Source of the DNA: Anaerolineales bacterium
Lineage (GTDB): Bacteria > Chloroflexota > Anaerolineae > Anaerolineales > Villigracilaceae
Assembly (NCBI GenBank): GCA_020060625.1
Contig: JAGUZU010000057.1
Location: 1 to 64,000 of the forward strand
DNA: 64,000 bases
Direction of reading: 5' to 3'
Made by a program: the position numbers and the translations under genes. Below are positions 1 through 64,000 of this stretch, one piece after another (within the stretch, counting starts at the first letter, position 1; each line of letters begins with the position of its first letter). The notes below the pieces were generated by a model. The model saw nothing but the letters and a program-made list of their open reading frames with translations. It was not told where the DNA came from and searched no databases.

Positions 1-10
1 CCAAAATAAA

Positions 11-72
11 CCGCCAAGTCGCCAAGAACGCCAAGAAAAAGAAGAAACTTGGCGGCTTGGCGTCCTTGGCGG
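11..72. repeat. Imperfect inverted repeat of short CGCCAAG units (stem-loop)
   Basis: CCGCCAAGTCGCCAAGAACGCCAAG (11-35) versus CTTGGCGGCTTGGCGTCCTTGGCGG (48-72), nearly reverse-complementary, 12-nt loop. Confidence 0.8.
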
Positions 73-134
73 TAAAAAAACGAAAAATGTTCTGATAGGT
101 GATTCTACAGAATCTGAATGCTCCCTCTTTTTAT

Positions 135-806
135 CTATGCCTTTAACGTGCTTTGCCTGTTGACGATGCCTTGTTGCCAGGCGTAAACCGCCACTTGGGT
201 GCGATCCGCGAGATGCAACTTACTGAGAATATTGCTTACATGACCCTTCACTGTATTTTCGCTGATCACAAGTTTTTCGGCGATCTGGCTGTTGGTCAGT
301 CCATTGGCGATCAATTTCAGTACATCCGTTTCGCGGTCGGTCAGGTCGGTGAACAGGGGCTGTTCTTCGCTGTTCTCTCCCCGAATATTCTGTAAAACAC
401 GGGATGCCACACGTGGATGAAGGGTGACCTCGCCTTGAACAGCGCGATGCAGCACATCCACAAGTTTATCCATCTTCATATCCTTGAGAATATATGAAAT
501 CGCGCCCGCCTTCAATGCCGGGAAGATATGGATGTCTTCATGATAGGAGGTAAGCACGACCACTTGCGTGCGCGGGCTGGTGTGTTTGATCCTGCGCGTG
601 GTTTCGATCCCATCCATACCCGGCATGATCAGGTCGAGCAGGACGATATCCGGGATCATTTCAGCCACCATGCTTAATGTCTCCTCGCCGGAAGATGCCT
701 CTCCCACCACCTGGAAATCGGAGATCTTTTCGAGGTACGAGCGGATGCCGTTCCGCACCACTTCGTGGTCATCTGCTATCAATATACTTGTACGATGATG
801 TTTCAT
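135..806 (-). CDS. NarL/FixJ-family response regulator (REC + LuxR HTH)
   Basis: ILIADDHEVVRNGI, DIVLLDLIMPGMDG, C-terminal LTDRETDVLKLIANGLTNSQIAEKLVISENTVKGHVSNILSKL; likely start MKHHRTS at 806. Confidence 0.93.
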   Translation of the reverse strand: MKHHRTSILIADDHEVVRNGIRSYLEKISDFQVVGEASSGEETLSMVAEMIPDIVLLDLIMPGMDGIETTRRIKHTSPRTQVVVLTSYHEDIHIFPALKAGAISYILKDMKMDKLVDVLHRAVQGEVTLHPRVASRVLQNIRGENSEEQPLFTDLTDRETDVLKLIANGLTNSQIAEKLVISENTVKGHVSNILSKLHLADRTQVAVYAWQQGIVNRQSTLKA

Positions 807-3800
807 ATTCAAGTTCTCCTGTGCCGTGAATGGGTAGTTGCGCAATCAGGCAGGTTCCCTGCCCCGGCGCGCTTTGGATCTGAACGGTTCCGCGAACGCT
901 TCCAATGCGCTCCCGCATGGATCGAAAACCCATCCCTTTTGCCTTTTGATTGATGTCGAAACCCTGTCCATTGTCCGAGATCGTCACCTGTAACGAATCG
1001 ATATTGTAGACCAGGGAAATATCCACGCGGCTCGACTTGCTGTGGCGCGACACATTGGCAAGCGCCTCCTGCACGAACCGATAAACCGCCTGCTCCACGT
1101 CCAGGGGAAGTTGGCGGTCGTTCCGGATCACGAGAGAGGCGGCAATATCGTTGCGGTTTTCCCACTCGAAGATATATTCCCTTAACGTGGTTTGCAAGCC
1201 TTGTTCCTGCAAGGCGATTGGATAAATTTCCTGGATCAGGAAGTTCAATTCCTGAATGACTTCATAGATGAGGGTTTCCGCCTCGTTCAAGTGCGGTTTG
1301 GCTCCGCTTGAAACAGTCGTTTTCATGATTCCATTGACCGTACCCAACTGCGCAAGAGCGGCAAACGCCTTTTGCTTGGCGCTGTCGTGGAGGTCGCGCG
1401 CGAGGCGGTTGCGTTCCTCCATCACAGCCAGGTCTTTCGTCTGTTCGAACAATTCCATGTTTGCGATGGATAGCGAGGCGCGGTTCACCAATGCGGTGAA
1501 GAGGCGGATGGCATCCTCGTTGAGCGCGTTGGGGCGGGTGTATGCCACGTTGAAGACCGCCATCACCTTGCCGTCTATCACAATGGGGAAATAAGCAAGC
1601 GACTGAATGCCTTCGCTTCGGATGGCAATCCGCGCATCTTCGCGCAGTTCGACTGTTTCAAGGTTGGAAACGATAACCGCCTCGCCCGTACTCATGGCAT
1701 GACCGATGATCCCTTCGCCTTCTCCAAACGCAAGCGTGGATAGTGTCTTCGGGCGAAATCCGTGACTGACGCGAGGCATGATTTTGCGGTGTTTTTCATT
1801 CCATGCGAAAACCGCGCTTCGATCCGCTCTCAATGTGGAAGTGGATACATCCACAAGGGTTTGGAAGACTTGATTCAAGGTGACGCTGCGCAGGATTTTT
1901 TCGTCCGCCCGATACAGGGCGTCTATCTCGCTTGTGCGTTTTTCCAGGTCGGCGGTGCGTTTTTTGACGAGACGCTCAAGTTCGCGGTTTCGGTTTTGAA
2001 TGCTTTTGACGCGCCAACGCAGGGCGCCCGCCACTGCTGCGCCGAAGAGGATCACAAGAACGCCCCGGAACCACCACGTTTCCCAGAACGGCGGCACAAC
2101 AACGATCTTGATGGACTGACCGCGCTCGCTCCAGACGCCGTCACTATTCGAGCCGCGCAGTCGCAGGGTGTAGGCGCCGCCTGGCAGGTTGGTGTAACGC
2201 CCGTTCCTTTGGCTGCCTGTCTTCACCCAGTCCGCGTCGAAGCCTTCCAACATGTAGGAATACTGGTTTCTGGACGGCTGTTCATAGGCGAATGCGGCAA
2301 ACTCAAACTCGAACGAGTCCTGGGGCCACTTAAGCGTGATGGTTTGCAGGTATTCGGCTGTCTGTTTCTGAATGAGCGGTACGCCATCCTGTGAAATCGA
2401 AATTAGGGCGACCTTCGGCGGGTAGGGATTATCCCTGATTTCCCTCGGTGTAAATACGTTCAGCCCGTTGATGCCGCCAAAGTACAAGTTTCCGTTATGG
2501 TCTCTGGCGTATGCGTTCTGGTTGAATTCGTTGCTTTGCAGCCCGTCGCTTGCCGTGAAATTACGAAACGCCTTACTGACCGGGTCGAACCTCGAAAGAC
2601 CAAAGTTCGTGCTTAGCCACAGGTTTCCAGGGTTATCTTCGACGATCCCATAAATTACATTATTAAGGAGTCCGTCATCCTCCGTAAAGCGGCTGAACGT
2701 GCCGGTTGCCGGATTGTATCGATTCAAACCTCCGCCATGCGTGCCAAACCACAGAATGCCTTGCCCATCCTGGTAAATGGACATGACCGCATTACTGCCG
2801 AGCGTGGTCGCGTCTGCGGGGTCGTAATGATATTGGATGACCTCTCCGGTTTTCAGGTTGATGCGTTTCAAACCGTCATCGAATGTGCCGACCCAAAGAC
2901 TTCCGTCCTTGTCCTCCAGAATGGCATCGATGATGTTCCCGTTGAAGGCGTACAGTTCCCCGAATTCGTGTTCGATGAAGGTTTGTGTTTCCTTATCGAA
3001 AATTGCCAGCCCGCGTTTGCTGCCAACCCAGAAGGTTCCCTGGGAATCTTCATACATTGAAAATATGGTAAAGCCCGATCCGTCACCCGCGTCGGCTGGT
3101 TGGAAATGGGAGAACTCATTGGTGTCGGGATTATACCGATCCAGTCCGCGCATGGTTCCCACCCAAAGCGTTCCCTCCCTGTCGATATACAACGAAATGA
3201 CGCTGTTGCTGTCAATCGTGGTTGGGTCGTCCGGGTCGTGCTTAAAATGCGTGAATTCGTCCATTAAGGGAGTAAATCGATTCAATCCGCCGTTGTACGT
3301 GCCAATCCATACATATCCATTGGCGTCCACCAGGATTGGGAATACAAAATTGTCGCTCAGGCTGTTTGGATCGTCGGGGTTATGCCTGTAGTAGGCAAAC
3401 CTGTCTTGCTGGCGGTTGTATTTGTTCAGCCCGCCTCCATACGTTCCGACCCACAGCACGCCGCTGGCGTCTTCATGGATGGCGTAGACCTGGTTGTTGC
3501 TCAATGTGTTTGGCACGCTTGGCTGGTTCTGGTGATGAATGAATTTATAGGATTGTGGGTCGTAACGATCCAGCCCGTTATTTGTGCCGATCCACAGTCC
3601 GCCTGCGCGGTCTACGTAGAGCGCGTAGACTGTATTCCCGGCAAGACTGTAGGGGGAATCCTTTGAATTCATGAATCGGGAGAAATATTTTGCGCCGGCA
3701 TTGAAGCGGTTCAAGCCGTTGGCGGTGCCGATCCATATCTCGCCCTTCTTGCCTTCCACGACGCTCAAGATGCGGTTATGGCTGAGGCTCGCCGGGTTAT

Positions 3801-4545
3801 TTTCGTCGAATTTGTATATGGTATAGGTGTCGTTCTCGATGTCGTACACATTGACGCCCGCGTTGGCTGTGCCTATCCATAACAATCCGCTCGAGTCTTT
3901 GAAAAGGGCGGTGATGGAGTTGCTGTTCAAGCCGAACGGGTTGTCGGGGGAGGCGCGGCGATGCGTGAACGAGTTTGTTTTGAAGTCCAGAAAATCCAGC
4001 CCGTTGTCCGTACCGATCCACAAGCCGTTTTCATCCAGGTACAGATCGTGTATTTGGTTGCTGGAGATGCTTTGTTCGTTTTCTTTATCGTGAGTGTAGC
4101 GGGTGAACTTCCCGGAGCGGGGATCATACCGGTTCAGACCGCCGAGGCGCGTGCCGATCCACAGATAGCCGTTTTCATCCTCCGCGAGGGATGTGATCGA
4201 GCGGTCGCCCAGGCTGTTTGGGTTGTTGTTCTCGGGCTTGTAGACTTTGAATTCATAACCATCGTAGCGATTCAATCCGTCATCCGTGCCGATCCAGAGG
4301 AAGCCTGCCTGGTCTTGCAGGATGGCGTGAACCACGCTTTGCGACAGCCCTTCTTCGAGACTAAGCCGTTCGAAGCGAACGTTTTTTCCGTAGGGTATGG
4401 AAGAACTGCCGGAAACAGGATCAGGTCCAAGGTCCGGCGGTGAGGCGGTGGGAGTATCCTTCAACACGGAGGCAGGGTCGGACGTCCCACATGATGCCAG
4501 AAGGACGGCAAGGAGGATCGCCAGTACAAACATTCTCTTGCGCAT
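769..4545 (-). CDS. Sensor histidine kinase with two-component regulator propeller, Y_Y_Y, GAF, HisKA_3 and HATPase domains; N-terminal lipoprotein signal
   Basis: Many LWIGT repeats, YSYMLEGFDADW Y_Y_Y motif, GAF region, ERNRLARDLHDSAKQKAFA H-box, SDNGQGF; lipobox LLASC. Confidence 0.92.
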   Translation of the reverse strand: MRKRMFVLAILLAVLLASCGTSDPASVLKDTPTASPPDLGPDPVSGSSSIPYGKNVRFERLSLEEGLSQSVVHAILQDQAGFLWIGTDDGLNRYDGYEFKVYKPENNNPNSLGDRSITSLAEDENGYLWIGTRLGGLNRYDPRSGKFTRYTHDKENEQSISSNQIHDLYLDENGLWIGTDNGLDFLDFKTNSFTHRRASPDNPFGLNSNSITALFKDSSGLLWIGTANAGVNVYDIENDTYTIYKFDENNPASLSHNRILSVVEGKKGEIWIGTANGLNRFNAGAKYFSRFMNSKDSPYSLAGNTVYALYVDRAGGLWIGTNNGLDRYDPQSYKFIHHQNQPSVPNTLSNNQVYAIHEDASGVLWVGTYGGGLNKYNRQQDRFAYYRHNPDDPNSLSDNFVFPILVDANGYVWIGTYNGGLNRFTPLMDEFTHFKHDPDDPTTIDSNSVISLYIDREGTLWVGTMRGLDRYNPDTNEFSHFQPADAGDGSGFTIFSMYEDSQGTFWVGSKRGLAIFDKETQTFIEHEFGELYAFNGNIIDAILEDKDGSLWVGTFDDGLKRINLKTGEVIQYHYDPADATTLGSNAVMSIYQDGQGILWFGTHGGGLNRYNPATGTFSRFTEDDGLLNNVIYGIVEDNPGNLWLSTNFGLSRFDPVSKAFRNFTASDGLQSNEFNQNAYARDHNGNLYFGGINGLNVFTPREIRDNPYPPKVALISISQDGVPLIQKQTAEYLQTITLKWPQDSFEFEFAAFAYEQPSRNQYSYMLEGFDADWVKTGSQRNGRYTNLPGGAYTLRLRGSNSDGVWSERGQSIKIVVVPPFWETWWFRGVLVILFGAAVAGALRWRVKSIQNRNRELERLVKKRTADLEKRTSEIDALYRADEKILRSVTLNQVFQTLVDVSTSTLRADRSAVFAWNEKHRKIMPRVSHGFRPKTLSTLAFGEGEGIIGHAMSTGEAVIVSNLETVELREDARIAIRSEGIQSLAYFPIVIDGKVMAVFNVAYTRPNALNEDAIRLFTALVNRASLSIANMELFEQTKDLAVMEERNRLARDLHDSAKQKAFAALAQLGTVNGIMKTTVSSGAKPHLNEAETLIYEVIQELNFLIQEIYPIALQEQGLQTTLREYIFEWENRNDIAASLVIRNDRQLPLDVEQAVYRFVQEALANVSRHSKSSRVDISLVYNIDSLQVTISDNGQGFDINQKAKGMGFRSMRERIGSVRGTVQIQSAPGQGTCLIAQLPIHGTGELEYETSSYKYIDSR

Positions 4546-4910
4546 GATGGGGTAATTATAAGATATTTGAGCGGGCTATGCCGCCCGAGATACCCTTCCA
4601 CAGGAGGGTTTTTTGCGCATGTTGGGAGTATGCGGGTAGCGGCGCGGAGGTTGGGATAAACCGTCCCTGACATGGTCGAAAAACAAACATTCAGGCGCAT
4701 GACGTTTTTGCCGTCAGTTTGTATGATGATGCCAGTGTATGCGGAACAGTTTTCTCTCCTCACAGAGCGAACCGCATTTTTGCATGGGGCGGATGTCGGA
4801 ATTACGCGCCGGCTTCCGCCCCTGTCCTATCAGTTTGAAAAGGAGGCTGCCAATCAAGTGCATTTTCCCTCTCGATTGATTTCTTGATTTCAAACAAAGG
4901 AGATAAGAGA

Positions 4911-7472
4911 ATGAAGCAAAAAAGTTTTTATGCCTTGCTGAGCATGTTGGTGATGTTGAGCATGATCCTGGCGGCTTGCGCGCCCGCCGCCTCCGAGGCG
5001 ACGGAAGAGCCTGCCGCGACCGAAGAAACGGCTCCCGCCGAGGAGGCGCCCGCCGCCACGGAAGAGGCGATGACGGACCGCGCCGGCGCATGGGTGGACG
5101 AGGTCGTCTTCACGGAGGAGAATTCCGCGGAGGCGGCGGTTTCCCAATTGAATGCCGGTCAACTGGATCTGTATGCCTACACGGTTGCCGAAGCGCCCGT
5201 GTTCGAGACTCTTAAAAGCAGCCCCGGATTGACTTCAACCCAGATTGTCGGTTCGAGCAATACGCTCATGATGAACCCGGCGGAATTCCGCGACGGGCGT
5301 TTGAATCCCTTCTCGAATCGCAAGATCCGCGAAGCCATGCACTGGCTGATCAACCGCGATTATGTGGTGCAGGAGATATACAAAGGACTTGCCCGCCCGC
5401 GCTACACCGTGTTGACCACCGTCTTCCCGGATTATGCGCGTTATGCCGATATTTTGCGTGGGCTGGAATCAAAATACGCCTATGATCTCGACAAGTCGCG
5501 GGAAACCGTTGCCGCTGAAATGGAAGCCATGGGCGCGGAATTGGTGGATGGCAAGTGGTCGTACAATGGCGAGCCTGTTACTCTGGCATTTGTGATTCGC
5601 ACGGAAGATAACCGCAGACCGATTGGCGATTACATCGCCAGCCAGTTGGAAAACATTGGTTTTGTGGTGGACCGCCAGTTCAAGACCCGTTCTGAGGCGT
5701 CCCCGATCTGGTATCAGAGCAATCCCGCAGACGGACAGTGGCATTTGTACACCGGCGGCTGGATTTCCCCGTCCATTGACCGCGACGAAGGCGACCAGTT
5801 TGCCGCATTCTTCACCGCCCAGGGTGATTCGGGTCCATTGTGGCAGGCTTACATCCCCGCTCCGCGATTGGGTGAAGTGGCGCTGGATTTGCTGAACAAC
5901 AATTTTGACAATCTCGAAGAACGCCGCCAATTGTTCGAAGAGGCGCTAACGCTTTCGATGGAGGAATCCTACCAGGCGTGGATCGTGGACGAAGCCAGTT
6001 TTGCTCCGTTCGTGAACAACCTGAGCGTGGCTTCCGACCTTGCGGGCGGACCCGAAGGCTCGCAGATCTGGGGTCAGACCATCCGCTTTGAAGGACAGGA
6101 AGGCGGCACGGTTCGTATTGCGCAGCCTGGAATTTTGGTCGAGCCGTGGAATCCGCTTGGCGGCACGAACTGGATCTACGACTCGTTCCCGCAGCGCGGC
6201 ACGAGTGACAATGCCGTCGTCTCGGACCCGTTTACGGGGCTGGCTCTGCCGCAACGCCTCGAACGCGCGGAAGTGACCGTGGCGGACGGCTTGCCCGTGT
6301 TCAAGACCCTCGATTGGATCAGCCTGGAAACGACGGACAAGATCGAAGTCCCGGCGGATGCGTGGATTGATTGGGACGCCGTAAATCAAAAATTCATCAC
6401 CGTTGGCGAAAAATATCCCGATGGTTTGACCACGCTTACAAAGTCCATAGTCTATTATCCCGAAGGCATGTTCGACTCGGTCAAGTGGCACGACGGCAGC
6501 CCGCTTTCCGCGGCGGACTTTGTGATGAACATGATTATGCTTTTCGACCCCGCCTATGAAGACAGCGCCATCTACGACGAGGCGACGGTTGCGGCGTTGG
6601 AAGGCTATCTCGCGTCCTTCCGCGGCGTCCGCATCGTTTCCACCAATCCGCTCGTGATCGAGACCTACAACGACGCTTACAACATCGACGCGGAGATCAT
6701 GATCTCGAACAATCAGGTGTATCCGAATCCCACTTGGTGGCCCCAGTATTCCTACGGCGAAGGCGCCTGGCACTCGATTGCGCTCGGCGTCCTTGCCGAA
6801 GCCAACAAGGAACTTGCCTTTACCGCGGATAAAGCCGACGCGCTCTCTGTGGAATGGAATTCCATGATCAGCGGACCGAGTCTTGAGATTTTGAAAAAAT
6901 ACCTCGATCAAGCTGCCTCGGAGAATTTCATTCCGTACGCCGCCACACTGGGCGAGTTCGTCTCTGCCGACGAAGCGGCGGCGCGTTATGAGAACCTCGG
7001 AAAGTTCCATGCCGAGCATGGTCACTTCTGGGTGAACACCGGACCGTTCATCCTCGATGGCGTCTTCCCGGTGGAAGGCACGCTCACGCTCAAACGCAAC
7101 CCCGAATACACCGACAACGCCGACAAGTGGTCGCGCTTCGACGCCGCGAAGATCGCCGTGGTTGAGGTGGATGGACCCGGACAGGTGGCGGCGGGCAGTG
7201 AAGCGGTCTTCGATGCCTTCGTCACGTTCGAAGACGAGGCGTACCCCAGCGCCGACATCAGCGAGGTGAAGTATCTGTTGTTCGACTCCACCGGCGCGCT
7301 GATCGTTTCCGGCGCGGCAGAGGCTGTGGGTGAGGGGCAGTATCAGGTCACGTTGGATGCGTCAACCACATCCGATCTTGAAGTTGGAGCGAACCGCCTC
7401 GAGGTGATCGTCATCCCATCCGTGGTGAGCATCGCATCCTTCGCCCCGTACGAGTTCGTGTTGACCAAATAG
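4911..7472 (+). CDS. ABC transporter substrate-binding lipoprotein, family 5 (lobe order appears permuted)
   Basis: Lipobox ILAACAP; RBS aaaggagataagaga; motifs NPFSNRKIREAMHWLINRDYVV and VKWHDGSPLSAADFVMN. Confidence 0.85.
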   Translation: MKQKSFYALLSMLVMLSMILAACAPAASEATEEPAATEETAPAEEAPAATEEAMTDRAGAWVDEVVFTEENSAEAAVSQLNAGQLDLYAYTVAEAPVFETLKSSPGLTSTQIVGSSNTLMMNPAEFRDGRLNPFSNRKIREAMHWLINRDYVVQEIYKGLARPRYTVLTTVFPDYARYADILRGLESKYAYDLDKSRETVAAEMEAMGAELVDGKWSYNGEPVTLAFVIRTEDNRRPIGDYIASQLENIGFVVDRQFKTRSEASPIWYQSNPADGQWHLYTGGWISPSIDRDEGDQFAAFFTAQGDSGPLWQAYIPAPRLGEVALDLLNNNFDNLEERRQLFEEALTLSMEESYQAWIVDEASFAPFVNNLSVASDLAGGPEGSQIWGQTIRFEGQEGGTVRIAQPGILVEPWNPLGGTNWIYDSFPQRGTSDNAVVSDPFTGLALPQRLERAEVTVADGLPVFKTLDWISLETTDKIEVPADAWIDWDAVNQKFITVGEKYPDGLTTLTKSIVYYPEGMFDSVKWHDGSPLSAADFVMNMIMLFDPAYEDSAIYDEATVAALEGYLASFRGVRIVSTNPLVIETYNDAYNIDAEIMISNNQVYPNPTWWPQYSYGEGAWHSIALGVLAEANKELAFTADKADALSVEWNSMISGPSLEILKKYLDQAASENFIPYAATLGEFVSADEAAARYENLGKFHAEHGHFWVNTGPFILDGVFPVEGTLTLKRNPEYTDNADKWSRFDAAKIAVVEVDGPGQVAAGSEAVFDAFVTFEDEAYPSADISEVKYLLFDSTGALIVSGAAEAVGEGQYQVTLDASTTSDLEVGANRLEVIVIPSVVSIASFAPYEFVLTK

Positions 7473-7482
7473 TTTTTTGAAA

Positions 7483-7512
7483 GGTGACAGCCGCCTGCGG
7501 GCGGTTGTCACC
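7483..7512. repeat. Intra-operon stem-loop GGTGACAGCCGCC-TGCG-GGCGGTTGTCACC
   Basis: 13-bp near-perfect arms right after the SBP stop; related stem-loop at 12823-12857. Confidence 0.8.
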
Positions 7513-7527
7513 TGCGAGGAGAAGCCG

Positions 7528-8658
7528 ATGACGACCGCAACCGAAACGATCCCATCCACGCCAGTATCGAGGAGACCCGCCGGCACGTTTCTGCGCTTGT
7601 TGAAATTTACAGCCGCGCGCCTGTTCTCCCTGTTCGTTACGGTTGTCATCGGCGTTTTTTTGACGATCCTCATTGCCAACATGGGCGGCTACGTGGATAC
7701 GATCCGCAGGGCGGAAATCCGCGAAGGCATCATGGTGCGGGTGAACAGTACGAATATTTTGGATAACCTTTCGGCGGAAGACCGGCTCAAAAGGATCGAA
7801 GACATGGCGCGGCTGGAGGAGAAACGCCTCGGACTCGACCAGCCCTTCATGGTTCGCACGGTAAAGTACATGAGCAACGCCCTGACTTTGAATCTGGGAC
7901 GCGCGCAGAAAATGTCCAGCGACAGCGGTTCGCGCACGGTGCGGCTCATCATCCTCGAACGCCTCGCCCCGACCCTGATCCTGTTCGGCGCTTCGAACAT
8001 CCTTCTCTTCGCTGGAAGCATTTTGATCGCCCTCAACCTCTCCCGAAACTACGGCAGTTTTTTGGATCGGGTGATCGTGGGGCTTGCCCCCACATCCTCC
8101 GCGCCCGGCTGGTTTTATGGATTATTCCTTATTGTTCTTTTTGCGGGCGTATTAAGGCTGCTTCCCTTTGGCGGCATGGTGGATGCGCCCCCGCCGCCCA
8201 ATCGTTTCGATTACTTCCTTAGTTTGCTGAAGCACCTCGTCCTGCCGACGGTTGCCATTGCGCTCAGCACGCTTTTTCTCAGTACATATAATTGGCGCAC
8301 ATTTTTCCTCATCTTTTCGAGCGAGGATTACGTGGAAATGGCAAAAGCCAAAGGGCTGACCTCGCGCGACATCGAACGGCGTTACATCCTGCGCCCCACG
8401 CTTCCCACCATCATCACCAACTTTGCATTGATCCTCATCTTTCTTTGGACGGGCGCGCCGATCCTCGAAACCGTTTTCAACTGGCCCGGGCTTGGGCGGG
8501 CGTTGTTTCAGGCTGTCGGTCTCTTCGATATTCCCGTGATCGTCGGCTCTACCGTCATCTTTGCCTACATGCTTGCCATCACCGTCTTCATCCTTGATTT
8601 TGTCTTCGCGCTGGTTGACCCGCGTGTGAAGGTCGGCTCCGGAGAAAACAGACAATGA
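7528..8658 (+). CDS. Dipeptide/oligopeptide-type ABC transporter permease (DppB-like)
   Basis: Multiple TM segments; EDYVEMAKAKGLTSRDIERRYILRPTLPTI EAA-type loop; start ATG 7528 with gaggag RBS. Confidence 0.88.
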   Translation: MTTATETIPSTPVSRRPAGTFLRLLKFTAARLFSLFVTVVIGVFLTILIANMGGYVDTIRRAEIREGIMVRVNSTNILDNLSAEDRLKRIEDMARLEEKRLGLDQPFMVRTVKYMSNALTLNLGRAQKMSSDSGSRTVRLIILERLAPTLILFGASNILLFAGSILIALNLSRNYGSFLDRVIVGLAPTSSAPGWFYGLFLIVLFAGVLRLLPFGGMVDAPPPPNRFDYFLSLLKHLVLPTVAIALSTLFLSTYNWRTFFLIFSSEDYVEMAKAKGLTSRDIERRYILRPTLPTIITNFALILIFLWTGAPILETVFNWPGLGRALFQAVGLFDIPVIVGSTVIFAYMLAITVFILDFVFALVDPRVKVGSGENRQ

Positions 8659-9998
8659 TCGCCTTCCGAAATTCCATGCGCGACCTGGGGCGGTATCCAT
8701 CCGCCGTTGCGGGGATCGTCCTCATCGTTGTCTTCATCGTCGTCTCGATCTATGCGATGGTCGCCGTGCCGTATTCGGAGGCGATTCGATTGTGGCGCGC
8801 GGACGAAGGCGTCTGGTACAAGAATCCCATTTCCGCGCCGCCCGCATGGACAAATCTCTTCCGCGACCAAAAACTGCCCGAATCGATGGCGTTTGATTCC
8901 CGTGATGAGTCTGTTCCCAAAACCGTTATGGACATCGGAAAGGGGCTTCAGGAAACCGTCATCACCTACACGTTCGACTATTCCTTCGACAGCTTTCCGA
9001 AGGAGATGGCGTTGTATTTCAAGTCCGCCTATTCGCAGAAACAACCGTACGTTTCCGCGTTGTGGATCACACCCGACGGGCGCGAAATCCGTGTGATGGA
9101 TGCGTCCGCCGGTTCCTCAAGCACATATTATTTTTCGCAGGATTCAAAGTTGGAGCGCCGCCTCGGCGGGATCAAGCCAGCCGAAGGGCTCTTCCTCCCG
9201 CCCGAAAGCGACTCCCACGTTGCGCAGCGCGGCGAATATCAACTGCGCCTCACCATCCTGACGTTTGAGCCTGATTCCGCCATAGACGCCGAATTCGTGC
9301 TTTATGGTCAAGTTCACGGCTGGGCAGGGACGGATCACCTGCGGCGGGATTTGTCGGTCGCTTTGTTATGGGGTATGCCGGTTGCGCTTGCGTTCGGTCT
9401 GCTTGCCGCGCTTGGCACAACCGCGCTGACGATGATCATTTCGGCGGTGGGAACGTGGTTCGGCGGCTGGCTGGATGAACTCATCCAACGCTTCACCGAG
9501 ATCAATCTCGTGCTTCCCTTCCTCCCGATCCTCATCATGGTTGGCACATTCTATTCGCGCAGCATTTGGGTCATCCTCGGTGTGACCATCCTGCTCAGCA
9601 TCTTCAGCGGACAGATCAAAGCCTATCGCGCCATCTTTTTGCAGGTGAAGGAAACGCCCTACATCGAAGCCGCCCGTTCGTATGGAGCGAGTCAGTGGCG
9701 CATCATCTTTCGCTATTTGATCCCGCGCATCATTCCGGTGTTGATTCCGCAACTGGTGACGATCATCCCCACGTTCGTGTTTTTGGAGGCGTCGCTGGCG
9801 GTGCTGGGCTTGGGCGACCCCGTCCTGCCGACCTGGGGCAAGGTCATTGACGATGCGCGCGTGAACGGCGCATTGTTCCAGGGACAATATTACTGGGTGC
9901 TGGAGCCGTCTGTCCTGCTCATGCTCACCGGGCTGGCGTTTGCCATGCTGGGCTTTTCGTTGGACCGTATTTTCAACCCGCGTCTGCGAGGTCTGTAA
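8655..9998 (+). CDS. ABC transporter permease (DppC-like) with large extracytoplasmic insertion
   Basis: GTDHLRRDLSVALLWG and ETPYIEAARSYGASQWRIIFRYLIPRI; ATGA overlap with the upstream permease. Confidence 0.88.
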   Translation: MIAFRNSMRDLGRYPSAVAGIVLIVVFIVVSIYAMVAVPYSEAIRLWRADEGVWYKNPISAPPAWTNLFRDQKLPESMAFDSRDESVPKTVMDIGKGLQETVITYTFDYSFDSFPKEMALYFKSAYSQKQPYVSALWITPDGREIRVMDASAGSSSTYYFSQDSKLERRLGGIKPAEGLFLPPESDSHVAQRGEYQLRLTILTFEPDSAIDAEFVLYGQVHGWAGTDHLRRDLSVALLWGMPVALAFGLLAALGTTALTMIISAVGTWFGGWLDELIQRFTEINLVLPFLPILIMVGTFYSRSIWVILGVTILLSIFSGQIKAYRAIFLQVKETPYIEAARSYGASQWRIIFRYLIPRIIPVLIPQLVTIIPTFVFLEASLAVLGLGDPVLPTWGKVIDDARVNGALFQGQYYWVLEPSVLLMLTGLAFAMLGFSLDRIFNPRLRGL

Positions 9999-10004
9999 CA
10001 AACC

Positions 10005-10964
10005 ATGAACACAACCGCGCAACTCCTCCAGATCGAAAATCTCGTCCTTCACTTTCGCACGGAAAAAGGAAGCGTGCAAGCGGTGGACGATGTCAATTTT
10101 GAGCTTGATTTCAATCGCGCCGTCGTCATTCTCGGCGAATCGGGCTGCGGGAAGACTTCGCTCTCGAAGGCGTTACTGCGCCTCCTGCCCCGCAATGTGG
10201 ATAGATATTCCGGTAAAGTTTTCCTGCAAGGCATGGATGTCATGTCTCTGGAGGATGAGGAATTCCGGCAGAATATCCGCTGGGTGGAGATGTCCCTTGT
10301 GCCGCAAGCCGCAATGAATGCCTTGAACCCTGTTCTCAAGGTCGGTGACCAGGTTGCCGAGCCAGTCATGATCCATTTGGGTTTAAGCAAGACCGAATCT
10401 CTGGGGCTGGTCTACAAGATGTTCCAGCATGTGGGCGTCCCCGCGGATTTCGTGCATCGCTATCCGTTCGAACTGAGCGGCGGAATGCGTCAGCGTGTGG
10501 CGTTGGCAATGGCTCTGGTCACATCGCCCAGCCTCATCGTCCTGGATGAGCCGACCTCCGCGCTGGACCTGCTCACGCAGGCGAACATCATGAACGTCCT
10601 CAAGCGCATCAAACATGAACTTGGCACGTCGTTCATTCTGATCACGCACGACATTGCCACGTCCAGCGAACTTGCGGATGAGGTTGCCATCATGTATGCG
10701 GGTCAGATCGTGGAAACGGGCGATGCAAGCGACTTCTTCCCCGCGCCTTTGCATCCGTACTCACAGATGCTCATGGCGAGCGTCCCGCGCCTGCGCAGCG
10801 ACTCCGACCCGATTTTTATTACGGGGCAGCCGCCGAGTTTGATGAACCCGCCCGCCGGCTGCCGGTTCGCGGCGCGCTGTCCGTACCGCTTCGAGAAATG
10901 CGCCGAGGAACCGCCCGTTTTCCAAAAAGGGAAACGCAAGGTCAAATGCTGGCTGCATCAATAA
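10005..10964 (+). CDS. Oligopeptide ABC transporter ATP-binding protein (DppD-like)
   Basis: Walker A GESGCGKTS, signature LSGGMRQR, Walker B LIVLDEPTSAL, C-terminal RCPYRFEKC oligopeptide-type motif. Confidence 0.93.
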   Translation: MNTTAQLLQIENLVLHFRTEKGSVQAVDDVNFELDFNRAVVILGESGCGKTSLSKALLRLLPRNVDRYSGKVFLQGMDVMSLEDEEFRQNIRWVEMSLVPQAAMNALNPVLKVGDQVAEPVMIHLGLSKTESLGLVYKMFQHVGVPADFVHRYPFELSGGMRQRVALAMALVTSPSLIVLDEPTSALDLLTQANIMNVLKRIKHELGTSFILITHDIATSSELADEVAIMYAGQIVETGDASDFFPAPLHPYSQMLMASVPRLRSDSDPIFITGQPPSLMNPPAGCRFAARCPYRFEKCAEEPPVFQKGKRKVKCWLHQ

Positions 10965-10976
10965 AGGATTCTCATC

Positions 10977-11561
10977 ATGCCGTCCCATGCGCTTTATGAC
11001 GTTCTTTACATCTTCAAAGATATTCACAAAGTAGTCCTTGAATTTGCCGGGGAGCTGGACGAAGACCAAATGGTTTGGAGACCGAGAGGATACAGCACAT
11101 CCATTGGTTTTCATCTCTGGCATCTTGCGCGCGAATCGGATTTCCTTAAAGCCATCATTTTGGAACGCGCGCCGCAGCTTGGACCGGATTTCGGCGAGCC
11201 AAAAGAGATTTGGGAGAATGAGTCGCTTGCCGGAAAGTGGGGTTTCCCCACGGAATTGAATGCGACTGTCGGCACCGGGCTGACGGACGAAGTCGTTGCC
11301 ACGCTTCCCATCCCGCCGAAGGATGAACTGCTGGATTATCTGCGGCGTTCGTACGAAGCGGTGGAGGAATTCGTGGAACTGCTGGATGAACGCTACTCCA
11401 CCTTCGATGGAGTGGATGAGGAAATGAAGAAGAAACTTCAGAACATCCGCCTGAACCTGCTTGTTTTTCTTTCGCACGACTGCCGCCACCTCGGCATGAT
11501 GGAATGTTTGAAAGGCTTGCAAACCGGTTTCGGTTCTGCAACCGAAAAACGGAAAGGATAA
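10977..11561 (+). CDS. DinB-like four-helix protein
   Basis: GFHLWHLARESDF and LVFLSHDCRHLGMMECLKGL resemble DinB metal-binding His pattern. Confidence 0.65.
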   Translation: MPSHALYDVLYIFKDIHKVVLEFAGELDEDQMVWRPRGYSTSIGFHLWHLARESDFLKAIILERAPQLGPDFGEPKEIWENESLAGKWGFPTELNATVGTGLTDEVVATLPIPPKDELLDYLRRSYEAVEEFVELLDERYSTFDGVDEEMKKKLQNIRLNLLVFLSHDCRHLGMMECLKGLQTGFGSATEKRKG

Positions 11562-11602
11562 TCTCAGGTCGCGTTTGCAGCGTGACAGGATGAGAGCGAG
11601 CC

Positions 11603-12637
11603 ATGATGACTGAATTAAAAGAGGTAAAAGAAATGTCGTTCAAAGTACGGCAACCGGCGGAAACATTATTGTCCATTCGAGACCTGCGTGTGTGGTATGA
11701 ACTTCGCCGCTTTGGTTTCGGTCACGCGGGCTATGTCAAGGCGGTGGACGGCGTCAGCTTTGACCTGGATGAAGGGGAAACGGTGGCAGTTGTCGGCGAG
11801 AGCGGATGCGGAAAATCCAGCCTTATGAAGACCATCCTCGCGTTGAACGTTCCCACCAGCGGCGGGCTGGTCTTTGAAGGAAAAAATCTTGCCGACCTGA
11901 AAGGGAACGATCTGCGCGATTATCGTTTCGGGATCGGCTACGTTCAGCAGGACCCGTATGGCGCGCTCCCGCCGTTCATGACCGTTCGGCAAATTTTGGA
12001 AGAGCCGCTCATCATCAGCGGCGTGAAGGATAAGATCGAACGGCTCGAACGCATTCATAAAACGATGAGCGAAGTGAAGCTTCATCCAGTGGATGATTTT
12101 TTGCAGAAGTTCCCGCACATGCTCAGCGGCGGACAGCAGCAGCGCGTGGTGATTGCGCGCGCGATGATCCTCGACCCGAAGATGATCGTGGCGGATGAAC
12201 CCGTGTCCATGCTGGATGCGTCGGTGCGTGTGGAGATTTTGAAACTGCTTCGCGCCTTGCAGGAGAAACACCGCCTTTCGGTCATTTATATTACGCACGA
12301 CCTTTCGACGGTGAAATATTTTTCCGCGCGAATTTTTGTGATGTATGCGGGCAGTCTTGTCGAAAAAGCCGAAACCCGCCGCCTGCTCGATAACCCGCTG
12401 CATCCATACACGAGCGCCCTGCTTGCCGCCACCTCCGATCCCGATGCGCGCAATGCGGATACTTTCAAGGAGGTTCCGCCCGGCGAGCCGCCCAGCCTGG
12501 TCAACCCGCCGAAGGGCTGTCGTTTTCATCCGCGCTGCGCCAAAGCGATTACAGGTTTATGCGATGAAAAAGAACCCATTGACTTTGAACCCGAACCGGG
12601 ACATTTCGCCGCCTGCTGGTTGTATCAACCGGAATGA
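11603..12637 (+). CDS. Oligopeptide ABC transporter ATP-binding protein (DppF-like)
   Basis: GESGCGKSS, LSGGQQQRV, MIVADEPVSMLDAS, GCRFHPRCAKA; start may be MSFKV at 11633. Confidence 0.92.
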   Translation: MMTELKEVKEMSFKVRQPAETLLSIRDLRVWYELRRFGFGHAGYVKAVDGVSFDLDEGETVAVVGESGCGKSSLMKTILALNVPTSGGLVFEGKNLADLKGNDLRDYRFGIGYVQQDPYGALPPFMTVRQILEEPLIISGVKDKIERLERIHKTMSEVKLHPVDDFLQKFPHMLSGGQQQRVVIARAMILDPKMIVADEPVSMLDASVRVEILKLLRALQEKHRLSVIYITHDLSTVKYFSARIFVMYAGSLVEKAETRRLLDNPLHPYTSALLAATSDPDARNADTFKEVPPGEPPSLVNPPKGCRFHPRCAKAITGLCDEKEPIDFEPEPGHFAACWLYQPE

Positions 12638-12822
12638 GATCGCCGCGCCTCCTTCTTACTTTCGGCTTGTTCCTGATGCTGTTGGGCTTTCTCCTCCCGA
12701 CGCTGATGGTCATGCGCATCCTGCCGCTTGGATTTTTTCTCAGTTTTCTGTCGTGGGCATCTTCGGTTACGGGGTTGTTCCTGGGAGCGATTGCCGTTGC
12801 AATGATGACTCGCGCGCGTTAA
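12634..12822 (+). CDS. Small two-TM hypothetical membrane protein
   Basis: 62 aa, hydrophobic; ATGA overlap with upstream ATPase gene. Confidence 0.5.
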   Translation: MRSPRLLLTFGLFLMLLGFLLPTLMVMRILPLGFFLSFLSWASSVTGLFLGAIAVAMMTRAR

Positions 12823-12857
12823 AAAGTGACAGCCGCCTTGCGGGCGGCTGTCACTTT
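12823..12857. terminator. Bidirectional Rho-independent terminator between convergent operons
   Basis: Perfect 15-bp stem AAAGTGACAGCCGCC / GGCGGCTGTCACTTT, loop TTGCG. Confidence 0.85.
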
Positions 12858-12868
12858 GATTTCACTTC

Positions 12869-13897
12869 TTACATTTCGTCCAATGCCCTGAAACGGTGGA
12901 TGAAATAGATCGCCAGCCCAAAGAGGACGATGGCATTGGCTTGGTGTGTCAACGCGACCACGATGTTCACATAGGAAAGGATCGTCCACACGCCGAGCGT
13001 GATCTGCAAAGCGACCACGCCTGTGAGCCACAAGAGTCCCTTTTGAATATCGGCGGGATAATTTTGCTTTTTCACAATGTAATAGACAACCGGCACAAGG
13101 ATGATTCCCAGCCATGCCAGCCAGCGGTGGATGAAGACAATGGTCTGCGGGGTTTCAAAGAGATTGATCCATGAACTGAACAGGTTTGGCGGAACCCATT
13201 TCCCGAACATGAGGGGCCACGTATCCGAAACGTGACCTGCCTTAAGCCCCGCCGTCATGCCGCCGTAGGAGATTTGGAGGAGAAGAAGAATGGTTGACCA
13301 CAGCGCGAGTTTGGAAGGCGGAGACCATTTTGCCTTCTTCGACGAATCATGGAAACCGTACTTATGCCCCAAAGCCGTCCACAGGGCGATTGCAAAAAGC
13401 GACAGGGCGAATAGCAGGTGGATGGTGAGGCGGAAGTGGCTCACGGCGGGACGATCCACAAGTCCGCTGGCGACCATGTACCAGCCCATGAACGCCTGCC
13501 CGATGAACAGCATTCCCATCACGAAGTAGACGCCGAATTCCTTGAACGGGATGGCTTTCTTGAAGAGGAAATAAAAGACGGGAATGGCATAGAACAACCC
13601 TGCCAGCCGGGCAATGAGGCGGTGTACCCACTCGATGTAGAAGATGTATTTGTATTCCTCCAGCGTCATGCCGGTGTTGATCTTGATGTATTCGGGCGTT
13701 TGCTGGTACTTGGTGAATTCCGCCTCCCATTGATGTTGCCCGATGGGCGGGACTGCGCCGTTGATCGGATTCCACTCCACAATGGAGAGACCGGAACGGG
13801 TGAGGCGGACGAATCCGCCGAAGACGACGAGAAAGGCAACGACGAAGGTAAAAACGAACAACCATTTCATCACTGTGACATTTTGGGTTTTTGGCAT
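12869..13897 (-). CDS. ctaA: Heme A synthase, COX15/CtaA family
   Basis: FVRLTRSGLSIVEWNPINGAVPP, EFTKYQQTPEYIKINTGMTLEEYKYIFYIEWVHRLIAR. Confidence 0.92.
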   Translation of the reverse strand: MPKTQNVTVMKWLFVFTFVVAFLVVFGGFVRLTRSGLSIVEWNPINGAVPPIGQHQWEAEFTKYQQTPEYIKINTGMTLEEYKYIFYIEWVHRLIARLAGLFYAIPVFYFLFKKAIPFKEFGVYFVMGMLFIGQAFMGWYMVASGLVDRPAVSHFRLTIHLLFALSLFAIALWTALGHKYGFHDSSKKAKWSPPSKLALWSTILLLLQISYGGMTAGLKAGHVSDTWPLMFGKWVPPNLFSSWINLFETPQTIVFIHRWLAWLGIILVPVVYYIVKKQNYPADIQKGLLWLTGVVALQITLGVWTILSYVNIVVALTHQANAIVLFGLAIYFIHRFRALDEM

Positions 13898-14029
13898 ATT
13901 GTTTCTCCGTTTGGTATCGGCGGCATTATAGCATGTGGGGGGGGGCGTGAGTTGGTGGAACTTTTGTCACAGCCTGCTGGCGGCTTGATGGGGAAGGCGG
14001 GTTCGAGGTCCGGTGGGAGGCGGGGAAAA

Positions 14030-14060
14030 GAAAACGCCCATCGCGCGGATGGGCGTTTTC
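14030..14060. terminator. Rho-independent terminator for TPR gene
   Basis: Perfect 13-bp stem GAAAACGCCCATC / GATGGGCGTTTTC immediately after the minus-strand stop at 14062. Confidence 0.88.
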
Positions 14061-14061
14061 T

Positions 14062-16374
14062 CTATCCGCCGTTTCTCAATTGATCGAGCAACTGGCGATA
14101 GTCCTCCACATTGGGCGGATTCATCAGGACGATCTGGTTGATGACTTCGACCGCGTTTTGTTTGTCTCCGTTTTCGACGAGGGTTTCGCCGAGCGCGTCG
14201 AGCATGGATACGGCTTCGGTCGTCTGCCCGGCGCGATGCAGTTGCGCGGCAAGCGTGCGTTTGAGCAGGGGTTGGTCGTCATGTTCCTGGACGAGTTCCT
14301 CCAGGAATTTCAGCGCCAGTTCATTTTTGTTCTGGCTTTCCAGATGGGTGATGTAGTTTTCGAGCTCGGTCATGGCTTTATCGCTTTGCGCCATGCGCAG
14401 GTTGAGTTCGATCAGTTGTTTGCGCGCCGTATCGTCATCCGGGTTGAGGGTGCGGATCTGTTCGTACACGCGCAATGCCTGTTTCCAGTCGAGCCGCTGC
14501 ATGTCGATATCCGCCATGCGCTGGAGGATGTGGATGTTCCAGTGGCGGTCGGCGTTGCCTTGTTGCGCGAGCCGCAGGGCGGTGGTGTAGGTTTTGCGGG
14601 CTTTGTCCAGTTCGGCAAGGCGGTAATGGATGGCGGCGAGTTCGAGATATTCGTTGATGGCGTCGTCAATTTGACCGCGCGCCGCGAACTGCTCGATCAG
14701 CCTGTTCCTTGCTCCCAGGTCCATGGGCGAAATCTGGATGATTCGCCGCAGTAATTTCGTCGCCTGCGCCGCCTCGCCGCGCACGCTGTAGGCTTGCGCC
14801 ACAACGCTGAATTTGGCAATGGCATCCACGGTTCGACCTTCCTTGACCAGCAAATCGCCCATGATGGTGTGGAGCGGGAGGTAGGTTGGGGCGTGCTGCA
14901 CGGCATCGTAGGCTTCGTCCATGGCGGAGCGGAGACTGCCCATGCGCGCCAACTGGTTGATGCGATTCATGGATTCGATCACGTGGCTGGACTGCGCCTG
15001 GAGGATTACGTCGGCAAGCGGGGCTGGCATGTTGCCTTCCTGGCGGGGAATTTGATCGCGTACTTTGTGAAGTTGTTCGCGCCAGTCGGAACGCATCAAC
15101 AATCCGTCTACGTTTTCGCACACCTTGCGGAGGGCGGTTTCGTCCTTTTGGTTTTGATATGCTTCGATCAGGGGTTCGTACTGCTGGCGTATGTCTTCGG
15201 CTTCCTCGGTGGTGACCGTCGTTGAATCGGCGAGTTTCAGGGATTCGAGGTATTCGAGCGCCGCGCTGTGAAAATCGGATTTTCTGACAAGAAGCTGTCC
15301 CAGCAGGAGGCGGGTGGCAAGCGCGTAATCGTTATGCTTGACGGCGTTTTGCAGAAAACGCTGGGCGCTCTCGAAGCGTTCGCCTTTGAAGCGGAGAAGC
15401 CCAATGCTGAAATATAAAGCCGGATGTTTAAAGCCCGCCTCGAGCGCGCTTTCCATTTCCTCGGCGGCTTGCGTTTCGTTGCCCTTCGATTGGGCGTCGA
15501 TGGCTTGACCGAGATGCAGGATGATTCGGGCTTGCTCGTTCTGCTGCATCGAAATGGGGCTGGTGCCTTTCATGATGGCGCTCAGACCGCGGCGTTCTTT
15601 GGCGGCGGGGCTTTCGTCGGAGTAGTCGAAGAGGAGTTCTGCCAGCCGGGTCAGTGCTTTTTGGCGGGCTTCAGCAACCGGGTCCAGACCGGAGGCGGCT
15701 TTTTGCGGCTGCTGCAACTGCTTGACCTGTGCCATGCGAATGGGGGCTGTCCCGCCTTTTCCGCGAATCGGTTTGGGAAGCAGCTGCCCGGTCTTGAGCA
15801 GGGTCAACGCCTGTTTGACTTCGGGGCTGTCCGGTAAAAGCGATTGCGCCTTTTGAACCATTTCGTTCGTTTTATCGGCGCTGCCCGCGCGTTGCGCGAT
15901 GCTGGCGATGGCAAGATATTCCGTCACTGCCTGTTGGGCGTGACCGAGCTTTTCATGAACCTGCGCAAGGCGCGAACGGGCAATGGCATGTTCGGGGTTG
16001 ATGTTCGTCACCCGCACCCAGTTCTCGAAGGCTTTTTCCGTATCGCGTTGTTTCAGGAACAGGTCGCCCGCGCGAATGGCGGCATCGGCGGCGGTCTTCA
16101 AGTCGCCGATGCGCTCGGATAATTGCGCGACCTTTTCCATTGGCACAGGGTCGTCGGGGGAGATTTGCGCGGCGCGCGTATAGATCTGCAGCGCCTCTTC
16201 GAGACTGCCGAGTTGATACAACGCAAGCCCGAGGCTGTTCAACGCCTTGGGATGATCTGGAAATTCCTCCAACGCGCGGCGATACGCGCCAACCGCCTTT
16301 TCCCATTCCTGATCCCAGGCGGCGGAATGTCCTTCGTTCATTGCTTTTTGAAAGATGTCTTCTCGAGCGGGCAT
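14062..16374 (-). CDS. Tetratricopeptide repeat protein
   Basis: Repeated TPR patterns, e.g. AVGAYRRALEEFPDHPKALNSLGLALYQLGSLEEALQIYTRAAQISPDDP. Confidence 0.85.
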   Translation of the reverse strand: MPAREDIFQKAMNEGHSAAWDQEWEKAVGAYRRALEEFPDHPKALNSLGLALYQLGSLEEALQIYTRAAQISPDDPVPMEKVAQLSERIGDLKTAADAAIRAGDLFLKQRDTEKAFENWVRVTNINPEHAIARSRLAQVHEKLGHAQQAVTEYLAIASIAQRAGSADKTNEMVQKAQSLLPDSPEVKQALTLLKTGQLLPKPIRGKGGTAPIRMAQVKQLQQPQKAASGLDPVAEARQKALTRLAELLFDYSDESPAAKERRGLSAIMKGTSPISMQQNEQARIILHLGQAIDAQSKGNETQAAEEMESALEAGFKHPALYFSIGLLRFKGERFESAQRFLQNAVKHNDYALATRLLLGQLLVRKSDFHSAALEYLESLKLADSTTVTTEEAEDIRQQYEPLIEAYQNQKDETALRKVCENVDGLLMRSDWREQLHKVRDQIPRQEGNMPAPLADVILQAQSSHVIESMNRINQLARMGSLRSAMDEAYDAVQHAPTYLPLHTIMGDLLVKEGRTVDAIAKFSVVAQAYSVRGEAAQATKLLRRIIQISPMDLGARNRLIEQFAARGQIDDAINEYLELAAIHYRLAELDKARKTYTTALRLAQQGNADRHWNIHILQRMADIDMQRLDWKQALRVYEQIRTLNPDDDTARKQLIELNLRMAQSDKAMTELENYITHLESQNKNELALKFLEELVQEHDDQPLLKRTLAAQLHRAGQTTEAVSMLDALGETLVENGDKQNAVEVINQIVLMNPPNVEDYRQLLDQLRNGG

Positions 16375-16461
16375 GATGGATAATCTGTTTTCCGTTTCGG
16401 GATTTTTTACCGGCGTTGGAATTATAACCCTGGATGCCTGGTGAATGAACCGCGCCGCCGC

Positions 16462-19263
16462 TTACTTTAGTACCGACATTTCGCCCCAGTTCGCGCCCGC
16501 TCTTGCTTCTGTTTCGAGAGGGATGCTCATCGGGTAGGCGTTTGCCATCGTTTCCTGAACGACCTTTGCGGTCTTTTGCATTTCCTTTTCGGGACATTCC
16601 AGCACAAGTTCGTCATGCACTTGCAGGAGCATCTTCGCCTTCAATCCGGCGGATTTGAGCGCGGGCGGGATTTGGATCATCGCGATCTTCATGATGTCTG
16701 CGGCTGTGCCTTGAATGGGCGCGTTGATGGCTTCACGTTCTTCGCGGTTCTTCATCTGGACGTTGGATTTGCCCTGTAATGCCGGGAAGTATCGCCTCCG
16801 CCCGAGCAGGGTTTCCACGTAGCCGATCTCGGCGGCTTGACGGCGAATTCCGTCCAGGTATTGTTTGACGCCGGGGAATTTCCTGAAATATGCCTTGACG
16901 AAATCCTCGGCTTCGGCGAGCGTGAGTTCGGTGGTGCGCGTCAGCCCAAACGCGGACATGCCGTAGATCAACCCGAAGTTGATGGCTTTGGCATGACGGC
17001 GCATGTCTTTTGTGACTTTATCCAGTTCGATGTCGTAGATCGCGGCGGCAGTCGTCGCGTGAATGTCTTCGCCCGCGCGGAAGGCGGCGAGCATGGCTTC
17101 ATCCTGCGCCATGTGCGCGACGATGCGCAGTTCGATCTGCGAATAGTCCACGGAAAGCAGAACGTTGCCTTCATCGGCAATGAACCCATTGCGGACACGC
17201 CGTCCCGTTTCGGTGCGGATTGGGATGTTTTGCAGGTTCGGGTTATTGGAAGAGAGGCGTCCTGTCACCGCGCCGATCTGGCTGTAGGAGGTGTGTACGC
17301 GCCCCGTCACGGGGTCAATGGCGGCGGGCAGGGCGTCCACGTATGTGGATTTGAGCTTTGAAAGTTCGCGGTGTTCGAGGACGAAATCCAGCGCGGGGTG
17401 TTTACCGCGCAGGGCGTCCAGCACGTCTGCCGAGGTGGAGTAAAAGCCTGTGGCGGTTTTGCGTCCTTTGTCGGGTGGTTCGAGGCGAAGATGGTTGAAC
17501 AGGACGTCCGAAAGCTGCTGGGGTGAGTTGATATTGAACGTCTTGCCGACGTGCCCAAAGATTTCCTTTTCGATCTCTGCCAGCCGCGCCGCAAGATCTT
17601 TGGACATGTCGGCGAAGAATTTCGTATCTATCAACGCGCCTGTCATTTCCATCTCTGCCAGGACGGGCGTGAGCGGCATATCCACATCGTCCAGCAGTTT
17701 CGTGCCGTTTACGCGTTCCACTTCTTTTTGCATGATTGGCATCAGGCGCAGCGTGGTTTCGGCATCGGCGGCGGCGTAATTCGCCGCGACCTCAATGGCG
17801 ACGTCCGCCATGCTGATCTGCTTTTTGCCCTTGCCGATCAACTCTTCGATGTGGGTCATCTCTTCGCCCAGCCGTGATGATGCAAGATTCTTCAATCCCA
17901 TGTTGCGCGAGGACGGGTCCACGATAAATTCCGCCAGCATGGTGTCGAACGCGAGCGGGGAGGTGATGAGTCCGTGCCGCGCGAGAATGATGTAATCGTA
18001 TTTGGCGTTATGCGCGACCTTTCCGACCCTCGGGTCCGTCATGGATGGCGTCAACGCGGCGATGACTTTATCAATCAGCAGGTTCTTTCCTGAAGTATGC
18101 CCAACGGGGATGTAATAGCCCTGTCCTTCTTTGATCGAGAGCGAAATGCCGACCAGTTCCGCTTTCATTTCTTCGGTATCGGTGGTCTCCGTGTCGAACG
18201 AAATCACTTTTGCCTTTGCAAGCAACTTGGCGAGATCGGCTAGTTTTTCATCCGAATCCACGACGATGACCTCGATGTTGGACGGCTTGACCTCCGTCAC
18301 CACCTGCGGTTCGTTCACGAACATGGTCATTTGTCCGCTTTTGGTTCTGCCGGTCTTCGACGCGACTGCTGGCGCAGATTCGGTCACGCCGCCGCTGATG
18401 GCGGGGATTTTTGTCAGGAGGGTGCGGAATTCCATTTCCTTGAAGAAGGCTTCCAGTTTCGCCGCATCGAACGGCGCCACCTTGGCATGGTCGAGGTCGA
18501 ATTTGAATTTAAGGTTCGTCTCGATGCGCGCCAGGTCGCGGCTCATGTACGCCGTCTCTTTGCTGGACTCGAGTTTGTTCCTCCAGCGCGGCTCCACCTG
18601 GTCGAGATTGGCGTAGACGTTATCCAGCGTATCGAATTTTTCGAGCAGGGCAATCGCCGTCTTTTCGCCCACACCCTTTACGCCCGGAATATTATCGGAA
18701 GTGTCGCCGACAATGGCTTTATAATCCACCACTTGATTCGGGCGCACGCCGAGTTTTTTGATGACGTCCTTGTCTGTGATATAGGTCTGGTCGTCGCCCG
18801 CGAGATAGACCGCCGTGCGCTCGTTGACCAGTTGAAGCAGGTCTCTATCGCCTGTGATGATCTTTACTCCAAGTCCCTGTTCGGCGGCGATGCGCGAAAC
18901 GGTGCCGAGCACGTCGTCTGCTTCATAGCCTTCCATTTCAAGGCGCGGAATGTTGAACAAATCCACCATCTCGCGGATGCGCTCAAGCTGCGCGCGCAGG
19001 TCGTCGGGCATTTTTTCGCGGGTGGCTTTGTATTCGGGAAAGATGTCGTCGCGGAAGGTCTTGCCGACGTCGAAGGCAACTGCAAGGTATTCGGGCTTTT
19101 CCTGCTCCAGCACGCGGATCAATTCGCGCGCAAAGCCATAGATGCCAGCCGTTGGTTCGCCTTTTGAATTCATCCAACGCTGCGAACTTCCACCGGCGGT
19201 GAGGGCAAAATACATGCGATAGGCAAGAGCGTGTCCGTCAATCAGATAAAGAGTGGGGGGCAT
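16462..19263 (-). CDS. polA: DNA polymerase I
   Basis: 5'-3' exo (LYLIDGHALAYRMYFAL), 3'-5' exo (ISFDTETTDTEEM), pol motifs VDYSQIELRIVAHMAQDE, MLLQVHDELVLECP. Confidence 0.97.
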   Translation of the reverse strand: MPPTLYLIDGHALAYRMYFALTAGGSSQRWMNSKGEPTAGIYGFARELIRVLEQEKPEYLAVAFDVGKTFRDDIFPEYKATREKMPDDLRAQLERIREMVDLFNIPRLEMEGYEADDVLGTVSRIAAEQGLGVKIITGDRDLLQLVNERTAVYLAGDDQTYITDKDVIKKLGVRPNQVVDYKAIVGDTSDNIPGVKGVGEKTAIALLEKFDTLDNVYANLDQVEPRWRNKLESSKETAYMSRDLARIETNLKFKFDLDHAKVAPFDAAKLEAFFKEMEFRTLLTKIPAISGGVTESAPAVASKTGRTKSGQMTMFVNEPQVVTEVKPSNIEVIVVDSDEKLADLAKLLAKAKVISFDTETTDTEEMKAELVGISLSIKEGQGYYIPVGHTSGKNLLIDKVIAALTPSMTDPRVGKVAHNAKYDYIILARHGLITSPLAFDTMLAEFIVDPSSRNMGLKNLASSRLGEEMTHIEELIGKGKKQISMADVAIEVAANYAAADAETTLRLMPIMQKEVERVNGTKLLDDVDMPLTPVLAEMEMTGALIDTKFFADMSKDLAARLAEIEKEIFGHVGKTFNINSPQQLSDVLFNHLRLEPPDKGRKTATGFYSTSADVLDALRGKHPALDFVLEHRELSKLKSTYVDALPAAIDPVTGRVHTSYSQIGAVTGRLSSNNPNLQNIPIRTETGRRVRNGFIADEGNVLLSVDYSQIELRIVAHMAQDEAMLAAFRAGEDIHATTAAAIYDIELDKVTKDMRRHAKAINFGLIYGMSAFGLTRTTELTLAEAEDFVKAYFRKFPGVKQYLDGIRRQAAEIGYVETLLGRRRYFPALQGKSNVQMKNREEREAINAPIQGTAADIMKIAMIQIPPALKSAGLKAKMLLQVHDELVLECPEKEMQKTAKVVQETMANAYPMSIPLETEARAGANWGEMSVLK

Positions 19264-19301
19264 GGGGTTTGTCCGTTAATGGGTGTCCAAAAACTATGTT
19301 C

Positions 19302-19407
19302 ATGTCATTCTGAGCGACCAAAGGGAGCGAAGAATCTCTCCCTCCTGCTTGGAGTCTTCCATGCAGATCGGAGATTCTTCGCCGCTGCGCGGCTCGGAAC
19401 AACATGG
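19302..19407. repeat. MITE-like palindromic intergenic repeat (GTCATTCTGAGCGA type)
   Basis: GAAGAATCTC...GAGATTCTTC inverted repeat within a GTCATTCTGAG..AACAACATG element. Confidence 0.6.
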
Positions 19408-19503
19408 AATGCGAAGCGTCTTTGACCATTCAAACACTTTTTAGACTTCCGAAGTCTGGGCATGAAAACAAAACGCAGAGTGATTATACTCTGCGCTTTT
19501 TCC

Positions 19504-21135
19504 TTAGCTGCGTCCGCGCGATGGGGGCGGAGATTCCTGCCCCTGCCGCTGGCGGGTCTGTCGGATGTAATCGCGCACCAATTGCGGGGGGTGCGGTTGT
19601 GTTCCGCCCATGATGAGATAACCCGGCGCCCAAAAATCGCCGGAGGGGTTTTCGCGTTTGAGGCGCGGGAACTCGTTGAAGATCTTTTCCGAAGTCTGCT
19701 GGCGCACGATCCGCATCAGATAGCCGGGCGACGTGTTGGGCTGGACGTTCACAACCCATTGCAGGTATTCGGGGCGCACGGACAAAAATTCCAGCCGCCA
19801 GCCGAAGGCAATGCAAATGTTCGAAAGCCAGTCACTGATGTGATCCGTCAGGTCGCCGGTGATGTAATGAGACGAGAAACGCGGCACGAGCAGGCAGGCG
19901 TAGGTCAGGTGGTACAAGCCCGCCGTGATCGGCTCGACGACGAGCTTCTTCGCCGCGGCGGTGGAGGGGCTTTCGCGCGTCACATCCGTTTCGCCGGGTT
20001 TCGGTTTGGAGACGGGCGTTTCCGGTCTCGGTTTTGATTTCGAGGGAGCCGTCACTTCGATGTCTTCCAGATCGGTCTGGCTTTCGCCTCTTTTTTGACT
20101 TTGAACCTGTTTCGTCGGACCAAGCTGATTCAACTGGACGGAAGGGGATGCCTCGCGGTTGAAGGCGGACGCATTCGACAGCGATTCGGAGACGCGGGTT
20201 TGGTTGGGGTCGAATGGCTCGGATTGGCTGGGCAGGTTTGGGTCGAGGGAGGAGGCGGGGGAAGGATTCGGCGAAGGGATGTCGTTGAGGATGTCCGAGA
20301 TGGGGGCGATGTCGAGCGCGGCTTCTTCGTCATCCATGTCGGCGGGAAAGTCCCGCGCGATTTGGGATCTGGGAGCGGCGGGTTTTTCCGGCTCGTTGCC
20401 GCTGAAATTGTTCAGCAGTTGGCTCGCCTGCGAGCGGATGGTGCTGAACGGGGTTTCGGCGTCGAAGACGAAGGCAAGCACGGTTTCGGTCGAGAGACGG
20501 GTGGCGTACAGCATGTGTTCCGCTTTGGTGCTTTCCAAACGGATGAAGCGCAGGAGGTCGGAGCCTTTCTGCCCGTCCCAGTTGCGCGTGACGGTTTGCG
20601 CCACTTCCTGTGCGGCGTTCTGCGAGAGACCGCCCGCGTATGCCCACAGGTCGTCTTTGCGGGTGATCAGCGCGGCTTGCGCGGAGGATTCCAATGTGAG
20701 GCGGGTGAGGTGTTGGGCGGCTTTGTTCGCATCGCCCAGCCAGGGCATGGCGGTGAGCGTGTGGGATGTGACGCCGGGTGTCGGCTTGGGGTGACTGATT
20801 GCTTTCATAAATTCCGATATTCTAAACGGCTTGCGCGCCATGATCCACGGACGCAGGTCGTCGAAGGGGGGCGGGTCGCCGTTTTCGTCGCAAAGCAGGA
20901 CGAGGTTGATGCCGGGGCGGATGGTTCGCAATGCGGCGCCGATCTCGCGGACCCATTCTTCGCCAAGCCCCAAGTCGAGCATGGCGAGAGGGGTGCCGAC
21001 TTCGTCCGCCCGGACTACCGCGGACGCCTTGTTGTTAACCACGTGAACGCGATAAATGTCCGTGTCTTCCAGCGCGCGGCGGACGGTTTCACCGATACTT
21101 GCGGAAGAGGTTACGACGAGAATATCTGCGGGCAT
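19504..21135 (-). CDS. Fusion protein: receiver-like + Roadblock/LC7-like + IS200-type Y1 transposase-like domain (HUH lost)
   Basis: N-term ADILVVTSS..LAMLDLGLGE..ARKPFRISEF; middle AQAALITRKDDLWAYAGGL..VLAFVFDAETPFSTIRSQ; C-term YHLTYACLLVPRF..EYLQWVVNVQPN..FWAPGYLIMGG..VRDYIRQT. Confidence 0.75.
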   Translation of the reverse strand: MPADILVVTSSASIGETVRRALEDTDIYRVHVVNNKASAVVRADEVGTPLAMLDLGLGEEWVREIGAALRTIRPGINLVLLCDENGDPPPFDDLRPWIMARKPFRISEFMKAISHPKPTPGVTSHTLTAMPWLGDANKAAQHLTRLTLESSAQAALITRKDDLWAYAGGLSQNAAQEVAQTVTRNWDGQKGSDLLRFIRLESTKAEHMLYATRLSTETVLAFVFDAETPFSTIRSQASQLLNNFSGNEPEKPAAPRSQIARDFPADMDDEEAALDIAPISDILNDIPSPNPSPASSLDPNLPSQSEPFDPNQTRVSESLSNASAFNREASPSVQLNQLGPTKQVQSQKRGESQTDLEDIEVTAPSKSKPRPETPVSKPKPGETDVTRESPSTAAAKKLVVEPITAGLYHLTYACLLVPRFSSHYITGDLTDHISDWLSNICIAFGWRLEFLSVRPEYLQWVVNVQPNTSPGYLMRIVRQQTSEKIFNEFPRLKRENPSGDFWAPGYLIMGGTQPHPPQLVRDYIRQTRQRQGQESPPPSRGRS

Positions 21136-21185
21136 TTGTGGAAAGTTTATCACTTATAACAGGCAGAAGCAAGGCGACATAAGAA

Positions 21186-21752
21186 CTATTTGTCGGTTTC
21201 AAAATTTGCCTGCATTTCCTTGATCCCGAGCAGAGCCATCAGGATTTCGGGCGGAAGGTCGGCTTCGGGCAGGTCGGTTTTGTAAAGCTGCCCGTTTTCG
21301 GCGCGTTCGCGCAGGTTTTTCCAGAGTAACTGGCGCTCCTCACCCGCCACGACGAGATCGTTGAGGGTCCTGGCATTTTGAAAATATTCGCCGGTGGAGT
21401 AGAGAAAGGTCAGTCGTTTCCACTTGTCAGTTTTGACAGGCTGGGACAACTTCTCCAGCGGTCCGATCTGGATCTTGAAATACTCCTCTTTCGCGCGGGG
21501 ATGATCCGATTCATCCTTTAGCAGTTCGCCCCGCGTGGTGAGTTCGTGTCCGCGGACTTCGGCGATGAATTCGATCTGTCCGCTTCTTTCTCCGAAGGAG
21601 GCTGGTTGGTAGAACGCGAGATAATCCACGCTGACAACTTTCGGCGCGGTGCGAAGCGGAATGCGGTACCAGCCGAGCAGGCGCGCAATTTCCAAATCCC
21701 GCGGCGAAGGGAGCAGGCAGACGAGGACGAGGGAGGAGGGGGTGAGGGGCAT
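21186..21752 (-). CDS. Hypothetical protein
   Basis: Long ORF with good codon character; DLEIARLLGWYRIPLRTAP..YLAFYQPASFGE motif pattern. Confidence 0.6.
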   Translation of the reverse strand: MPLTPSSLVLVCLLPSPRDLEIARLLGWYRIPLRTAPKVVSVDYLAFYQPASFGERSGQIEFIAEVRGHELTTRGELLKDESDHPRAKEEYFKIQIGPLEKLSQPVKTDKWKRLTFLYSTGEYFQNARTLNDLVVAGEERQLLWKNLRERAENGQLYKTDLPEADLPPEILMALLGIKEMQANFETDK

Positions 21753-21756
21753 GGGG

Positions 21757-21816
21757 AGTGGAAAGTGGAAAGTAGAAAGCGATGATCGGATTCTACTCGC
21801 TACTTTCCACTTTCCA
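21757..21816. repeat. Inverted repeat of GGAAAGT units
   Basis: GGAAAGTGGAAAGTAG (21760-21775) perfectly complementary to CTACTTTCCACTTTCC (21800-21815). Confidence 0.85.
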
Positions 21817-21823
21817 AAGGGGC

Positions 21824-23290
21824 TTACATCAACCCAACTTCCTTATTAAACTCGACGATCAATTCGTCAATTTCATCCGCCTGCTTTCGGATGCCGGACC
21901 AGTAATCGTCTTGATACCATTGCTGTTGGATTTCCTCGTAGGTTTTGCCCTGCTGTTCGACCCAGGTGTAATACTTGAGGTTGTGCACGCGGCGGCGGTC
22001 GGTGTAACGAAGTTCGAGCATGTTGTCGGTGGATTGACCGTGCAGGTAGCGGGCGAAGTCGGCGGCGGCGTCGCGTTCGGTGTATTGCCCGTATTCCTGG
22101 TGCATCTCGTGCAGGCGCGAGCGGTAGAGCTCCATCGAGTCGGTCAGGACGGTGAGCATGATGTCGTTTTCGCCGAGCTCGTAGTATTTTGCGGCTTTGA
22201 TCGCCGAAAGGACATTCGAGATGCCGGAGAAGCCGAGCAGGTCGAGCTGATTGACAGTCCCTTCGGGGACACCTTTCTCGATCAAGAAGGCGCGTCCGCT
22301 TTCTTCGTTGAAGAGACGGGCGAGGTTGACCACGGCATTATCGTCAATGGCGACGACCATATCGGTGTTCTTCGTGTTGTGGATCCACGGCACGTGTTTG
22401 TCGCCGATACCTTCGATGCGGTGCGCGCCGAATCCATTTTCGAGCAGGGTCGGGCATTGCAACGCCTCACTTGCGACGATCTTGCTGTCTGGGAAGAGTT
22501 GCTTCATGTAGTCGCCGCTGGCAATCGTCCCCGCCGAGCCGGTGGCGGACGCCATGCCGCGATAGCGGTCGTTTGGTCGCATGACCTGCTTCAGCACTTC
22601 TTCCATGGCATGACCCGTCACTTCGTAGTGCCAGAGGTAATTTCCGAATTCATCGAACTGGTTGAAGATCATCAAATCTTCGCCGGAGTTGCGGAGTTCC
22701 CAACATTTGTCGAATATCTCCTTGACGTTCGATTCAGAGCCGGGCGTTTTGATGGTTTCGCCTGCGACACTGGCAAGCCAGTCGAAGCGTTCCTGCGACA
22801 TTTCCTCGGGCAGAATGGCAATGGACTCACATGCCAGCAAAGCGGAGTCGTACGCGCCGCCGCGGCAGTAATTGCCTGTGGAGGGCCAGACTGCTTTTTG
22901 CGTGGTTGGGTCGAATTGACCCGTAACCAGCCTCGGCACGAGACAGCCAAATGCGGCGCCGACCTTGTGCGCGCCGGTGGGGAACCATTTGCCAACCAAC
23001 ACGACGATGCGCGCGGGAACACCCGTCAGCGTGGAGGGCAGCTCGAGAAAATTGACTCCGCCAAAAGTCCCGCCGGAAGCGGTGGGTTGATTCTTCCACG
23101 TGATGCGGAAGAGGTTTCGCGGATGAATATCCCAGAGTCCGATTCCCTTTAATTCTTTCTGAATCTTTGCAGGGATTTTGGACGGGTCTTTCATTTCAGC
23201 GAACGTGGGGATGATGATATTGCGTTCCTTCGCGCGTTTTATTGCATTCGCACGGCGGTCTTTGTGAATGGTCAGGTCAATCGTGGTCAT
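21824..23290 (-). CDS. PLP-dependent enzyme (fold-type II, cysteine synthase-like)
   Basis: GKWFPTGAHKVGAAFGCLV (PLP Lys context), ASATGSAGTIASGDYM glycine-rich loop. Confidence 0.8.
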   Translation of the reverse strand: MTTIDLTIHKDRRANAIKRAKERNIIIPTFAEMKDPSKIPAKIQKELKGIGLWDIHPRNLFRITWKNQPTASGGTFGGVNFLELPSTLTGVPARIVVLVGKWFPTGAHKVGAAFGCLVPRLVTGQFDPTTQKAVWPSTGNYCRGGAYDSALLACESIAILPEEMSQERFDWLASVAGETIKTPGSESNVKEIFDKCWELRNSGEDLMIFNQFDEFGNYLWHYEVTGHAMEEVLKQVMRPNDRYRGMASATGSAGTIASGDYMKQLFPDSKIVASEALQCPTLLENGFGAHRIEGIGDKHVPWIHNTKNTDMVVAIDDNAVVNLARLFNEESGRAFLIEKGVPEGTVNQLDLLGFSGISNVLSAIKAAKYYELGENDIMLTVLTDSMELYRSRLHEMHQEYGQYTERDAAADFARYLHGQSTDNMLELRYTDRRRVHNLKYYTWVEQQGKTYEEIQQQWYQDDYWSGIRKQADEIDELIVEFNKEVGLM

Positions 23291-23340
23291 GGATAGCTCC
23301 TTGAAATTTGTCAGACAACTTGATTATAGCGCATAATTTC

Positions 23341-24474
23341 TTATAACCCCATCATCTTGCTGACCACCGAGAGCAAAATGCCGCCCGCGATGACGCTTCC
23401 CAACTGACCTGCGGTATTCGCGCCCATGGCGTGCATGAGGATGAAGTTATCGGAGTCTTCGTCGTTGGCGGTTTTTGCGGCGAGACGTCCCGCCATCGGG
23501 AAAGCGGATATGCCCGCCGCGCCGATCAGCGGATTGATCTTCCCGCCGCTCATCACGGACATCAGTTTGCCGAAGAGCAGTCCCGCCACAGTATCGAGCG
23601 CGAAGGCGAACAGACCGAGGATCATGATCTTGCCTGTATCCAAATTCAAAAACGCCGCCGCGCTCATGGTCGCGCCGATGGCAAGACCGAGAAACAGCGT
23701 GGCGATATTGATGATCTCATTCTGCGCGGCATGACTCAGGCGATCCACCACACCTGAAACCTTGAGCAAATTGCCCAGCATGAGCATGGAGATGAGCGGC
23801 GTCGCTTCGGGGACGAGAATACCGACGACCAGCGTCAGTACGACGGGAAAGAAGATCAACGTTCTTTTTGAAATGGGTTTCGGCGCATACTCCATTTTGA
23901 TGAGGCGTTCCTTTTTCGTCGTGAGCAGGCGCATCAACGGCGGCTGGATGATGGGAATCAAACTCATGTAGGAATACGCTGCCACAGCAATGGGCGCCAG
24001 CAATTCGGGCGCGAGTTTGGTCGCTACGAAAATCGAGGTCGGTCCGTCAATCGCGCCGATCACGCCGATGGATGCGGCTTGGTTCAAAGGAAATCCCAAC
24101 GCGATTGCAAGGATCAATGTGCCGAAGATGCCGAATTGTCCCGCCGCGCCGAGCAGGACCATTTTGGGTTGCGCCAACAACGGCGAAAAATCAATCATCG
24201 CGCCGACGCCGATAAAAATGAGCAAGGGGAATAATTCTGTTTTGATGCCCGCGTTGTATAGAACGCCCATCATCCCTTCAGCGGCGGTCATGCCAGCCAG
24301 CGGAATATTCGCCAGCATACAGCCGAACCCGATGGGCAATAACAAGACAGGCTCGATCTCTTTGAACACCGCGAGATAGATCAACACCAATGCGGCGGCG
24401 ATCATCACACCGTTGCCAAGAGAGAAGTTTGTAAAGCCTTTAAGTAACTCAGGTAGTAAGGAAGTTAAATCCAT
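23341..24474 (-). CDS. Sodium ion-translocating decarboxylase, beta subunit
   Basis: GIKTELFPLLIFIGVGAMIDFSPLLAQPK, GAIDGPTSIFVATKLAPELL, AGISAFPMAGR; start MDLTSLLPELL. Confidence 0.93.
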   Translation of the reverse strand: MDLTSLLPELLKGFTNFSLGNGVMIAAALVLIYLAVFKEIEPVLLLPIGFGCMLANIPLAGMTAAEGMMGVLYNAGIKTELFPLLIFIGVGAMIDFSPLLAQPKMVLLGAAGQFGIFGTLILAIALGFPLNQAASIGVIGAIDGPTSIFVATKLAPELLAPIAVAAYSYMSLIPIIQPPLMRLLTTKKERLIKMEYAPKPISKRTLIFFPVVLTLVVGILVPEATPLISMLMLGNLLKVSGVVDRLSHAAQNEIINIATLFLGLAIGATMSAAAFLNLDTGKIMILGLFAFALDTVAGLLFGKLMSVMSGGKINPLIGAAGISAFPMAGRLAAKTANDEDSDNFILMHAMGANTAGQLGSVIAGGILLSVVSKMMGL

Positions 24475-24486
24475 AAAAGTCTCTTC

Positions 24487-24514
24487 ATCGTCAATCGTCA
24501 ATCGTCAATCGTCA
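24487..24514. repeat. 4 x 7-bp tandem repeat (ATCGTCA)4 overlapping a stop codon
   Basis: ATCGTCAATCGTCAATCGTCAATCGTCA; last unit contains the TGA of the biotin-carrier gene (minus strand). Confidence 0.9.
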
Positions 24515-24973
24515 CATCCATGACGCCTCACCCAAATCCGCGAATTTGATGAGCGCCTGTTTGTGCGCCACGCTTTGTCCTTTGTTCACCAGCACTTCGC
24601 CAACCGTGCCGCTGTACGTCGAGCGGATGCTGTTCTTCATTTTCATCGCTTCGATCACCAGCACCACCTGCCCCGCCTCCACTTTATCGCCAGCCTTGAC
24701 AAAAATATCGACGACTGTCCCGGGCAGGGGGGATGTCAATGAGTTGCCGCTCAATGCGAGATTGGGAGATGGCGCGGCGACGGGAACAGGACTCGGCTTG
24801 TACAACTCGCCTGCCATTTTCGCGGACGCCTCTTTCCTTGTTTCGGCTTGTTCCTGTTTCTCAGGCGTGACCTCAAACCGAACCCCGTCCACATGCACAA
24901 CGACGGGTCTTGCGTTGATATCTTCGATTTCCACTTCGTAGGTTTGATTGTTGACCGTGAGTTTTTGTTTCAT
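24512..24973 (-). CDS. Biotin carboxyl carrier subunit of decarboxylase
   Basis: TSPLPGTVVDIFVKAGDKVEAGQVVLVIEAMKMKNSI biotinyl motif. Confidence 0.93.
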   Translation of the reverse strand: MKQKLTVNNQTYEVEIEDINARPVVVHVDGVRFEVTPEKQEQAETRKEASAKMAGELYKPSPVPVAAPSPNLALSGNSLTSPLPGTVVDIFVKAGDKVEAGQVVLVIEAMKMKNSIRSTYSGTVGEVLVNKGQSVAHKQALIKFADLGEASWM

Positions 24974-24980
24974 AATTCCA

Positions 24981-25019
24981 TCTCCCCCTCTCCTTTCGGG
25001 AGAGGGTAGGGGTGAGGGG
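24981..25019. repeat. CCCTCTCC palindromic dispersed repeat
   Basis: TCCCCCTCTCCTTTCGGGAGAGGGTAGGGGTGAGGGG. Confidence 0.8.
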
Positions 25020-25400
25020 TTAACGCCGTTTCATCGTCCCTTTTTCAGACATCTGCCTTGTGCGCATCCCCAACTGCCATGCAGAGACAAACGCTGTGGG
25101 CGGTTCTGGCAATGAGCGGGCGGATTTGATTCCCTGTTCTGCAAGCGCCATTGCAACCGCAAGCAAAGCCACCCGCTCCAGTTCCCCTCTCCCACTGGGA
25201 GAGGGGCTAGGGGTGAGGGCGCTCGGGGTGAGGGAAAGGCTTGGGTCAGCCGAATCAACTCCGGGGGAGTCCGATGCGGATTCTTTATCCCCGGTGAATG
25301 CCGTCAGGAGAACCATCATCAACCAAAGCAAAAGGATCGCGCCAAAGACCAATCCCATGCCGAGGGCGGTGATTTCGAGGGAGAGGAGCAGGTTGTTCAT
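25020..25400 (-). CDS. Decarboxylase gamma subunit (OadG family)
   Basis: ITALGMGLVFGAILLLWLMMVLLTAF, operon position between carboxyltransferase and biotin carrier. Confidence 0.8.
   Translation of the reverse strand: MNNLLLSLEITALGMGLVFGAILLLWLMMVLLTAFTGDKESASDSPGVDSADPSLSLTPSALTPSPSPSGRGELERVALLAVAMALAEQGIKSARSLPEPPTAFVSAWQLGMRTRQMSEKGTMKRR
25184..25219. repeat. CCCTCTCCC palindromic repeat inside the gamma-subunit CDS
   Basis: CCCCTCTCCCACTGGGAGAGGGGCTAGGGGTGAGGG; encodes ALTPSPSPSGRGE in the minus-strand CDS. Confidence 0.85.
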
Positions 25401-25414
25401 AATTCATCTCGTTT

Positions 25415-25500
25415 ATGTCGTTGCGAGGAGGGTGATCTTCCCGACGAAGCAATCTCCACATTTATTGCGAGATTGCTTCGCCTTCTGCTCGCAATGACAT
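25415..25500. repeat. MITE-like palindrome (ATGTCRTTGCGAG..CTCGCAAYGACAT)
   Basis: Terminal inverted ATGTCGTTGCGAG / CTCGCAATGACAT with internal GAAGCAATCTC / GAGATTGCTTC. Confidence 0.85.
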
Positions 25501-27053
25501 CAGACAGGAATATTCCCATGTTTGCGCGGCGGGGCGGGCGCGTACTTGTCGCGCAATGCCGAAAGTGACGCGATGATCTTCGGGCGCGACTCGCGCGGCT
25601 CGATGATGTCATCCACGTAGCCCGTGGAGGCGGCATAATACGGATTGTTGAACTTCGCGCGGTATTCTTCGGCGAGTTTCCTGCGCTCTTCGGAAGGATT
25701 GTCCGCCGTTTCGATTTGCTTCTTGAACAAAATATTTGCCGCGCCTTCCGCGCCGAGGACGGCAATTTCGGCGGAGGGCCATGCGTAGGTGACATCCGTG
25801 CCGAGATACTTGCTGGACATGACGACATACGCGCCGCCATACGCCTTGCGGGTGATGACGCAAATCTTTGGAACCGTCGCTTCGGAGTAGGCGTAGAGCA
25901 GTTTCGCGCCGTGACGGATGATACCGCCGTGTTCCTGCGCGATGCCGGGCAGGAAGCCGGGCGAATCGACGAAGGTCACGAGCGGGATGTTGAAACAATC
26001 ACACATGCGGACGAAGCGGGTCATCTTATCCGCCGCGTCAATATCGATCACGCCCGCCATGATGGACGGTTCCTGTGCCGCAATGCCGACACTGTGTCCG
26101 CCGATGCGCGCCAAACCGACGATGGCATTTCGCGCCCAATCCGGTTGAATTTCAAGGAAGGAATCTTTATCCACGATTTTTTCGATCACATCGTGCATGA
26201 TGTACGGCTCGGATGGGTCGAGGGGGATGATGTTGTTGAGTGACTCGTCCATGCGGGTGAGGTCATCGGATGTTTTTTCGTAGGGCGGATTTTCGACGTT
26301 GTTCGAGGGCAGATACGAAAGAAATTTGCGCGCCATTTCCAGCGCGGCTTTTTCGCTTTGCACGCTCAAATGCGCCACACCGCTGACCGAGTTATGCACG
26401 TTCGCGCCGCCCAGCGACTCGGCGTCAATCACCTCGCCGGTCACGGCTTTGATCACTTCCGGTCCCGTCAGGAACATGAACGATTGATTCTCCACCATGA
26501 TGACCAAATCCGTCAGGGCAGGAGAGTACGCCGCGCCGCCCGCGCACGGTCCGAGCATGATACTGATCTGCGGTACCACGCCTGAATACTGCGCGTTGCG
26601 CCTAAAAATTTCCGCATAACCGCCCATCGAGCGCACGCCTTCCTGAATGCGCGCGCCGCCCGAGTCGATCAACGAAATGAACGGCACGCCGTTGCGCACC
26701 GCCAAATCCATCACACGGCAAATCTTGTGGCTTTGCATCTCGCTCAGCGTGCCGCCATAAATTGTAAAATCCTGCGAATATAAATAAACCGTCCGCCCGT
26801 TGATCTGCCCATACCCCGTGATGACCCCGTCGCCGTAAAACTTTTCCTTCAGCAATCCCAGTTCATCGCCCTGATGCGTGATGAACGGCTCGATCTCGTT
26901 GAACGTGCCAGGGTCGAGCAGCAGTTCTACCCGTTCCCGCGCCGTCATCTTGCCTTTGGCTTTTTGTTTTTTGATGCGCTCCTCGCCGCCGCCTTCCAGC
27001 GCTTTCGCGCGCATCTTTCGCAATTCCAAAATTCGGGGATCTTCGTTTGTCAT
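25500..27053 (-). CDS. mmdA: Acyl-CoA carboxyltransferase / methylmalonyl-CoA decarboxylase alpha subunit
   Basis: SLIDSGGARIQEGVRSMGGYAEIF, GPCAGGAAYSPALTD, TFVDSPGFLPGIAQEHGGIIRHGAKLLYAYSEATVPKI. Confidence 0.93.
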   Translation of the reverse strand: MTNEDPRILELRKMRAKALEGGGEERIKKQKAKGKMTARERVELLLDPGTFNEIEPFITHQGDELGLLKEKFYGDGVITGYGQINGRTVYLYSQDFTIYGGTLSEMQSHKICRVMDLAVRNGVPFISLIDSGGARIQEGVRSMGGYAEIFRRNAQYSGVVPQISIMLGPCAGGAAYSPALTDLVIMVENQSFMFLTGPEVIKAVTGEVIDAESLGGANVHNSVSGVAHLSVQSEKAALEMARKFLSYLPSNNVENPPYEKTSDDLTRMDESLNNIIPLDPSEPYIMHDVIEKIVDKDSFLEIQPDWARNAIVGLARIGGHSVGIAAQEPSIMAGVIDIDAADKMTRFVRMCDCFNIPLVTFVDSPGFLPGIAQEHGGIIRHGAKLLYAYSEATVPKICVITRKAYGGAYVVMSSKYLGTDVTYAWPSAEIAVLGAEGAANILFKKQIETADNPSEERRKLAEEYRAKFNNPYYAASTGYVDDIIEPRESRPKIIASLSALRDKYAPAPPRKHGNIPV

Positions 27054-27199
27054 GGATTACCTCGTGGAAAAGTATAGCGATGATTTGTCAGACAAGCCAG
27101 TGATGGAGGTCATGCCCCAAATGGGACAATCCGCCTCCTCTTTTCACCGACGCTTGATTCTGTTTGTTGAATTTTATCTCCCTTTTGGTCGGATTTCAC

Positions 27200-27664
27200 C
27201 TACGGCACATACGGCGGCATGGACAGGACTTTATAGTTTCCACTTCCATCGCTTTGCACATTGATGATGTATTCTGTGATCGGATCGGGAAGCGTCTCGC
27301 CGCAGCAGCCTGTGAATTGGAATAATTCGCCGTCCTTCATCTTGAATGTGACTGTGAAATCGAAACCGTCATCTGTTTCAACCGCATGGACGACTTCCAT
27401 CACTTCCATGCAGACGAGTCCGTTTTGCTCGCAGGCTCTTTGCCATAAGGCTTCATGGTCTGTGGGGGAGAGATCGGGATTCCAGCCTGCAAGGATTTCA
27501 TAGTCCCCGCCGTATAACTGTACTGCTTCCGCATATTGTCCGTTTGCCAGCGTGCTGAAGAAAGTCCGCATTGTGGTTTCGGCTTTGGCTTGCTCCGCTT
27601 CCCGATTGACGGGAGAACACGCTGCCCCAAAAAGCAAAGTTAAGATTAAGACAACCTTTTTCAT
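27200..27664 (-). CDS. Hypothetical lipoprotein
   Basis: MKKVVLILTLLFGAACSPVN lipobox; start 27664. Confidence 0.7.
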   Translation of the reverse strand: MKKVVLILTLLFGAACSPVNREAEQAKAETTMRTFFSTLANGQYAEAVQLYGGDYEILAGWNPDLSPTDHEALWQRACEQNGLVCMEVMEVVHAVETDDGFDFTVTFKMKDGELFQFTGCCGETLPDPITEYIINVQSDGSGNYKVLSMPPYVP

Positions 27665-27695
27665 TTTTTGTCCTTTCGAGAGATCGTTGAGCGGA

Positions 27696-28967
27696 CTACT
27701 GCCCACCGTTCATGGTCAATTGCTTGCGCGGGTCTTTCACCAGAATCAGCAAAATACCGATCATCACTGCGGAGAGGATGGTAGAGATGGAAAACGTGGG
27801 GATGAACCCAACCGAGTCTGCGATCCAGCCGCCGAGGATGGGGGCGATGATGGTGGCGGGAGCCGTCAGCGTTTGGGAGAGACCGATGTAAATGGGGCGC
27901 TCCGCTTCGGTTCCAAAATCCACGGTCATGGTCATGCCGATGGTCCAAATGGAGACGTTGGCAAGCCCGGTCAGGATGAAGATGGGGTAGAACCACGTCA
28001 GCGAAGCCGCGTTCCAGGCAAGGATGGCGCTGAACATGGCGGCAAACGCGCCGAGGATGAGCATGGAGCGATGCCCAAACTTATCGCCCAGCCAGCCCAT
28101 GCCAGCATTGGCAACCGTCTGCGAGATGGTTAAAGTGGCGGTGAGATAGCCCGCCGTGACCGTGTCCATGTCGAACCGGCGCAGGGCGTAAATGATGTAG
28201 AACGAGAATCCCATTGTGGCGAATTGAGAGAGGAAACGCGCTGCCAGAAACCAGTTGAAATTCGCGTCTTTCTTTAATATCTTTTTTGAATCTTCCCAAA
28301 AATGAGTTTTTTCTTCGGGGATGATTTTGTTCGTGTCTTCAGGCTCGCGCGTAGCGGCTAGCGCGAACCAGGATAGGGCGAAGAAAAGGCTTGCAAGGAA
28401 GAAGCAGGCTGCGAAGTCCCAGGGAGAGGCGAGGTAATCGAGCAGGTACCCCGCGCCGACGGCGGATCCGCTGATGAAGAGGTTTGCGAGCCCGGCTTGC
28501 ATGCCGAAAAATGTTCCGCGCGTGTTGGGCGGGATGATCTTGGAGATCATCGAGGTCCATGCGTTGGCGGTGAATCCGCCGCCCAAGCCCTGCCAGATGA
28601 GCATAAGAAAAGTGAGAACCAGCCCCGCGTTCAAACCGATGACGGGAACCAGCAGCGCCACGATGGCGAGACCGAGAAAAGGCGCGCGTTCGTGGATGGT
28701 CGTCATCAAGACGGTGCGTTTGTATTGCCGCAATCGGGAGACGTGACTCGCGGTGAATAGCTGCGGAAGCAGCCAGCCCGCCGAATGGATGGCTGGCACA
28801 AGACCGATGAGCGTGGCGGAATCGGTCATGGTATCCACAAAGAGCGGCAGGATGGTGCCGAAGGAGGCAAAGCCGAGCGCGACGCCAAAAAGACCGCCAT
28901 CCCAAAGGTTGACGGTCACATTATGTTTCAGGTTTTGCCGAATGTCTTGTTCAAAGGGGGTGAGCAT
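27696..28967 (-). CDS. MFS transporter
   Basis: About 12 hydrophobic segments; GWLGDKFGHRSMLILGAF MFS motif. Confidence 0.85.
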   Translation of the reverse strand: MLTPFEQDIRQNLKHNVTVNLWDGGLFGVALGFASFGTILPLFVDTMTDSATLIGLVPAIHSAGWLLPQLFTASHVSRLRQYKRTVLMTTIHERAPFLGLAIVALLVPVIGLNAGLVLTFLMLIWQGLGGGFTANAWTSMISKIIPPNTRGTFFGMQAGLANLFISGSAVGAGYLLDYLASPWDFAACFFLASLFFALSWFALAATREPEDTNKIIPEEKTHFWEDSKKILKKDANFNWFLAARFLSQFATMGFSFYIIYALRRFDMDTVTAGYLTATLTISQTVANAGMGWLGDKFGHRSMLILGAFAAMFSAILAWNAASLTWFYPIFILTGLANVSIWTIGMTMTVDFGTEAERPIYIGLSQTLTAPATIIAPILGGWIADSVGFIPTFSISTILSAVMIGILLILVKDPRKQLTMNGGQ

Positions 28968-29003
28968 GGGAGCGATTGTAATTCATCCGCTGTTTTTTTC
29001 TCC

Positions 29004-29031
29004 TTGACAAACCATTGCTTTCGCGTAAAAT
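29004..29031 (+). promoter_or_regulatory. Predicted sigma70-type promoter for tetR
   Basis: TTGACA (29004-29009), 16-bp spacer, TAAAAT (29026-29031). Confidence 0.65.
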
Positions 29032-29057
29032 AAAAACGAACGTTCGTTCGTTTTTAT
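29030..29057. promoter_or_regulatory. TetR-family operator palindrome
   Basis: Perfect 13-bp arms ATAAAAACGAACG-TT-CGTTCGTTTTTAT overlapping the -10/start region 13 nt upstream of tetR. Confidence 0.85.
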
Positions 29058-29069
29058 AAAAAGGATGTC

Positions 29070-29687
29070 ATGACAGTAAAGCCGAAAAATGTCCTCAAAA
29101 AAGGCGAAACCACCCGCCTTGCCATAGAAGACGCCGCCGTCGAGTTGTTTATGGAGCGGGGTTATCATGCCACTTCCATGCGGCAGGTCGCGGAGCGGGC
29201 AGGGCTGGCGTTGGGCGGGATCTATAATCATTTCTCCAGCAAGGAGGATATCTTCGAAGCCGTCATTGTGGATAAACACCCTTACAAAAGGATTTTGCCA
29301 ATGATTCTTGAAGCGCAGGGGGGGAACATGGAGGATTTTCTGCGCAATGGTTTGAAGATCACACTGAACGAACTCAACTCCCAACCGATGTACTTGAAAT
29401 TGATGTTTATTGAATTCGTGGAGTTCAACGGCAGACACGGCGCGGCAATGCTGAAAGAGATCGCTCCGTCTGTTTTGCCTGTGTTCGAGAATCTTGTAAA
29501 GTCGCGCAAAGAATTGCGGGTGACCAATCCTGCCATGCTCATGCGCGCTTTCTTTGGCTTGATCATTTCCTACTTTATAACGGAAATGGTCGTTTCCAAC
29601 TCTGTTGTCAGCAAATTAATGCCAAAAAATCCAGCCGACGCCTATGTGGATATTTTCCTGCACGGCGTTCTTGTCGGACAAGATTAA
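29070..29687 (+). CDS. TetR/AcrR-family transcriptional regulator
   Basis: AIEDAAVELFMERGYHATSMRQVAERAGLALGGIYNHFSSKEDIFEAV. Confidence 0.95.
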   Translation: MTVKPKNVLKKGETTRLAIEDAAVELFMERGYHATSMRQVAERAGLALGGIYNHFSSKEDIFEAVIVDKHPYKRILPMILEAQGGNMEDFLRNGLKITLNELNSQPMYLKLMFIEFVEFNGRHGAAMLKEIAPSVLPVFENLVKSRKELRVTNPAMLMRAFFGLIISYFITEMVVSNSVVSKLMPKNPADAYVDIFLHGVLVGQD

Positions 29688-29712
29688 TCTTATCCGACAC
29701 CACGGAGACCCC

Positions 29713-30840
29713 ATGAACTCTCGCCTGATTTCCATCATCCGTAAGGAATTTATTCAAATATTCCGCGATGTGCGCACGTTGGTGATGATCCTGATCATCC
29801 CGATCATGCAGTTATTCCTGCTTGGATATTCCGCAACGAACGATGTCCGCAATATTCCGCTCGCCGTGCTGGATCGAAGCCGCAGCGTCGAGTCGCGCGC
29901 CCTGTTGGATGCCTACCGCGCCGCTGATTATTTTCGCATCGCTTACAGCGTGGATTCGGAATCAGAAATAGAAGAGCTTATCTCACGTGGAGAGGCGCGC
30001 GCAGCGGTCATCATCCCGCCAGATTACGCCCAACGCCTCAACGATGGGAACGCGCAGGTTGCTTTCATCCTCGACGGCTCCGATCCGACCAGCGCATCCA
30101 CCGCGCTTTCGGCGGCGCAACTCATCAGTCAGGCGCATTCGACCGAAATTCTCAGCGCGAAATTCGCGCGCACCGGATCGAACCTGCGCGTCCAGCCTCC
30201 TGTGGAAGTCCGTACGACGGTTTGGTACAACCCGGATATGATCAGCGCCCACTTTATGATCCCCGGCGTAATCGGCATGATTTTGTACGCCATTGCTGCC
30301 ATTCTCACAGCGACGTCTGTAGTGCGCGAGCGCGAGCGTGGAACCATCGAACAACTCATCGTCACGCCCATCCGCCCGTGGGAGTTGATCGTCGGCAAGC
30401 TCATGCCGTATGTCATTCTCGGTTTTTTCAACACCATCGAAGTGCTGGCGGTGGGGCATTGGTGGTTCGGTATGCCCATCCGCGGCGACCTCGGTTTGAT
30501 CCTTTTACTTTCGAGCGTGTTCCTCGTCACAGGTTTGGGCATTGGCTTGTTCGCCTCCACCATCGCCAACACCCAACAGGAAGCCATGCTCACGGTTTGG
30601 ATGACTCTCCTGCCGAGCATTTTCCTTTCCGGTTTTTTCTTTCCACTCGAAGCCATGCCCAAAATTTTGCAATGGATTTCGTACCTGATGCCTTTGCGCT
30701 ATTACCTCTCCATCATCCGCGCATTGCTGCTCAAAGGTGTCGGTCTTGAAATGATCCAATTCGACGTCGTTGCCATGACTCTCTTTGCCATTGGCATCAT
30801 GACAGCCGCCGCGCTTCGATTTAGAAAACGACTCGATTAA
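29713..30840 (+). CDS. ABC-2 type transporter permease
   Basis: IIRKEFIQIFRDVRTLVMILIIPIMQLFLLGY, RERERGTIEQLIVTPIRPWELIVGKLMPY. Confidence 0.93.
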   Translation: MNSRLISIIRKEFIQIFRDVRTLVMILIIPIMQLFLLGYSATNDVRNIPLAVLDRSRSVESRALLDAYRAADYFRIAYSVDSESEIEELISRGEARAAVIIPPDYAQRLNDGNAQVAFILDGSDPTSASTALSAAQLISQAHSTEILSAKFARTGSNLRVQPPVEVRTTVWYNPDMISAHFMIPGVIGMILYAIAAILTATSVVRERERGTIEQLIVTPIRPWELIVGKLMPYVILGFFNTIEVLAVGHWWFGMPIRGDLGLILLLSSVFLVTGLGIGLFASTIANTQQEAMLTVWMTLLPSIFLSGFFFPLEAMPKILQWISYLMPLRYYLSIIRALLLKGVGLEMIQFDVVAMTLFAIGIMTAAALRFRKRLD

Positions 30841-30857
30841 ATTCATTCCCCTTGCTT

Positions 30858-30892
30858 CCCCCTCTCCCTCTGGAAGAGGGCGGGGGTGAGGG
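30858..30892. repeat. CCCTCTCCC palindromic dispersed repeat
   Basis: CCCCCTCTCCCTCTGGAAGAGGGCGGGGGTGAGGG. Confidence 0.8.
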
Positions 30893-30906
30893 AAAAGGAG
30901 ATTTCC

Positions 30907-32208
30907 ATGAACCATAAGCGTCCACCCATTCCCGCAATTGTCATTGTCGTCCTGCTCGTTGTATTGAGTATCTACTTTATTATCACGCAAACCACTGGCG
31001 CGGATGAAACCGCCCTGACCGCCTCCGGCACCATCGAAGCGACACAAGTCAACGTTGCACCAGAAATTTCTGGCAAGGTGACCGAAGTCCTCGTTGACGA
31101 AGGTCAAACCGTTGGGATGAACGATCCGCTTCTGCGCTTGGACCCAAGCCTGCTGACTGCCCAACGAGCCGTTGCCTCCGCCGCAGTGGATTCTGCCAAC
31201 GCCGCCCTGGCATCTGCCCAAACCAAATATGATCAGACCCTGCAAGCGGCTCTTGCCGCCCAAGCCGATCAGCGCGCCAAAGACTGGCAGACAACTGCTC
31301 CCAGCGAATTCGACCAGCCCAATTGGTACATCGAACAGAGCGACCAGATCGGCGCTGCTCAAACCGAACTCGATTCTGCCCAATCTGCCCGCGACGATGC
31401 GCAGGGTCAACTCAATAAAGTCATCAATCGCCTCGACGCCGCCGATTATCTCGAAGCGGAAAAGAAACTTGCCGAAGCCCGCGCCGCCTTTGTCATTGCA
31501 AAACAGGTCAAGGATCAAGCCGGCAAGGCTTCCGATAATACCGGCTTGCTCGATGCCGCGCAGGATTACTACGATGAAGCTCTCGCCGATCTCGAAGACG
31601 CGCAAGAGGACTACGATGACCTGCTCGATACCGAAGCCGCCGAAGATGTCGAATACGCGCGCGGACAAGTCCTTGTTGCCCAACAACGCTATGATGCCGC
31701 CTATGCCCGTTTGCTAACCTTGCAAACCGGCGCGGAGTCGCCAGCCGTAATCGCCGCCGCGAAGGAATTGGATAAGGCGAAGTCCGCGCTTGCTCAAGCA
31801 GAGGCAAGCCTCGCCTTGGTCGATGCGCAGATTGCCAAGTTGACGGTTCATGCGCCGATGAATGGAGTCGTCCTTACCCGCAACATCGAACCCGGTGAAT
31901 TTGTTCAGCCTGGCGCGACGACCCTGACCATTGGCAATATCAATGAACTAACCATCACCGTTTACATTCCTGAAAACCGCTACGGCGAGATTTCGCTTGG
32001 GCAAACCGCAGAGGTGACCGTAGATTCTTTTCCCGGCGAGGTCTTTACAGCTGCTGTCATCCAAATTGCAGATAAAGCCGAATTCACCCCGCGCAACGTC
32101 CAAACTGTGGAAGGGCGAAGTTCCACCGTCTTCGCCATCAAACTCCATGTGGAAGACCCCGAAGGGAAGTTGAAGATCGGTATGCCGGCGGATGTGGTTT
32201 TTAAATAA
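30907..32208 (+). CDS. HlyD-family efflux periplasmic adaptor
   Basis: ASGTIEATQVNVAPEISGKVTEVLVDEGQTVGMNDPLLRLD, long coiled coil, VHAPMNGVVLTRNIEPGEFVQPG. Confidence 0.92.
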   Translation: MNHKRPPIPAIVIVVLLVVLSIYFIITQTTGADETALTASGTIEATQVNVAPEISGKVTEVLVDEGQTVGMNDPLLRLDPSLLTAQRAVASAAVDSANAALASAQTKYDQTLQAALAAQADQRAKDWQTTAPSEFDQPNWYIEQSDQIGAAQTELDSAQSARDDAQGQLNKVINRLDAADYLEAEKKLAEARAAFVIAKQVKDQAGKASDNTGLLDAAQDYYDEALADLEDAQEDYDDLLDTEAAEDVEYARGQVLVAQQRYDAAYARLLTLQTGAESPAVIAAAKELDKAKSALAQAEASLALVDAQIAKLTVHAPMNGVVLTRNIEPGEFVQPGATTLTIGNINELTITVYIPENRYGEISLGQTAEVTVDSFPGEVFTAAVIQIADKAEFTPRNVQTVEGRSSTVFAIKLHVEDPEGKLKIGMPADVVFK

Positions 32209-32234
32209 CATTTCACGTTGTTTTGGAGAATGTC

Positions 32235-32714
32235 ATGGGTACAATCGGTTTCGATTGGTCGAAGATGAAGAATGTCCAAAAGATTCATCGCCTGTTGTAT
32301 GCCATCGGGTTGGGACGGCTTGTCGGTAAGATCATTCTCCTTCTGACAACCACAGGCAGAAAGTCCGGGTTGAAGCGGGTGACACCTCTTCAATATGAAA
32401 AGATAGGCAATGAGTATTACGTCGGTGCAGCGCGCGGTGTCAAAGCCGATTGGGTGCGGAACATCCAGTCTATGCCGCAAGTGGACGTCCGCGTAGGCTC
32501 GAAACGATTTCATGGAACTGCCGAAATTGTCACTGATCCAGTGCGCTTTGCCGATTTTTTGGAAGTCCGCTTGCAGCGACATCCACGCATGATTGGATTG
32601 ATCATGGAAAAGGCGCATGGCTTGCCGCGTCATCCCAGCCGCACGCAGTTGGAAGAATTGGGTAGAACAGAAGCGTTTGTGATTTTGCACCCAACGGAAT
32701 TTAGCGAGAATTAA
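32235..32714 (+). CDS. Deazaflavin-dependent nitroreductase-family protein
   Basis: LLTTTGRKSGLKRVTPLQYEKIGNEYYVGAARGVKADWVRNIQ. Confidence 0.8.
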   Translation: MGTIGFDWSKMKNVQKIHRLLYAIGLGRLVGKIILLLTTTGRKSGLKRVTPLQYEKIGNEYYVGAARGVKADWVRNIQSMPQVDVRVGSKRFHGTAEIVTDPVRFADFLEVRLQRHPRMIGLIMEKAHGLPRHPSRTQLEELGRTEAFVILHPTEFSEN

Positions 32715-32716
32715 AA

Positions 32717-33712
32717 ATGACCGATTACCTTGTTCAAGCGACTGACCTGCACAAACACTTTGGTGGAACTCGCGCAGTAAACGGTGTCTCCCTGAAAATA
32801 AAATCCGGCGAAATTTACGGACTCGTCGGTTCGGATGGTGCGGGAAAAACCACCACCATGCGTCTGTTGGTCGGCGCGTTGAAACCTCATCGCGGCGCGA
32901 TAGAAGTCTGTGGTTATGACGTCTTGAAGCAGACCGAACAGGCGCGTTCTGCCATTGGATATCTCTCCCAGCGGTTTTCGATGTACGAAGACCTGACTGT
33001 GCTGGAGAATATCCGCTTCTTTGCCGAAGTGCGCGGACTTTCCTCTTCCGAATGGCTGCCGCGTTCGATGGAGATTCTCGAATTCGTCGGCTTGGAAAAA
33101 TTCAAAGACCGCCGCGCGGGTCAACTCTCTGGCGGCATGAGGCAGAAACTTGGGCTTGCCTCCGCGCTTGTGACCCGTCCACGTCTGCTTTTGCTCGACG
33201 AACCAACTACCGGCGTTGACCCCGTCACCCGCCAGGATTTCTGGCAACTGGTTATAAGACTTGTTTCAACCCTCTCCTCAACCCCTCTCCCAGCGGGAGA
33301 GGGGCAAGGGGTGAGGGAGAAGAGTGAGGGCGTCTCCGTCATCATCTCCACCCCCTACATGGACGAAGCCTCACGCTGTCATCGCGTTGGCTTCATGAAA
33401 AACGGACAGATCATCGCCGAAGACACGCCGTCCAATTTACGCGCGCGTTTGAATGGACGTGTACTTGAACTGCGCGGCTCACCTCTCGGCACGCTTCGCC
33501 ATGTCGCGCATTCTGATGCGGATGTCGAAGATGTCCAAGCATTTGGCGACAGGCTGCACATCCGTGTGAGCGAAGGAAAATCACAAGCGGTTTTGAAACG
33601 CTTGAAGACCGAGATCGAACAGGCAGGCGGGCACGTGGACGAACTCCGCTCTGTGCCGCCTGTTCTCGAAGATGTATTTATTGCTTTGTCTGACCATGAA
33701 TACCCCGCGTAG
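32717..33712 (+). CDS. ABC transporter ATP-binding protein (NBD1; H-loop His replaced by Pro)
   Basis: GSDGAGKTT, LSGGMRQKLGLA, LLLLDEPTTGVDP, then ISTPYMDEA. Confidence 0.92.
   Translation: MTDYLVQATDLHKHFGGTRAVNGVSLKIKSGEIYGLVGSDGAGKTTTMRLLVGALKPHRGAIEVCGYDVLKQTEQARSAIGYLSQRFSMYEDLTVLENIRFFAEVRGLSSSEWLPRSMEILEFVGLEKFKDRRAGQLSGGMRQKLGLASALVTRPRLLLLDEPTTGVDPVTRQDFWQLVIRLVSTLSSTPLPAGEGQGVREKSEGVSVIISTPYMDEASRCHRVGFMKNGQIIAEDTPSNLRARLNGRVLELRGSPLGTLRHVAHSDADVEDVQAFGDRLHIRVSEGKSQAVLKRLKTEIEQAGGHVDELRSVPPVLEDVFIALSDHEYPA
33270..33330. repeat. CCCTCTCCC palindromic repeat inside an ABC ATPase CDS
   Basis: CCTCTCCTCAACCCCTCTCCCAGCGGGAGAGGGGCAAGGGGTGAGGG; encodes STLSSTPLPAGEGQGVREKSEG in frame. 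Confidence 0.85.
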
Positions 33713-33772
33713 TTTGCGTTCTCTAACGCAAATCAGGTTTGACGCCTCGCACCCAGCAAAAGGAAAAACGCC

Positions 33773-34206
33773 ATGATCAACCTCGATTTCAGCGCATTGA
33801 TCGACCGTCCGATAAAAGATGTTTTTGCTTTCGTCACCAACCCCAACAACATGTCGAAATGGAATTCTGCGGTGGTAAGCCTCGAACAAGTTACGCCCGG
33901 CGCGATGAATGTTGGCACAAAATTCAAAAGCATCGGCGAATGATGGGACGCCGCATCGAAGGCGAAATGCAGATCACCGCCTACGAACCGGACACCAAAT
34001 GCGGCTTTCAAGTCAACGCCGGACCCATGCAAGTTAACCTCACGCTTACATTCAAAACAGTCGGCACGGGCACAAAGGTCAATCTCAATGCGCAGGGCAA
34101 CCCCGGCGGTTTGTTCAAACTTGCCGAAGGTGTGCTGGCAGGTCAGGTCAAATCCATGATGGAAGGCAATCTTGTCCGCTTGAAGTCGCAGTTGGAGAAT
34201 GGATAG
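33773..34206 (+). pseudogene. SRPBCC / CoxG-like protein split by a 1-nt frameshift
   Basis: Frame 1: MINLDFSALIDRPIKDVFAFVTNPNNMSKWNSAVVSLEQVTPGAMNVGTKFKSIGE* ending at TGA 33941; next frame continues MMGRRIEGEMQITAYEPDTKCGFQVNAGP to 34206. Confidence 0.75.
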
Positions 34207-34214
34207 TATTAAAC

Positions 34215-34272
34215 ACAAAGGACACGAAGGGCACAAAGGATTTTAAACTTCGTGTCCTTTGTGCCCTTCGTG
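34215..34272. repeat. Inverted repeat of ACGAAGG/ACAAAGG units with alternative stems
   Basis: ACAAAGGACACGAAGGGCACAAAGGA (34215-34240) versus CTTCGTGTCCTTTGTGCCCTTCGTG (34248-34272); 15-bp and 18-bp perfect pairings both possible. Confidence 0.85.
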
Positions 34273-34285
34273 GTAAAGGATTTTT

Positions 34286-35191
34286 ATGAGTCTTCCTGTC
34301 ATCTACGTTGAAAACCTCACGCGTCGTTTCGGCGATTTTGTCGCAGTCGATCACATCAACTTTGAAGTGAACGAAGGTGAAGTGGTTGGTTATCTCGGTC
34401 CGAACGGCTCAGGCAAAACCACCACCATCCGCATGTTGCTTGGTCTGCTCGCGCCCAGCGAAGGCGAAGCGACAGTACTTGGCTATGATGTTGTCCGCCA
34501 AAGTGAGGAAGTCCGTGCGCGGGTTGGGTATATGTCGCAGAAATTTGCGATTTACGATGACTTGACTACGCTGGAGAATTTGACCTTTTACGGCGGTGTC
34601 TACGGCATTAAGGATAAAGAACGCATCAATCAGACGTTGGAACTGGTCGGTCTCTCAGGGCATGAGTCTACGCTGACAAGGGATCTGTCCACCGGCTGGC
34701 GTCAGCGACTCGCCTTGGGCATCGCATTGGTTCACCAACCCAAATTGCTCTTCCTCGACGAACCCACATCGGGAGTTGACCCCACCGCCCGCCGCGCATT
34801 CTGGGACTTGATCTATCAACTCGCCGAAACCGGCGTGACCATCTTCGTCACCACGCACTACATGGATGAAGCCGAATACTGCGAGCGTGTCGGCGTGATG
34901 CGCGACGGCAAACTACTCGCGATGGATACGCCCACAAATTTGAAGAAATCCATTGTCAAAGGCGATGTGTGGGAAGTGTTCGCACATCCGCTCGAGCAGG
35001 GACTGGATCACCTGCACGAACTGGACGGCGTCGAACGCGTCGGCTTGGCGGGGGATCATTTACGAGTCATCAGCTCGAAGGTCAGAGAAGAGGCGTTGCA
35101 AAGCCTGTTGAGGAAGAATAAGATCAAGGTGGAAAAAATCGAGAGGGGAGAGCCAACTCTGGAGGATGTCTTCCTTGCGTTGGCGCGATGA
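34286..35191 (+). CDS. ABC transporter ATP-binding protein (NBD2, canonical)
   Basis: GPNGSGKTTTIRMLLGL, LSTGWRQRLALG, LLFLDEPTSGVDP, TTHYMDEAEYC. Confidence 0.93.
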   Translation: MSLPVIYVENLTRRFGDFVAVDHINFEVNEGEVVGYLGPNGSGKTTTIRMLLGLLAPSEGEATVLGYDVVRQSEEVRARVGYMSQKFAIYDDLTTLENLTFYGGVYGIKDKERINQTLELVGLSGHESTLTRDLSTGWRQRLALGIALVHQPKLLFLDEPTSGVDPTARRAFWDLIYQLAETGVTIFVTTHYMDEAEYCERVGVMRDGKLLAMDTPTNLKKSIVKGDVWEVFAHPLEQGLDHLHELDGVERVGLAGDHLRVISSKVREEALQSLLRKNKIKVEKIERGEPTLEDVFLALAR

Positions 35192-35361
35192 TGAAATCTC
35201 TAATTCTGCGATAAACAACCCGCCTCCTGATTTGACGGGTTGTCTTGACATATTGAAGGGCGGTAAAAACTCAGTATTGTATTCTTAAGATGGCAGTTAT
35301 ATAATTCAAACAGCGCAACGTTGAAGCAAGTTCTTGCATTGCAGGATAGAAGGAGGCGACA

Positions 35362-36948
35362 ATGAACTCGAAGAGCTTTCGTTTTGTTATTTTCCTTATT
35401 ATTATTTTGGCGGCTTTCGGCATGGGGGGAATGATTTCCGGTTCTTCTGCGCAAGAACCTGCACCAACGCCCACTCCCTTGCCCGCACCCACGACAGTGC
35501 CGGTTACGGCAGTTGTTCGTGACTTGGAAAGCCGTATCGAACGATTGGAGATCGTGCAAGCGGAGACCATTAATTCTTTAACTTCAATTAATGAGTACAA
35601 TGAATTCTTGTTCACTTTAACAGGGGGGATTATCGCGCTTCTGGTTGGGATTCAGGGCTTTGCAACTTATATCCAGTTTAGGCGGGAACGGGAACGTGAA
35701 GAGCGCCAAATTCGGCGCGAATCCGCCATGGATGACGCTCAATTGACAGGCGCGAAACGGGTATCGGACATTATGACGGTCGTTCAACAGACTCTTGAAA
35801 GCCGCCTCCTTGCGGAGCAGGCGGAACGTGAAAAAGCCAAGAAATTGGAAGAACAACTTAATGATGTCGCCAATAAATTCGAGCGTTTGGACAATTTTTA
35901 CCAAAGTTTTCAATCAAATATTCGCAGGTTGCGGACAGAGTTGGAGCAAGAAGCCTTGCAATTAGCGCGGCTGGGGCGCCATGATTTTAGAGGAAAATCC
36001 AATGAGCTTAATGATTTTACGCGCAGCTTTGACCAATTTATGTCGGGTTATAAAAGTGTGGAAGAGGGCGGCAACCCCTTCACAGCCCGAGTCCCATATA
36101 TTCGCGGAATAGCTGCTCATTATTCGAATCAACCTGAAATTGCGGAAGAATTTCTGAAGCAGGTTGTAAGCCGCGAAAGCCCTGAACCAGGCGAAGAGCT
36201 TGTAGCGTACAACCGCCGCAAGGCAAATTCCTATTATTATCTTGGCTTGAACGGTTCTAATTTTGGGCGGTACGAAGATGCCATCAAATATTTTGAAGCT
36301 GCCAATAGCCTTGATTCTGACAGCAGGGATTTTCTTACGAAAGCAGTGATTGTCGAAGCTTATGTTATGTCTGGTGATTTTCTTTCCGCAGGGAAGGTTT
36401 TGACTGATGTCGATACTCGAATGCAGGAAATCGAACAATTGGTTGGAAAACTCCGTAATTCTGAATTTCGTCTTAAGAGTCGCGTCGCCCTTATAAAAGC
36501 GAATATTCTCATTCTCAAAGGAATGGATGATTGGAAGAGCGAAGCCAAAGCCTTGTTGCTGCCTGTGCATGAGGCGGATCCCTCGTACTATTATATAACT
36601 GCCACGCTTGCGCAGTTATCCCATTTGCAGGGCGATAAGCAATTGGCAAAGGAGCTGTTTCAGGATGTTTACGATACCATTTTGACGCTGGCGGATATCC
36701 ATACGATACGCGAAGCACGTTCCAAGATACTCCTGCTCATGATCGCGGGGATGGCGGCAAAATACATCGGGCATGAAAAACAATCGAAGGATTATCTGGA
36801 TCAGGCGGTTGACCTTTGCGGCAGCTTGCCGACCATTGATTCTCAAATCTGCACTGTGTTTTCCACCCTTACAAAGCGAAATGAATCGTCCGATACGATC
36901 AAGCAGCATATTGATTTGATACGCAATGGGGGGATTTTAGTAACGTGA
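35362..36948 (+). CDS. Membrane-anchored TPR-like protein with signal/TM and coiled coil
   Basis: N-term hydrophobic segment, PTPTPLPAPTT linker, second TM LFTLTGGIIALLVGIQGFATYIQF, coiled coil, TPR-like helices. Confidence 0.6.
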   Translation: MNSKSFRFVIFLIIILAAFGMGGMISGSSAQEPAPTPTPLPAPTTVPVTAVVRDLESRIERLEIVQAETINSLTSINEYNEFLFTLTGGIIALLVGIQGFATYIQFRREREREERQIRRESAMDDAQLTGAKRVSDIMTVVQQTLESRLLAEQAEREKAKKLEEQLNDVANKFERLDNFYQSFQSNIRRLRTELEQEALQLARLGRHDFRGKSNELNDFTRSFDQFMSGYKSVEEGGNPFTARVPYIRGIAAHYSNQPEIAEEFLKQVVSRESPEPGEELVAYNRRKANSYYYLGLNGSNFGRYEDAIKYFEAANSLDSDSRDFLTKAVIVEAYVMSGDFLSAGKVLTDVDTRMQEIEQLVGKLRNSEFRLKSRVALIKANILILKGMDDWKSEAKALLLPVHEADPSYYYITATLAQLSHLQGDKQLAKELFQDVYDTILTLADIHTIREARSKILLLMIAGMAAKYIGHEKQSKDYLDQAVDLCGSLPTIDSQICTVFSTLTKRNESSDTIKQHIDLIRNGGILVT

Positions 36949-36979
36949 TGGTTTTTAGTTCCAATACCGCGGATGAATT

Positions 36980-38488
36980 ATGAAAGAGACCTATCCTTCG
37001 AAAGCCCAGTTTAATGATTTTGATTTCCGCGAACTGCCCATTGGGGTCTATATGACTTCCCTGGATGGGCAGTTTATTGTTGCCAATCGGGCGATGCGTC
37101 AGATGTTGAAGTTGCCGCTGGCAGGCGACCTGGATGCGAATATTACACAGTTTTATGCCAACCCGGAAGACCGGGAGGCGGCGATTCAAGCGGCGGTCAA
37201 ACTTGCGAAACAAGGCAAAAATGTCGAGCGCGGGATATTATTCCTGAGGGTTGGGGAACGGGAATTATACGTCGAGGATTACTGCAAGATCCTTCAGGAT
37301 GACAATGGACAGGCGACTGGTTTTGTGGGTTGTATGGTGGATATCACAAACGATTATGAGACGAAGCAACATGAGAAGGAATTGCAGGAAAGGGTCGAAG
37401 AGCTTCGTTTTGATATTGGACGGATACTGCACGCAAACACGACCACGTTGATGATGGTCAAGCAGACGTTGGATGCGGTGGCGGAGGCTTTTGAACCCAA
37501 ACCGTACCGGGATATGGCTGTCCCGCAGGCGGAGGAAGTGGAGTCTATTCTTACAGAACAGGGCAATTTACTGGCAAGCGCCATTGATCGTCTCCTTCAG
37601 AGTGCCGATGAGGCGCGGCGACTTAAGGCGCTGCCTGAAAACCACTGGGCTAAATTACAGGGATTTTCGGATTTTTTGCGCGAATATAAGGAACGGATTC
37701 CGACTCCAGAACTATATCCTGTTACATTGAGAAAACTTGCCAATGAAGTGGGACAAATTCATGCAGCAATTGCTCCTGGACATCTTTCACGCGAATCAGT
37801 GCGCGAACTGCAAAATTCGGCATGGCATCTGGAGCGATTGACCAATCTGATTGAAGTGCTTGAAACACGCGCGGCGGTGATTCAAATGGATTACACCATT
37901 CACAGCCTGCGCGAATTCATTACCACAGACAAGCGTGAGGATATTCCGCGGAAAAACATGAGCGTCAAAGCGTTGATCGAGGAGTGCGCCCGGCGAATGG
38001 CAGAATACGCACGCAGCCTCAAAATTGACATTGACCACAAGGAAGTGGAGGATGCGGACGTAAATGTTGTTGAGCAGGATATGATACGCGCCTTGAATAA
38101 CCTCCTGCACAACGCCATTAAATATTCCTGGCGGCGTGACCCCGAACGAACAAAGCCTGCCTGGGTGTCTGTGCGCGCAAATGTAGTGGGTGGGCAGGTA
38201 CACATTGAATTCGAGAATTGGGGCGTGCCGGTCAAACGCGAAGAGATCGAGACGGGCAAGATTTTCGAACTCGGCTATCGAGGGGAATTATCCAAGGATC
38301 GGGGACGCCTTGGTACCGGCATCGGGCTGACGGATGCGCGGCGAGTAGCGGAAGCGCACGGCGGACGTTTGGAGATCGAGAGTCACCCGGCGCTTCGGGT
38401 TACCCGGAACGAAAAGAGCGAGAAATATTACCGCCAACCTTTCCTTACGAAAGTCACGATGATATTGCCTGTAGCAGGCAGGACATAA
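36980..38488 (+). CDS. PAS-containing histidine-kinase-like ATPase with divergent motifs
   Basis: PAS-like LPIGVYMTSLDGQFIVANRAMRQML; N box NNLLHNAIKYS; FENWGVPV in the DxGxG position; GRLGTGIGL. Confidence 0.8.
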   Translation: MKETYPSKAQFNDFDFRELPIGVYMTSLDGQFIVANRAMRQMLKLPLAGDLDANITQFYANPEDREAAIQAAVKLAKQGKNVERGILFLRVGERELYVEDYCKILQDDNGQATGFVGCMVDITNDYETKQHEKELQERVEELRFDIGRILHANTTTLMMVKQTLDAVAEAFEPKPYRDMAVPQAEEVESILTEQGNLLASAIDRLLQSADEARRLKALPENHWAKLQGFSDFLREYKERIPTPELYPVTLRKLANEVGQIHAAIAPGHLSRESVRELQNSAWHLERLTNLIEVLETRAAVIQMDYTIHSLREFITTDKREDIPRKNMSVKALIEECARRMAEYARSLKIDIDHKEVEDADVNVVEQDMIRALNNLLHNAIKYSWRRDPERTKPAWVSVRANVVGGQVHIEFENWGVPVKREEIETGKIFELGYRGELSKDRGRLGTGIGLTDARRVAEAHGGRLEIESHPALRVTRNEKSEKYYRQPFLTKVTMILPVAGRT

Positions 38489-38508
38489 ACCACATTGGGA
38501 GGTACCAC

Positions 38509-39030
38509 GTGAAGATCAAAGTTTTATGGGTGGAAGACAGCGCGCGGCTGGAATTGAGAAAATTGACCGGTCCCATTTATATCAGTGGAAATTACGATAT
38601 GAATTTGGCAGAGGACGCCACAAGCGCGGTCCGTTATTTGCAGTCGAAAGTATATGATGCAGTCGTTCTCGATATGCGTTTGCCGCCCGGGATCGACGAT
38701 TATTGGATCAATATTTATCGCGACAGGGGGGAAGATAAGGCGGATGCGCGGCTCGGTCTGGAGTTGGCAGGTTGGATGTTCAATGGACGAAGCGCCAATG
38801 CTCCTTTCTCCCCGCCAGGCTGGCTCACGCCTTATCATGTAGGTGTCTTCACTGTGGAAAATGATAATTCGGTTCATTCCAAACTCAATGAATTGGGCAT
38901 CAGGGTGTTTCAGCATAAAACCGCCGGACTCGCCGATACAATTCTGATCGATATCATTAAAAGGATTGTGGAACAAGGCGCTGGTCTTGTCCGTGCCGGA
39001 AAAGGAGAATCAGATGGAAATCCCGTTTGA
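38509..39030 (+). CDS. Atypical receiver-domain protein (GTG start)
   Basis: VKIKVLWVEDSARLE, DAVVLDMRLPPG, VGVFTVEND, FQHKTAG; insertion after beta3; ggaggtaccac-GTG. Confidence 0.7.
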   Translation: MKIKVLWVEDSARLELRKLTGPIYISGNYDMNLAEDATSAVRYLQSKVYDAVVLDMRLPPGIDDYWINIYRDRGEDKADARLGLELAGWMFNGRSANAPFSPPGWLTPYHVGVFTVENDNSVHSKLNELGIRVFQHKTAGLADTILIDIIKRIVEQGAGLVRAGKGESDGNPV

Positions 39031-40207
39031 TGGGATTCTGACCCTTTTGATTTTTCTGGTCGGCATACCTGCCCTGGTTTTGCAGTTAATTTCAGCGGCA
39101 GAACGCCGCGCAGCGATGAAGCGGAATGGGTTGGATGTTCAGTTGTTTCTTAAGCGGGCGCTTTATATTATCCTCGTGGGACTGGTATTGCAATTTCTTG
39201 TATCCCATTGGCTGGCGGATGTTGCCGGGATTGGGGAGACGGATAAACGGCTTGTTGAGCAGTTGTTGTGGCTGCTGATTTTTATTCCCCTGTTTTATCT
39301 TGCCATCCGGGTCTCCCGACAAATACCAGAACAATATGGCCGCAGGGAGAAAATCGTAGAAAAATTAACCAATGATGTGCTTGTGGATGCGCGGAGGAAG
39401 ATACGCGTTGGCGGGGCAATTTTTGCTGATCTTGCCAACCTCGGTAAACAATGCGATCCTGGGCAAGAGCGTGAAATGGTAATTGACGCCTTGATGAAAA
39501 TTGTCAAGGATATTACATCCAACATGGACTATAAAGGTGATTCTTTTGAGACGTTGGTTGATGAACTGGTGCATATGCTCGCTTCCGATCCCGAGCCGAG
39601 GGACTTGGTCAATTATGATGCTGCGATAAAAATTCTCACAGCTATTTTATCGGCGCAGTCACACTTGGAAACCGACAACGACAAACAACGCGCCATCCAC
39701 GCCATTAGTAAACTTGGACAGACACTGATTGTTCATTTTAAATCCGTGGAAAGGGATAACATCATCCTTGAATACATCGATTCCCTGGAACTTGCACTGC
39801 CAAAACACGAAATGCTGACGGAAATCAGCCAGGGATTGTTCGAGATCGGCGTATGTGCTGTTAAAGAAGACCATGATTTTGTTTTTGTTGCCGCGCTCGA
39901 CAAAATGACCACGTTTGCCGCGAATTACTCGCCCCTGCCGGATGAATTTGTGACCGACTTGCTCGGTCTTGTGTCCCATTATTGGACACAGGACGGCAGC
40001 CGAAAACAACTCGCGCGGGATAAGTTCAATGAGATCAAAAAGTTTCTCAAGAAACCCATTCTCTCCACTCTGGAGCGGTCAAGACAACACCTGATTTCGA
40101 CCATGTATTTCGATGAGGCGGATAAACTGGCTCAAATGGCGGACGATATTCGACGGGAGGCAGCAACGAAGAAGAAAGGCAAGAGAAAACCCCTCAACAA
40201 AAAATGA
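39014..40207 (+). CDS. Membrane protein with about 3 TM helices and helical cytoplasmic region, unknown function
   Basis: GILTLLIFLVGIPALVLQLI, LYIILVGLVLQFLVSHWL, LLWLLIFIPLFYLAIRV; overlaps preceding gene by 17 nt. Confidence 0.65.
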   Translation: MEIPFDGILTLLIFLVGIPALVLQLISAAERRAAMKRNGLDVQLFLKRALYIILVGLVLQFLVSHWLADVAGIGETDKRLVEQLLWLLIFIPLFYLAIRVSRQIPEQYGRREKIVEKLTNDVLVDARRKIRVGGAIFADLANLGKQCDPGQEREMVIDALMKIVKDITSNMDYKGDSFETLVDELVHMLASDPEPRDLVNYDAAIKILTAILSAQSHLETDNDKQRAIHAISKLGQTLIVHFKSVERDNIILEYIDSLELALPKHEMLTEISQGLFEIGVCAVKEDHDFVFVAALDKMTTFAANYSPLPDEFVTDLLGLVSHYWTQDGSRKQLARDKFNEIKKFLKKPILSTLERSRQHLISTMYFDEADKLAQMADDIRREAATKKKGKRKPLNKK

Positions 40208-40235
40208 GACGACCTTTCGAGTCGTCTCATTTTTT
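40201..40235. terminator. Bidirectional Rho-independent terminator
   Basis: AAATGAGACGAC / GTCGTCTCATTT 12-bp stem followed by T run; between convergent genes. Confidence 0.88.
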
Positions 40236-40236
40236 G

Positions 40237-40428
40237 CTATTGCTCCGGCGTGACGATTGCCATGATGAGATACACCAGCAGCATCGCGCCGTTGAAGGTG
40301 AAGAATCCCAGCACGAACAACAAGCGGACGATGGTGGGGTCAATGTTGAGATAGTCGCCGAGACCCGCGCACACGCCTGCGATCATGCGGTTGGATTTGC
40401 TCCGCGTGAGAGTTTTGTAATCGGTCAT
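40237..40428 (-). CDS. PspC-domain protein
   Basis: LTRSKSNRMIAGVCAGLGDYLNIDPTIVRLLFVLGF. Confidence 0.92.
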   Translation of the reverse strand: MTDYKTLTRSKSNRMIAGVCAGLGDYLNIDPTIVRLLFVLGFFTFNGAMLLVYLIMAIVTPEQ

Positions 40429-40486
40429 GTTAGCTCCTTTCGTTTTGTCCATTTGCTTTACGCAGGTATACGAAAAGGGTTGCGGG

Positions 40487-40864
40487 TTATTTGTATTTTC
40501 GTCCTTCGAGATAATTGGCGATTGCTGCGTACAGTAGAAAGATTCCCAGCGCGATGAACAGCGCTGCCTGCAAGCCGAGCCACCTCAACTGCCATACGCC
40601 GAACCCCGCAAAAACCGTGCCGACCAGACCGTAAAAAATCGCGTTGCGCATATACACTGAGCGGACTCGTTTGGATTGGAACAGGTTTCGCGCAGTGAGC
40701 TGCTCCAATTGATGGACTTCGTCCTCGTGGCGATTTTTGCAGGCAAGCACATCATCCGCAACGGCTGCGCACTCAGAGCAAAGTCCGCGCTGACAGTATT
40801 TGCACACGCCAACGGCGGGGGAGGCGGGGTGGTAGAAGCAGTTCAAATTTTCTCCATTCCACAT
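40487..40864 (-). CDS. B-box-like zinc-binding membrane protein
   Basis: CFYHPASPAVGVCKYCQRGLCSECAAV plus two TM segments. Confidence 0.7.
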   Translation of the reverse strand: MWNGENLNCFYHPASPAVGVCKYCQRGLCSECAAVADDVLACKNRHEDEVHQLEQLTARNLFQSKRVRSVYMRNAIFYGLVGTVFAGFGVWQLRWLGLQAALFIALGIFLLYAAIANYLEGRKYK

Positions 40865-41262
40865 TTGGAGCAGGCGCGGTCATGCAGGGATACAACACCG
40901 CTGCAATGGACACAAGTCCATTTTTGTTTTTCTTCGCGCAGATGTTGAATTGCGCCGACAGCCTTGATTCGGAGCCCATTCTCGATCAAACTGACCTGAT
41001 ACCTCTGCCTGTAACTTTTGTCGAGACGCTTGATGGTGGCACAGGGAAAAGAAAGGCACTCGAAACAATAGCGGATGCCATGATCGAAGACGCAGTCTTT
41101 TATTTTGCATTTCCGACAATGCTCAGGCTTGCTGGCGTCTCTCCCGAGGCAGCCGGGGCAGGGTTTACTCTTTCGGAGATGCGCGTAGCAAACAGCGCAG
41201 GTAATTCCACATGGGGCGAGCAGATGGATTGCAATGGGATCCGTTTTCATGGCTTGTTTCAA
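40843..41262 (-). CDS. DUF3795-like cysteine-rich protein
   Basis: LAPCGITCAVCYAHLRKSKPCPGCLG..CRKCKIKDC..RYCFECLSFPC. Confidence 0.7.
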   Translation of the reverse strand: MKQAMKTDPIAIHLLAPCGITCAVCYAHLRKSKPCPGCLGRDASKPEHCRKCKIKDCVFDHGIRYCFECLSFPCATIKRLDKSYRQRYQVSLIENGLRIKAVGAIQHLREEKQKWTCVHCSGVVSLHDRACSKCGMEKI

Positions 41263-41265
41263 GGT

Positions 41266-41910
41266 TTATACTTTTACCACTGGGTGCCTCAACACCGTCT
41301 TCATTTTATCAGGCGCGGCTTTGCGCGGATCGCTGATGTATATCTCGTGATGCTTGCCATTCGGACCGACGTTGTCCTTCAAGCCATTCTCCGCCATGAA
41401 CTCGCGCATCCGTTCGATGGTGGCAGGCTCAGTGGCATACGGTCCGATGTGCATGGTTTGCACGCATAAACCTTCTTCAAAATGAGCCAGCCGAACTTTG
41501 GAGAGCATCTCGCTATCTCCCTTTTTCTTGCGGACTTGTTCGCGGGCTTCCTTGAAGATTTCCAGCGTAACAACATCCGGCTGTAGGATCATCAGCGTGT
41601 AAAACCAGTTGTCCTTGACGGTGATGTCGAAGAAACCGTCTTCCACCCACCATAATCCTTCCAATGCCATAACCGGATAATCAATTGCATTCGTCTTGCG
41701 TTTCTTGAGCATGAACTTGAGAGTGTAAGACAGGCTGTAAAGCGCCTGTGTCGCTTCGGCAAAGGACGGCGACTTGCCCGGCTCAGAACCTTTTTCGATT
41801 GCGCCATCGATCATCGCAAATTGCAGGTTCGGCGCTTGCGCAGCCTCGACCTTTTTTGCCGAGGGTTGATAGAGATGCTTGTATTGTTTTTTTAGATCCA
41901 GAACTTTCAT
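41266..41910 (-). CDS. GyrI-like small-molecule-binding domain protein
   Basis: LQFAMIDGAIEKGSEPGKSPSFAEATQALYSLSYTLKFM..GLWWVEDGFFD. Confidence 0.8.
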   Translation of the reverse strand: MKVLDLKKQYKHLYQPSAKKVEAAQAPNLQFAMIDGAIEKGSEPGKSPSFAEATQALYSLSYTLKFMLKKRKTNAIDYPVMALEGLWWVEDGFFDITVKDNWFYTLMILQPDVVTLEIFKEAREQVRKKKGDSEMLSKVRLAHFEEGLCVQTMHIGPYATEPATIERMREFMAENGLKDNVGPNGKHHEIYISDPRKAAPDKMKTVLRHPVVKV

Positions 41911-41911
41911 T

Positions 41912-43075
41912 TCAATCTCCTTTTCGGATGACATTTTTTCCATACTTTTCTTGAAGTTCATCCACCACTTCTTGTAACTTGCGGGACTTTTCGCTTCCGA
42001 CGTCCCACAAGCTGAGTTGACGCGCCGGACTTCCGATTCCGCTGACGCCGACTCCGATAAGTCTGACGGCTTGATTCGGCTTGCGGACGGTGTTCATCAA
42101 TTTGACGGCGGCGCGAAAGATCTCATCCTCGTTATCAGTTGAAGTAGGCAATGTGACTTGTCTTGTTAGTGTGGTGAAATCGGGCCAGCGGATTTTCAGT
42201 TTGACGGTTTTGCCCGCCAGATCGTTCCTGCGTAATTGACTCGCCACATCATGCGCCTGCTCACGCAACGTTTTTTCGAGAGTCTTCTGGTCGTGAACGT
42301 CCACGTTGAAGGTGGTTTCCTGGCTGACAGATTTCGTTTCGGATTCGGTGGTGACGGGGCGGTTGTCGATGCCGTGGGCGTGATGCCAGAGATCGCGTCC
42401 GTTTTCGCCGAAGAGGCTGACGAGTTCGCGTTCGGGCCAGTTGGCGATGTCTCCAATGGTGTGAATGCCAAGCTCGACAAGGCGGGCATTTGTTTTCGGT
42501 CCCACACCCCAGAGCATGTCGGCGGGGAGGGGCGCAAGGAATTTAGATTCTTCTCCGGCAGGGACAACGGTGAAGCCGAAGGGCGGCTCGTTCTTTTTCT
42601 TGCTCGATTTTTTACCAACCTCGGTAGCAATCTTCGCCACAAGTTTATTGGATGCAATGCCAACGCTCGAGGGTAGATTCAGCTCGGTTCGTATCGCAGA
42701 TTGCAGGTCCAGTGCGAGGCGGGTTTTGTCCGCTTGAATGTCGGTGATGTCGAGAAAGGCTTCGTCGATGGAAATCTGCTCTATAAGCGGCGTCAGGTTG
42801 TGAAGTTTTTCCATCACCTTTTGAGAATATTCGCTGTAAAGTTTATGCCTGCCGGGTACGATGATGAGACCGCGGCATAAATGCGCGGCTCTGGACATGG
42901 GCATGGCGCTGCGGATGCCAAGCGCGCGGGCGGCATACGAGCACGAAGCGACCACGCCGCGTTCATCGGGCTTGCCGCCAACCGCAAAGGGCTTGCCGCG
43001 CAGTTGCGGATTTTGGATTTCTTCGACCGAACAATAGAAGGCATCGAGGTCAAGGTGCAGAATTGTGCGGGGCAT
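41912..43075 (-). CDS. dinB: DNA polymerase IV (Y-family)
   Basis: ILHLDLDAFYCSVEEIQNPQLRGKPFAVGG, SIDEAFLDITD; start MPRTILH at 43075. Confidence 0.95.
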   Translation of the reverse strand: MPRTILHLDLDAFYCSVEEIQNPQLRGKPFAVGGKPDERGVVASCSYAARALGIRSAMPMSRAAHLCRGLIIVPGRHKLYSEYSQKVMEKLHNLTPLIEQISIDEAFLDITDIQADKTRLALDLQSAIRTELNLPSSVGIASNKLVAKIATEVGKKSSKKKNEPPFGFTVVPAGEESKFLAPLPADMLWGVGPKTNARLVELGIHTIGDIANWPERELVSLFGENGRDLWHHAHGIDNRPVTTESETKSVSQETTFNVDVHDQKTLEKTLREQAHDVASQLRRNDLAGKTVKLKIRWPDFTTLTRQVTLPTSTDNEDEIFRAAVKLMNTVRKPNQAVRLIGVGVSGIGSPARQLSLWDVGSEKSRKLQEVVDELQEKYGKNVIRKGD

Positions 43076-43260
43076 GCTTTCATTATATAGCAGGAGATTT
43101 GGGGCGGTGGAAGGATAGGACAAAAAGACCATGAAATTGCCCTGTTTCAATTGTTGAACATTTGTTAAAGAAAAGTTATACTATACACAGCGTATAGTCA
43201 TAAGGAACTTTTTAGAATTTTTTGCGTCCTTATTTTGTATTTAAGTCGATGGAGGAAGAA

Positions 43261-45348
43261 ATGAAACCTGTATCACGTTTTTTGTCGGCGCTGCTCCTGC
43301 TGGCGATGCTGCTGTCCTTTGCGCCGGGAGGAACTTCCACCGCCAACGCGGCGACCTGTTACTGGGCCCAGTTCATCGCGGATGTGACCGTTCCCGATGG
43401 AACGAATTATGCGCCCGGCACAGCCTTTAAAAAGACCTGGCGTTTGAAGAACATTGGTTCCTGCACATGGAACAGCAATGACGTTTCCCTGATCTTCGAC
43501 AGCGGCGAACGGATGGGCGCGCCCGCCTCGGTTGCCCTGCCCATTTCTGTCAGCCCGGGACAGACGGTTGACATTTCCGTGGATATGACCGCGCCCAGCG
43601 CGGCGGGTCATTATTTTGGGTATTGGAAGTTCAAGAGCAATTCGGGCGGCGTGTTTGGCATCGGCTACACCGCCAACAAGTCGTTCTGGGTCGAGATCAA
43701 CGTCTCTTCCTCCTCCGGCGCTGGTTACGACTTCACCGCCAACGCCGCGTCTGCGACGTGGTCCAGCGGGGCGGGCGCATTGTCCTTCCCCGGCACGGAT
43801 GGAGCCGCCAACGGCTTCGCGTTGAAACTGGATGCGCCCAAACTTGAAAGCGGCATCACGTCTGCGAATGCCGGTTTGCTGTTCGCGCCGAACAACGTTA
43901 CGAACGGATATATCCAAGCCGTGTATCCCGCCTTCCGCGTTCAAAGCGGAGACCGCTTCCAGGCGACCATTGGATGTGAATACGGCGCGACGAACTGCTA
44001 CACCGCCTATCGCCTCGATTACCAGATTGGCACGGGTCCCGTCCGAACCTTCTGGACCTTCCGTGAAAAATACGAAGGTTGGACCTACAACGTCAATCTC
44101 AATCTCAATTCCCTTGCCGGGCAGGACGTGAAGTTCATCCTCGTGATTTCCGCCTACGGTTCTCCGGCAGGCGACCGCGCCTTGTGGGTGAATCCGATCA
44201 TCGCCCGCGTCGGAGGCGGGACAACCGTAACTGCCACGCCGACCGTGACCGGAACGCCGCCCACACCGACGCCCACCAAATCCGTCACGCCCCAGCCCAA
44301 TGCCTGTGACCGCGCGCAATTCATCTCCGACGTCACCGTGCCGGATGGAACCACCTTTGCGCCCGGCTATTCCTTCAGCAAGACCTGGCGTTTGAAGAAC
44401 GTCGGCACCTGCACATGGACGAATTACAGCCTGATCTTTGATTCCGGCGAAAAGATGGGCGGACCCGATTCCGCGCTTATCCCAACCTCGGTTGCTCCGG
44501 GGCAGACGGTGGACATCACCATCCAGTTGACCTCGCCGACCACGGCGGGAACCTATCGCGGTTACTGGAAACTCCAGAGCAATACCGGCGTACCGTTTGG
44601 CATTGGCTCTGCCGGGACAAAATCCTTCTGGGTTGAAATCAAGGTCTCTGGCACGGGAATCGTCCCTGGGACAGCCACACATACAACCACACCCGGCACG
44701 CCCGTCACGCCTGCCACTGCCGTTCCCGGCACAAGTTACGACTTTGTCGCCAACGTCTGCGCGGCGAACTGGTACAGCGGAGCGGGTCAGCTGCCATGCC
44801 CCGGCGCGGACGGCGATTCGAAAGGCTTCGTGCTGATCGCCAACCCATCCCATCTGGAGAACGGCACAACCGACAGCCGCACCGGGTTGATTACCTTCCC
44901 GCAGAACATCAATAACGGCTACATTCAGGGAATTTACCCGACCTATAAAGTGAAGGCTGGCGACAAATTCCGCGCCACCATCGGTTGTGAACATAACGCC
45001 ACATCCTGTTACGTGGTCTTCCGACTCGACTATTCACTCTCCGGCACATCGTCCATCCAGACCTTTTGGGCGTTCGTCGAAAAATATGAAGGCAGTATCT
45101 ACAACGCCGACATCGACCTCACCCCGTTGGCAGGCAAAGACGTGAAGTTTATCCTCACCGTGCTTTCCACCGGCTCGCCCACCGGCGACCGCGCGCTCTG
45201 GACTGCGCCGATGATCTACAATCCAGCCTCTTCGCCGCCAAGCGCAACGCCCACGAATACAACGGAAGCCCCAAGCGCAACGCCAACCGTCACAGAAACC
45301 CCGACGGAAACAGCAACGGCGACTCCAACCGAGACAACCACGCCATAA
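43261..45348 (+). CDS. Secreted protein with two tandem NBR1-Ig-like + beta-domain modules
   Basis: Signal peptide; AQFIADVTVPDGTNYAPGTAFKKTWRLKNIGSCTWN and AQFISDVTVPDGTTFAPGYSFSKTWRLKNVGTCTWT repeats. Confidence 0.85.
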   Translation: MKPVSRFLSALLLLAMLLSFAPGGTSTANAATCYWAQFIADVTVPDGTNYAPGTAFKKTWRLKNIGSCTWNSNDVSLIFDSGERMGAPASVALPISVSPGQTVDISVDMTAPSAAGHYFGYWKFKSNSGGVFGIGYTANKSFWVEINVSSSSGAGYDFTANAASATWSSGAGALSFPGTDGAANGFALKLDAPKLESGITSANAGLLFAPNNVTNGYIQAVYPAFRVQSGDRFQATIGCEYGATNCYTAYRLDYQIGTGPVRTFWTFREKYEGWTYNVNLNLNSLAGQDVKFILVISAYGSPAGDRALWVNPIIARVGGGTTVTATPTVTGTPPTPTPTKSVTPQPNACDRAQFISDVTVPDGTTFAPGYSFSKTWRLKNVGTCTWTNYSLIFDSGEKMGGPDSALIPTSVAPGQTVDITIQLTSPTTAGTYRGYWKLQSNTGVPFGIGSAGTKSFWVEIKVSGTGIVPGTATHTTTPGTPVTPATAVPGTSYDFVANVCAANWYSGAGQLPCPGADGDSKGFVLIANPSHLENGTTDSRTGLITFPQNINNGYIQGIYPTYKVKAGDKFRATIGCEHNATSCYVVFRLDYSLSGTSSIQTFWAFVEKYEGSIYNADIDLTPLAGKDVKFILTVLSTGSPTGDRALWTAPMIYNPASSPPSATPTNTTEAPSATPTVTETPTETATATPTETTTP

Positions 45349-45359
45349 CCCAACCTTCC

Positions 45360-45395
45360 AAAAGTTCCCGTTGTTGAAAGACAGCGGGAACTTTT
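45360..45395 (+). terminator. Rho-independent terminator-like hairpin
   Basis: AAAAGTTCCCG / CGGGAACTTTT 11-bp arms just downstream of the stop at 45348. Confidence 0.7.
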
Positions 45396-45450
45396 ACGTT
45401 GGGGAAACGTCCCTGCCTCATGTAATTCAAATCATGTTTAGGGAGAATGA

Positions 45451-47292
45451 ATGAAACGAATCTTGACGCTTGTCCTGGCGGTGATCCTCGCCGCATGTTC
45501 GTCCCCCGTCTCCTATTTCGACTTAACGCCTCCCCCCTTCGACCTCGGGCTTGATTCGACATCCGAGCAGATTCAACGCTCGATGCTGGAGAGCGCGGCG
45601 CGTTGGTCCACCCTGCAAATGAGCGGCACGGTCGCATGGTATCTGCCGGACGGTTCGACGCAGGTTTTTCAGGAAAACGTCTGGCTCGACCCGCTCAACA
45701 ACCGTTACCGGGTCGAATTGACTGGCGTGGAAAACAGCGCGGACAAATTCCTGAAATTCAGCGACGGCTCCACGATTTATAACGTCAATCTGAATTCGGG
45801 GCAGGTTGAAAGTTATGCCTATCCCGATTTTGCCCGCGTCGGTCAATACATCCCGCCCATCGTTGAAGGGACTGCCCATCCCAACCCGATCTGGGGGCAG
45901 ATCGGCTCGCCGCTTTCTCAATTGGCTTTCTCATCCGACTACGCCCAGAATGTGGGAGTCTTTACGCCCATTACGGTGGAATCCATTGCCGGGCGCGAAG
46001 CGCTGATCGTCGAATGGAAGTTCAGCGAAAACAGCGCGCCTTCATGGAAGATGTGGCTCGATACGCAAACAGCCGTCATTTTGAAATTGCAGGAATTCGG
46101 CAAGGATGGGAGCGGCAGGCTCGAAGGGGAACGGGTTGTAGAAAGCATTTCATATCATCAGGCTATGGAGAAAATTCTCTTTACCTTGCCGGCTGATTTG
46201 CCGCAGGCTGCGAGTCCGACTGAGGTTGGGTCAATGCCGCTGGTAACAGAATCAAGCTCAACGTCCGAAGAGGAGGCGGGCGAGTTGTATTTCTTCCTCC
46301 AGCCGCGCGGACAGGGCGGCTCCATTCAATTGGTAAAGGTTTCCGGTCTTTGCGTCACAGACCCCGCGAATTGCCCGGCGTTGGAAAAGATCGAAGTCCC
46401 GTTCCCGTTCAACTTCACCATCAACGCGCTGGCTTGGTCACCGGATGGAAAGTATGCCGCCTTTTCTTATTCAGATGCCCCAAATGGCTCGCCGACGAAA
46501 TTGTGGCTGTTCGACGCCGATGCCCAATCATGGACTTCGCTCACGCAGTTCCCATACATTGACCCGCCGTTTTGGTCGCCGGATGGCGCATGGATCGCCT
46601 TCCGCACGCAGGATGGACTTGGCAGCGAAGACGTGCATGTCGTCCACCCGGATGGCTCTGAATTGAAAAGCGTTTCCGCTGGCTTGCCCTCCGAAGGACG
46701 ACCCTACATCATGGATGGCTGGTACGCCGAAAACATCATCATGCGTCCGGCTTTGCCCAGCGCAAATGGAGGCGTGCATCTTGTCCGTGCCGAAGATGGG
46801 CAGGCGCGCCCGATGTTCGAAACTACGTTGACCAAGTCGCAGTTTGTCGCTTCACAAGATGCGGGTCTTTTGGCGTATGACGATTTTGACCAAGCCTCAC
46901 AAACCCATTTCCTGAAAGTGATGGAACCCGACGGCGCAAATACTGTGATGGTCGCTCAATTTTCGGGCGGTTCGATCTATCCATTGGTCTGGTCGCCGGA
47001 TGGCAGCCTGCTTGCCTTCAACTATTACAGTAGCCTGACCAGCGGCGAACCAACGGCGGAAGTTTACGTTGCATCCCGCGCTGGCGAAAATCTCTCGCTC
47101 GCATATAAAGGCAGCACGGTTGGGCGTCTGTTGTTCTCGCCCAATGGAAGATATTTGGTGGTGGAGGAAACCACTTCGATCTCCGGCGGTCATTTATTCG
47201 TCGTTGATCTTGCCACGCTGGAACAGAGAATTCTGCAAGCGCCGGGACTGTCCACCGATTACGACTGGTATGCCCCGTCGTGGCGTCCTTGA
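45451..47292 (+). CDS. Lipoprotein with PD40/TolB-type beta-propeller repeats
   Basis: LAACSSPV lipobox; NALAWSPDGKYAAFSY, DPPFWSPDGAWIAFRT, YPLVWSPDGSLLAFNY. Confidence 0.8.
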   Translation: MKRILTLVLAVILAACSSPVSYFDLTPPPFDLGLDSTSEQIQRSMLESAARWSTLQMSGTVAWYLPDGSTQVFQENVWLDPLNNRYRVELTGVENSADKFLKFSDGSTIYNVNLNSGQVESYAYPDFARVGQYIPPIVEGTAHPNPIWGQIGSPLSQLAFSSDYAQNVGVFTPITVESIAGREALIVEWKFSENSAPSWKMWLDTQTAVILKLQEFGKDGSGRLEGERVVESISYHQAMEKILFTLPADLPQAASPTEVGSMPLVTESSSTSEEEAGELYFFLQPRGQGGSIQLVKVSGLCVTDPANCPALEKIEVPFPFNFTINALAWSPDGKYAAFSYSDAPNGSPTKLWLFDADAQSWTSLTQFPYIDPPFWSPDGAWIAFRTQDGLGSEDVHVVHPDGSELKSVSAGLPSEGRPYIMDGWYAENIIMRPALPSANGGVHLVRAEDGQARPMFETTLTKSQFVASQDAGLLAYDDFDQASQTHFLKVMEPDGANTVMVAQFSGGSIYPLVWSPDGSLLAFNYYSSLTSGEPTAEVYVASRAGENLSLAYKGSTVGRLLFSPNGRYLVVEETTSISGGHLFVVDLATLEQRILQAPGLSTDYDWYAPSWRP

Positions 47293-47295
47293 TTT

Positions 47296-48351
47296 TCACA
47301 AAAGATTTTCCGCCACCAACAGTTCCGCGTTATAGATGGATGCGCCCGCCGCGCCGCGGATTGTATTGTGCGAGAGTACGACAAATTTAAGATCGAGGAT
47401 TGGATCGCGCCTCACGCGCCCGATGACCGTCGTCATGCCTTTGCCTGCCATACGGTCGAGTCTCGGCTGGGGGCGATCCGCTTCATCCCGGACCTCGATA
47501 ACTGGTCTGGGCGACGAAGGCAGTTCCCTCGCCGACAGCGGAGCCGCGTACGCGCGCAATGCTTGGATGGCAATATCAGGCTCCACCGACTTATCCAATT
47601 GCACGCTGGCGCACACGGTATGAGCGTCAATCACTGCCACGCGATTCGTGTGGACGCTGAACTGAATATCTGCAAGTTCGATTTTGCCTCCTGAAAACTT
47701 GCCCAGCATTTTGCGCGGCTCCCACTCCACCTTTTCCTCTTCGCCGCCGTTTCCCACGTTGGGAATGACGTTGTCCATGATGTCGAGCGAAGAGACGCCG
47801 GGGTAGCCTGCTCCCGATAATGCCTGCAACGAAGTGGCGAAAACTTTCTTCACACCGAATTCGTTATCCAGCGCCTTGAGCGCAATCGTCAGCCCTGTGC
47901 TGGTGCAATTTGGGTTGGTGACGATACATCCGCTCCAGCCTTTGTTCCTGCGCTGCCGCTCGATGAGTTGAATATGTTCAGCGTTGATTTCCGGCAACAG
48001 CAGCGGCACATCTTCCTCGCGCCGATACGATGACGCATTCGAGCAGACCGCCGCGCCTGCCTTGGCAAATGCAGGCTCGAGTTCGTTGGCGACTTCGGTG
48101 TGCAATGCCGAAAAGACAATTTTCGCCCGCACCGCATCCGGGCTGGCAGGAACGATGACCATATCCCGCGCATATTCGGGCATTGGGGTATCCAATACCC
48201 AACGGGTGGCTCTGGCATAGTTTTGTCCAGCCGAACGGTCGGATGCGGCGAGCGCAACCACGTTGAACCAGGGATGTCTTTCCAGCAGCGAAACAAACCT
48301 TTGACCGACGGAACCTGTCGCACCGAGGATTGCTACGGGGATTTGATTCAT
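47296..48351 (-). CDS. asd: Aspartate-semialdehyde dehydrogenase
   Basis: VAILGATGSVGQRFVSLLERHPWF, GCIVTNPNCTSTGL, LQALSGAGYPG. Confidence 0.95.
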   Translation of the reverse strand: MNQIPVAILGATGSVGQRFVSLLERHPWFNVVALAASDRSAGQNYARATRWVLDTPMPEYARDMVIVPASPDAVRAKIVFSALHTEVANELEPAFAKAGAAVCSNASSYRREEDVPLLLPEINAEHIQLIERQRRNKGWSGCIVTNPNCTSTGLTIALKALDNEFGVKKVFATSLQALSGAGYPGVSSLDIMDNVIPNVGNGGEEEKVEWEPRKMLGKFSGGKIELADIQFSVHTNRVAVIDAHTVCASVQLDKSVEPDIAIQALRAYAAPLSARELPSSPRPVIEVRDEADRPQPRLDRMAGKGMTTVIGRVRRDPILDLKFVVLSHNTIRGAAGASIYNAELLVAENLL

Positions 48352-48381
48352 AATATCTCCTTGGAATGATGTAATGATTTC

Positions 48382-48461
48382 GTTACAGGTTGAAGGTTAG
48401 AAAGTTAAGAACCTGCAACCTTCAACCTTCAACCTTCAACCTTCAACCTGTAACCTTCAAT
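48382..48461. repeat. Inverted-tandem array of TTGAAGGT/AACCTTCA units extending into the aspartokinase 3' end
   Basis: GTTACAGGTTGAAGGTT (48382-48398) perfectly complementary to AACCTTCAACCTGTAAC (48438-48454), with extra AACCTTCA copies. Confidence 0.85.
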
Positions 48462-49874
48462 AATCAACTCATGCAGCGCCTTCACCGCATTCTCCGTATC
48501 CGCCGCATCCACGACGAGGGAGATGGAAACTTCCGAAGAACCCTGCGCAATGGCGAGGACGTTGACGCCGTGATTCCCCAATTGACTAAAAACCCGCCCC
48601 GAAACGCCGGGGGTGTGGCGCATCCCCGCGCCGACGACGGTGATGATGGAAATATCGTCGGTTGCCCAAACGCGGTCAATATCCTGGTCTGTGATCTCGG
48701 CGGCGAACGTCTTTTCCAACGCCGATAGAATGGTCTGTGTCATTTCAGCGGGGACAGCAAAACAAATGGATTGCTCGGAGGATGCCTGTGTAATCAAGGG
48801 AACGCTCGTGCCTGTGGAAGCCACCGCCCCGAACGCGCGCGCCGCCACGCCGGGGACGCCCAGCATCCCGCGCCCTTCGATGGTGATTAATCTTTGCTTG
48901 CGGATGGCGGTCACGGCTTTCACGACCCGCCCATTGACCGGCTTGCCGTTCGATTTTCCATTCGCTGTCAAGCGCGTGCCGGGATGGCTTGGGTTGAACG
49001 TGTTGCAAATGCGCAAGCCAATGCCCGCCTCCAACACGGGGCGGATGGTTTTGGGATGCAGGACTTTCGCGCCATAGTAGGCGAGTTCCGCGATTTCGTT
49101 GTAGTTGATCTCAGGCAGGGTTTGCGCCGAAGGCACAAGGCGCGGATCTGCCGTCATCACGCCGTCCACGTCCGTCCAAATCCACACTTCATCGGCGGGG
49201 AGGACAGAGCCAATGATCGCAGCGGAATAATCGCTCCCGCCGCGACCTAAAGTGGTCACTACGCCTTCGAGCGTTGCGCCGATGAAGCCGGTAGTCACAG
49301 GGACAATGCCCGCATCCAATAACGGGATTAATTTTTCCCTTGTTTTTTCAGTTGTTGTTTTGAAATCGGGATGGGCGTTTTGAAAATGGGAGTTGGTAAC
49401 CACGAACTCTGTTGTCTCGATGTCTTGGGTTTTTATCCCGGCGTCGCTGGCGGCTGCTGCGAGCAGGTGTATGCACATGCGTTCGCCGAGGGAAGCCACC
49501 GCGTCCATTGCGCGCGGGCTGGCTTCGCCAAGAACGGTAATCGCTTTGCACAAATTCACGAGCGAGAGGATTAGAGCGTTGATTTCCTGTTTTGTTTTTT
49601 CGCGCAGGTTTTCATTCTTAATTAGCGAGTCCGCAGCGGAGAAGTGCCGCGCTCTCAGCGCGGATTCGGTTTGGGTCAACGAATCAATTTTCCCGTGCGA
49701 AGCGGAGGCGGCGGAGTCCAACAGCAGGTCGGTCACGCCGGACATGGCGGAGGTCACGACGACGACGCGACCCCAATCCTTTTTTGAATCGCGGATGATC
49801 TGTGCGGCGATCTTCAACGCATCCGCCGACCCGACGGATGTTCCCCCGAATTTCATGACCAATGTTTTTTGCAT
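48429..49874 (-). CDS. Aspartate kinase
   Basis: TLVMKFGGTSVGSADAL, VTTLGRGGSDYSAAIIGSVLPADEVWIWTDVDGVMTADPR, C-terminal ACT-type region; SD aaggag, start 49874. Confidence 0.95.
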   Translation of the reverse strand: MQKTLVMKFGGTSVGSADALKIAAQIIRDSKKDWGRVVVVTSAMSGVTDLLLDSAASASHGKIDSLTQTESALRARHFSAADSLIKNENLREKTKQEINALILSLVNLCKAITVLGEASPRAMDAVASLGERMCIHLLAAAASDAGIKTQDIETTEFVVTNSHFQNAHPDFKTTTEKTREKLIPLLDAGIVPVTTGFIGATLEGVVTTLGRGGSDYSAAIIGSVLPADEVWIWTDVDGVMTADPRLVPSAQTLPEINYNEIAELAYYGAKVLHPKTIRPVLEAGIGLRICNTFNPSHPGTRLTANGKSNGKPVNGRVVKAVTAIRKQRLITIEGRGMLGVPGVAARAFGAVASTGTSVPLITQASSEQSICFAVPAEMTQTILSALEKTFAAEITDQDIDRVWATDDISIITVVGAGMRHTPGVSGRVFSQLGNHGVNVLAIAQGSSEVSISLVVDAADTENAVKALHELIIEGYRLKVEG

Positions 49875-49888
49875 AAGGTTCTCCTTGT

Positions 49889-49919
49889 GAGTAAGTCGGA
49901 TTGCCAATCCGACTTACTC
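49889..49919. repeat. Perfect hairpin adjacent to the aspartokinase SD
   Basis: GAGTAAGTCGGATTG-C-CAATCCGACTTACTC, 15-bp arms. Confidence 0.85.
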
Positions 49920-49925
49920 GATAAC

Positions 49926-49954
49926 AAAAACGCCCCACGTTTCCGTGAGGCGTT
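49926..49954 (-). terminator. Attenuator terminator upstream of aspartokinase
   Basis: Minus strand AACGCCTCACG-GAAA-CGTGGGGCGTT followed by a T-rich tract. Confidence 0.9.
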
Positions 49955-49980
49955 GTGTGTTTTGATCAACCTGGATTCGG

Positions 49981-50064
49981 TTACTTCATCCCATGCACAA
50001 ATGCCTCACGGCGGGGACCGGAGGTATTCATAGTCATGGTGGTGGCGAAGTGGACCGATTTCAT
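49981..50064 (-). CDS. Thr/Met-rich leader peptide MKSVHFATTMTMNTSGPRREAFVHGMK
   Basis: 27-codon ORF between a strong promoter and a terminator; TTMTMNT codon run; downstream codons contain the antiterminator arm. Confidence 0.8.
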   Translation of the reverse strand: MKSVHFATTMTMNTSGPRREAFVHGMK

Positions 50065-50074
50065 GTTGGGCGGT

Positions 50075-50103
50075 ATTCTATGAGAAGGTGATGGATGTGT
50101 CAA
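50075..50103 (-). promoter_or_regulatory. Predicted sigma70-type promoter for aspartokinase leader
   Basis: Minus strand TTGACA (50103-50098), 17-bp spacer, TAGAAT (50080-50075). Confidence 0.85.
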
Positions 50104-50182
50104 GTGGTTTTGATCGGCGGGGGTACAGGTTTCCCACCATGTTATCAATTGGTTAAGATGCGCCGAATTCGACAAACTCCCC

Positions 50183-50210
50183 TTGACGGATTTCTGATTC
50201 TGCCTATAAT
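50183..50210 (+). promoter_or_regulatory. Predicted sigma70-type promoter for ilv-leu operon
   Basis: TTGACG (50183-50188), 16-bp spacer, TATAAT (50205-50210). Confidence 0.85.
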
Positions 50211-50232
50211 CGGGCGAAATACCCACAGCCCA

Positions 50233-50334
50233 ATGAGCAGCATTTTCTCCCTCTCCCTTATTATTGTCGTCCTTGCGGTCCTTATTATTAAGGATCTATT
50301 TTCGGTTAGGATGGCAACGGTGAGAGTGAAGTAA
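50233..50334 (+). CDS. Branched-chain leader peptide MSSIFSLSLIIVVLAVLIIKDLFSVRMATVRVK
   Basis: 33-codon ORF; LSLIIVVLAVLII has 11 of 13 Ile/Leu/Val; followed by terminator and ilvD. Confidence 0.88.
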   Translation: MSSIFSLSLIIVVLAVLIIKDLFSVRMATVRVK

Positions 50335-50357
50335 AAAAGACACACCTGCGCAAGCGC

Positions 50358-50390
50358 AAAGAGCCGCCCTAACCACGGGCGGCTCTTTTT
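50358..50390 (+). terminator. Attenuator terminator upstream of ilvD
   Basis: AAAGAGCCGCCC-TAACCAC-GGGCGGCTCTTT plus T run. Confidence 0.92.
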
Positions 50391-50394
50391 ATTT

Positions 50395-50430
50395 CCCTCA
50401 CCCCCGCCCCCTCTCCCAGAGGGAGAGGGG
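50395..50430. repeat. CCCTCTCCC palindromic dispersed repeat
   Basis: CCCTCACCCCCGCCCCCTCTCCCAGAGGGAGAGGGG between attenuator and ilvD. Confidence 0.8.
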
Positions 50431-50447
50431 AGTACCAAAGGAGCCGT

Positions 50448-52115
50448 ATGCGATCAGATACAGTCAAAAAAGGGTACGAAAAAGCGCCGCACCGCGCATT
50501 GTTGCGCGCCACCGGTTTGAAGGACGAGGATTTTAACAAGCCGTTCGTTGCCATTGTCAACTCGTATGTGGACGTTGTGCCGGGTCACGTTCATTTGCAG
50601 GAGTTCGGCAAACTGGTGAAGGATGCCGTCCGCGCGGCAGGCGGGGTGCCGTTCGAGTTCAACACCATCGGCGTGGACGACGGCGTGGCGATGGGTCATG
50701 CGGGGATGAAGTACTCGCTTCCTTCGCGGGAGTTGATTGCGGATTGCGTCGAGACCATGATCGAAGCGCATCGTTTTGACGCGATGGTCTGCATCCCCAA
50801 CTGCGACAAGATCGTGCCGGGCATGCTGCTTGCCGCGATGCGGGTCAATGTGCCGACCATCTTCGTTTCCGGCGGACCGATGGCGGCGGGGATGACGCCC
50901 GAGGGCGAAACGATTGATTTGATTTCCGTGTTTGAGGGGGTTGGCGCGTATTCCGCCGGGAAAATTGACGAAAACCGCCTCACCCTGCTGGAGAAGTTTG
51001 CCTGCCCATCCTGCGGCTCTTGCTCCGGGATGTTTACCGCCAACTCTATGAACTGCCTCATGGAAGTGTTGGGATTGGCATTGCCTTATAACGGTTCCGC
51101 GTTGGCGAAGACACCCGAACGGGAAGCGTTGGCGAAGCAGGCGGCGGCTCAGATCATGACCTTGATCGAGCGCGACATCAAGCCCAGAGACATCGTCACC
51201 GCCGAAGCCATTGACGACGCCTTTGCGCTGGATATGGCGATGGGCGGCTCGACGAACACGGTGCTGCACACGCTGGCATTGGCGAACGAGGCGGGCGTGG
51301 ATTATCCGTTGGAGCGAATTAATTCTGTTGCAGATAAAGTGCCGCATATTTGCAAAGTATCGCCAGCCGGCAAGTGGCACATGGAGGATGTGCATCGCGC
51401 GGGCGGAATCCCGGCGATATTGAACGAAGTGCAGCGGGGGACGGGGATGCTGCATTTTGAAAGGTTAACAGTAACTGGTAAATCATTGGGGGAATCGATT
51501 CAAGGTTTGGAAATCAAAGATGATGAAGTCATTCGACGTTATGACAACGCGCATTCCAAGCGCGGAGGGTTGTCCGTTTTGTTTGGCAACCTCGCGCCGA
51601 ATGGCGCGGTGGTGAAAGTGGGCGGCGTGAGCGAAGCAATGATGAAGTTCGAGGGTCCGGCAGTCATTTTTGAATCGCAGGATGAGGCGATGGCGGGAAT
51701 CTTGGCGGGCAAGGTCAAGGCGGGGGATTGCGTCGTCGTGCGTTACGAAGGTCCGAAGGGCGGACCGGGTATGCAGGAAATGCTTTCGCCGACATCCGCC
51801 ATCATGGGGCAGGGACTGGGCGACAAGGTTGCGCTCATCACGGACGGTCGCTTTAGCGGCGGGACGCGCGGCGCGTGTATCGGTCACGTTTCGCCGGAGG
51901 CGGCGGCGCGGGGTCCGATTGCGGCGTTGAAGGCTGGGGATGTGATCCAGATTGATTTGGCGGCGCGCAGGCTAAACGTTAAGTTGAGCGAGGCGGAGAT
52001 TCAGAGTCGGCTGGAGGCGCTGACTCCATTCGAGTCCAAAGTCACATCGAAGTGGCTGCGGCGGTATTCGTATTTTGTCACGAGCGCGGATACGGGAGCG
52101 GTTCTACAAAGTTAA
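50448..52115 (+). CDS. ilvD: Dihydroxy-acid dehydratase
   Basis: [72 protein letters not shown]. Confidence 0.97.
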
Positions 52116-52214
52116 TGTCGTTGCGAGGAGGAGCGACGCGACGACGAAGCAACCTCCAGGGAACGAGGAGATTGTGGCGCAAGGCGCCAAGCAAGAGCGC
52201 CCTCGCAATGACAT
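52115..52214. repeat. MITE-like palindrome between ilvD and ilvB
   Basis: ATGTCGTTGCGAGGAG...CGCCCTCGCAATGACAT. Confidence 0.85.
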
Positions 52215-52226
52215 AGAGGAGATGAT

Positions 52227-53912
52227 ATGAAAAAAACAGGCGCTGAAATTTTATGGGAATGCCTGATGCGCGAAGGCGTGGAGGTGGTCTTCGGGTATCC
52301 GGGCGGGGCGAATATGCCGATCTATGACGCGATGTTGAGTTACCCCGTGCATCACGTGCTGGTGCGGCACGAGCAGGGCGCGGCGCACATGGCGGACGGG
52401 TATGCGCGCGCTTCGGGAAAAGTCGGCGTTGCGATGGCGACCTCGGGACCCGGCGCGACAAATTTGGTGACGGGCATTGCGACGGCGATGATGGATTCGG
52501 TCCCCGTCGTGTTCATCACGGGGCAGGTTGCGGCGCATTTGATCGGCGGCGATGCGTTTCAGGAAACGGACGTGACAGGGATTACCCTGCCGATCACAAA
52601 ACATAATTATCTCGTAACGCGGGCGGATGAAATTGCGGAAACGATCCGCGAGGCGTTTTACATCGCGCGCAGCGGGAGACCCGGTCCCGTACTGGTGGAC
52701 ATTTGCAAGAATGCGCAGGTGGAGTCTTGCGAGTTTGTGTATCCCGAAGAGGTGAAACTGCCCGGCTACCAGCCCGTTGACCATGCGCCGAAGAACCTGC
52801 TTGACGAAGCGGTGAAGTTGATCGAGAAGGCGCAGAAGCCAGTCATCCTGTGCGGACATGGGGTTTTGATGTCGAAGGCGGAAGAGGCGTTGATGCAGTT
52901 TGCGGTGAAGACGCAAACGCCGGTTGCCAGCACCTTACTGGGACTCGGCGCGTTTCCCGCTTCGCATGAGTTGAGTCTTGGCATGATGGGCATGCACGGC
53001 GAAGTGCATACGAACCTGGCGATTCAAAATTCAGACCTGATTCTTGCTTTTGGGATGCGCTTCGATGACCGCGTGACTGGCACGTTGAAAACCTACGCGC
53101 CGCGGGCGAAGAAAATTCACATCGAGATTGACCCATCCGAAATCCACAAGAACGTGGCGGTGGATGTGCCGCTGGTCGGCGATTTGAACACCGTGCTGAC
53201 CGACTTGATCCCGATGGTGGACGAATACGATCACGAGGAGTGGAAGAAGGAAATCAACGGCTGGAAAACCGAAGCCGACGTGCGTTCCATCATGAATTGG
53301 GAAGAAGATGGCAAATTGTATGTGGCGCATTTAATCGCCGATATTTGGAAGGCGACGGGCGGCGGCGCGATTGTCACCACCGACGTGGGACAGCACCAGA
53401 TGTGGACGGCGCAATATTATCAACTGGATAAACCGAACCGCTGGCTGTCTTCGGGCGGCGCGGGGACGATGGGCTTTGGTCTCCCCTCGGCAATCGGCGC
53501 GTGGTTCGCCGCGAAAGACCAGGAAATTTGGGCAATCGCGGGCGATGGCGGATTCCAAATGACCGCCGCAGAATTGACCACCGCCGTACAAGAGGGCGCC
53601 AACGTGAAGGTTGCCATCATGAATAACAACTTCCTCGGCATGGTGCGCCAGTGGCAGGAGTTCTTCTTCGAGAAGCGATATTCCGCCGTGAACATGCTCA
53701 CGCCTGATTTTGTGAAACTTGCCGAGGCGCACGGAGTCCCTGCCAGGCGGGTGACCAAACGCGAAGAAGTGGACGCAGCCATTCAATGGGCGCGCAATAC
53801 AAAAGGACCCGTCGTGCTGGAGTTCAAGGTCGAGCGCGAGGATGGGGTGTACCCGATGGTTCCCGCGGGCGCGGCGTTGGACCAGATGATGCAGAGACCT
53901 GTGAAAGCATAA
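52227..53912 (+). CDS. ilvB: Acetolactate synthase large subunit
   Basis: [78 protein letters not shown]. Confidence 0.97.
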
Positions 53913-54031
53913 TGTCATTGCGAGGGCGCTCTTGCTCTTCGCCCGAAGCAATCTCATGGTAACAGGAGGTTGCTTCCCTTCGACAGGCTCAGGGCAGGCT
54001 GTCGGGAAGAACACCCTCCTCGCAACGACAT
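53912..54031. repeat. MITE-like palindrome between ilvB and ilvN
   Basis: ATGTCATTGCGAGGGCG...CACCCTCCTCGCAACGACAT. Confidence 0.85.
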
Positions 54032-54043
54032 AAAGGAGCAAAC

Positions 54044-54604
54044 ATGAATTACACATTCATCGCATTAGTGGAAAACAAACCCGGCGTGTTGAACCGGGTG
54101 GCTTCGTTGTTCCGGCGGCGCAATTTCAACATCGAATCGCTGGCGGTCGGGCGGACGGAACATCCCGAAGTCTCGCGCATGACGGTCGTGGTGGATTGTC
54201 CCAACGGCGAGATGGACGCGCACAAGATCGAGGCGAATCTCTACAAACTGGTCAACGTGATTGACGTGCAGGACGTGACGCATCAACCTTCGGTGACCCG
54301 CGACCTGGCTCTGATCAAGGTAAAGGTCGGTCCCGACAAACGCGCCGAGGTCAACGGGCTGGCGGATATCTTCCGCGCCCGCATCGTGGATGTGGCGGCG
54401 GATTCGGTCATCGTGGAGATCACCGGCACGGAGGACAAGATCGAAGGCATGATCGAGTTGCTGCGCCCGCTGGGGATCGTGGAGATGGTGCGCACGGGGC
54501 AGGTCTCGATGACGCGCGGAGTCAACGACGGTGTGCGGCGCGTCCCCGGCGTGAACGGGAGCCGCTATGACGATGTGACTGAATTGGTGGCGATGACGCC
54601 GTAG
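54044..54604 (+). CDS. ilvN: Acetolactate synthase small subunit
   Basis: FIALVENKPGVLNRVASLFRRRNFNIESLAVGRTEHPEVSRMTVVV ACT domain. Confidence 0.96.
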   Translation: MNYTFIALVENKPGVLNRVASLFRRRNFNIESLAVGRTEHPEVSRMTVVVDCPNGEMDAHKIEANLYKLVNVIDVQDVTHQPSVTRDLALIKVKVGPDKRAEVNGLADIFRARIVDVAADSVIVEITGTEDKIEGMIELLRPLGIVEMVRTGQVSMTRGVNDGVRRVPGVNGSRYDDVTELVAMTP

Positions 54605-54606
54605 AA

Positions 54607-54684
54607 GTAGACAGGTATACAGGTATACAGGTATACAGGCGTACATGTCTACGTGTCTACATGTTTACGTGTTTACATGTCTAC
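54607..54684. repeat. GTATACAGG / RTGTYTAC inverted-tandem array between ilvN and ilvC
   Basis: GTAGACAGGTATACAGGTATACAGGTATACAGG then ATGTCTACGTGTCTACATGTTTACGTGTTTACATGTCTAC. Confidence 0.85.
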
Positions 54685-54721
54685 CCACCCATACATTACA
54701 TAACAGAGGAGAACATAAATC

Positions 54722-55774
54722 ATGGCAAAGATCAATTTCGGCGGTGTGGAAGAGGAAGTCGTTACGCGCGAGGAGTTTCCGCTCGAGAAGGCGCGTGAAG
54801 TGTTGAAGGACGAAGTGGTGGCGGTGTTGGGCTACGGCGTGCAGGGACCCGCGCAGGCGCTGAACATGCGCGACAACGGCATCAAGGTCATCGTCGGTCA
54901 GCGCGAAGGGACGAAGAATTGGGACAAGGCAGTGGAAGATGGCTGGGTTCCCGGCGAAACGCTTTTCTCCATCGAAGAGGCAGCCGAGCGCGGTTCGGTG
55001 GTTCAGTACCTGCTTTCGGATGCGGGTCAGCGTTCGCAGTGGTCGAAGATCGTGGAATGTTTGAACGAAGGCGACATGCTGTATTTCTCGCACGGGTTTT
55101 CCGTCACGTTCAAGGACGACACGGGCGTTGTCCCGCCTCCTCATGTAGACGTGGCGTTGGTTGCGCCAAAGGGGTCGGGTACCAGCGTGAGGCGGAACTT
55201 CCTTGCCGGGAGCGGAATCAACGCCAGCTACGCGGTTCATCAGGATTTCACGGGCAAAGCCGGCGAACGCACAATCGCCCTTGGCATTGCCATCGGCGCA
55301 GGCTACCTGTTCCCAACGACGTTCAAGAACGAAGTGTTGAGCGACCTGACGGGCGAGCGCGGCGTTTTGATCGGCGCGTTATCGGGCGTGATGGAGGCGC
55401 AGTACAACGTCCTTCGCAAGCACGGACATTCCCCCTCTGAAGCCTTCAATGAAACCGTCGAAGAACTTACGCAGTCGTTGATCCGACTCGTCGGCGAGAA
55501 CGGCATGGATTTCATGTATGCCAACTGTTCCACTACCGCCCAGCGCGGCGCGTTGGACTGGCATCCGCGTTTCCGCGATGCGGTTGCGCCTGTGTTCGAC
55601 GAATTGTACGCATCCGTGCTCAGCGGGGAGGAAGCGCGCATCACGCTCGAAGCCAACAGCCGCGCCGATTACCGCGAACAACTCGAAAAGGAACTCGCTG
55701 CTTTCCGTGATTCGGAAATGTGGCAGGCGGGCGCGGCGGTGAGATCGCTGCGGCCGGAGAATTGGGGGAAGTAG
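54722..55774 (+). CDS. ilvC: Ketol-acid reductoisomerase
   Basis: VAVLGYGVQGPAQALNMRDNGIKVIVGQR, NGMDFMYANCSTTAQRGALDW. Confidence 0.95.
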   Translation: MAKINFGGVEEEVVTREEFPLEKAREVLKDEVVAVLGYGVQGPAQALNMRDNGIKVIVGQREGTKNWDKAVEDGWVPGETLFSIEEAAERGSVVQYLLSDAGQRSQWSKIVECLNEGDMLYFSHGFSVTFKDDTGVVPPPHVDVALVAPKGSGTSVRRNFLAGSGINASYAVHQDFTGKAGERTIALGIAIGAGYLFPTTFKNEVLSDLTGERGVLIGALSGVMEAQYNVLRKHGHSPSEAFNETVEELTQSLIRLVGENGMDFMYANCSTTAQRGALDWHPRFRDAVAPVFDELYASVLSGEEARITLEANSRADYREQLEKELAAFRDSEMWQAGAAVRSLRPENWGK

Positions 55775-55857
55775 GCAGGTAGACAGGTAGGCAGGTACAC
55801 AGGTAAACAGGTACACAGGTAAACAATGGAACGTGTCTACTTGTATACGTGTTTACT
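55771..55857. repeat. GTANACAGG inverted-tandem array between ilvC and leuA
   Basis: GTAGGCAGGTAGACAGGTAGGCAGGTACACAGGTAAACAGG... then GTGTCTACTTGTATACGTGTTTAC; ilvC TAG stop lies in the first unit. Confidence 0.85.
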
Positions 55858-55879
55858 TTCACACCGAAAGGAAGACCGT

Positions 55880-57520
55880 ATGACAAACAATAACTACGTT
55901 AGGATTTTCGATACAACATTAAGAGACGGCGAGCAATCTCCCGGCGCGACGATGACTTCGGCGGAGAAACTGGAAGTGGCGCACAATCTCGCCCGCCTCG
56001 GCGTGGACGTCATCGAAGCGGGATTCCCAGCCGCATCGCCGGACGACCTGGAAGCCGTCCGCAGGATCGCGCTCGAAGTGGGCAACCAAGCCGGGGCGGA
56101 GTCGGAGGCGAAGATTCCCGTCATCGCAGGGTTGGCGCGGGCGAATAAATCCGATATTGACAAGGCGTGGGAGGCGGTGCAAGGCGCGAAACATCCGCGC
56201 ATCCATACTTTCCTTGCCACGTCTGCGATTCACATGAAGCACAAGTTGAAGATGGACCCAGAGGAGGTGGTTCAGCGCGTTTCTGAAATGGTCGCGTATG
56301 CGAAATCGCTGTGCGACGACGTGGAGTTCTCGCCCGAAGATGCGGGACGTTCCGATCCCGAATTTTTGTATGTCGTGCTGGGCGAGGCGATCAAATCAGG
56401 CGCGACGACGTTGAACATTCCCGATACGGTGGGGTATACAACGCCCGATGAATTTTATAAATTGATCAAGGGCATCGTCGAAAACACGCCTGGGATGCGC
56501 GAAGGCATTACGGTGTCGGTGCATTGCCACGATGATTTGGGCATGGCGACCGCGAACACGCTGGCGGGCATCCGCGCGGGCGCGAGGCAGGCGGAAGTAA
56601 CGATCAACGGCATCGGCGAACGCGCGGGGAATACTTCGCTGGAGGAAGTGGTGATGGCGTTGAAGACGCGTCATCCCGTCTTCGGGCTGGATACTGGAAT
56701 TGACACGCGCCAACTCTCGCGCATTTCCAAACTGGTCAGCAATTACACGGGCATCGTCGTCCAGCCAAACAAAGCCATCGTCGGATCGAACGCGTTCGCG
56801 CACGAAGCGGGCATTCATCAGGACGGCATGTTGAAACACCAGACCACCTACGAGATCATGCGTCCTGAAGATGTGGGGGTGAACCAGACCAAATTGGTTT
56901 TGGGCAAACACTCGGGTCGTCATGCGCTTCGCGCGCGGCTGGCGGAACTCGGTCACTCGCTGGATGATGTCGAACTCGATCAAGCCTTTGCGCGTTTCAA
57001 GGAACTGGCGGATCGCAAGAAATTCATCACCGATCTCGACCTCGAAGCCGTCATTGCCGATGAATTTTATAAACCGCGCGACGTGTATCTGTTGAACGGC
57101 TTGCAGGTCACATGCGGGACGATGGGTATGCCCACCGCCACCGTCCGTTTGCGCGGACCCGACGGAGTCGTCCACACGCACGCGGCAATGGGCACGGGAC
57201 CCGTGGATGCGACGTACAAAGCCATCAACGCCATCGTCAATGCGCCATGTACGCTGCTGGAATTCAACATCCACGCCATCACCGAAGGGATAGACGCGCT
57301 CGGCGAAGTGACCGTGCGAATTCAGGGGAGGAACGGTCACACCACGATGGACGCGCAAAGCGAAGTGGAGTATCCGCGCGTCTACGGCGGTCACGGCGCG
57401 GATACCGACATCATCGTCGCCAGCGCCAAGGCGTACATCAACGCCTTGAACAAACTCATCATCGCGCAGACGGAAAGCCGCGAATATGCGGTGAATGATT
57501 TTGGTGTGATGTTGGGGTAG
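55880..57520 (+). CDS. leuA: 2-isopropylmalate synthase
   Basis: [96 protein letters not shown]. Confidence 0.96.
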
Positions 57521-57593
57521 CCCTCACCCTAGCCCTCCCCCGAAGGGGGAGGGGACTCCCTTCTCCCTTTGGGAGAAGGGTTGGGGATGAGGG
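57521..57593. repeat. Double CCCTC palindromic repeat
   Basis: CCCTCACCCTAGCCCTCCCCCGAAGGGGGAGGGGACTCCCTTCTCCCTTTGGGAGAAGGGTTGGGGATGAGGG. Confidence 0.85.
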
Positions 57594-57623
57594 AACATAT
57601 GCACAAAAAATAGGAGAAAAGAA

Positions 57624-57758
57624 ATGACCACTCAACCCGAAGACCATAATCCCTTCCCCGAACCGCAAACCATCCCAACTGGCTGGGACTTGAGCGCGCT
57701 TCTTCCCGCGCCGACAGTTGATCCTGCCGCCGAATCTGACGACTCCGCTGAAAGCTAA
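57624..57758 (+). CDS. Small ORF (44 aa) [44 protein letters not shown]
   Basis: RBS taggagaaaagaa-ATG; co-directional within the leu operon; not in the supplied ORF track. Confidence 0.6.
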
Positions 57759-57760
57759 TC

Positions 57761-57859
57761 ATGTCATTGCGAGGGCGGCGCTCTTCCGCCCGAAGCAATC
57801 TCCCATCATGAGAGATTGCTTCGTCGTGGCGCGATTCACGCCACTCCTCGCAATGACAT
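57761..57859. repeat. MITE-like palindrome upstream of leuC
   Basis: ATGTCATTGCGAGGGCGG...GCCACTCCTCGCAATGACAT with GAAGCAATCTC / GAGATTGCTTC. Confidence 0.85.
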
Positions 57860-57876
57860 ATCTAATAGGAAATTTT

Positions 57877-59277
57877 ATGCCAAAAACACTCTTCCAAAAA
57901 ATCTGGGACTCCCACGTCGTCACCCAACAAGACGGCGCGCCTGCGGTTCTCTACATTGACCTGCACCTCGTCCATGAAGTGACCTCGCCGCAAGCCTTCA
58001 CGGGTCTACGCCAGCGCGGATTGAAGGTCCGCCGCCCCGATAAAACTTTGGCGACGATGGATCATTCCATTCCAACAACCCCGCCCGATGTCCCGATTGC
58101 AGATGCAATGGCAGCCGCGCAGATCAAGCAGATGGAAGCCAATGCCGCCGAATTCGGAATCACTTTGCACGGCATGACGAGTCCCCATCGCGGCATTGTG
58201 CATGTCATCGGTCCCGAACTGGGGCGCACCCAGCCAGGCATGACCATCGTCTGCGGCGACAGTCACACCGCTACGCACGGTGCGTTTGGCGCTCTCGCAT
58301 TCGGCATCGGCACCAGCGAAGTGGAGCACGTCCTCGCCACGCAATGTCTCTTGCAGAAGAAACCCAAAACCTGCGAAGTCCGCATGGACGGCAAACTTGG
58401 TCGCGGCGTTTCCGCCAAAGACGCCATCCTTGCCTTGATAGCAAAGATCGGCGTCGGCGGCGGGACGGGACACGTTTTCGAGTACACGGGCGAAGCGATT
58501 CGCTCCCTCACAATGGAAGAACGCATGACCATCTGCAACATGTCCATTGAAGGCGGGGCGCGCGCCGGCATGATCGCCCCCGACGACACGACTTTCGAAT
58601 ATTTGCACGGACGTGAATTCGCTCCCAAAGGTGAAGGATGGGATAAAGCCGTCGCCAGGTGGCGCGCGCTTCCCACCGACGAAGGCGCGGTCTACGATAA
58701 ATCCATTACGCTCGATGCCGCCGACCTCGAACCGATGATCACCTATGGCACGAATCCCGGCATGGGCATGAGAATCACCGACCATATCCCGACGGTGGAC
58801 GCCTTTAGTGAAGCCTCGCAAAAAGCCGCCTTCGAAAAAGCCATGACCTACATGGGACTCCAGCCAGGTCAATCCCTGCTCGGTCAAAAAGTGGATGTGG
58901 TCTTCATCGGCTCCTGCACCAACTCGCGCATCTCCGATCTGCGCCTCGCCGCTGAAAATTTGAAGGGTCGCAAGGTTGCCGATGGACTTCGCCTCATGGT
59001 TGTCCCCGGCTCGCAGGATGTGAAGAAGCAAGCCGAGCAGGAAGGCTTGGATAAGGTCTTCAAAGAAGCAGGCGCAGAATGGCGCGAAGCGGGATGCTCA
59101 ATGTGTATCGCAATGAACTCGGACCAGTTGTCCCCTGGTCAGTATGCAGTTTCAACAAGCAACCGCAACTTTGAAGGTCGCCAAGGCAAAGGTTCCCGTA
59201 CATTCCTTGCGAGTCCCATTACAGCTGCTGCAACTGCCATCAACGGCAAAGTCACCGACCCGAGGACACTTTTGTAA
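57877..59277 (+). CDS. leuC: 3-isopropylmalate dehydratase large subunit
   Basis: [58 protein letters not shown]; start MPKTLFQ at 57877. Confidence 0.96.
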
Positions 59278-59283
59278 CATGTA

Positions 59284-59330
59284 GCGTGTTCCGTTTGAGT
59301 GTTCTACGCAACATGCAACACGAAACACGC
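59284..59330. repeat. GCGTGTTYCGT inverted repeat between leuC and leuD
   Basis: GCGTGTTCCGT (59284-59294) versus ACGAAACACGC (59320-59330), one mismatch, in a region of short related units. Confidence 0.65.
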
Positions 59331-59352
59331 ACCACGCAACAGGAAATCAACT

Positions 59353-59940
59353 ATGGCAACTTTCACAACCCTCACCTCCCGCGCAATTCCTCTCCCCGTC
59401 AACGACATCGACACGGACCAGATCATCCCCGCGCAATTTCTCAAAGTCACCGACAAGCACGGTCTCGCCGACGCGCTCTTCTTCCACTGGCGCTACAACG
59501 ACGATAAATCTCCAAAAGCAGATTTCATCATCAACAAGCCCGAGTCAAAGGGCGCGCAAATTCTCCTCGCGGGTGACAACTTCGGGTGCGGTTCGAGTCG
59601 CGAACACGCTCCCTGGGCGCTCACCGCGTGGGGCATCCGCGCCGTCATCTCCACCTCGTTCGCAGACATCTTCCGCAACAACTCTTTGAAGAATGGATTG
59701 ATCCCCGTCATCGTGGATGACGCGACTCACAAGATGCTCTTCGATCTGGTGGAAGAAGCGCCTCGTGCCGAACTGACAGTTGATCTTGCCACCCAAACCG
59801 TTTCCTTCCCCGGAGGCTCGTTCCCCTTCCCCATCGACCCGTTCAACAAAGCCTGCCTGCTCAACGGCGTGGACGAACTCGGCTACATTCTTGGCTTCGA
59901 GAAGGAAATTGCAAATTTTGAGAGTCGTGCGGCACAGTAG
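59353..59940 (+). CDS. leuD: 3-isopropylmalate dehydratase small subunit
   Basis: DIDTDQIIPAQFLK, LLAGDNFGCGSSREHAPWAL; start MATFTTL at 59353. Confidence 0.96.
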   Translation: MATFTTLTSRAIPLPVNDIDTDQIIPAQFLKVTDKHGLADALFFHWRYNDDKSPKADFIINKPESKGAQILLAGDNFGCGSSREHAPWALTAWGIRAVISTSFADIFRNNSLKNGLIPVIVDDATHKMLFDLVEEAPRAELTVDLATQTVSFPGGSFPFPIDPFNKACLLNGVDELGYILGFEKEIANFESRAAQ

Positions 59941-59943
59941 ATA

Positions 59944-59999
59944 AGTACACAGGTATACAGGTATACAGGTATACAGGTATACAGGTACACAGGTATACA
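59944..59999. repeat. GTATACAGG tandem array between leuD and cimA
   Basis: About six GTAYACAGG units: TACACAGGTATACAGGTATACAGGTATACAGGTATACAGGTACACAGGTATACA. Confidence 0.9.
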
Positions 60000-60057
60000 A
60001 GCAACTCGTATCTCGTAACTTGTAACTCGTCACCCGCTGCTTGTAACAGGCGACACC

Positions 60058-61620
60058 ATGACATTACCCCTTATCCAAATCTACGACACCACCCTGCGCG
60101 ACGGGACACAATCCGAAGGTTTCAACCTGTCGGCGAATGACAAAGTCCGCATCGCGCAAAAGCTGGATGAACTCGGCGTCGCGTTCATCGAAGGCGGCTG
60201 GCCCGGCTCCAATCCGAAAGACGTGGAATTCTTCGAGCGCGCCCGCGACATGCAATGGAAGAACGCGCTCATCGCCGCATTCGGCTCCACCTGCCGCGTC
60301 AAAGGCGGACCCGAGGACGACGCCAACATCAAAGCCCTGCTCGATTCGCACACGCCCGTTTGTACCATCTTCGGCAAGACGTGGACCCTGCACGTCACCG
60401 AAGTGCTGCAAACCACCTACGAAGATAACTTGCGAATCATCGAACAGTCCGTTGCCTATCTCAAAGCGAACGGCAAACGTGTCATCTACGATGCCGAACA
60501 TTTCTTCGACGGCTACAAAGCGGATTCGTCCTACGCGCTCGAAACGCTGCGTGCCGCCATCCGCGGCGGCGCGGAGACGGTTGTGCTGTGCGACACCAAC
60601 GGCGGGACATTCCCGTGGGAGATCAAACGCATCTTCGGCGAATTGAAGTCGGAGATTCAGCATCCGCTTGGGATTCACACGCACAATGATTCCGAATGCG
60701 CGGTGGTCAATTCGCTTGTCGCTGTGCGCGAAGGCGCGATCCAGGTACAGGGGACCATCAACGGGGTGGGGGAGCGCTGCGGCAACGTCAACCTTTGCTC
60801 GGTGATGGCGAATCTCGAACTCAAGATGGGCTATCAATGCCTGCCAAAGGGAAATATTCAGCATTTATACGATCTCTCCCATTTCGTCGTGGAAGTGGCG
60901 AACGTCACGCCAGACGAGCATTTGCCGTTCGTGGGCAAGTCCGCTTTCGCGCACAAGGGCGGTGTCCACGTGGCGGCGATGAGGCGGAGCGCGCAGTCCT
61001 ATCAACACGTGGAGCCTGAACGGGTCGGCAACCAGATGCGCGTGGTCGTTTCGGATTTGTCGGGGCGCGGCAACCTGCTCAGCAAAGCCGAAGAACACGG
61101 CGTGGAAGTGGAAGGGAATGAAGTCGTCCCCGTCCTCAATGAGATCAAGGAACTCGAATCGCGCGGCTTTTCCTTTGAAGCCGCCGAAGCCTCCGTCGCC
61201 ATGATGCTGAAGCGGCAGGAATACGGTTACAAGCCGCCCTTTGAATTAATAGATTTCTTCGTCAACGTGGAGCATCGCGACAAGCGCGGTATCTTCGCGG
61301 AGGCGACGGTCAAAGTCCGCGTGCAGGGTGAAGTGCTGCACACCGCCGCCGAAGGCAACGGTCCCGTCAACGCGCTGGATAATGCCTTGCGCAAAGCGTT
61401 GTCTGGCTATTATCCGCAGATCAAAAACTTCCACCTGTCCGATTACAAAGTCCGCATTTTGGATTCGGATCACGGCACCGAAGCCATCACCCGCGTATTG
61501 ATAGACACGCGCAACAACACCTCCCGCTGGAGCACCGTCGGCGCCAGCACGAATATCATCGAGGCAAGTTGGCGCGCCCTCGCAGATTCGGTGGAGTATG
61601 GGTTGGTGGTGGCGCATTAG
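60058..61620 (+). CDS. cimA: (R)-citramalate synthase
   Basis: IQIYDTTLRDGTQSEGFNLSANDKVRIAQKLDELGVAFIEGGWPGSNPKD, RVIYDAEHFFDGYKADSSYALETLRAA typical of CimA/LeuA2. Confidence 0.9.
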   Translation: MTLPLIQIYDTTLRDGTQSEGFNLSANDKVRIAQKLDELGVAFIEGGWPGSNPKDVEFFERARDMQWKNALIAAFGSTCRVKGGPEDDANIKALLDSHTPVCTIFGKTWTLHVTEVLQTTYEDNLRIIEQSVAYLKANGKRVIYDAEHFFDGYKADSSYALETLRAAIRGGAETVVLCDTNGGTFPWEIKRIFGELKSEIQHPLGIHTHNDSECAVVNSLVAVREGAIQVQGTINGVGERCGNVNLCSVMANLELKMGYQCLPKGNIQHLYDLSHFVVEVANVTPDEHLPFVGKSAFAHKGGVHVAAMRRSAQSYQHVEPERVGNQMRVVVSDLSGRGNLLSKAEEHGVEVEGNEVVPVLNEIKELESRGFSFEAAEASVAMMLKRQEYGYKPPFELIDFFVNVEHRDKRGIFAEATVKVRVQGEVLHTAAEGNGPVNALDNALRKALSGYYPQIKNFHLSDYKVRILDSDHGTEAITRVLIDTRNNTSRWSTVGASTNIIEASWRALADSVEYGLVVAH

Positions 61621-61626
61621 AAAAAC

Positions 61627-61741
61627 ATGTCGTTGCGAGGGCGCTCTTGTTCTTCGCCCGAAGCAACCTCTAAATAATTGGGAGATTGCTTCGTCGGGAT
61701 TTCGACGTTGTCGCGTCTCAACCCTCCTCGCAACGACATAT
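61627..61741. repeat. MITE-like palindrome between cimA and leuB
   Basis: ATGTCGTTGCGAGGGCG...ACCCTCCTCGCAACGACAT. Confidence 0.85.
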
Positions 61742-61755
61742 ATTAAGGAACATAC

Positions 61756-62847
61756 ATGAACTTCAAAATCACCCTCCTCCCCGGCGACGGCATCGGTCCC
61801 GAAGTGATTGCCGAAGCAGTACGCGCGCTGGAAACAATAGCTCGCAAATACGATCACACCTTCGATTTTCAAGAGCGCCTGATGGGTGGCTGTTCCATTG
61901 ATAAATATGGTTCGTCGCTCACCGATGAGACCCTTGCCGATTGTCAGTCTTCGGATGCGGTTCTGCTCGGCGCCGTCGGCGGACCGAAATGGGACGACCC
62001 GAATGCAAAGGATAGACCCGAGCGCGGATTGCTGGCGTTGCGAAAAGGACTCGGCGTGTTTGCAAATCTCCGCCCTGTCAAAGTGCATCCTGCGCTGGTG
62101 GACGCCTCTCCGCTCAAGCCTGAACGACTTGGAGGCGTGGATATCCTCGTCGTGCGCGAGTTGACGGGCGGGCTGTATTTTGGTCAACCCAAGATGCGCG
62201 AGATGAAGGACGGCTGCGAACGCGCGGTGGATACGCTCGAATATTTCGATTATGAAATTCGGCGCGTGATGGAACTTGCCTTCGATCTTGCGCGCGGACG
62301 AAGGAAAAAAGTGACCTCCGTTGACAAAGCCAATGTCTTGGAATCCTCCCGATTATGGCGGCAGACCGCTTCTTCCATCGGGACGGAGAATCCTGACATC
62401 GAACTTGAGCATACGCTGGTGGATACCGCCTCGATGAAACTGATCACTGCTCCCGCTTCGTTTGACGTGGTCGTCACCGAAAACATGTTCGGCGACATCC
62501 TCACGGACGAGGCGTCCGTGTTGGCAGGGTCTATGGGGATGCTGCCGTCGGCTGGTTTGGGCGAGGCAGGCTCGAGGTCCGATGGCGAAGCGCGAATGGG
62601 ACTGTACGAACCGATCCACGGATCCGCTCCTGACATCGCGGGCAGGGGAGTCGCAAATCCGATCGGAACGATCCTTTCGGCGGCGATGATGCTGCGTCAT
62701 TCATTTAAGTTAGAATCCGAAGCCTGCTCCATCGAAAGCGCAGTCGAGCAGACCGTCACCGGCGGCGCGCGCACGGCAGACCTCGGCGGCAAGTTAACCA
62801 CCCGTCAGATGACGGATGAAATTATCAAAAGAATAGAGGAGAGTTGA
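61756..62847 (+). CDS. leuB: 3-isopropylmalate dehydrogenase
   Basis: [74 protein letters not shown]. Confidence 0.97.
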
Positions 62848-62850
62848 GTG

Positions 62851-63771
62851 ATGGGCATGGAGTCGAAATATATCTGGTCGGATGGAAAACTGGTGGAGTA
62901 CGAAAAAGCCACCGTCCACATGTTGACGGCGGCGCTGCATTACGGCGCGGCGGTCTTCGAGGGCATCCGCGCGTATAAAACGGACAAGGGTCCCGCGGTC
63001 TTTCGTTTGCAGGAACATTCGGAACGCCTGCTCAAATCGGCGGAGATCTTCGGGTTTCGTGATTTGCCCTACACGGCGGACGACGTTTCAAAAGCGATCA
63101 AGGAAACCGTGAAGGCGAACGGCTTCGACGAATGTTACATCCGCCCCCTGCTGTACCTGACGGCTGGGGCGTGGAATTTGAACGTGGACGCCGGCAAGCC
63201 CGCCCTGATGATCGCCGTCTGGGAATGGGCAAATTACCTGGGTGAGGAGGCGCTGGCGAAGGGCATCCGCGCGAATATCTCGTCGTTCACGCGCCACCAT
63301 CCCAACGTGATGATGACCAAGGCGAAGATCGCAGGGAATTACGTCAACAGCATCCTTGCCAAGACCGAGTCAGTGCGGCTGGGATTTGAGGAGGCGATCA
63401 TGCTCGACCCGCAGGGCTACATCGCCGAATGCACGGGCGAAAACCTGTTTGTGGTGCGGCGCGGCAAGATATTCACGCCGTCCACCGCGCCTGTGCTGGA
63501 GGGGATCACGCGCCATTCGGTTTATACGATTGCGAAGGATTTGGGATACAGCGTGTCGGAGATGCCCATCGCGCGCGATCAACTCTACAATGCCGATGAG
63601 GTCTTTGTCTGCGGCACGGCAGCGGAGGTGATCGGTTTGAGCGAGATTGACTTTCGTAAAATTGGCGATGGCAGGTCTGGCAAGGTGACGCGCGAGATTC
63701 AGAACGTGTATCACGATGCGATCCGCGGGAAGATCGCAAAATATGAAGGCTGGTGTGATTACGTGAGTTGA
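62851..63771 (+). CDS. ilvE: Branched-chain amino acid aminotransferase
   Basis: IWSDGKLVEYEKATVHMLTAALHYGAAVFEGIRAY, KIAGNYVNSILAKTESVRLGFEEAIMLD. Confidence 0.96.
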   Translation: MGMESKYIWSDGKLVEYEKATVHMLTAALHYGAAVFEGIRAYKTDKGPAVFRLQEHSERLLKSAEIFGFRDLPYTADDVSKAIKETVKANGFDECYIRPLLYLTAGAWNLNVDAGKPALMIAVWEWANYLGEEALAKGIRANISSFTRHHPNVMMTKAKIAGNYVNSILAKTESVRLGFEEAIMLDPQGYIAECTGENLFVVRRGKIFTPSTAPVLEGITRHSVYTIAKDLGYSVSEMPIARDQLYNADEVFVCGTAAEVIGLSEIDFRKIGDGRSGKVTREIQNVYHDAIRGKIAKYEGWCDYVS

Positions 63772-63906
63772 TTTGCCGATTTTTGGTGTAAGATTGAGCC
63801 ATTGGGAGCGTCCGACGTATCAGAGAGGAGGATACAATAAGCCGGTTCGGCGTTTCTGATGGCTCAAAATTGAACGGAGGAAATCCTGAAAAACGCCGAA
63901 AATTTC

Positions 63907-63935
63907 TTGACTTTTTATATGCGCTTCGATATAAT
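63907..63935 (+). promoter_or_regulatory. Predicted sigma70-type promoter for a transcription unit continuing beyond the window
   Basis: TTGACT (63907-63912), 17-bp spacer, TATAAT (63930-63935). Confidence 0.7.
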
Positions 63936-64000
63936 GTCAGGTCGCTGTCCATGTGGACAGTTTAAATTGTTTCCATAAACAACAGCCCAGTCAACGTTAT

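Follow-up and report, generated by a model that had tools for sequence, protein, structure and literature searches.

A probable ribosome-mediated attenuator with threonine and methionine codons upstream of the aspartokinase-asd operon in Anaerolineales

The thrL leader of Escherichia coli encodes a leader peptide with Thr codons, forms alternative hairpins and carries an intrinsic terminator, and in this manner it governs the aspartokinase step. The element described below resembles thrL (RF00506) in each of these respects, but its control codons are for Thr and Met rather than Thr and Ile, and its target is an aspartokinase-asd operon instead of thrABC. It also resides in another phylum, and its leader ORF lacks a Shine-Dalgarno (SD) sequence and is predicted to have almost no 5′ untranslated region (UTR). 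The general mechanism is that of thrL, hisL and trpL, and is already textbook knowledge.

Other described attenuators share some of these characteristics. Transcription of the ilvBNC operon of Corynebacterium glutamicum starts one nucleotide from the start codon of a leader that has no ribosome binding site, and a three-hairpin scheme for this attenuator has experimental support (PMC11857589). For our locus a near-leaderless layout is predicted from sequence and a three-hairpin scheme is proposed, whereas the C. glutamicum system uses branched-chain codons, controls ilvBNC and belongs to the Actinobacteria (PMC11857589). Mycobacterial cys leaders likewise consist of short ORFs with runs of codons for the pathway product, but these are Cys codons rather than Thr and Met codons, and no conserved terminator hairpin accompanies them (PMC1262725). 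In other phyla, the His, trp and ilv attenuators follow the same logic of alternative hairpins and control-codon runs for other amino acids (PMC1262725, PMC9413887), and in Actinobacteria no conserved RNA regulatory structure was found for threonine or methionine operons (PMC1262725). The literature that we searched holds no report of an aspartokinase leader attenuator in Chloroflexota, although an earlier prediction is possible, most likely in Lopatovskaya et al. 2010. The aspartokinase target, the pairing of Thr with Met and the predicted, almost leaderless peptide gene, seen here in a group of uncultured Chloroflexota, seem to be previously undescribed, and the locus would add the aspartate pathway of this phylum to those under attenuation of the classical type.

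The leader region upstream of aspartokinase

The window (the whole 64,000-nucleotide stretch of DNA that was analysed) derives from an Anaerolineales bacterium whose genome assembly (G000) comprises 3.67 Mb and is 98% complete. The leader and its terminator are located between two divergent genes, ilvD (plus strand, ATG at 50448) and aspartokinase (minus strand, ATG at 49874), and the relevant features are as follows.

50103-50098, minus strand: -35 box TTGACA (11 of 12 matches together with the -10 box)
50080-50075, minus strand: -10 box TAGAAT, after a 17-nt spacer; followed by ACCGCCCAAC and then directly by the leader ATG
50064-49981, minus strand: leader ORF MKSVHFATTMTMNTSGPRREAFVHGMK, 27 codons plus TAA, without an SD sequence
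50043-50023, minus strand: putative control codons 8-14 (Thr Thr Met Thr Met Asn Thr), assigned by masked folding and from relatives
50018-50024, minus strand: segment 1, CCTCCGG, apical 5′ arm of the 1:2 hairpin, overlapping the last Thr codon
50011-50003, minus strand: segment 2 (S2), CCGTGAGGC, able to pair with segment 1 or segment 3
49951-49943, minus strand: segment 3 (S3), GCCTCACGG, common to antiterminator and terminator
49954-49929, minus strand: predicted intrinsic terminator AACGCCTCACG-GAAA-CGTGGGGCGTT, 11 bp, then a T tract to about 49926
49886-49881, minus strand: SD sequence AAGGAG of aspartokinase
49874-48429, minus strand: aspartokinase, the first structural gene (NCBIfam TIGR00657, 422 bits, cut-off 209)
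48351-47296, minus strand: asd, aspartate-semialdehyde dehydrogenase, the second gene (TIGR00978, 417 bits, cut-off 301)

A sequence-only reading of this region had proposed a Thr/Met leader-peptide attenuator, and the elements that it described are all in place, with every coordinate that it gave proving right. The exact 9-nt complementarity that it noted between S2 and the 5′ arm of the terminator is present (50011-50003 with 49951-49943), and the last Thr control codon, said to lie about 11 nt before S2, ends at 50023, which is 11 nt away. When the bases or the codons of the leader are shuffled, such a complement between leader and terminator arises in only 0.12% of cases. Six Thr or Met residues fall within one 8-residue stretch of the peptide, a number that none of 4169 segments from the window ORFs reaches. 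The intergenic region of 598 bp contains two promoter-like sites, including the leader promoter (0.5 in shuffles), and five terminator-like sites, including the 11-bp leader terminator (0.6 in shuffles). Two features here are characteristic of classical attenuators: a short leader ORF in which codons for an end product of the regulated pathway are clustered, and a predicted intrinsic terminator between this ORF and the first gene. On the basis of these parts and the comparative evidence below, we judge that a ribosome-mediated transcription attenuator of the classical type very probably controls the aspartokinase-asd operon.

Two neighbouring elements were also observed. Between the terminator and the SD sequence of aspartokinase there is a perfect hairpin, GAGTAAGTCGGATT-GGC-AATCCGACTTACTC (49889-49919), of which the window holds no second copy; relatives carry other inserts at this place, for example CCTCACCCC...CCCTCTCC repeats. 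On the other side, the divergent ilvD-ilvB-ilvN-ilvC operon (plus strand) has an apparent attenuator of its own at 50183-50388, with a promoter (TTGACG-16-TATAAT), a leader ORF rich in Ile, Leu and Val (MSSIFSLSLIIVVLAVLIIKDLFSVRMATVRVK, 50233-50334, plus strand) and a 12-bp terminator (50358-50388, plus strand) that precedes ilvD.

Conservation, alternative pairing and a model for control

The component parts, their conservation, the codon enrichment and the covariation are all evident from comparisons of genomic sequence. We compared aspartokinase upstream regions comprising 70 from the family, those of named relatives (Chloroflexota, mostly Anaerolineales metagenome-assembled genomes, MAGs) and 60 more, almost all of them from other families of the class. 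A Thr/Met leader of the same kind is found in 63 of the 70 family regions (for example MNLTLTSMTTTTTTSRNSRGVLVHG and MCAYLMTTTTTTTSHSCGVLLFE), so that the leader ORF and its Thr and Met codons, whose retention in relatives had been suggested as a check, are indeed kept. Eighty aspartokinase upstream regions in all have such a leader at the same place, and given that these sequences are related, the counts do not represent independent events.

Among 77 distinct leaders, Thr makes up 29% of residues 2-18 and Met 10.5%, which is 5.2 and 4.3 times the background of the window ORFs, respectively, while Ile (0.35 times), Lys (0.66 times) and Asp (0.01 times) are not enriched. The Thr/Met excess is confined to frame 0, with Met nearly absent from frames +1 and +2, and all four synonymous Thr codons are used. 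Cys is also overrepresented in the leaders (3.2 times), mainly in N-terminal motifs such as CF and CC at residues 4-7, mostly just before the Thr/Met run; this stretch belongs to the 5′ arm of the folded leader.

Pairing was assessed on an alignment of 52 sequences, with shuffles and with the partner strand slid by 1-3 columns as controls. The 3:4 terminator is paired in 99.5% of cells and has changes on both sides at 7 of its 11 pairs. The 2:3 antiterminator is paired in 93.1% of cells, and 24 cells are changed on both sides compared with 7.1 in shuffles. For the apical 1:2 helix (CCTC/GAGG), 96.6% of cells are paired, double changes number 8 versus 2.2 in shuffles, and 2 of the 4 pairs have changed on both sides. 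All three helices are lost when the partner is slid. Compensatory changes, which had been sought for the 2:3 and 3:4 stems, are therefore found above the level of shuffles, and antiterminator and terminator form the mutually exclusive, covarying pair of structures typical of an attenuator. The codons that overlap S2 switch amino acid (RE, RG, RR) with pairing retained. When the most variable positions were placed on a tree of 36 aspartokinase proteins, their double changes proved to have several origins. Joint change of the two sides was seen in about 2-3 of 4 supported independent pairs for 2:3 and in 3-4 of 5 for 3:4, and the opposite almost never, in a test of low power that is too small for significance. 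RNAalifold applied to the alignment recovered 3:4 well and the leader fold poorly, and therefore folds of single sequences and counts of the named structures were used instead.

By folding, the leader ORF forms a single long hairpin in most relatives examined, with the Thr/Met codons in its 5′ arm and S2 plus the subsequent GTGCNTGG stretch in its 3′ arm. This 1:2 hairpin overlaps the control codons, as is typical of attenuators. Leader folds are more stable than those of synonymous replacements that preserve the peptide for 60 of 64 leaders (mean z -1.44). A small variable stem round the leader stop codon (TAACCGA...GGTTA, 49990-49955 in the window) recurs in many relatives.

To approximate a stalled ribosome, its footprint was masked codon by codon and the RNA up to S3 was folded, leaving timing aside. 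For the window leader, 2:3 forms while the A site occupies codons 8-14 (TTMTMNT); from codon 16 onward this pairing is gone until the ribosome nears the leader end. The stall-permissive stretch ends 3-4 codons upstream of S2 in 57 of 59 relatives, and its last eight codons are 76% Thr or Met across relatives. In these models, stalling would matter where the Thr/Met codons sit. Because the permissive stretch often reaches toward the leader start, the procedure locates the 3′ limit of useful stalling and not its 5′ limit.

We infer the transcription start, leader translation, stalling, termination and the response to amino acids from these comparisons, and propose the following scheme. Transcription would begin a few nucleotides upstream of the leader ATG, and the near-leaderless 5′ end would load ribosomes. 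The leader ORF would fold into one long 1:2 hairpin; its 5′ arm holds segment 1 together with the Thr/Met codons, and its 3′ arm starts with S2. If charged tRNA is plentiful, or if the leader is not translated, 1:2 would form and S3 would be free for the 3:4 terminator, ending transcription upstream of aspartokinase. Under shortage of Thr-tRNA, and probably of Met-tRNA, a ribosome would stall in the Thr/Met run and melt or cover segment 1, leaving S2 to pair with S3; the terminator would be blocked, and aspartokinase and asd would be transcribed.

The off state is where our scheme departs from the sequence-only reading, which had a ribosome at the leader stop covering S2. Given that S2 extends from 28 to 20 nt ahead of the stop codon, a ribosome at the stop covers RNA downstream of S2, and this distance of about 20 nt together with the masked folds rejects the earlier proposal. 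With the footprint masked at the stop codon, 2:3 is still able to form in RNA that ends at S3, and the full RNA favours 3:4. Since the stop-bound ribosome leaves S2 uncovered and 2:3 can re-form, the off state would depend on refolding of 1:2 and on timing: the ribosome would traverse S2 during the synthesis of S3 and S4, and 1:2 would then refold. The long 1:2 hairpin from the leader ORF appears to explain the off state better than masking at the stop, although in a simple fold the free nascent RNA of some relatives favours 2:3 over 1:2.

Threonine, methionine and competing explanations

The comparative tests support the interpretation of the leader as a Thr/Met attenuator, although the two amino acids do not stand equally. 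Sensing of Met is less certain than sensing of Thr: Thr is present in the run of every leader, and internal Met is missing from 8 of 80. The element could therefore respond to threonine only, with the Met codons kept for CCATG/CATGG pairing in 1:2 or as extra starts. In several folds ATG does fall in paired stretches of the leader hairpin, and two SAM riboswitches score above the Rfam gathering score elsewhere in the genome (C148:14341-14517 and C3:42112-42286), which implies that other genes, probably Met genes, are controlled by other means. Against this, Met accounts for 22% of the last eight stall-permissive codons compared with a background of 2.4%, and it recurs in the runs of unrelated leaders from other families (TTTTMMTTM, MMTTTMMTMT, TTTMMTTT). 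Furthermore, in near-leaderless leaders of the genus other than those of aspartokinase only 3 of 626 residues are internal Met, versus 164 of 2112 in the aspartokinase leaders, and so Met is a trait of the aspartokinase leader and not a general habit. With these points in mind, we regard control by threonine alone as unlikely though far from negligible. A role of Met as a control codon is likely, and the Met codons may in part be incidental. The dual reading would provide a likely Met-sensing leader peptide, a kind that is not known to occur in the classical set.

The functions of aspartokinase and asd suit the dual Thr/Met reading, and so does what is evident of the pathway. DapB was not found in the genome, and LysW is present (C27:3207, L269), on the contig at whose start the argG leader described below is located. 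Lysine is thus probably made by the LysW (aminoadipate) route, and the aspartate pathway would then probably feed Thr, Met and Ile but not Lys. A pathway with no Lys branch fits leaders that have Thr and Met codons without extra Lys codons, and the choice of control codons would accordingly be linked to the wiring of the pathway.

It is also conceivable that, instead of simply gauging codon supply, the leader encodes a peptide with a function in trans or one that arrests the ribosome as a nascent chain, as might be suspected from the C-terminal part (REAFVHG and similar) that is kept in close relatives. We consider this highly improbable, given that the C-terminal residues track S2 pairing and change with S2, and that leader folding is constrained beyond the peptide sequence. 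In other phyla, genes for aspartokinase or of the aspartate family are under the control of lysine riboswitches and T-boxes, which speaks for a ligand-binding riboswitch or a T-box with the ORF as its by-product. Such an element is extremely improbable here, because no Rfam family, Thr_leader (RF00506) and T-box included, matches the window at the gathering score, there is little conserved RNA beyond the leader hairpin and terminator, and conservation tracks the reading frame. Finally, terminator-like hairpins are common between genes, but a plain terminator or RNA-stability hairpin unrelated to a chance ORF beside it is scarcely credible in view of the rarity of the complementarity among shuffles and of the comparative evidence that already contradicts it, namely a leader, codon bias, position and pairing that are conserved and covary across many species.

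Leaders outside the family and a shared near-leaderless start

Outside the family, f11, f20 and f22 as well as several of the named MAGs also have Thr/Met leaders before aspartokinase, as candidate attenuators with putative S2:S3 pairing. Most of the terminators there belong to the CGCGGAGCC...GGCTCCGCG type. A contiguous-complement score, which takes only Watson-Crick runs into account, fails for many distant leaders. In most other families, a simple scan of aspartokinase upstream regions revealed no Thr/Met leader, and no strong Thr/Met leader was seen in the homoserine dehydrogenase upstream region. A covariance model (R1) did not lead to distant relatives, as in a sample of the order it matched its own family only, plus two weak matches (L271 and L272, family f63) that are His-rich leaders (MATVRTHAHHHCPSRTAGWLWRVG and MADIRTHAHHHRPSRQAGWLWRVG) before hisG.

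Within the set of 80 leaders, a similar start of the transcript is predicted for most. A TTGAC-17-TANANT promoter is found in nearly all relatives, and the gap between the -10 box and the ATG is 8, 10 or 11 nt in 72 of the 80. No leader has an SD-like 4-mer before its ATG (0 of 80), versus 80 of 80 aspartokinase upstream regions, for which a wider stretch was scanned. The spacing, from which a near-leaderless mRNA had been predicted, is thus largely conserved: the transcript probably begins close to the leader ATG, with a predicted 5′ UTR of 0-4 nt in 76 of 80 leaders and of about 3 nt for the window leader.

The promoter-start element is not restricted to aspartokinase. With up to three mismatches, TAGAATACCGCCCAACATG occurs five times in the genome of the window and its reversed control not at all, and four of the five sites are leaders, before aspartokinase, aroH, hisG and argG. 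Besides the aspartokinase leader, these are as follows.

C4:79280 (L156): Phe/Tyr near-leaderless leader before aroH, peptide MLKSARWFAYFYFYGFRNSAAVGGA
C125:43300 (L167): His near-leaderless leader before hisG, peptide MKYALKHHHHHIQPPHGREVYVRVPVTK
C27:138 (L231): Arg near-leaderless leader before argG, peptide MFAFFALPRTRRPKPTSMRRLGV...

Genus-wide, the same element precedes leaders of aroH or DAHP synthase, argG, carA and hisG. Because it precedes several amino-acid leaders across the genus, it looks like a shared cassette for attenuated operons. We lean towards the broader proposal that a dual Thr and Met attenuator suited to an aspartate pathway without a Lys branch belongs to an Anaerolineales-wide near-leaderless set (Thr/Met, Phe/Tyr, His, Arg and perhaps Lys) sharing a TAGAATACCGCCCAA-ATG cassette. 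The occurrence of this near-leaderless cassette before several amino-acid operons would offer a natural test set for fast ribosome loading on leaderless mRNA.

Additional leaders were noted in relatives. One locus (L245, genome G310) has the same promoter-start element and then a Lys-rich leader with AKAKRKPTS before a gene resembling homocitrate or isopropylmalate synthase, and this is possibly a lysine attenuator of the aminoadipate route. In five relatives of the genus (L243, L249, L251, L258 and L259), an Arg-rich near-leaderless leader, for example MFRQLYARRVHRSKLTFLERLEVF, is located before carA, which codes for the small subunit of carbamoyl-phosphate synthase.
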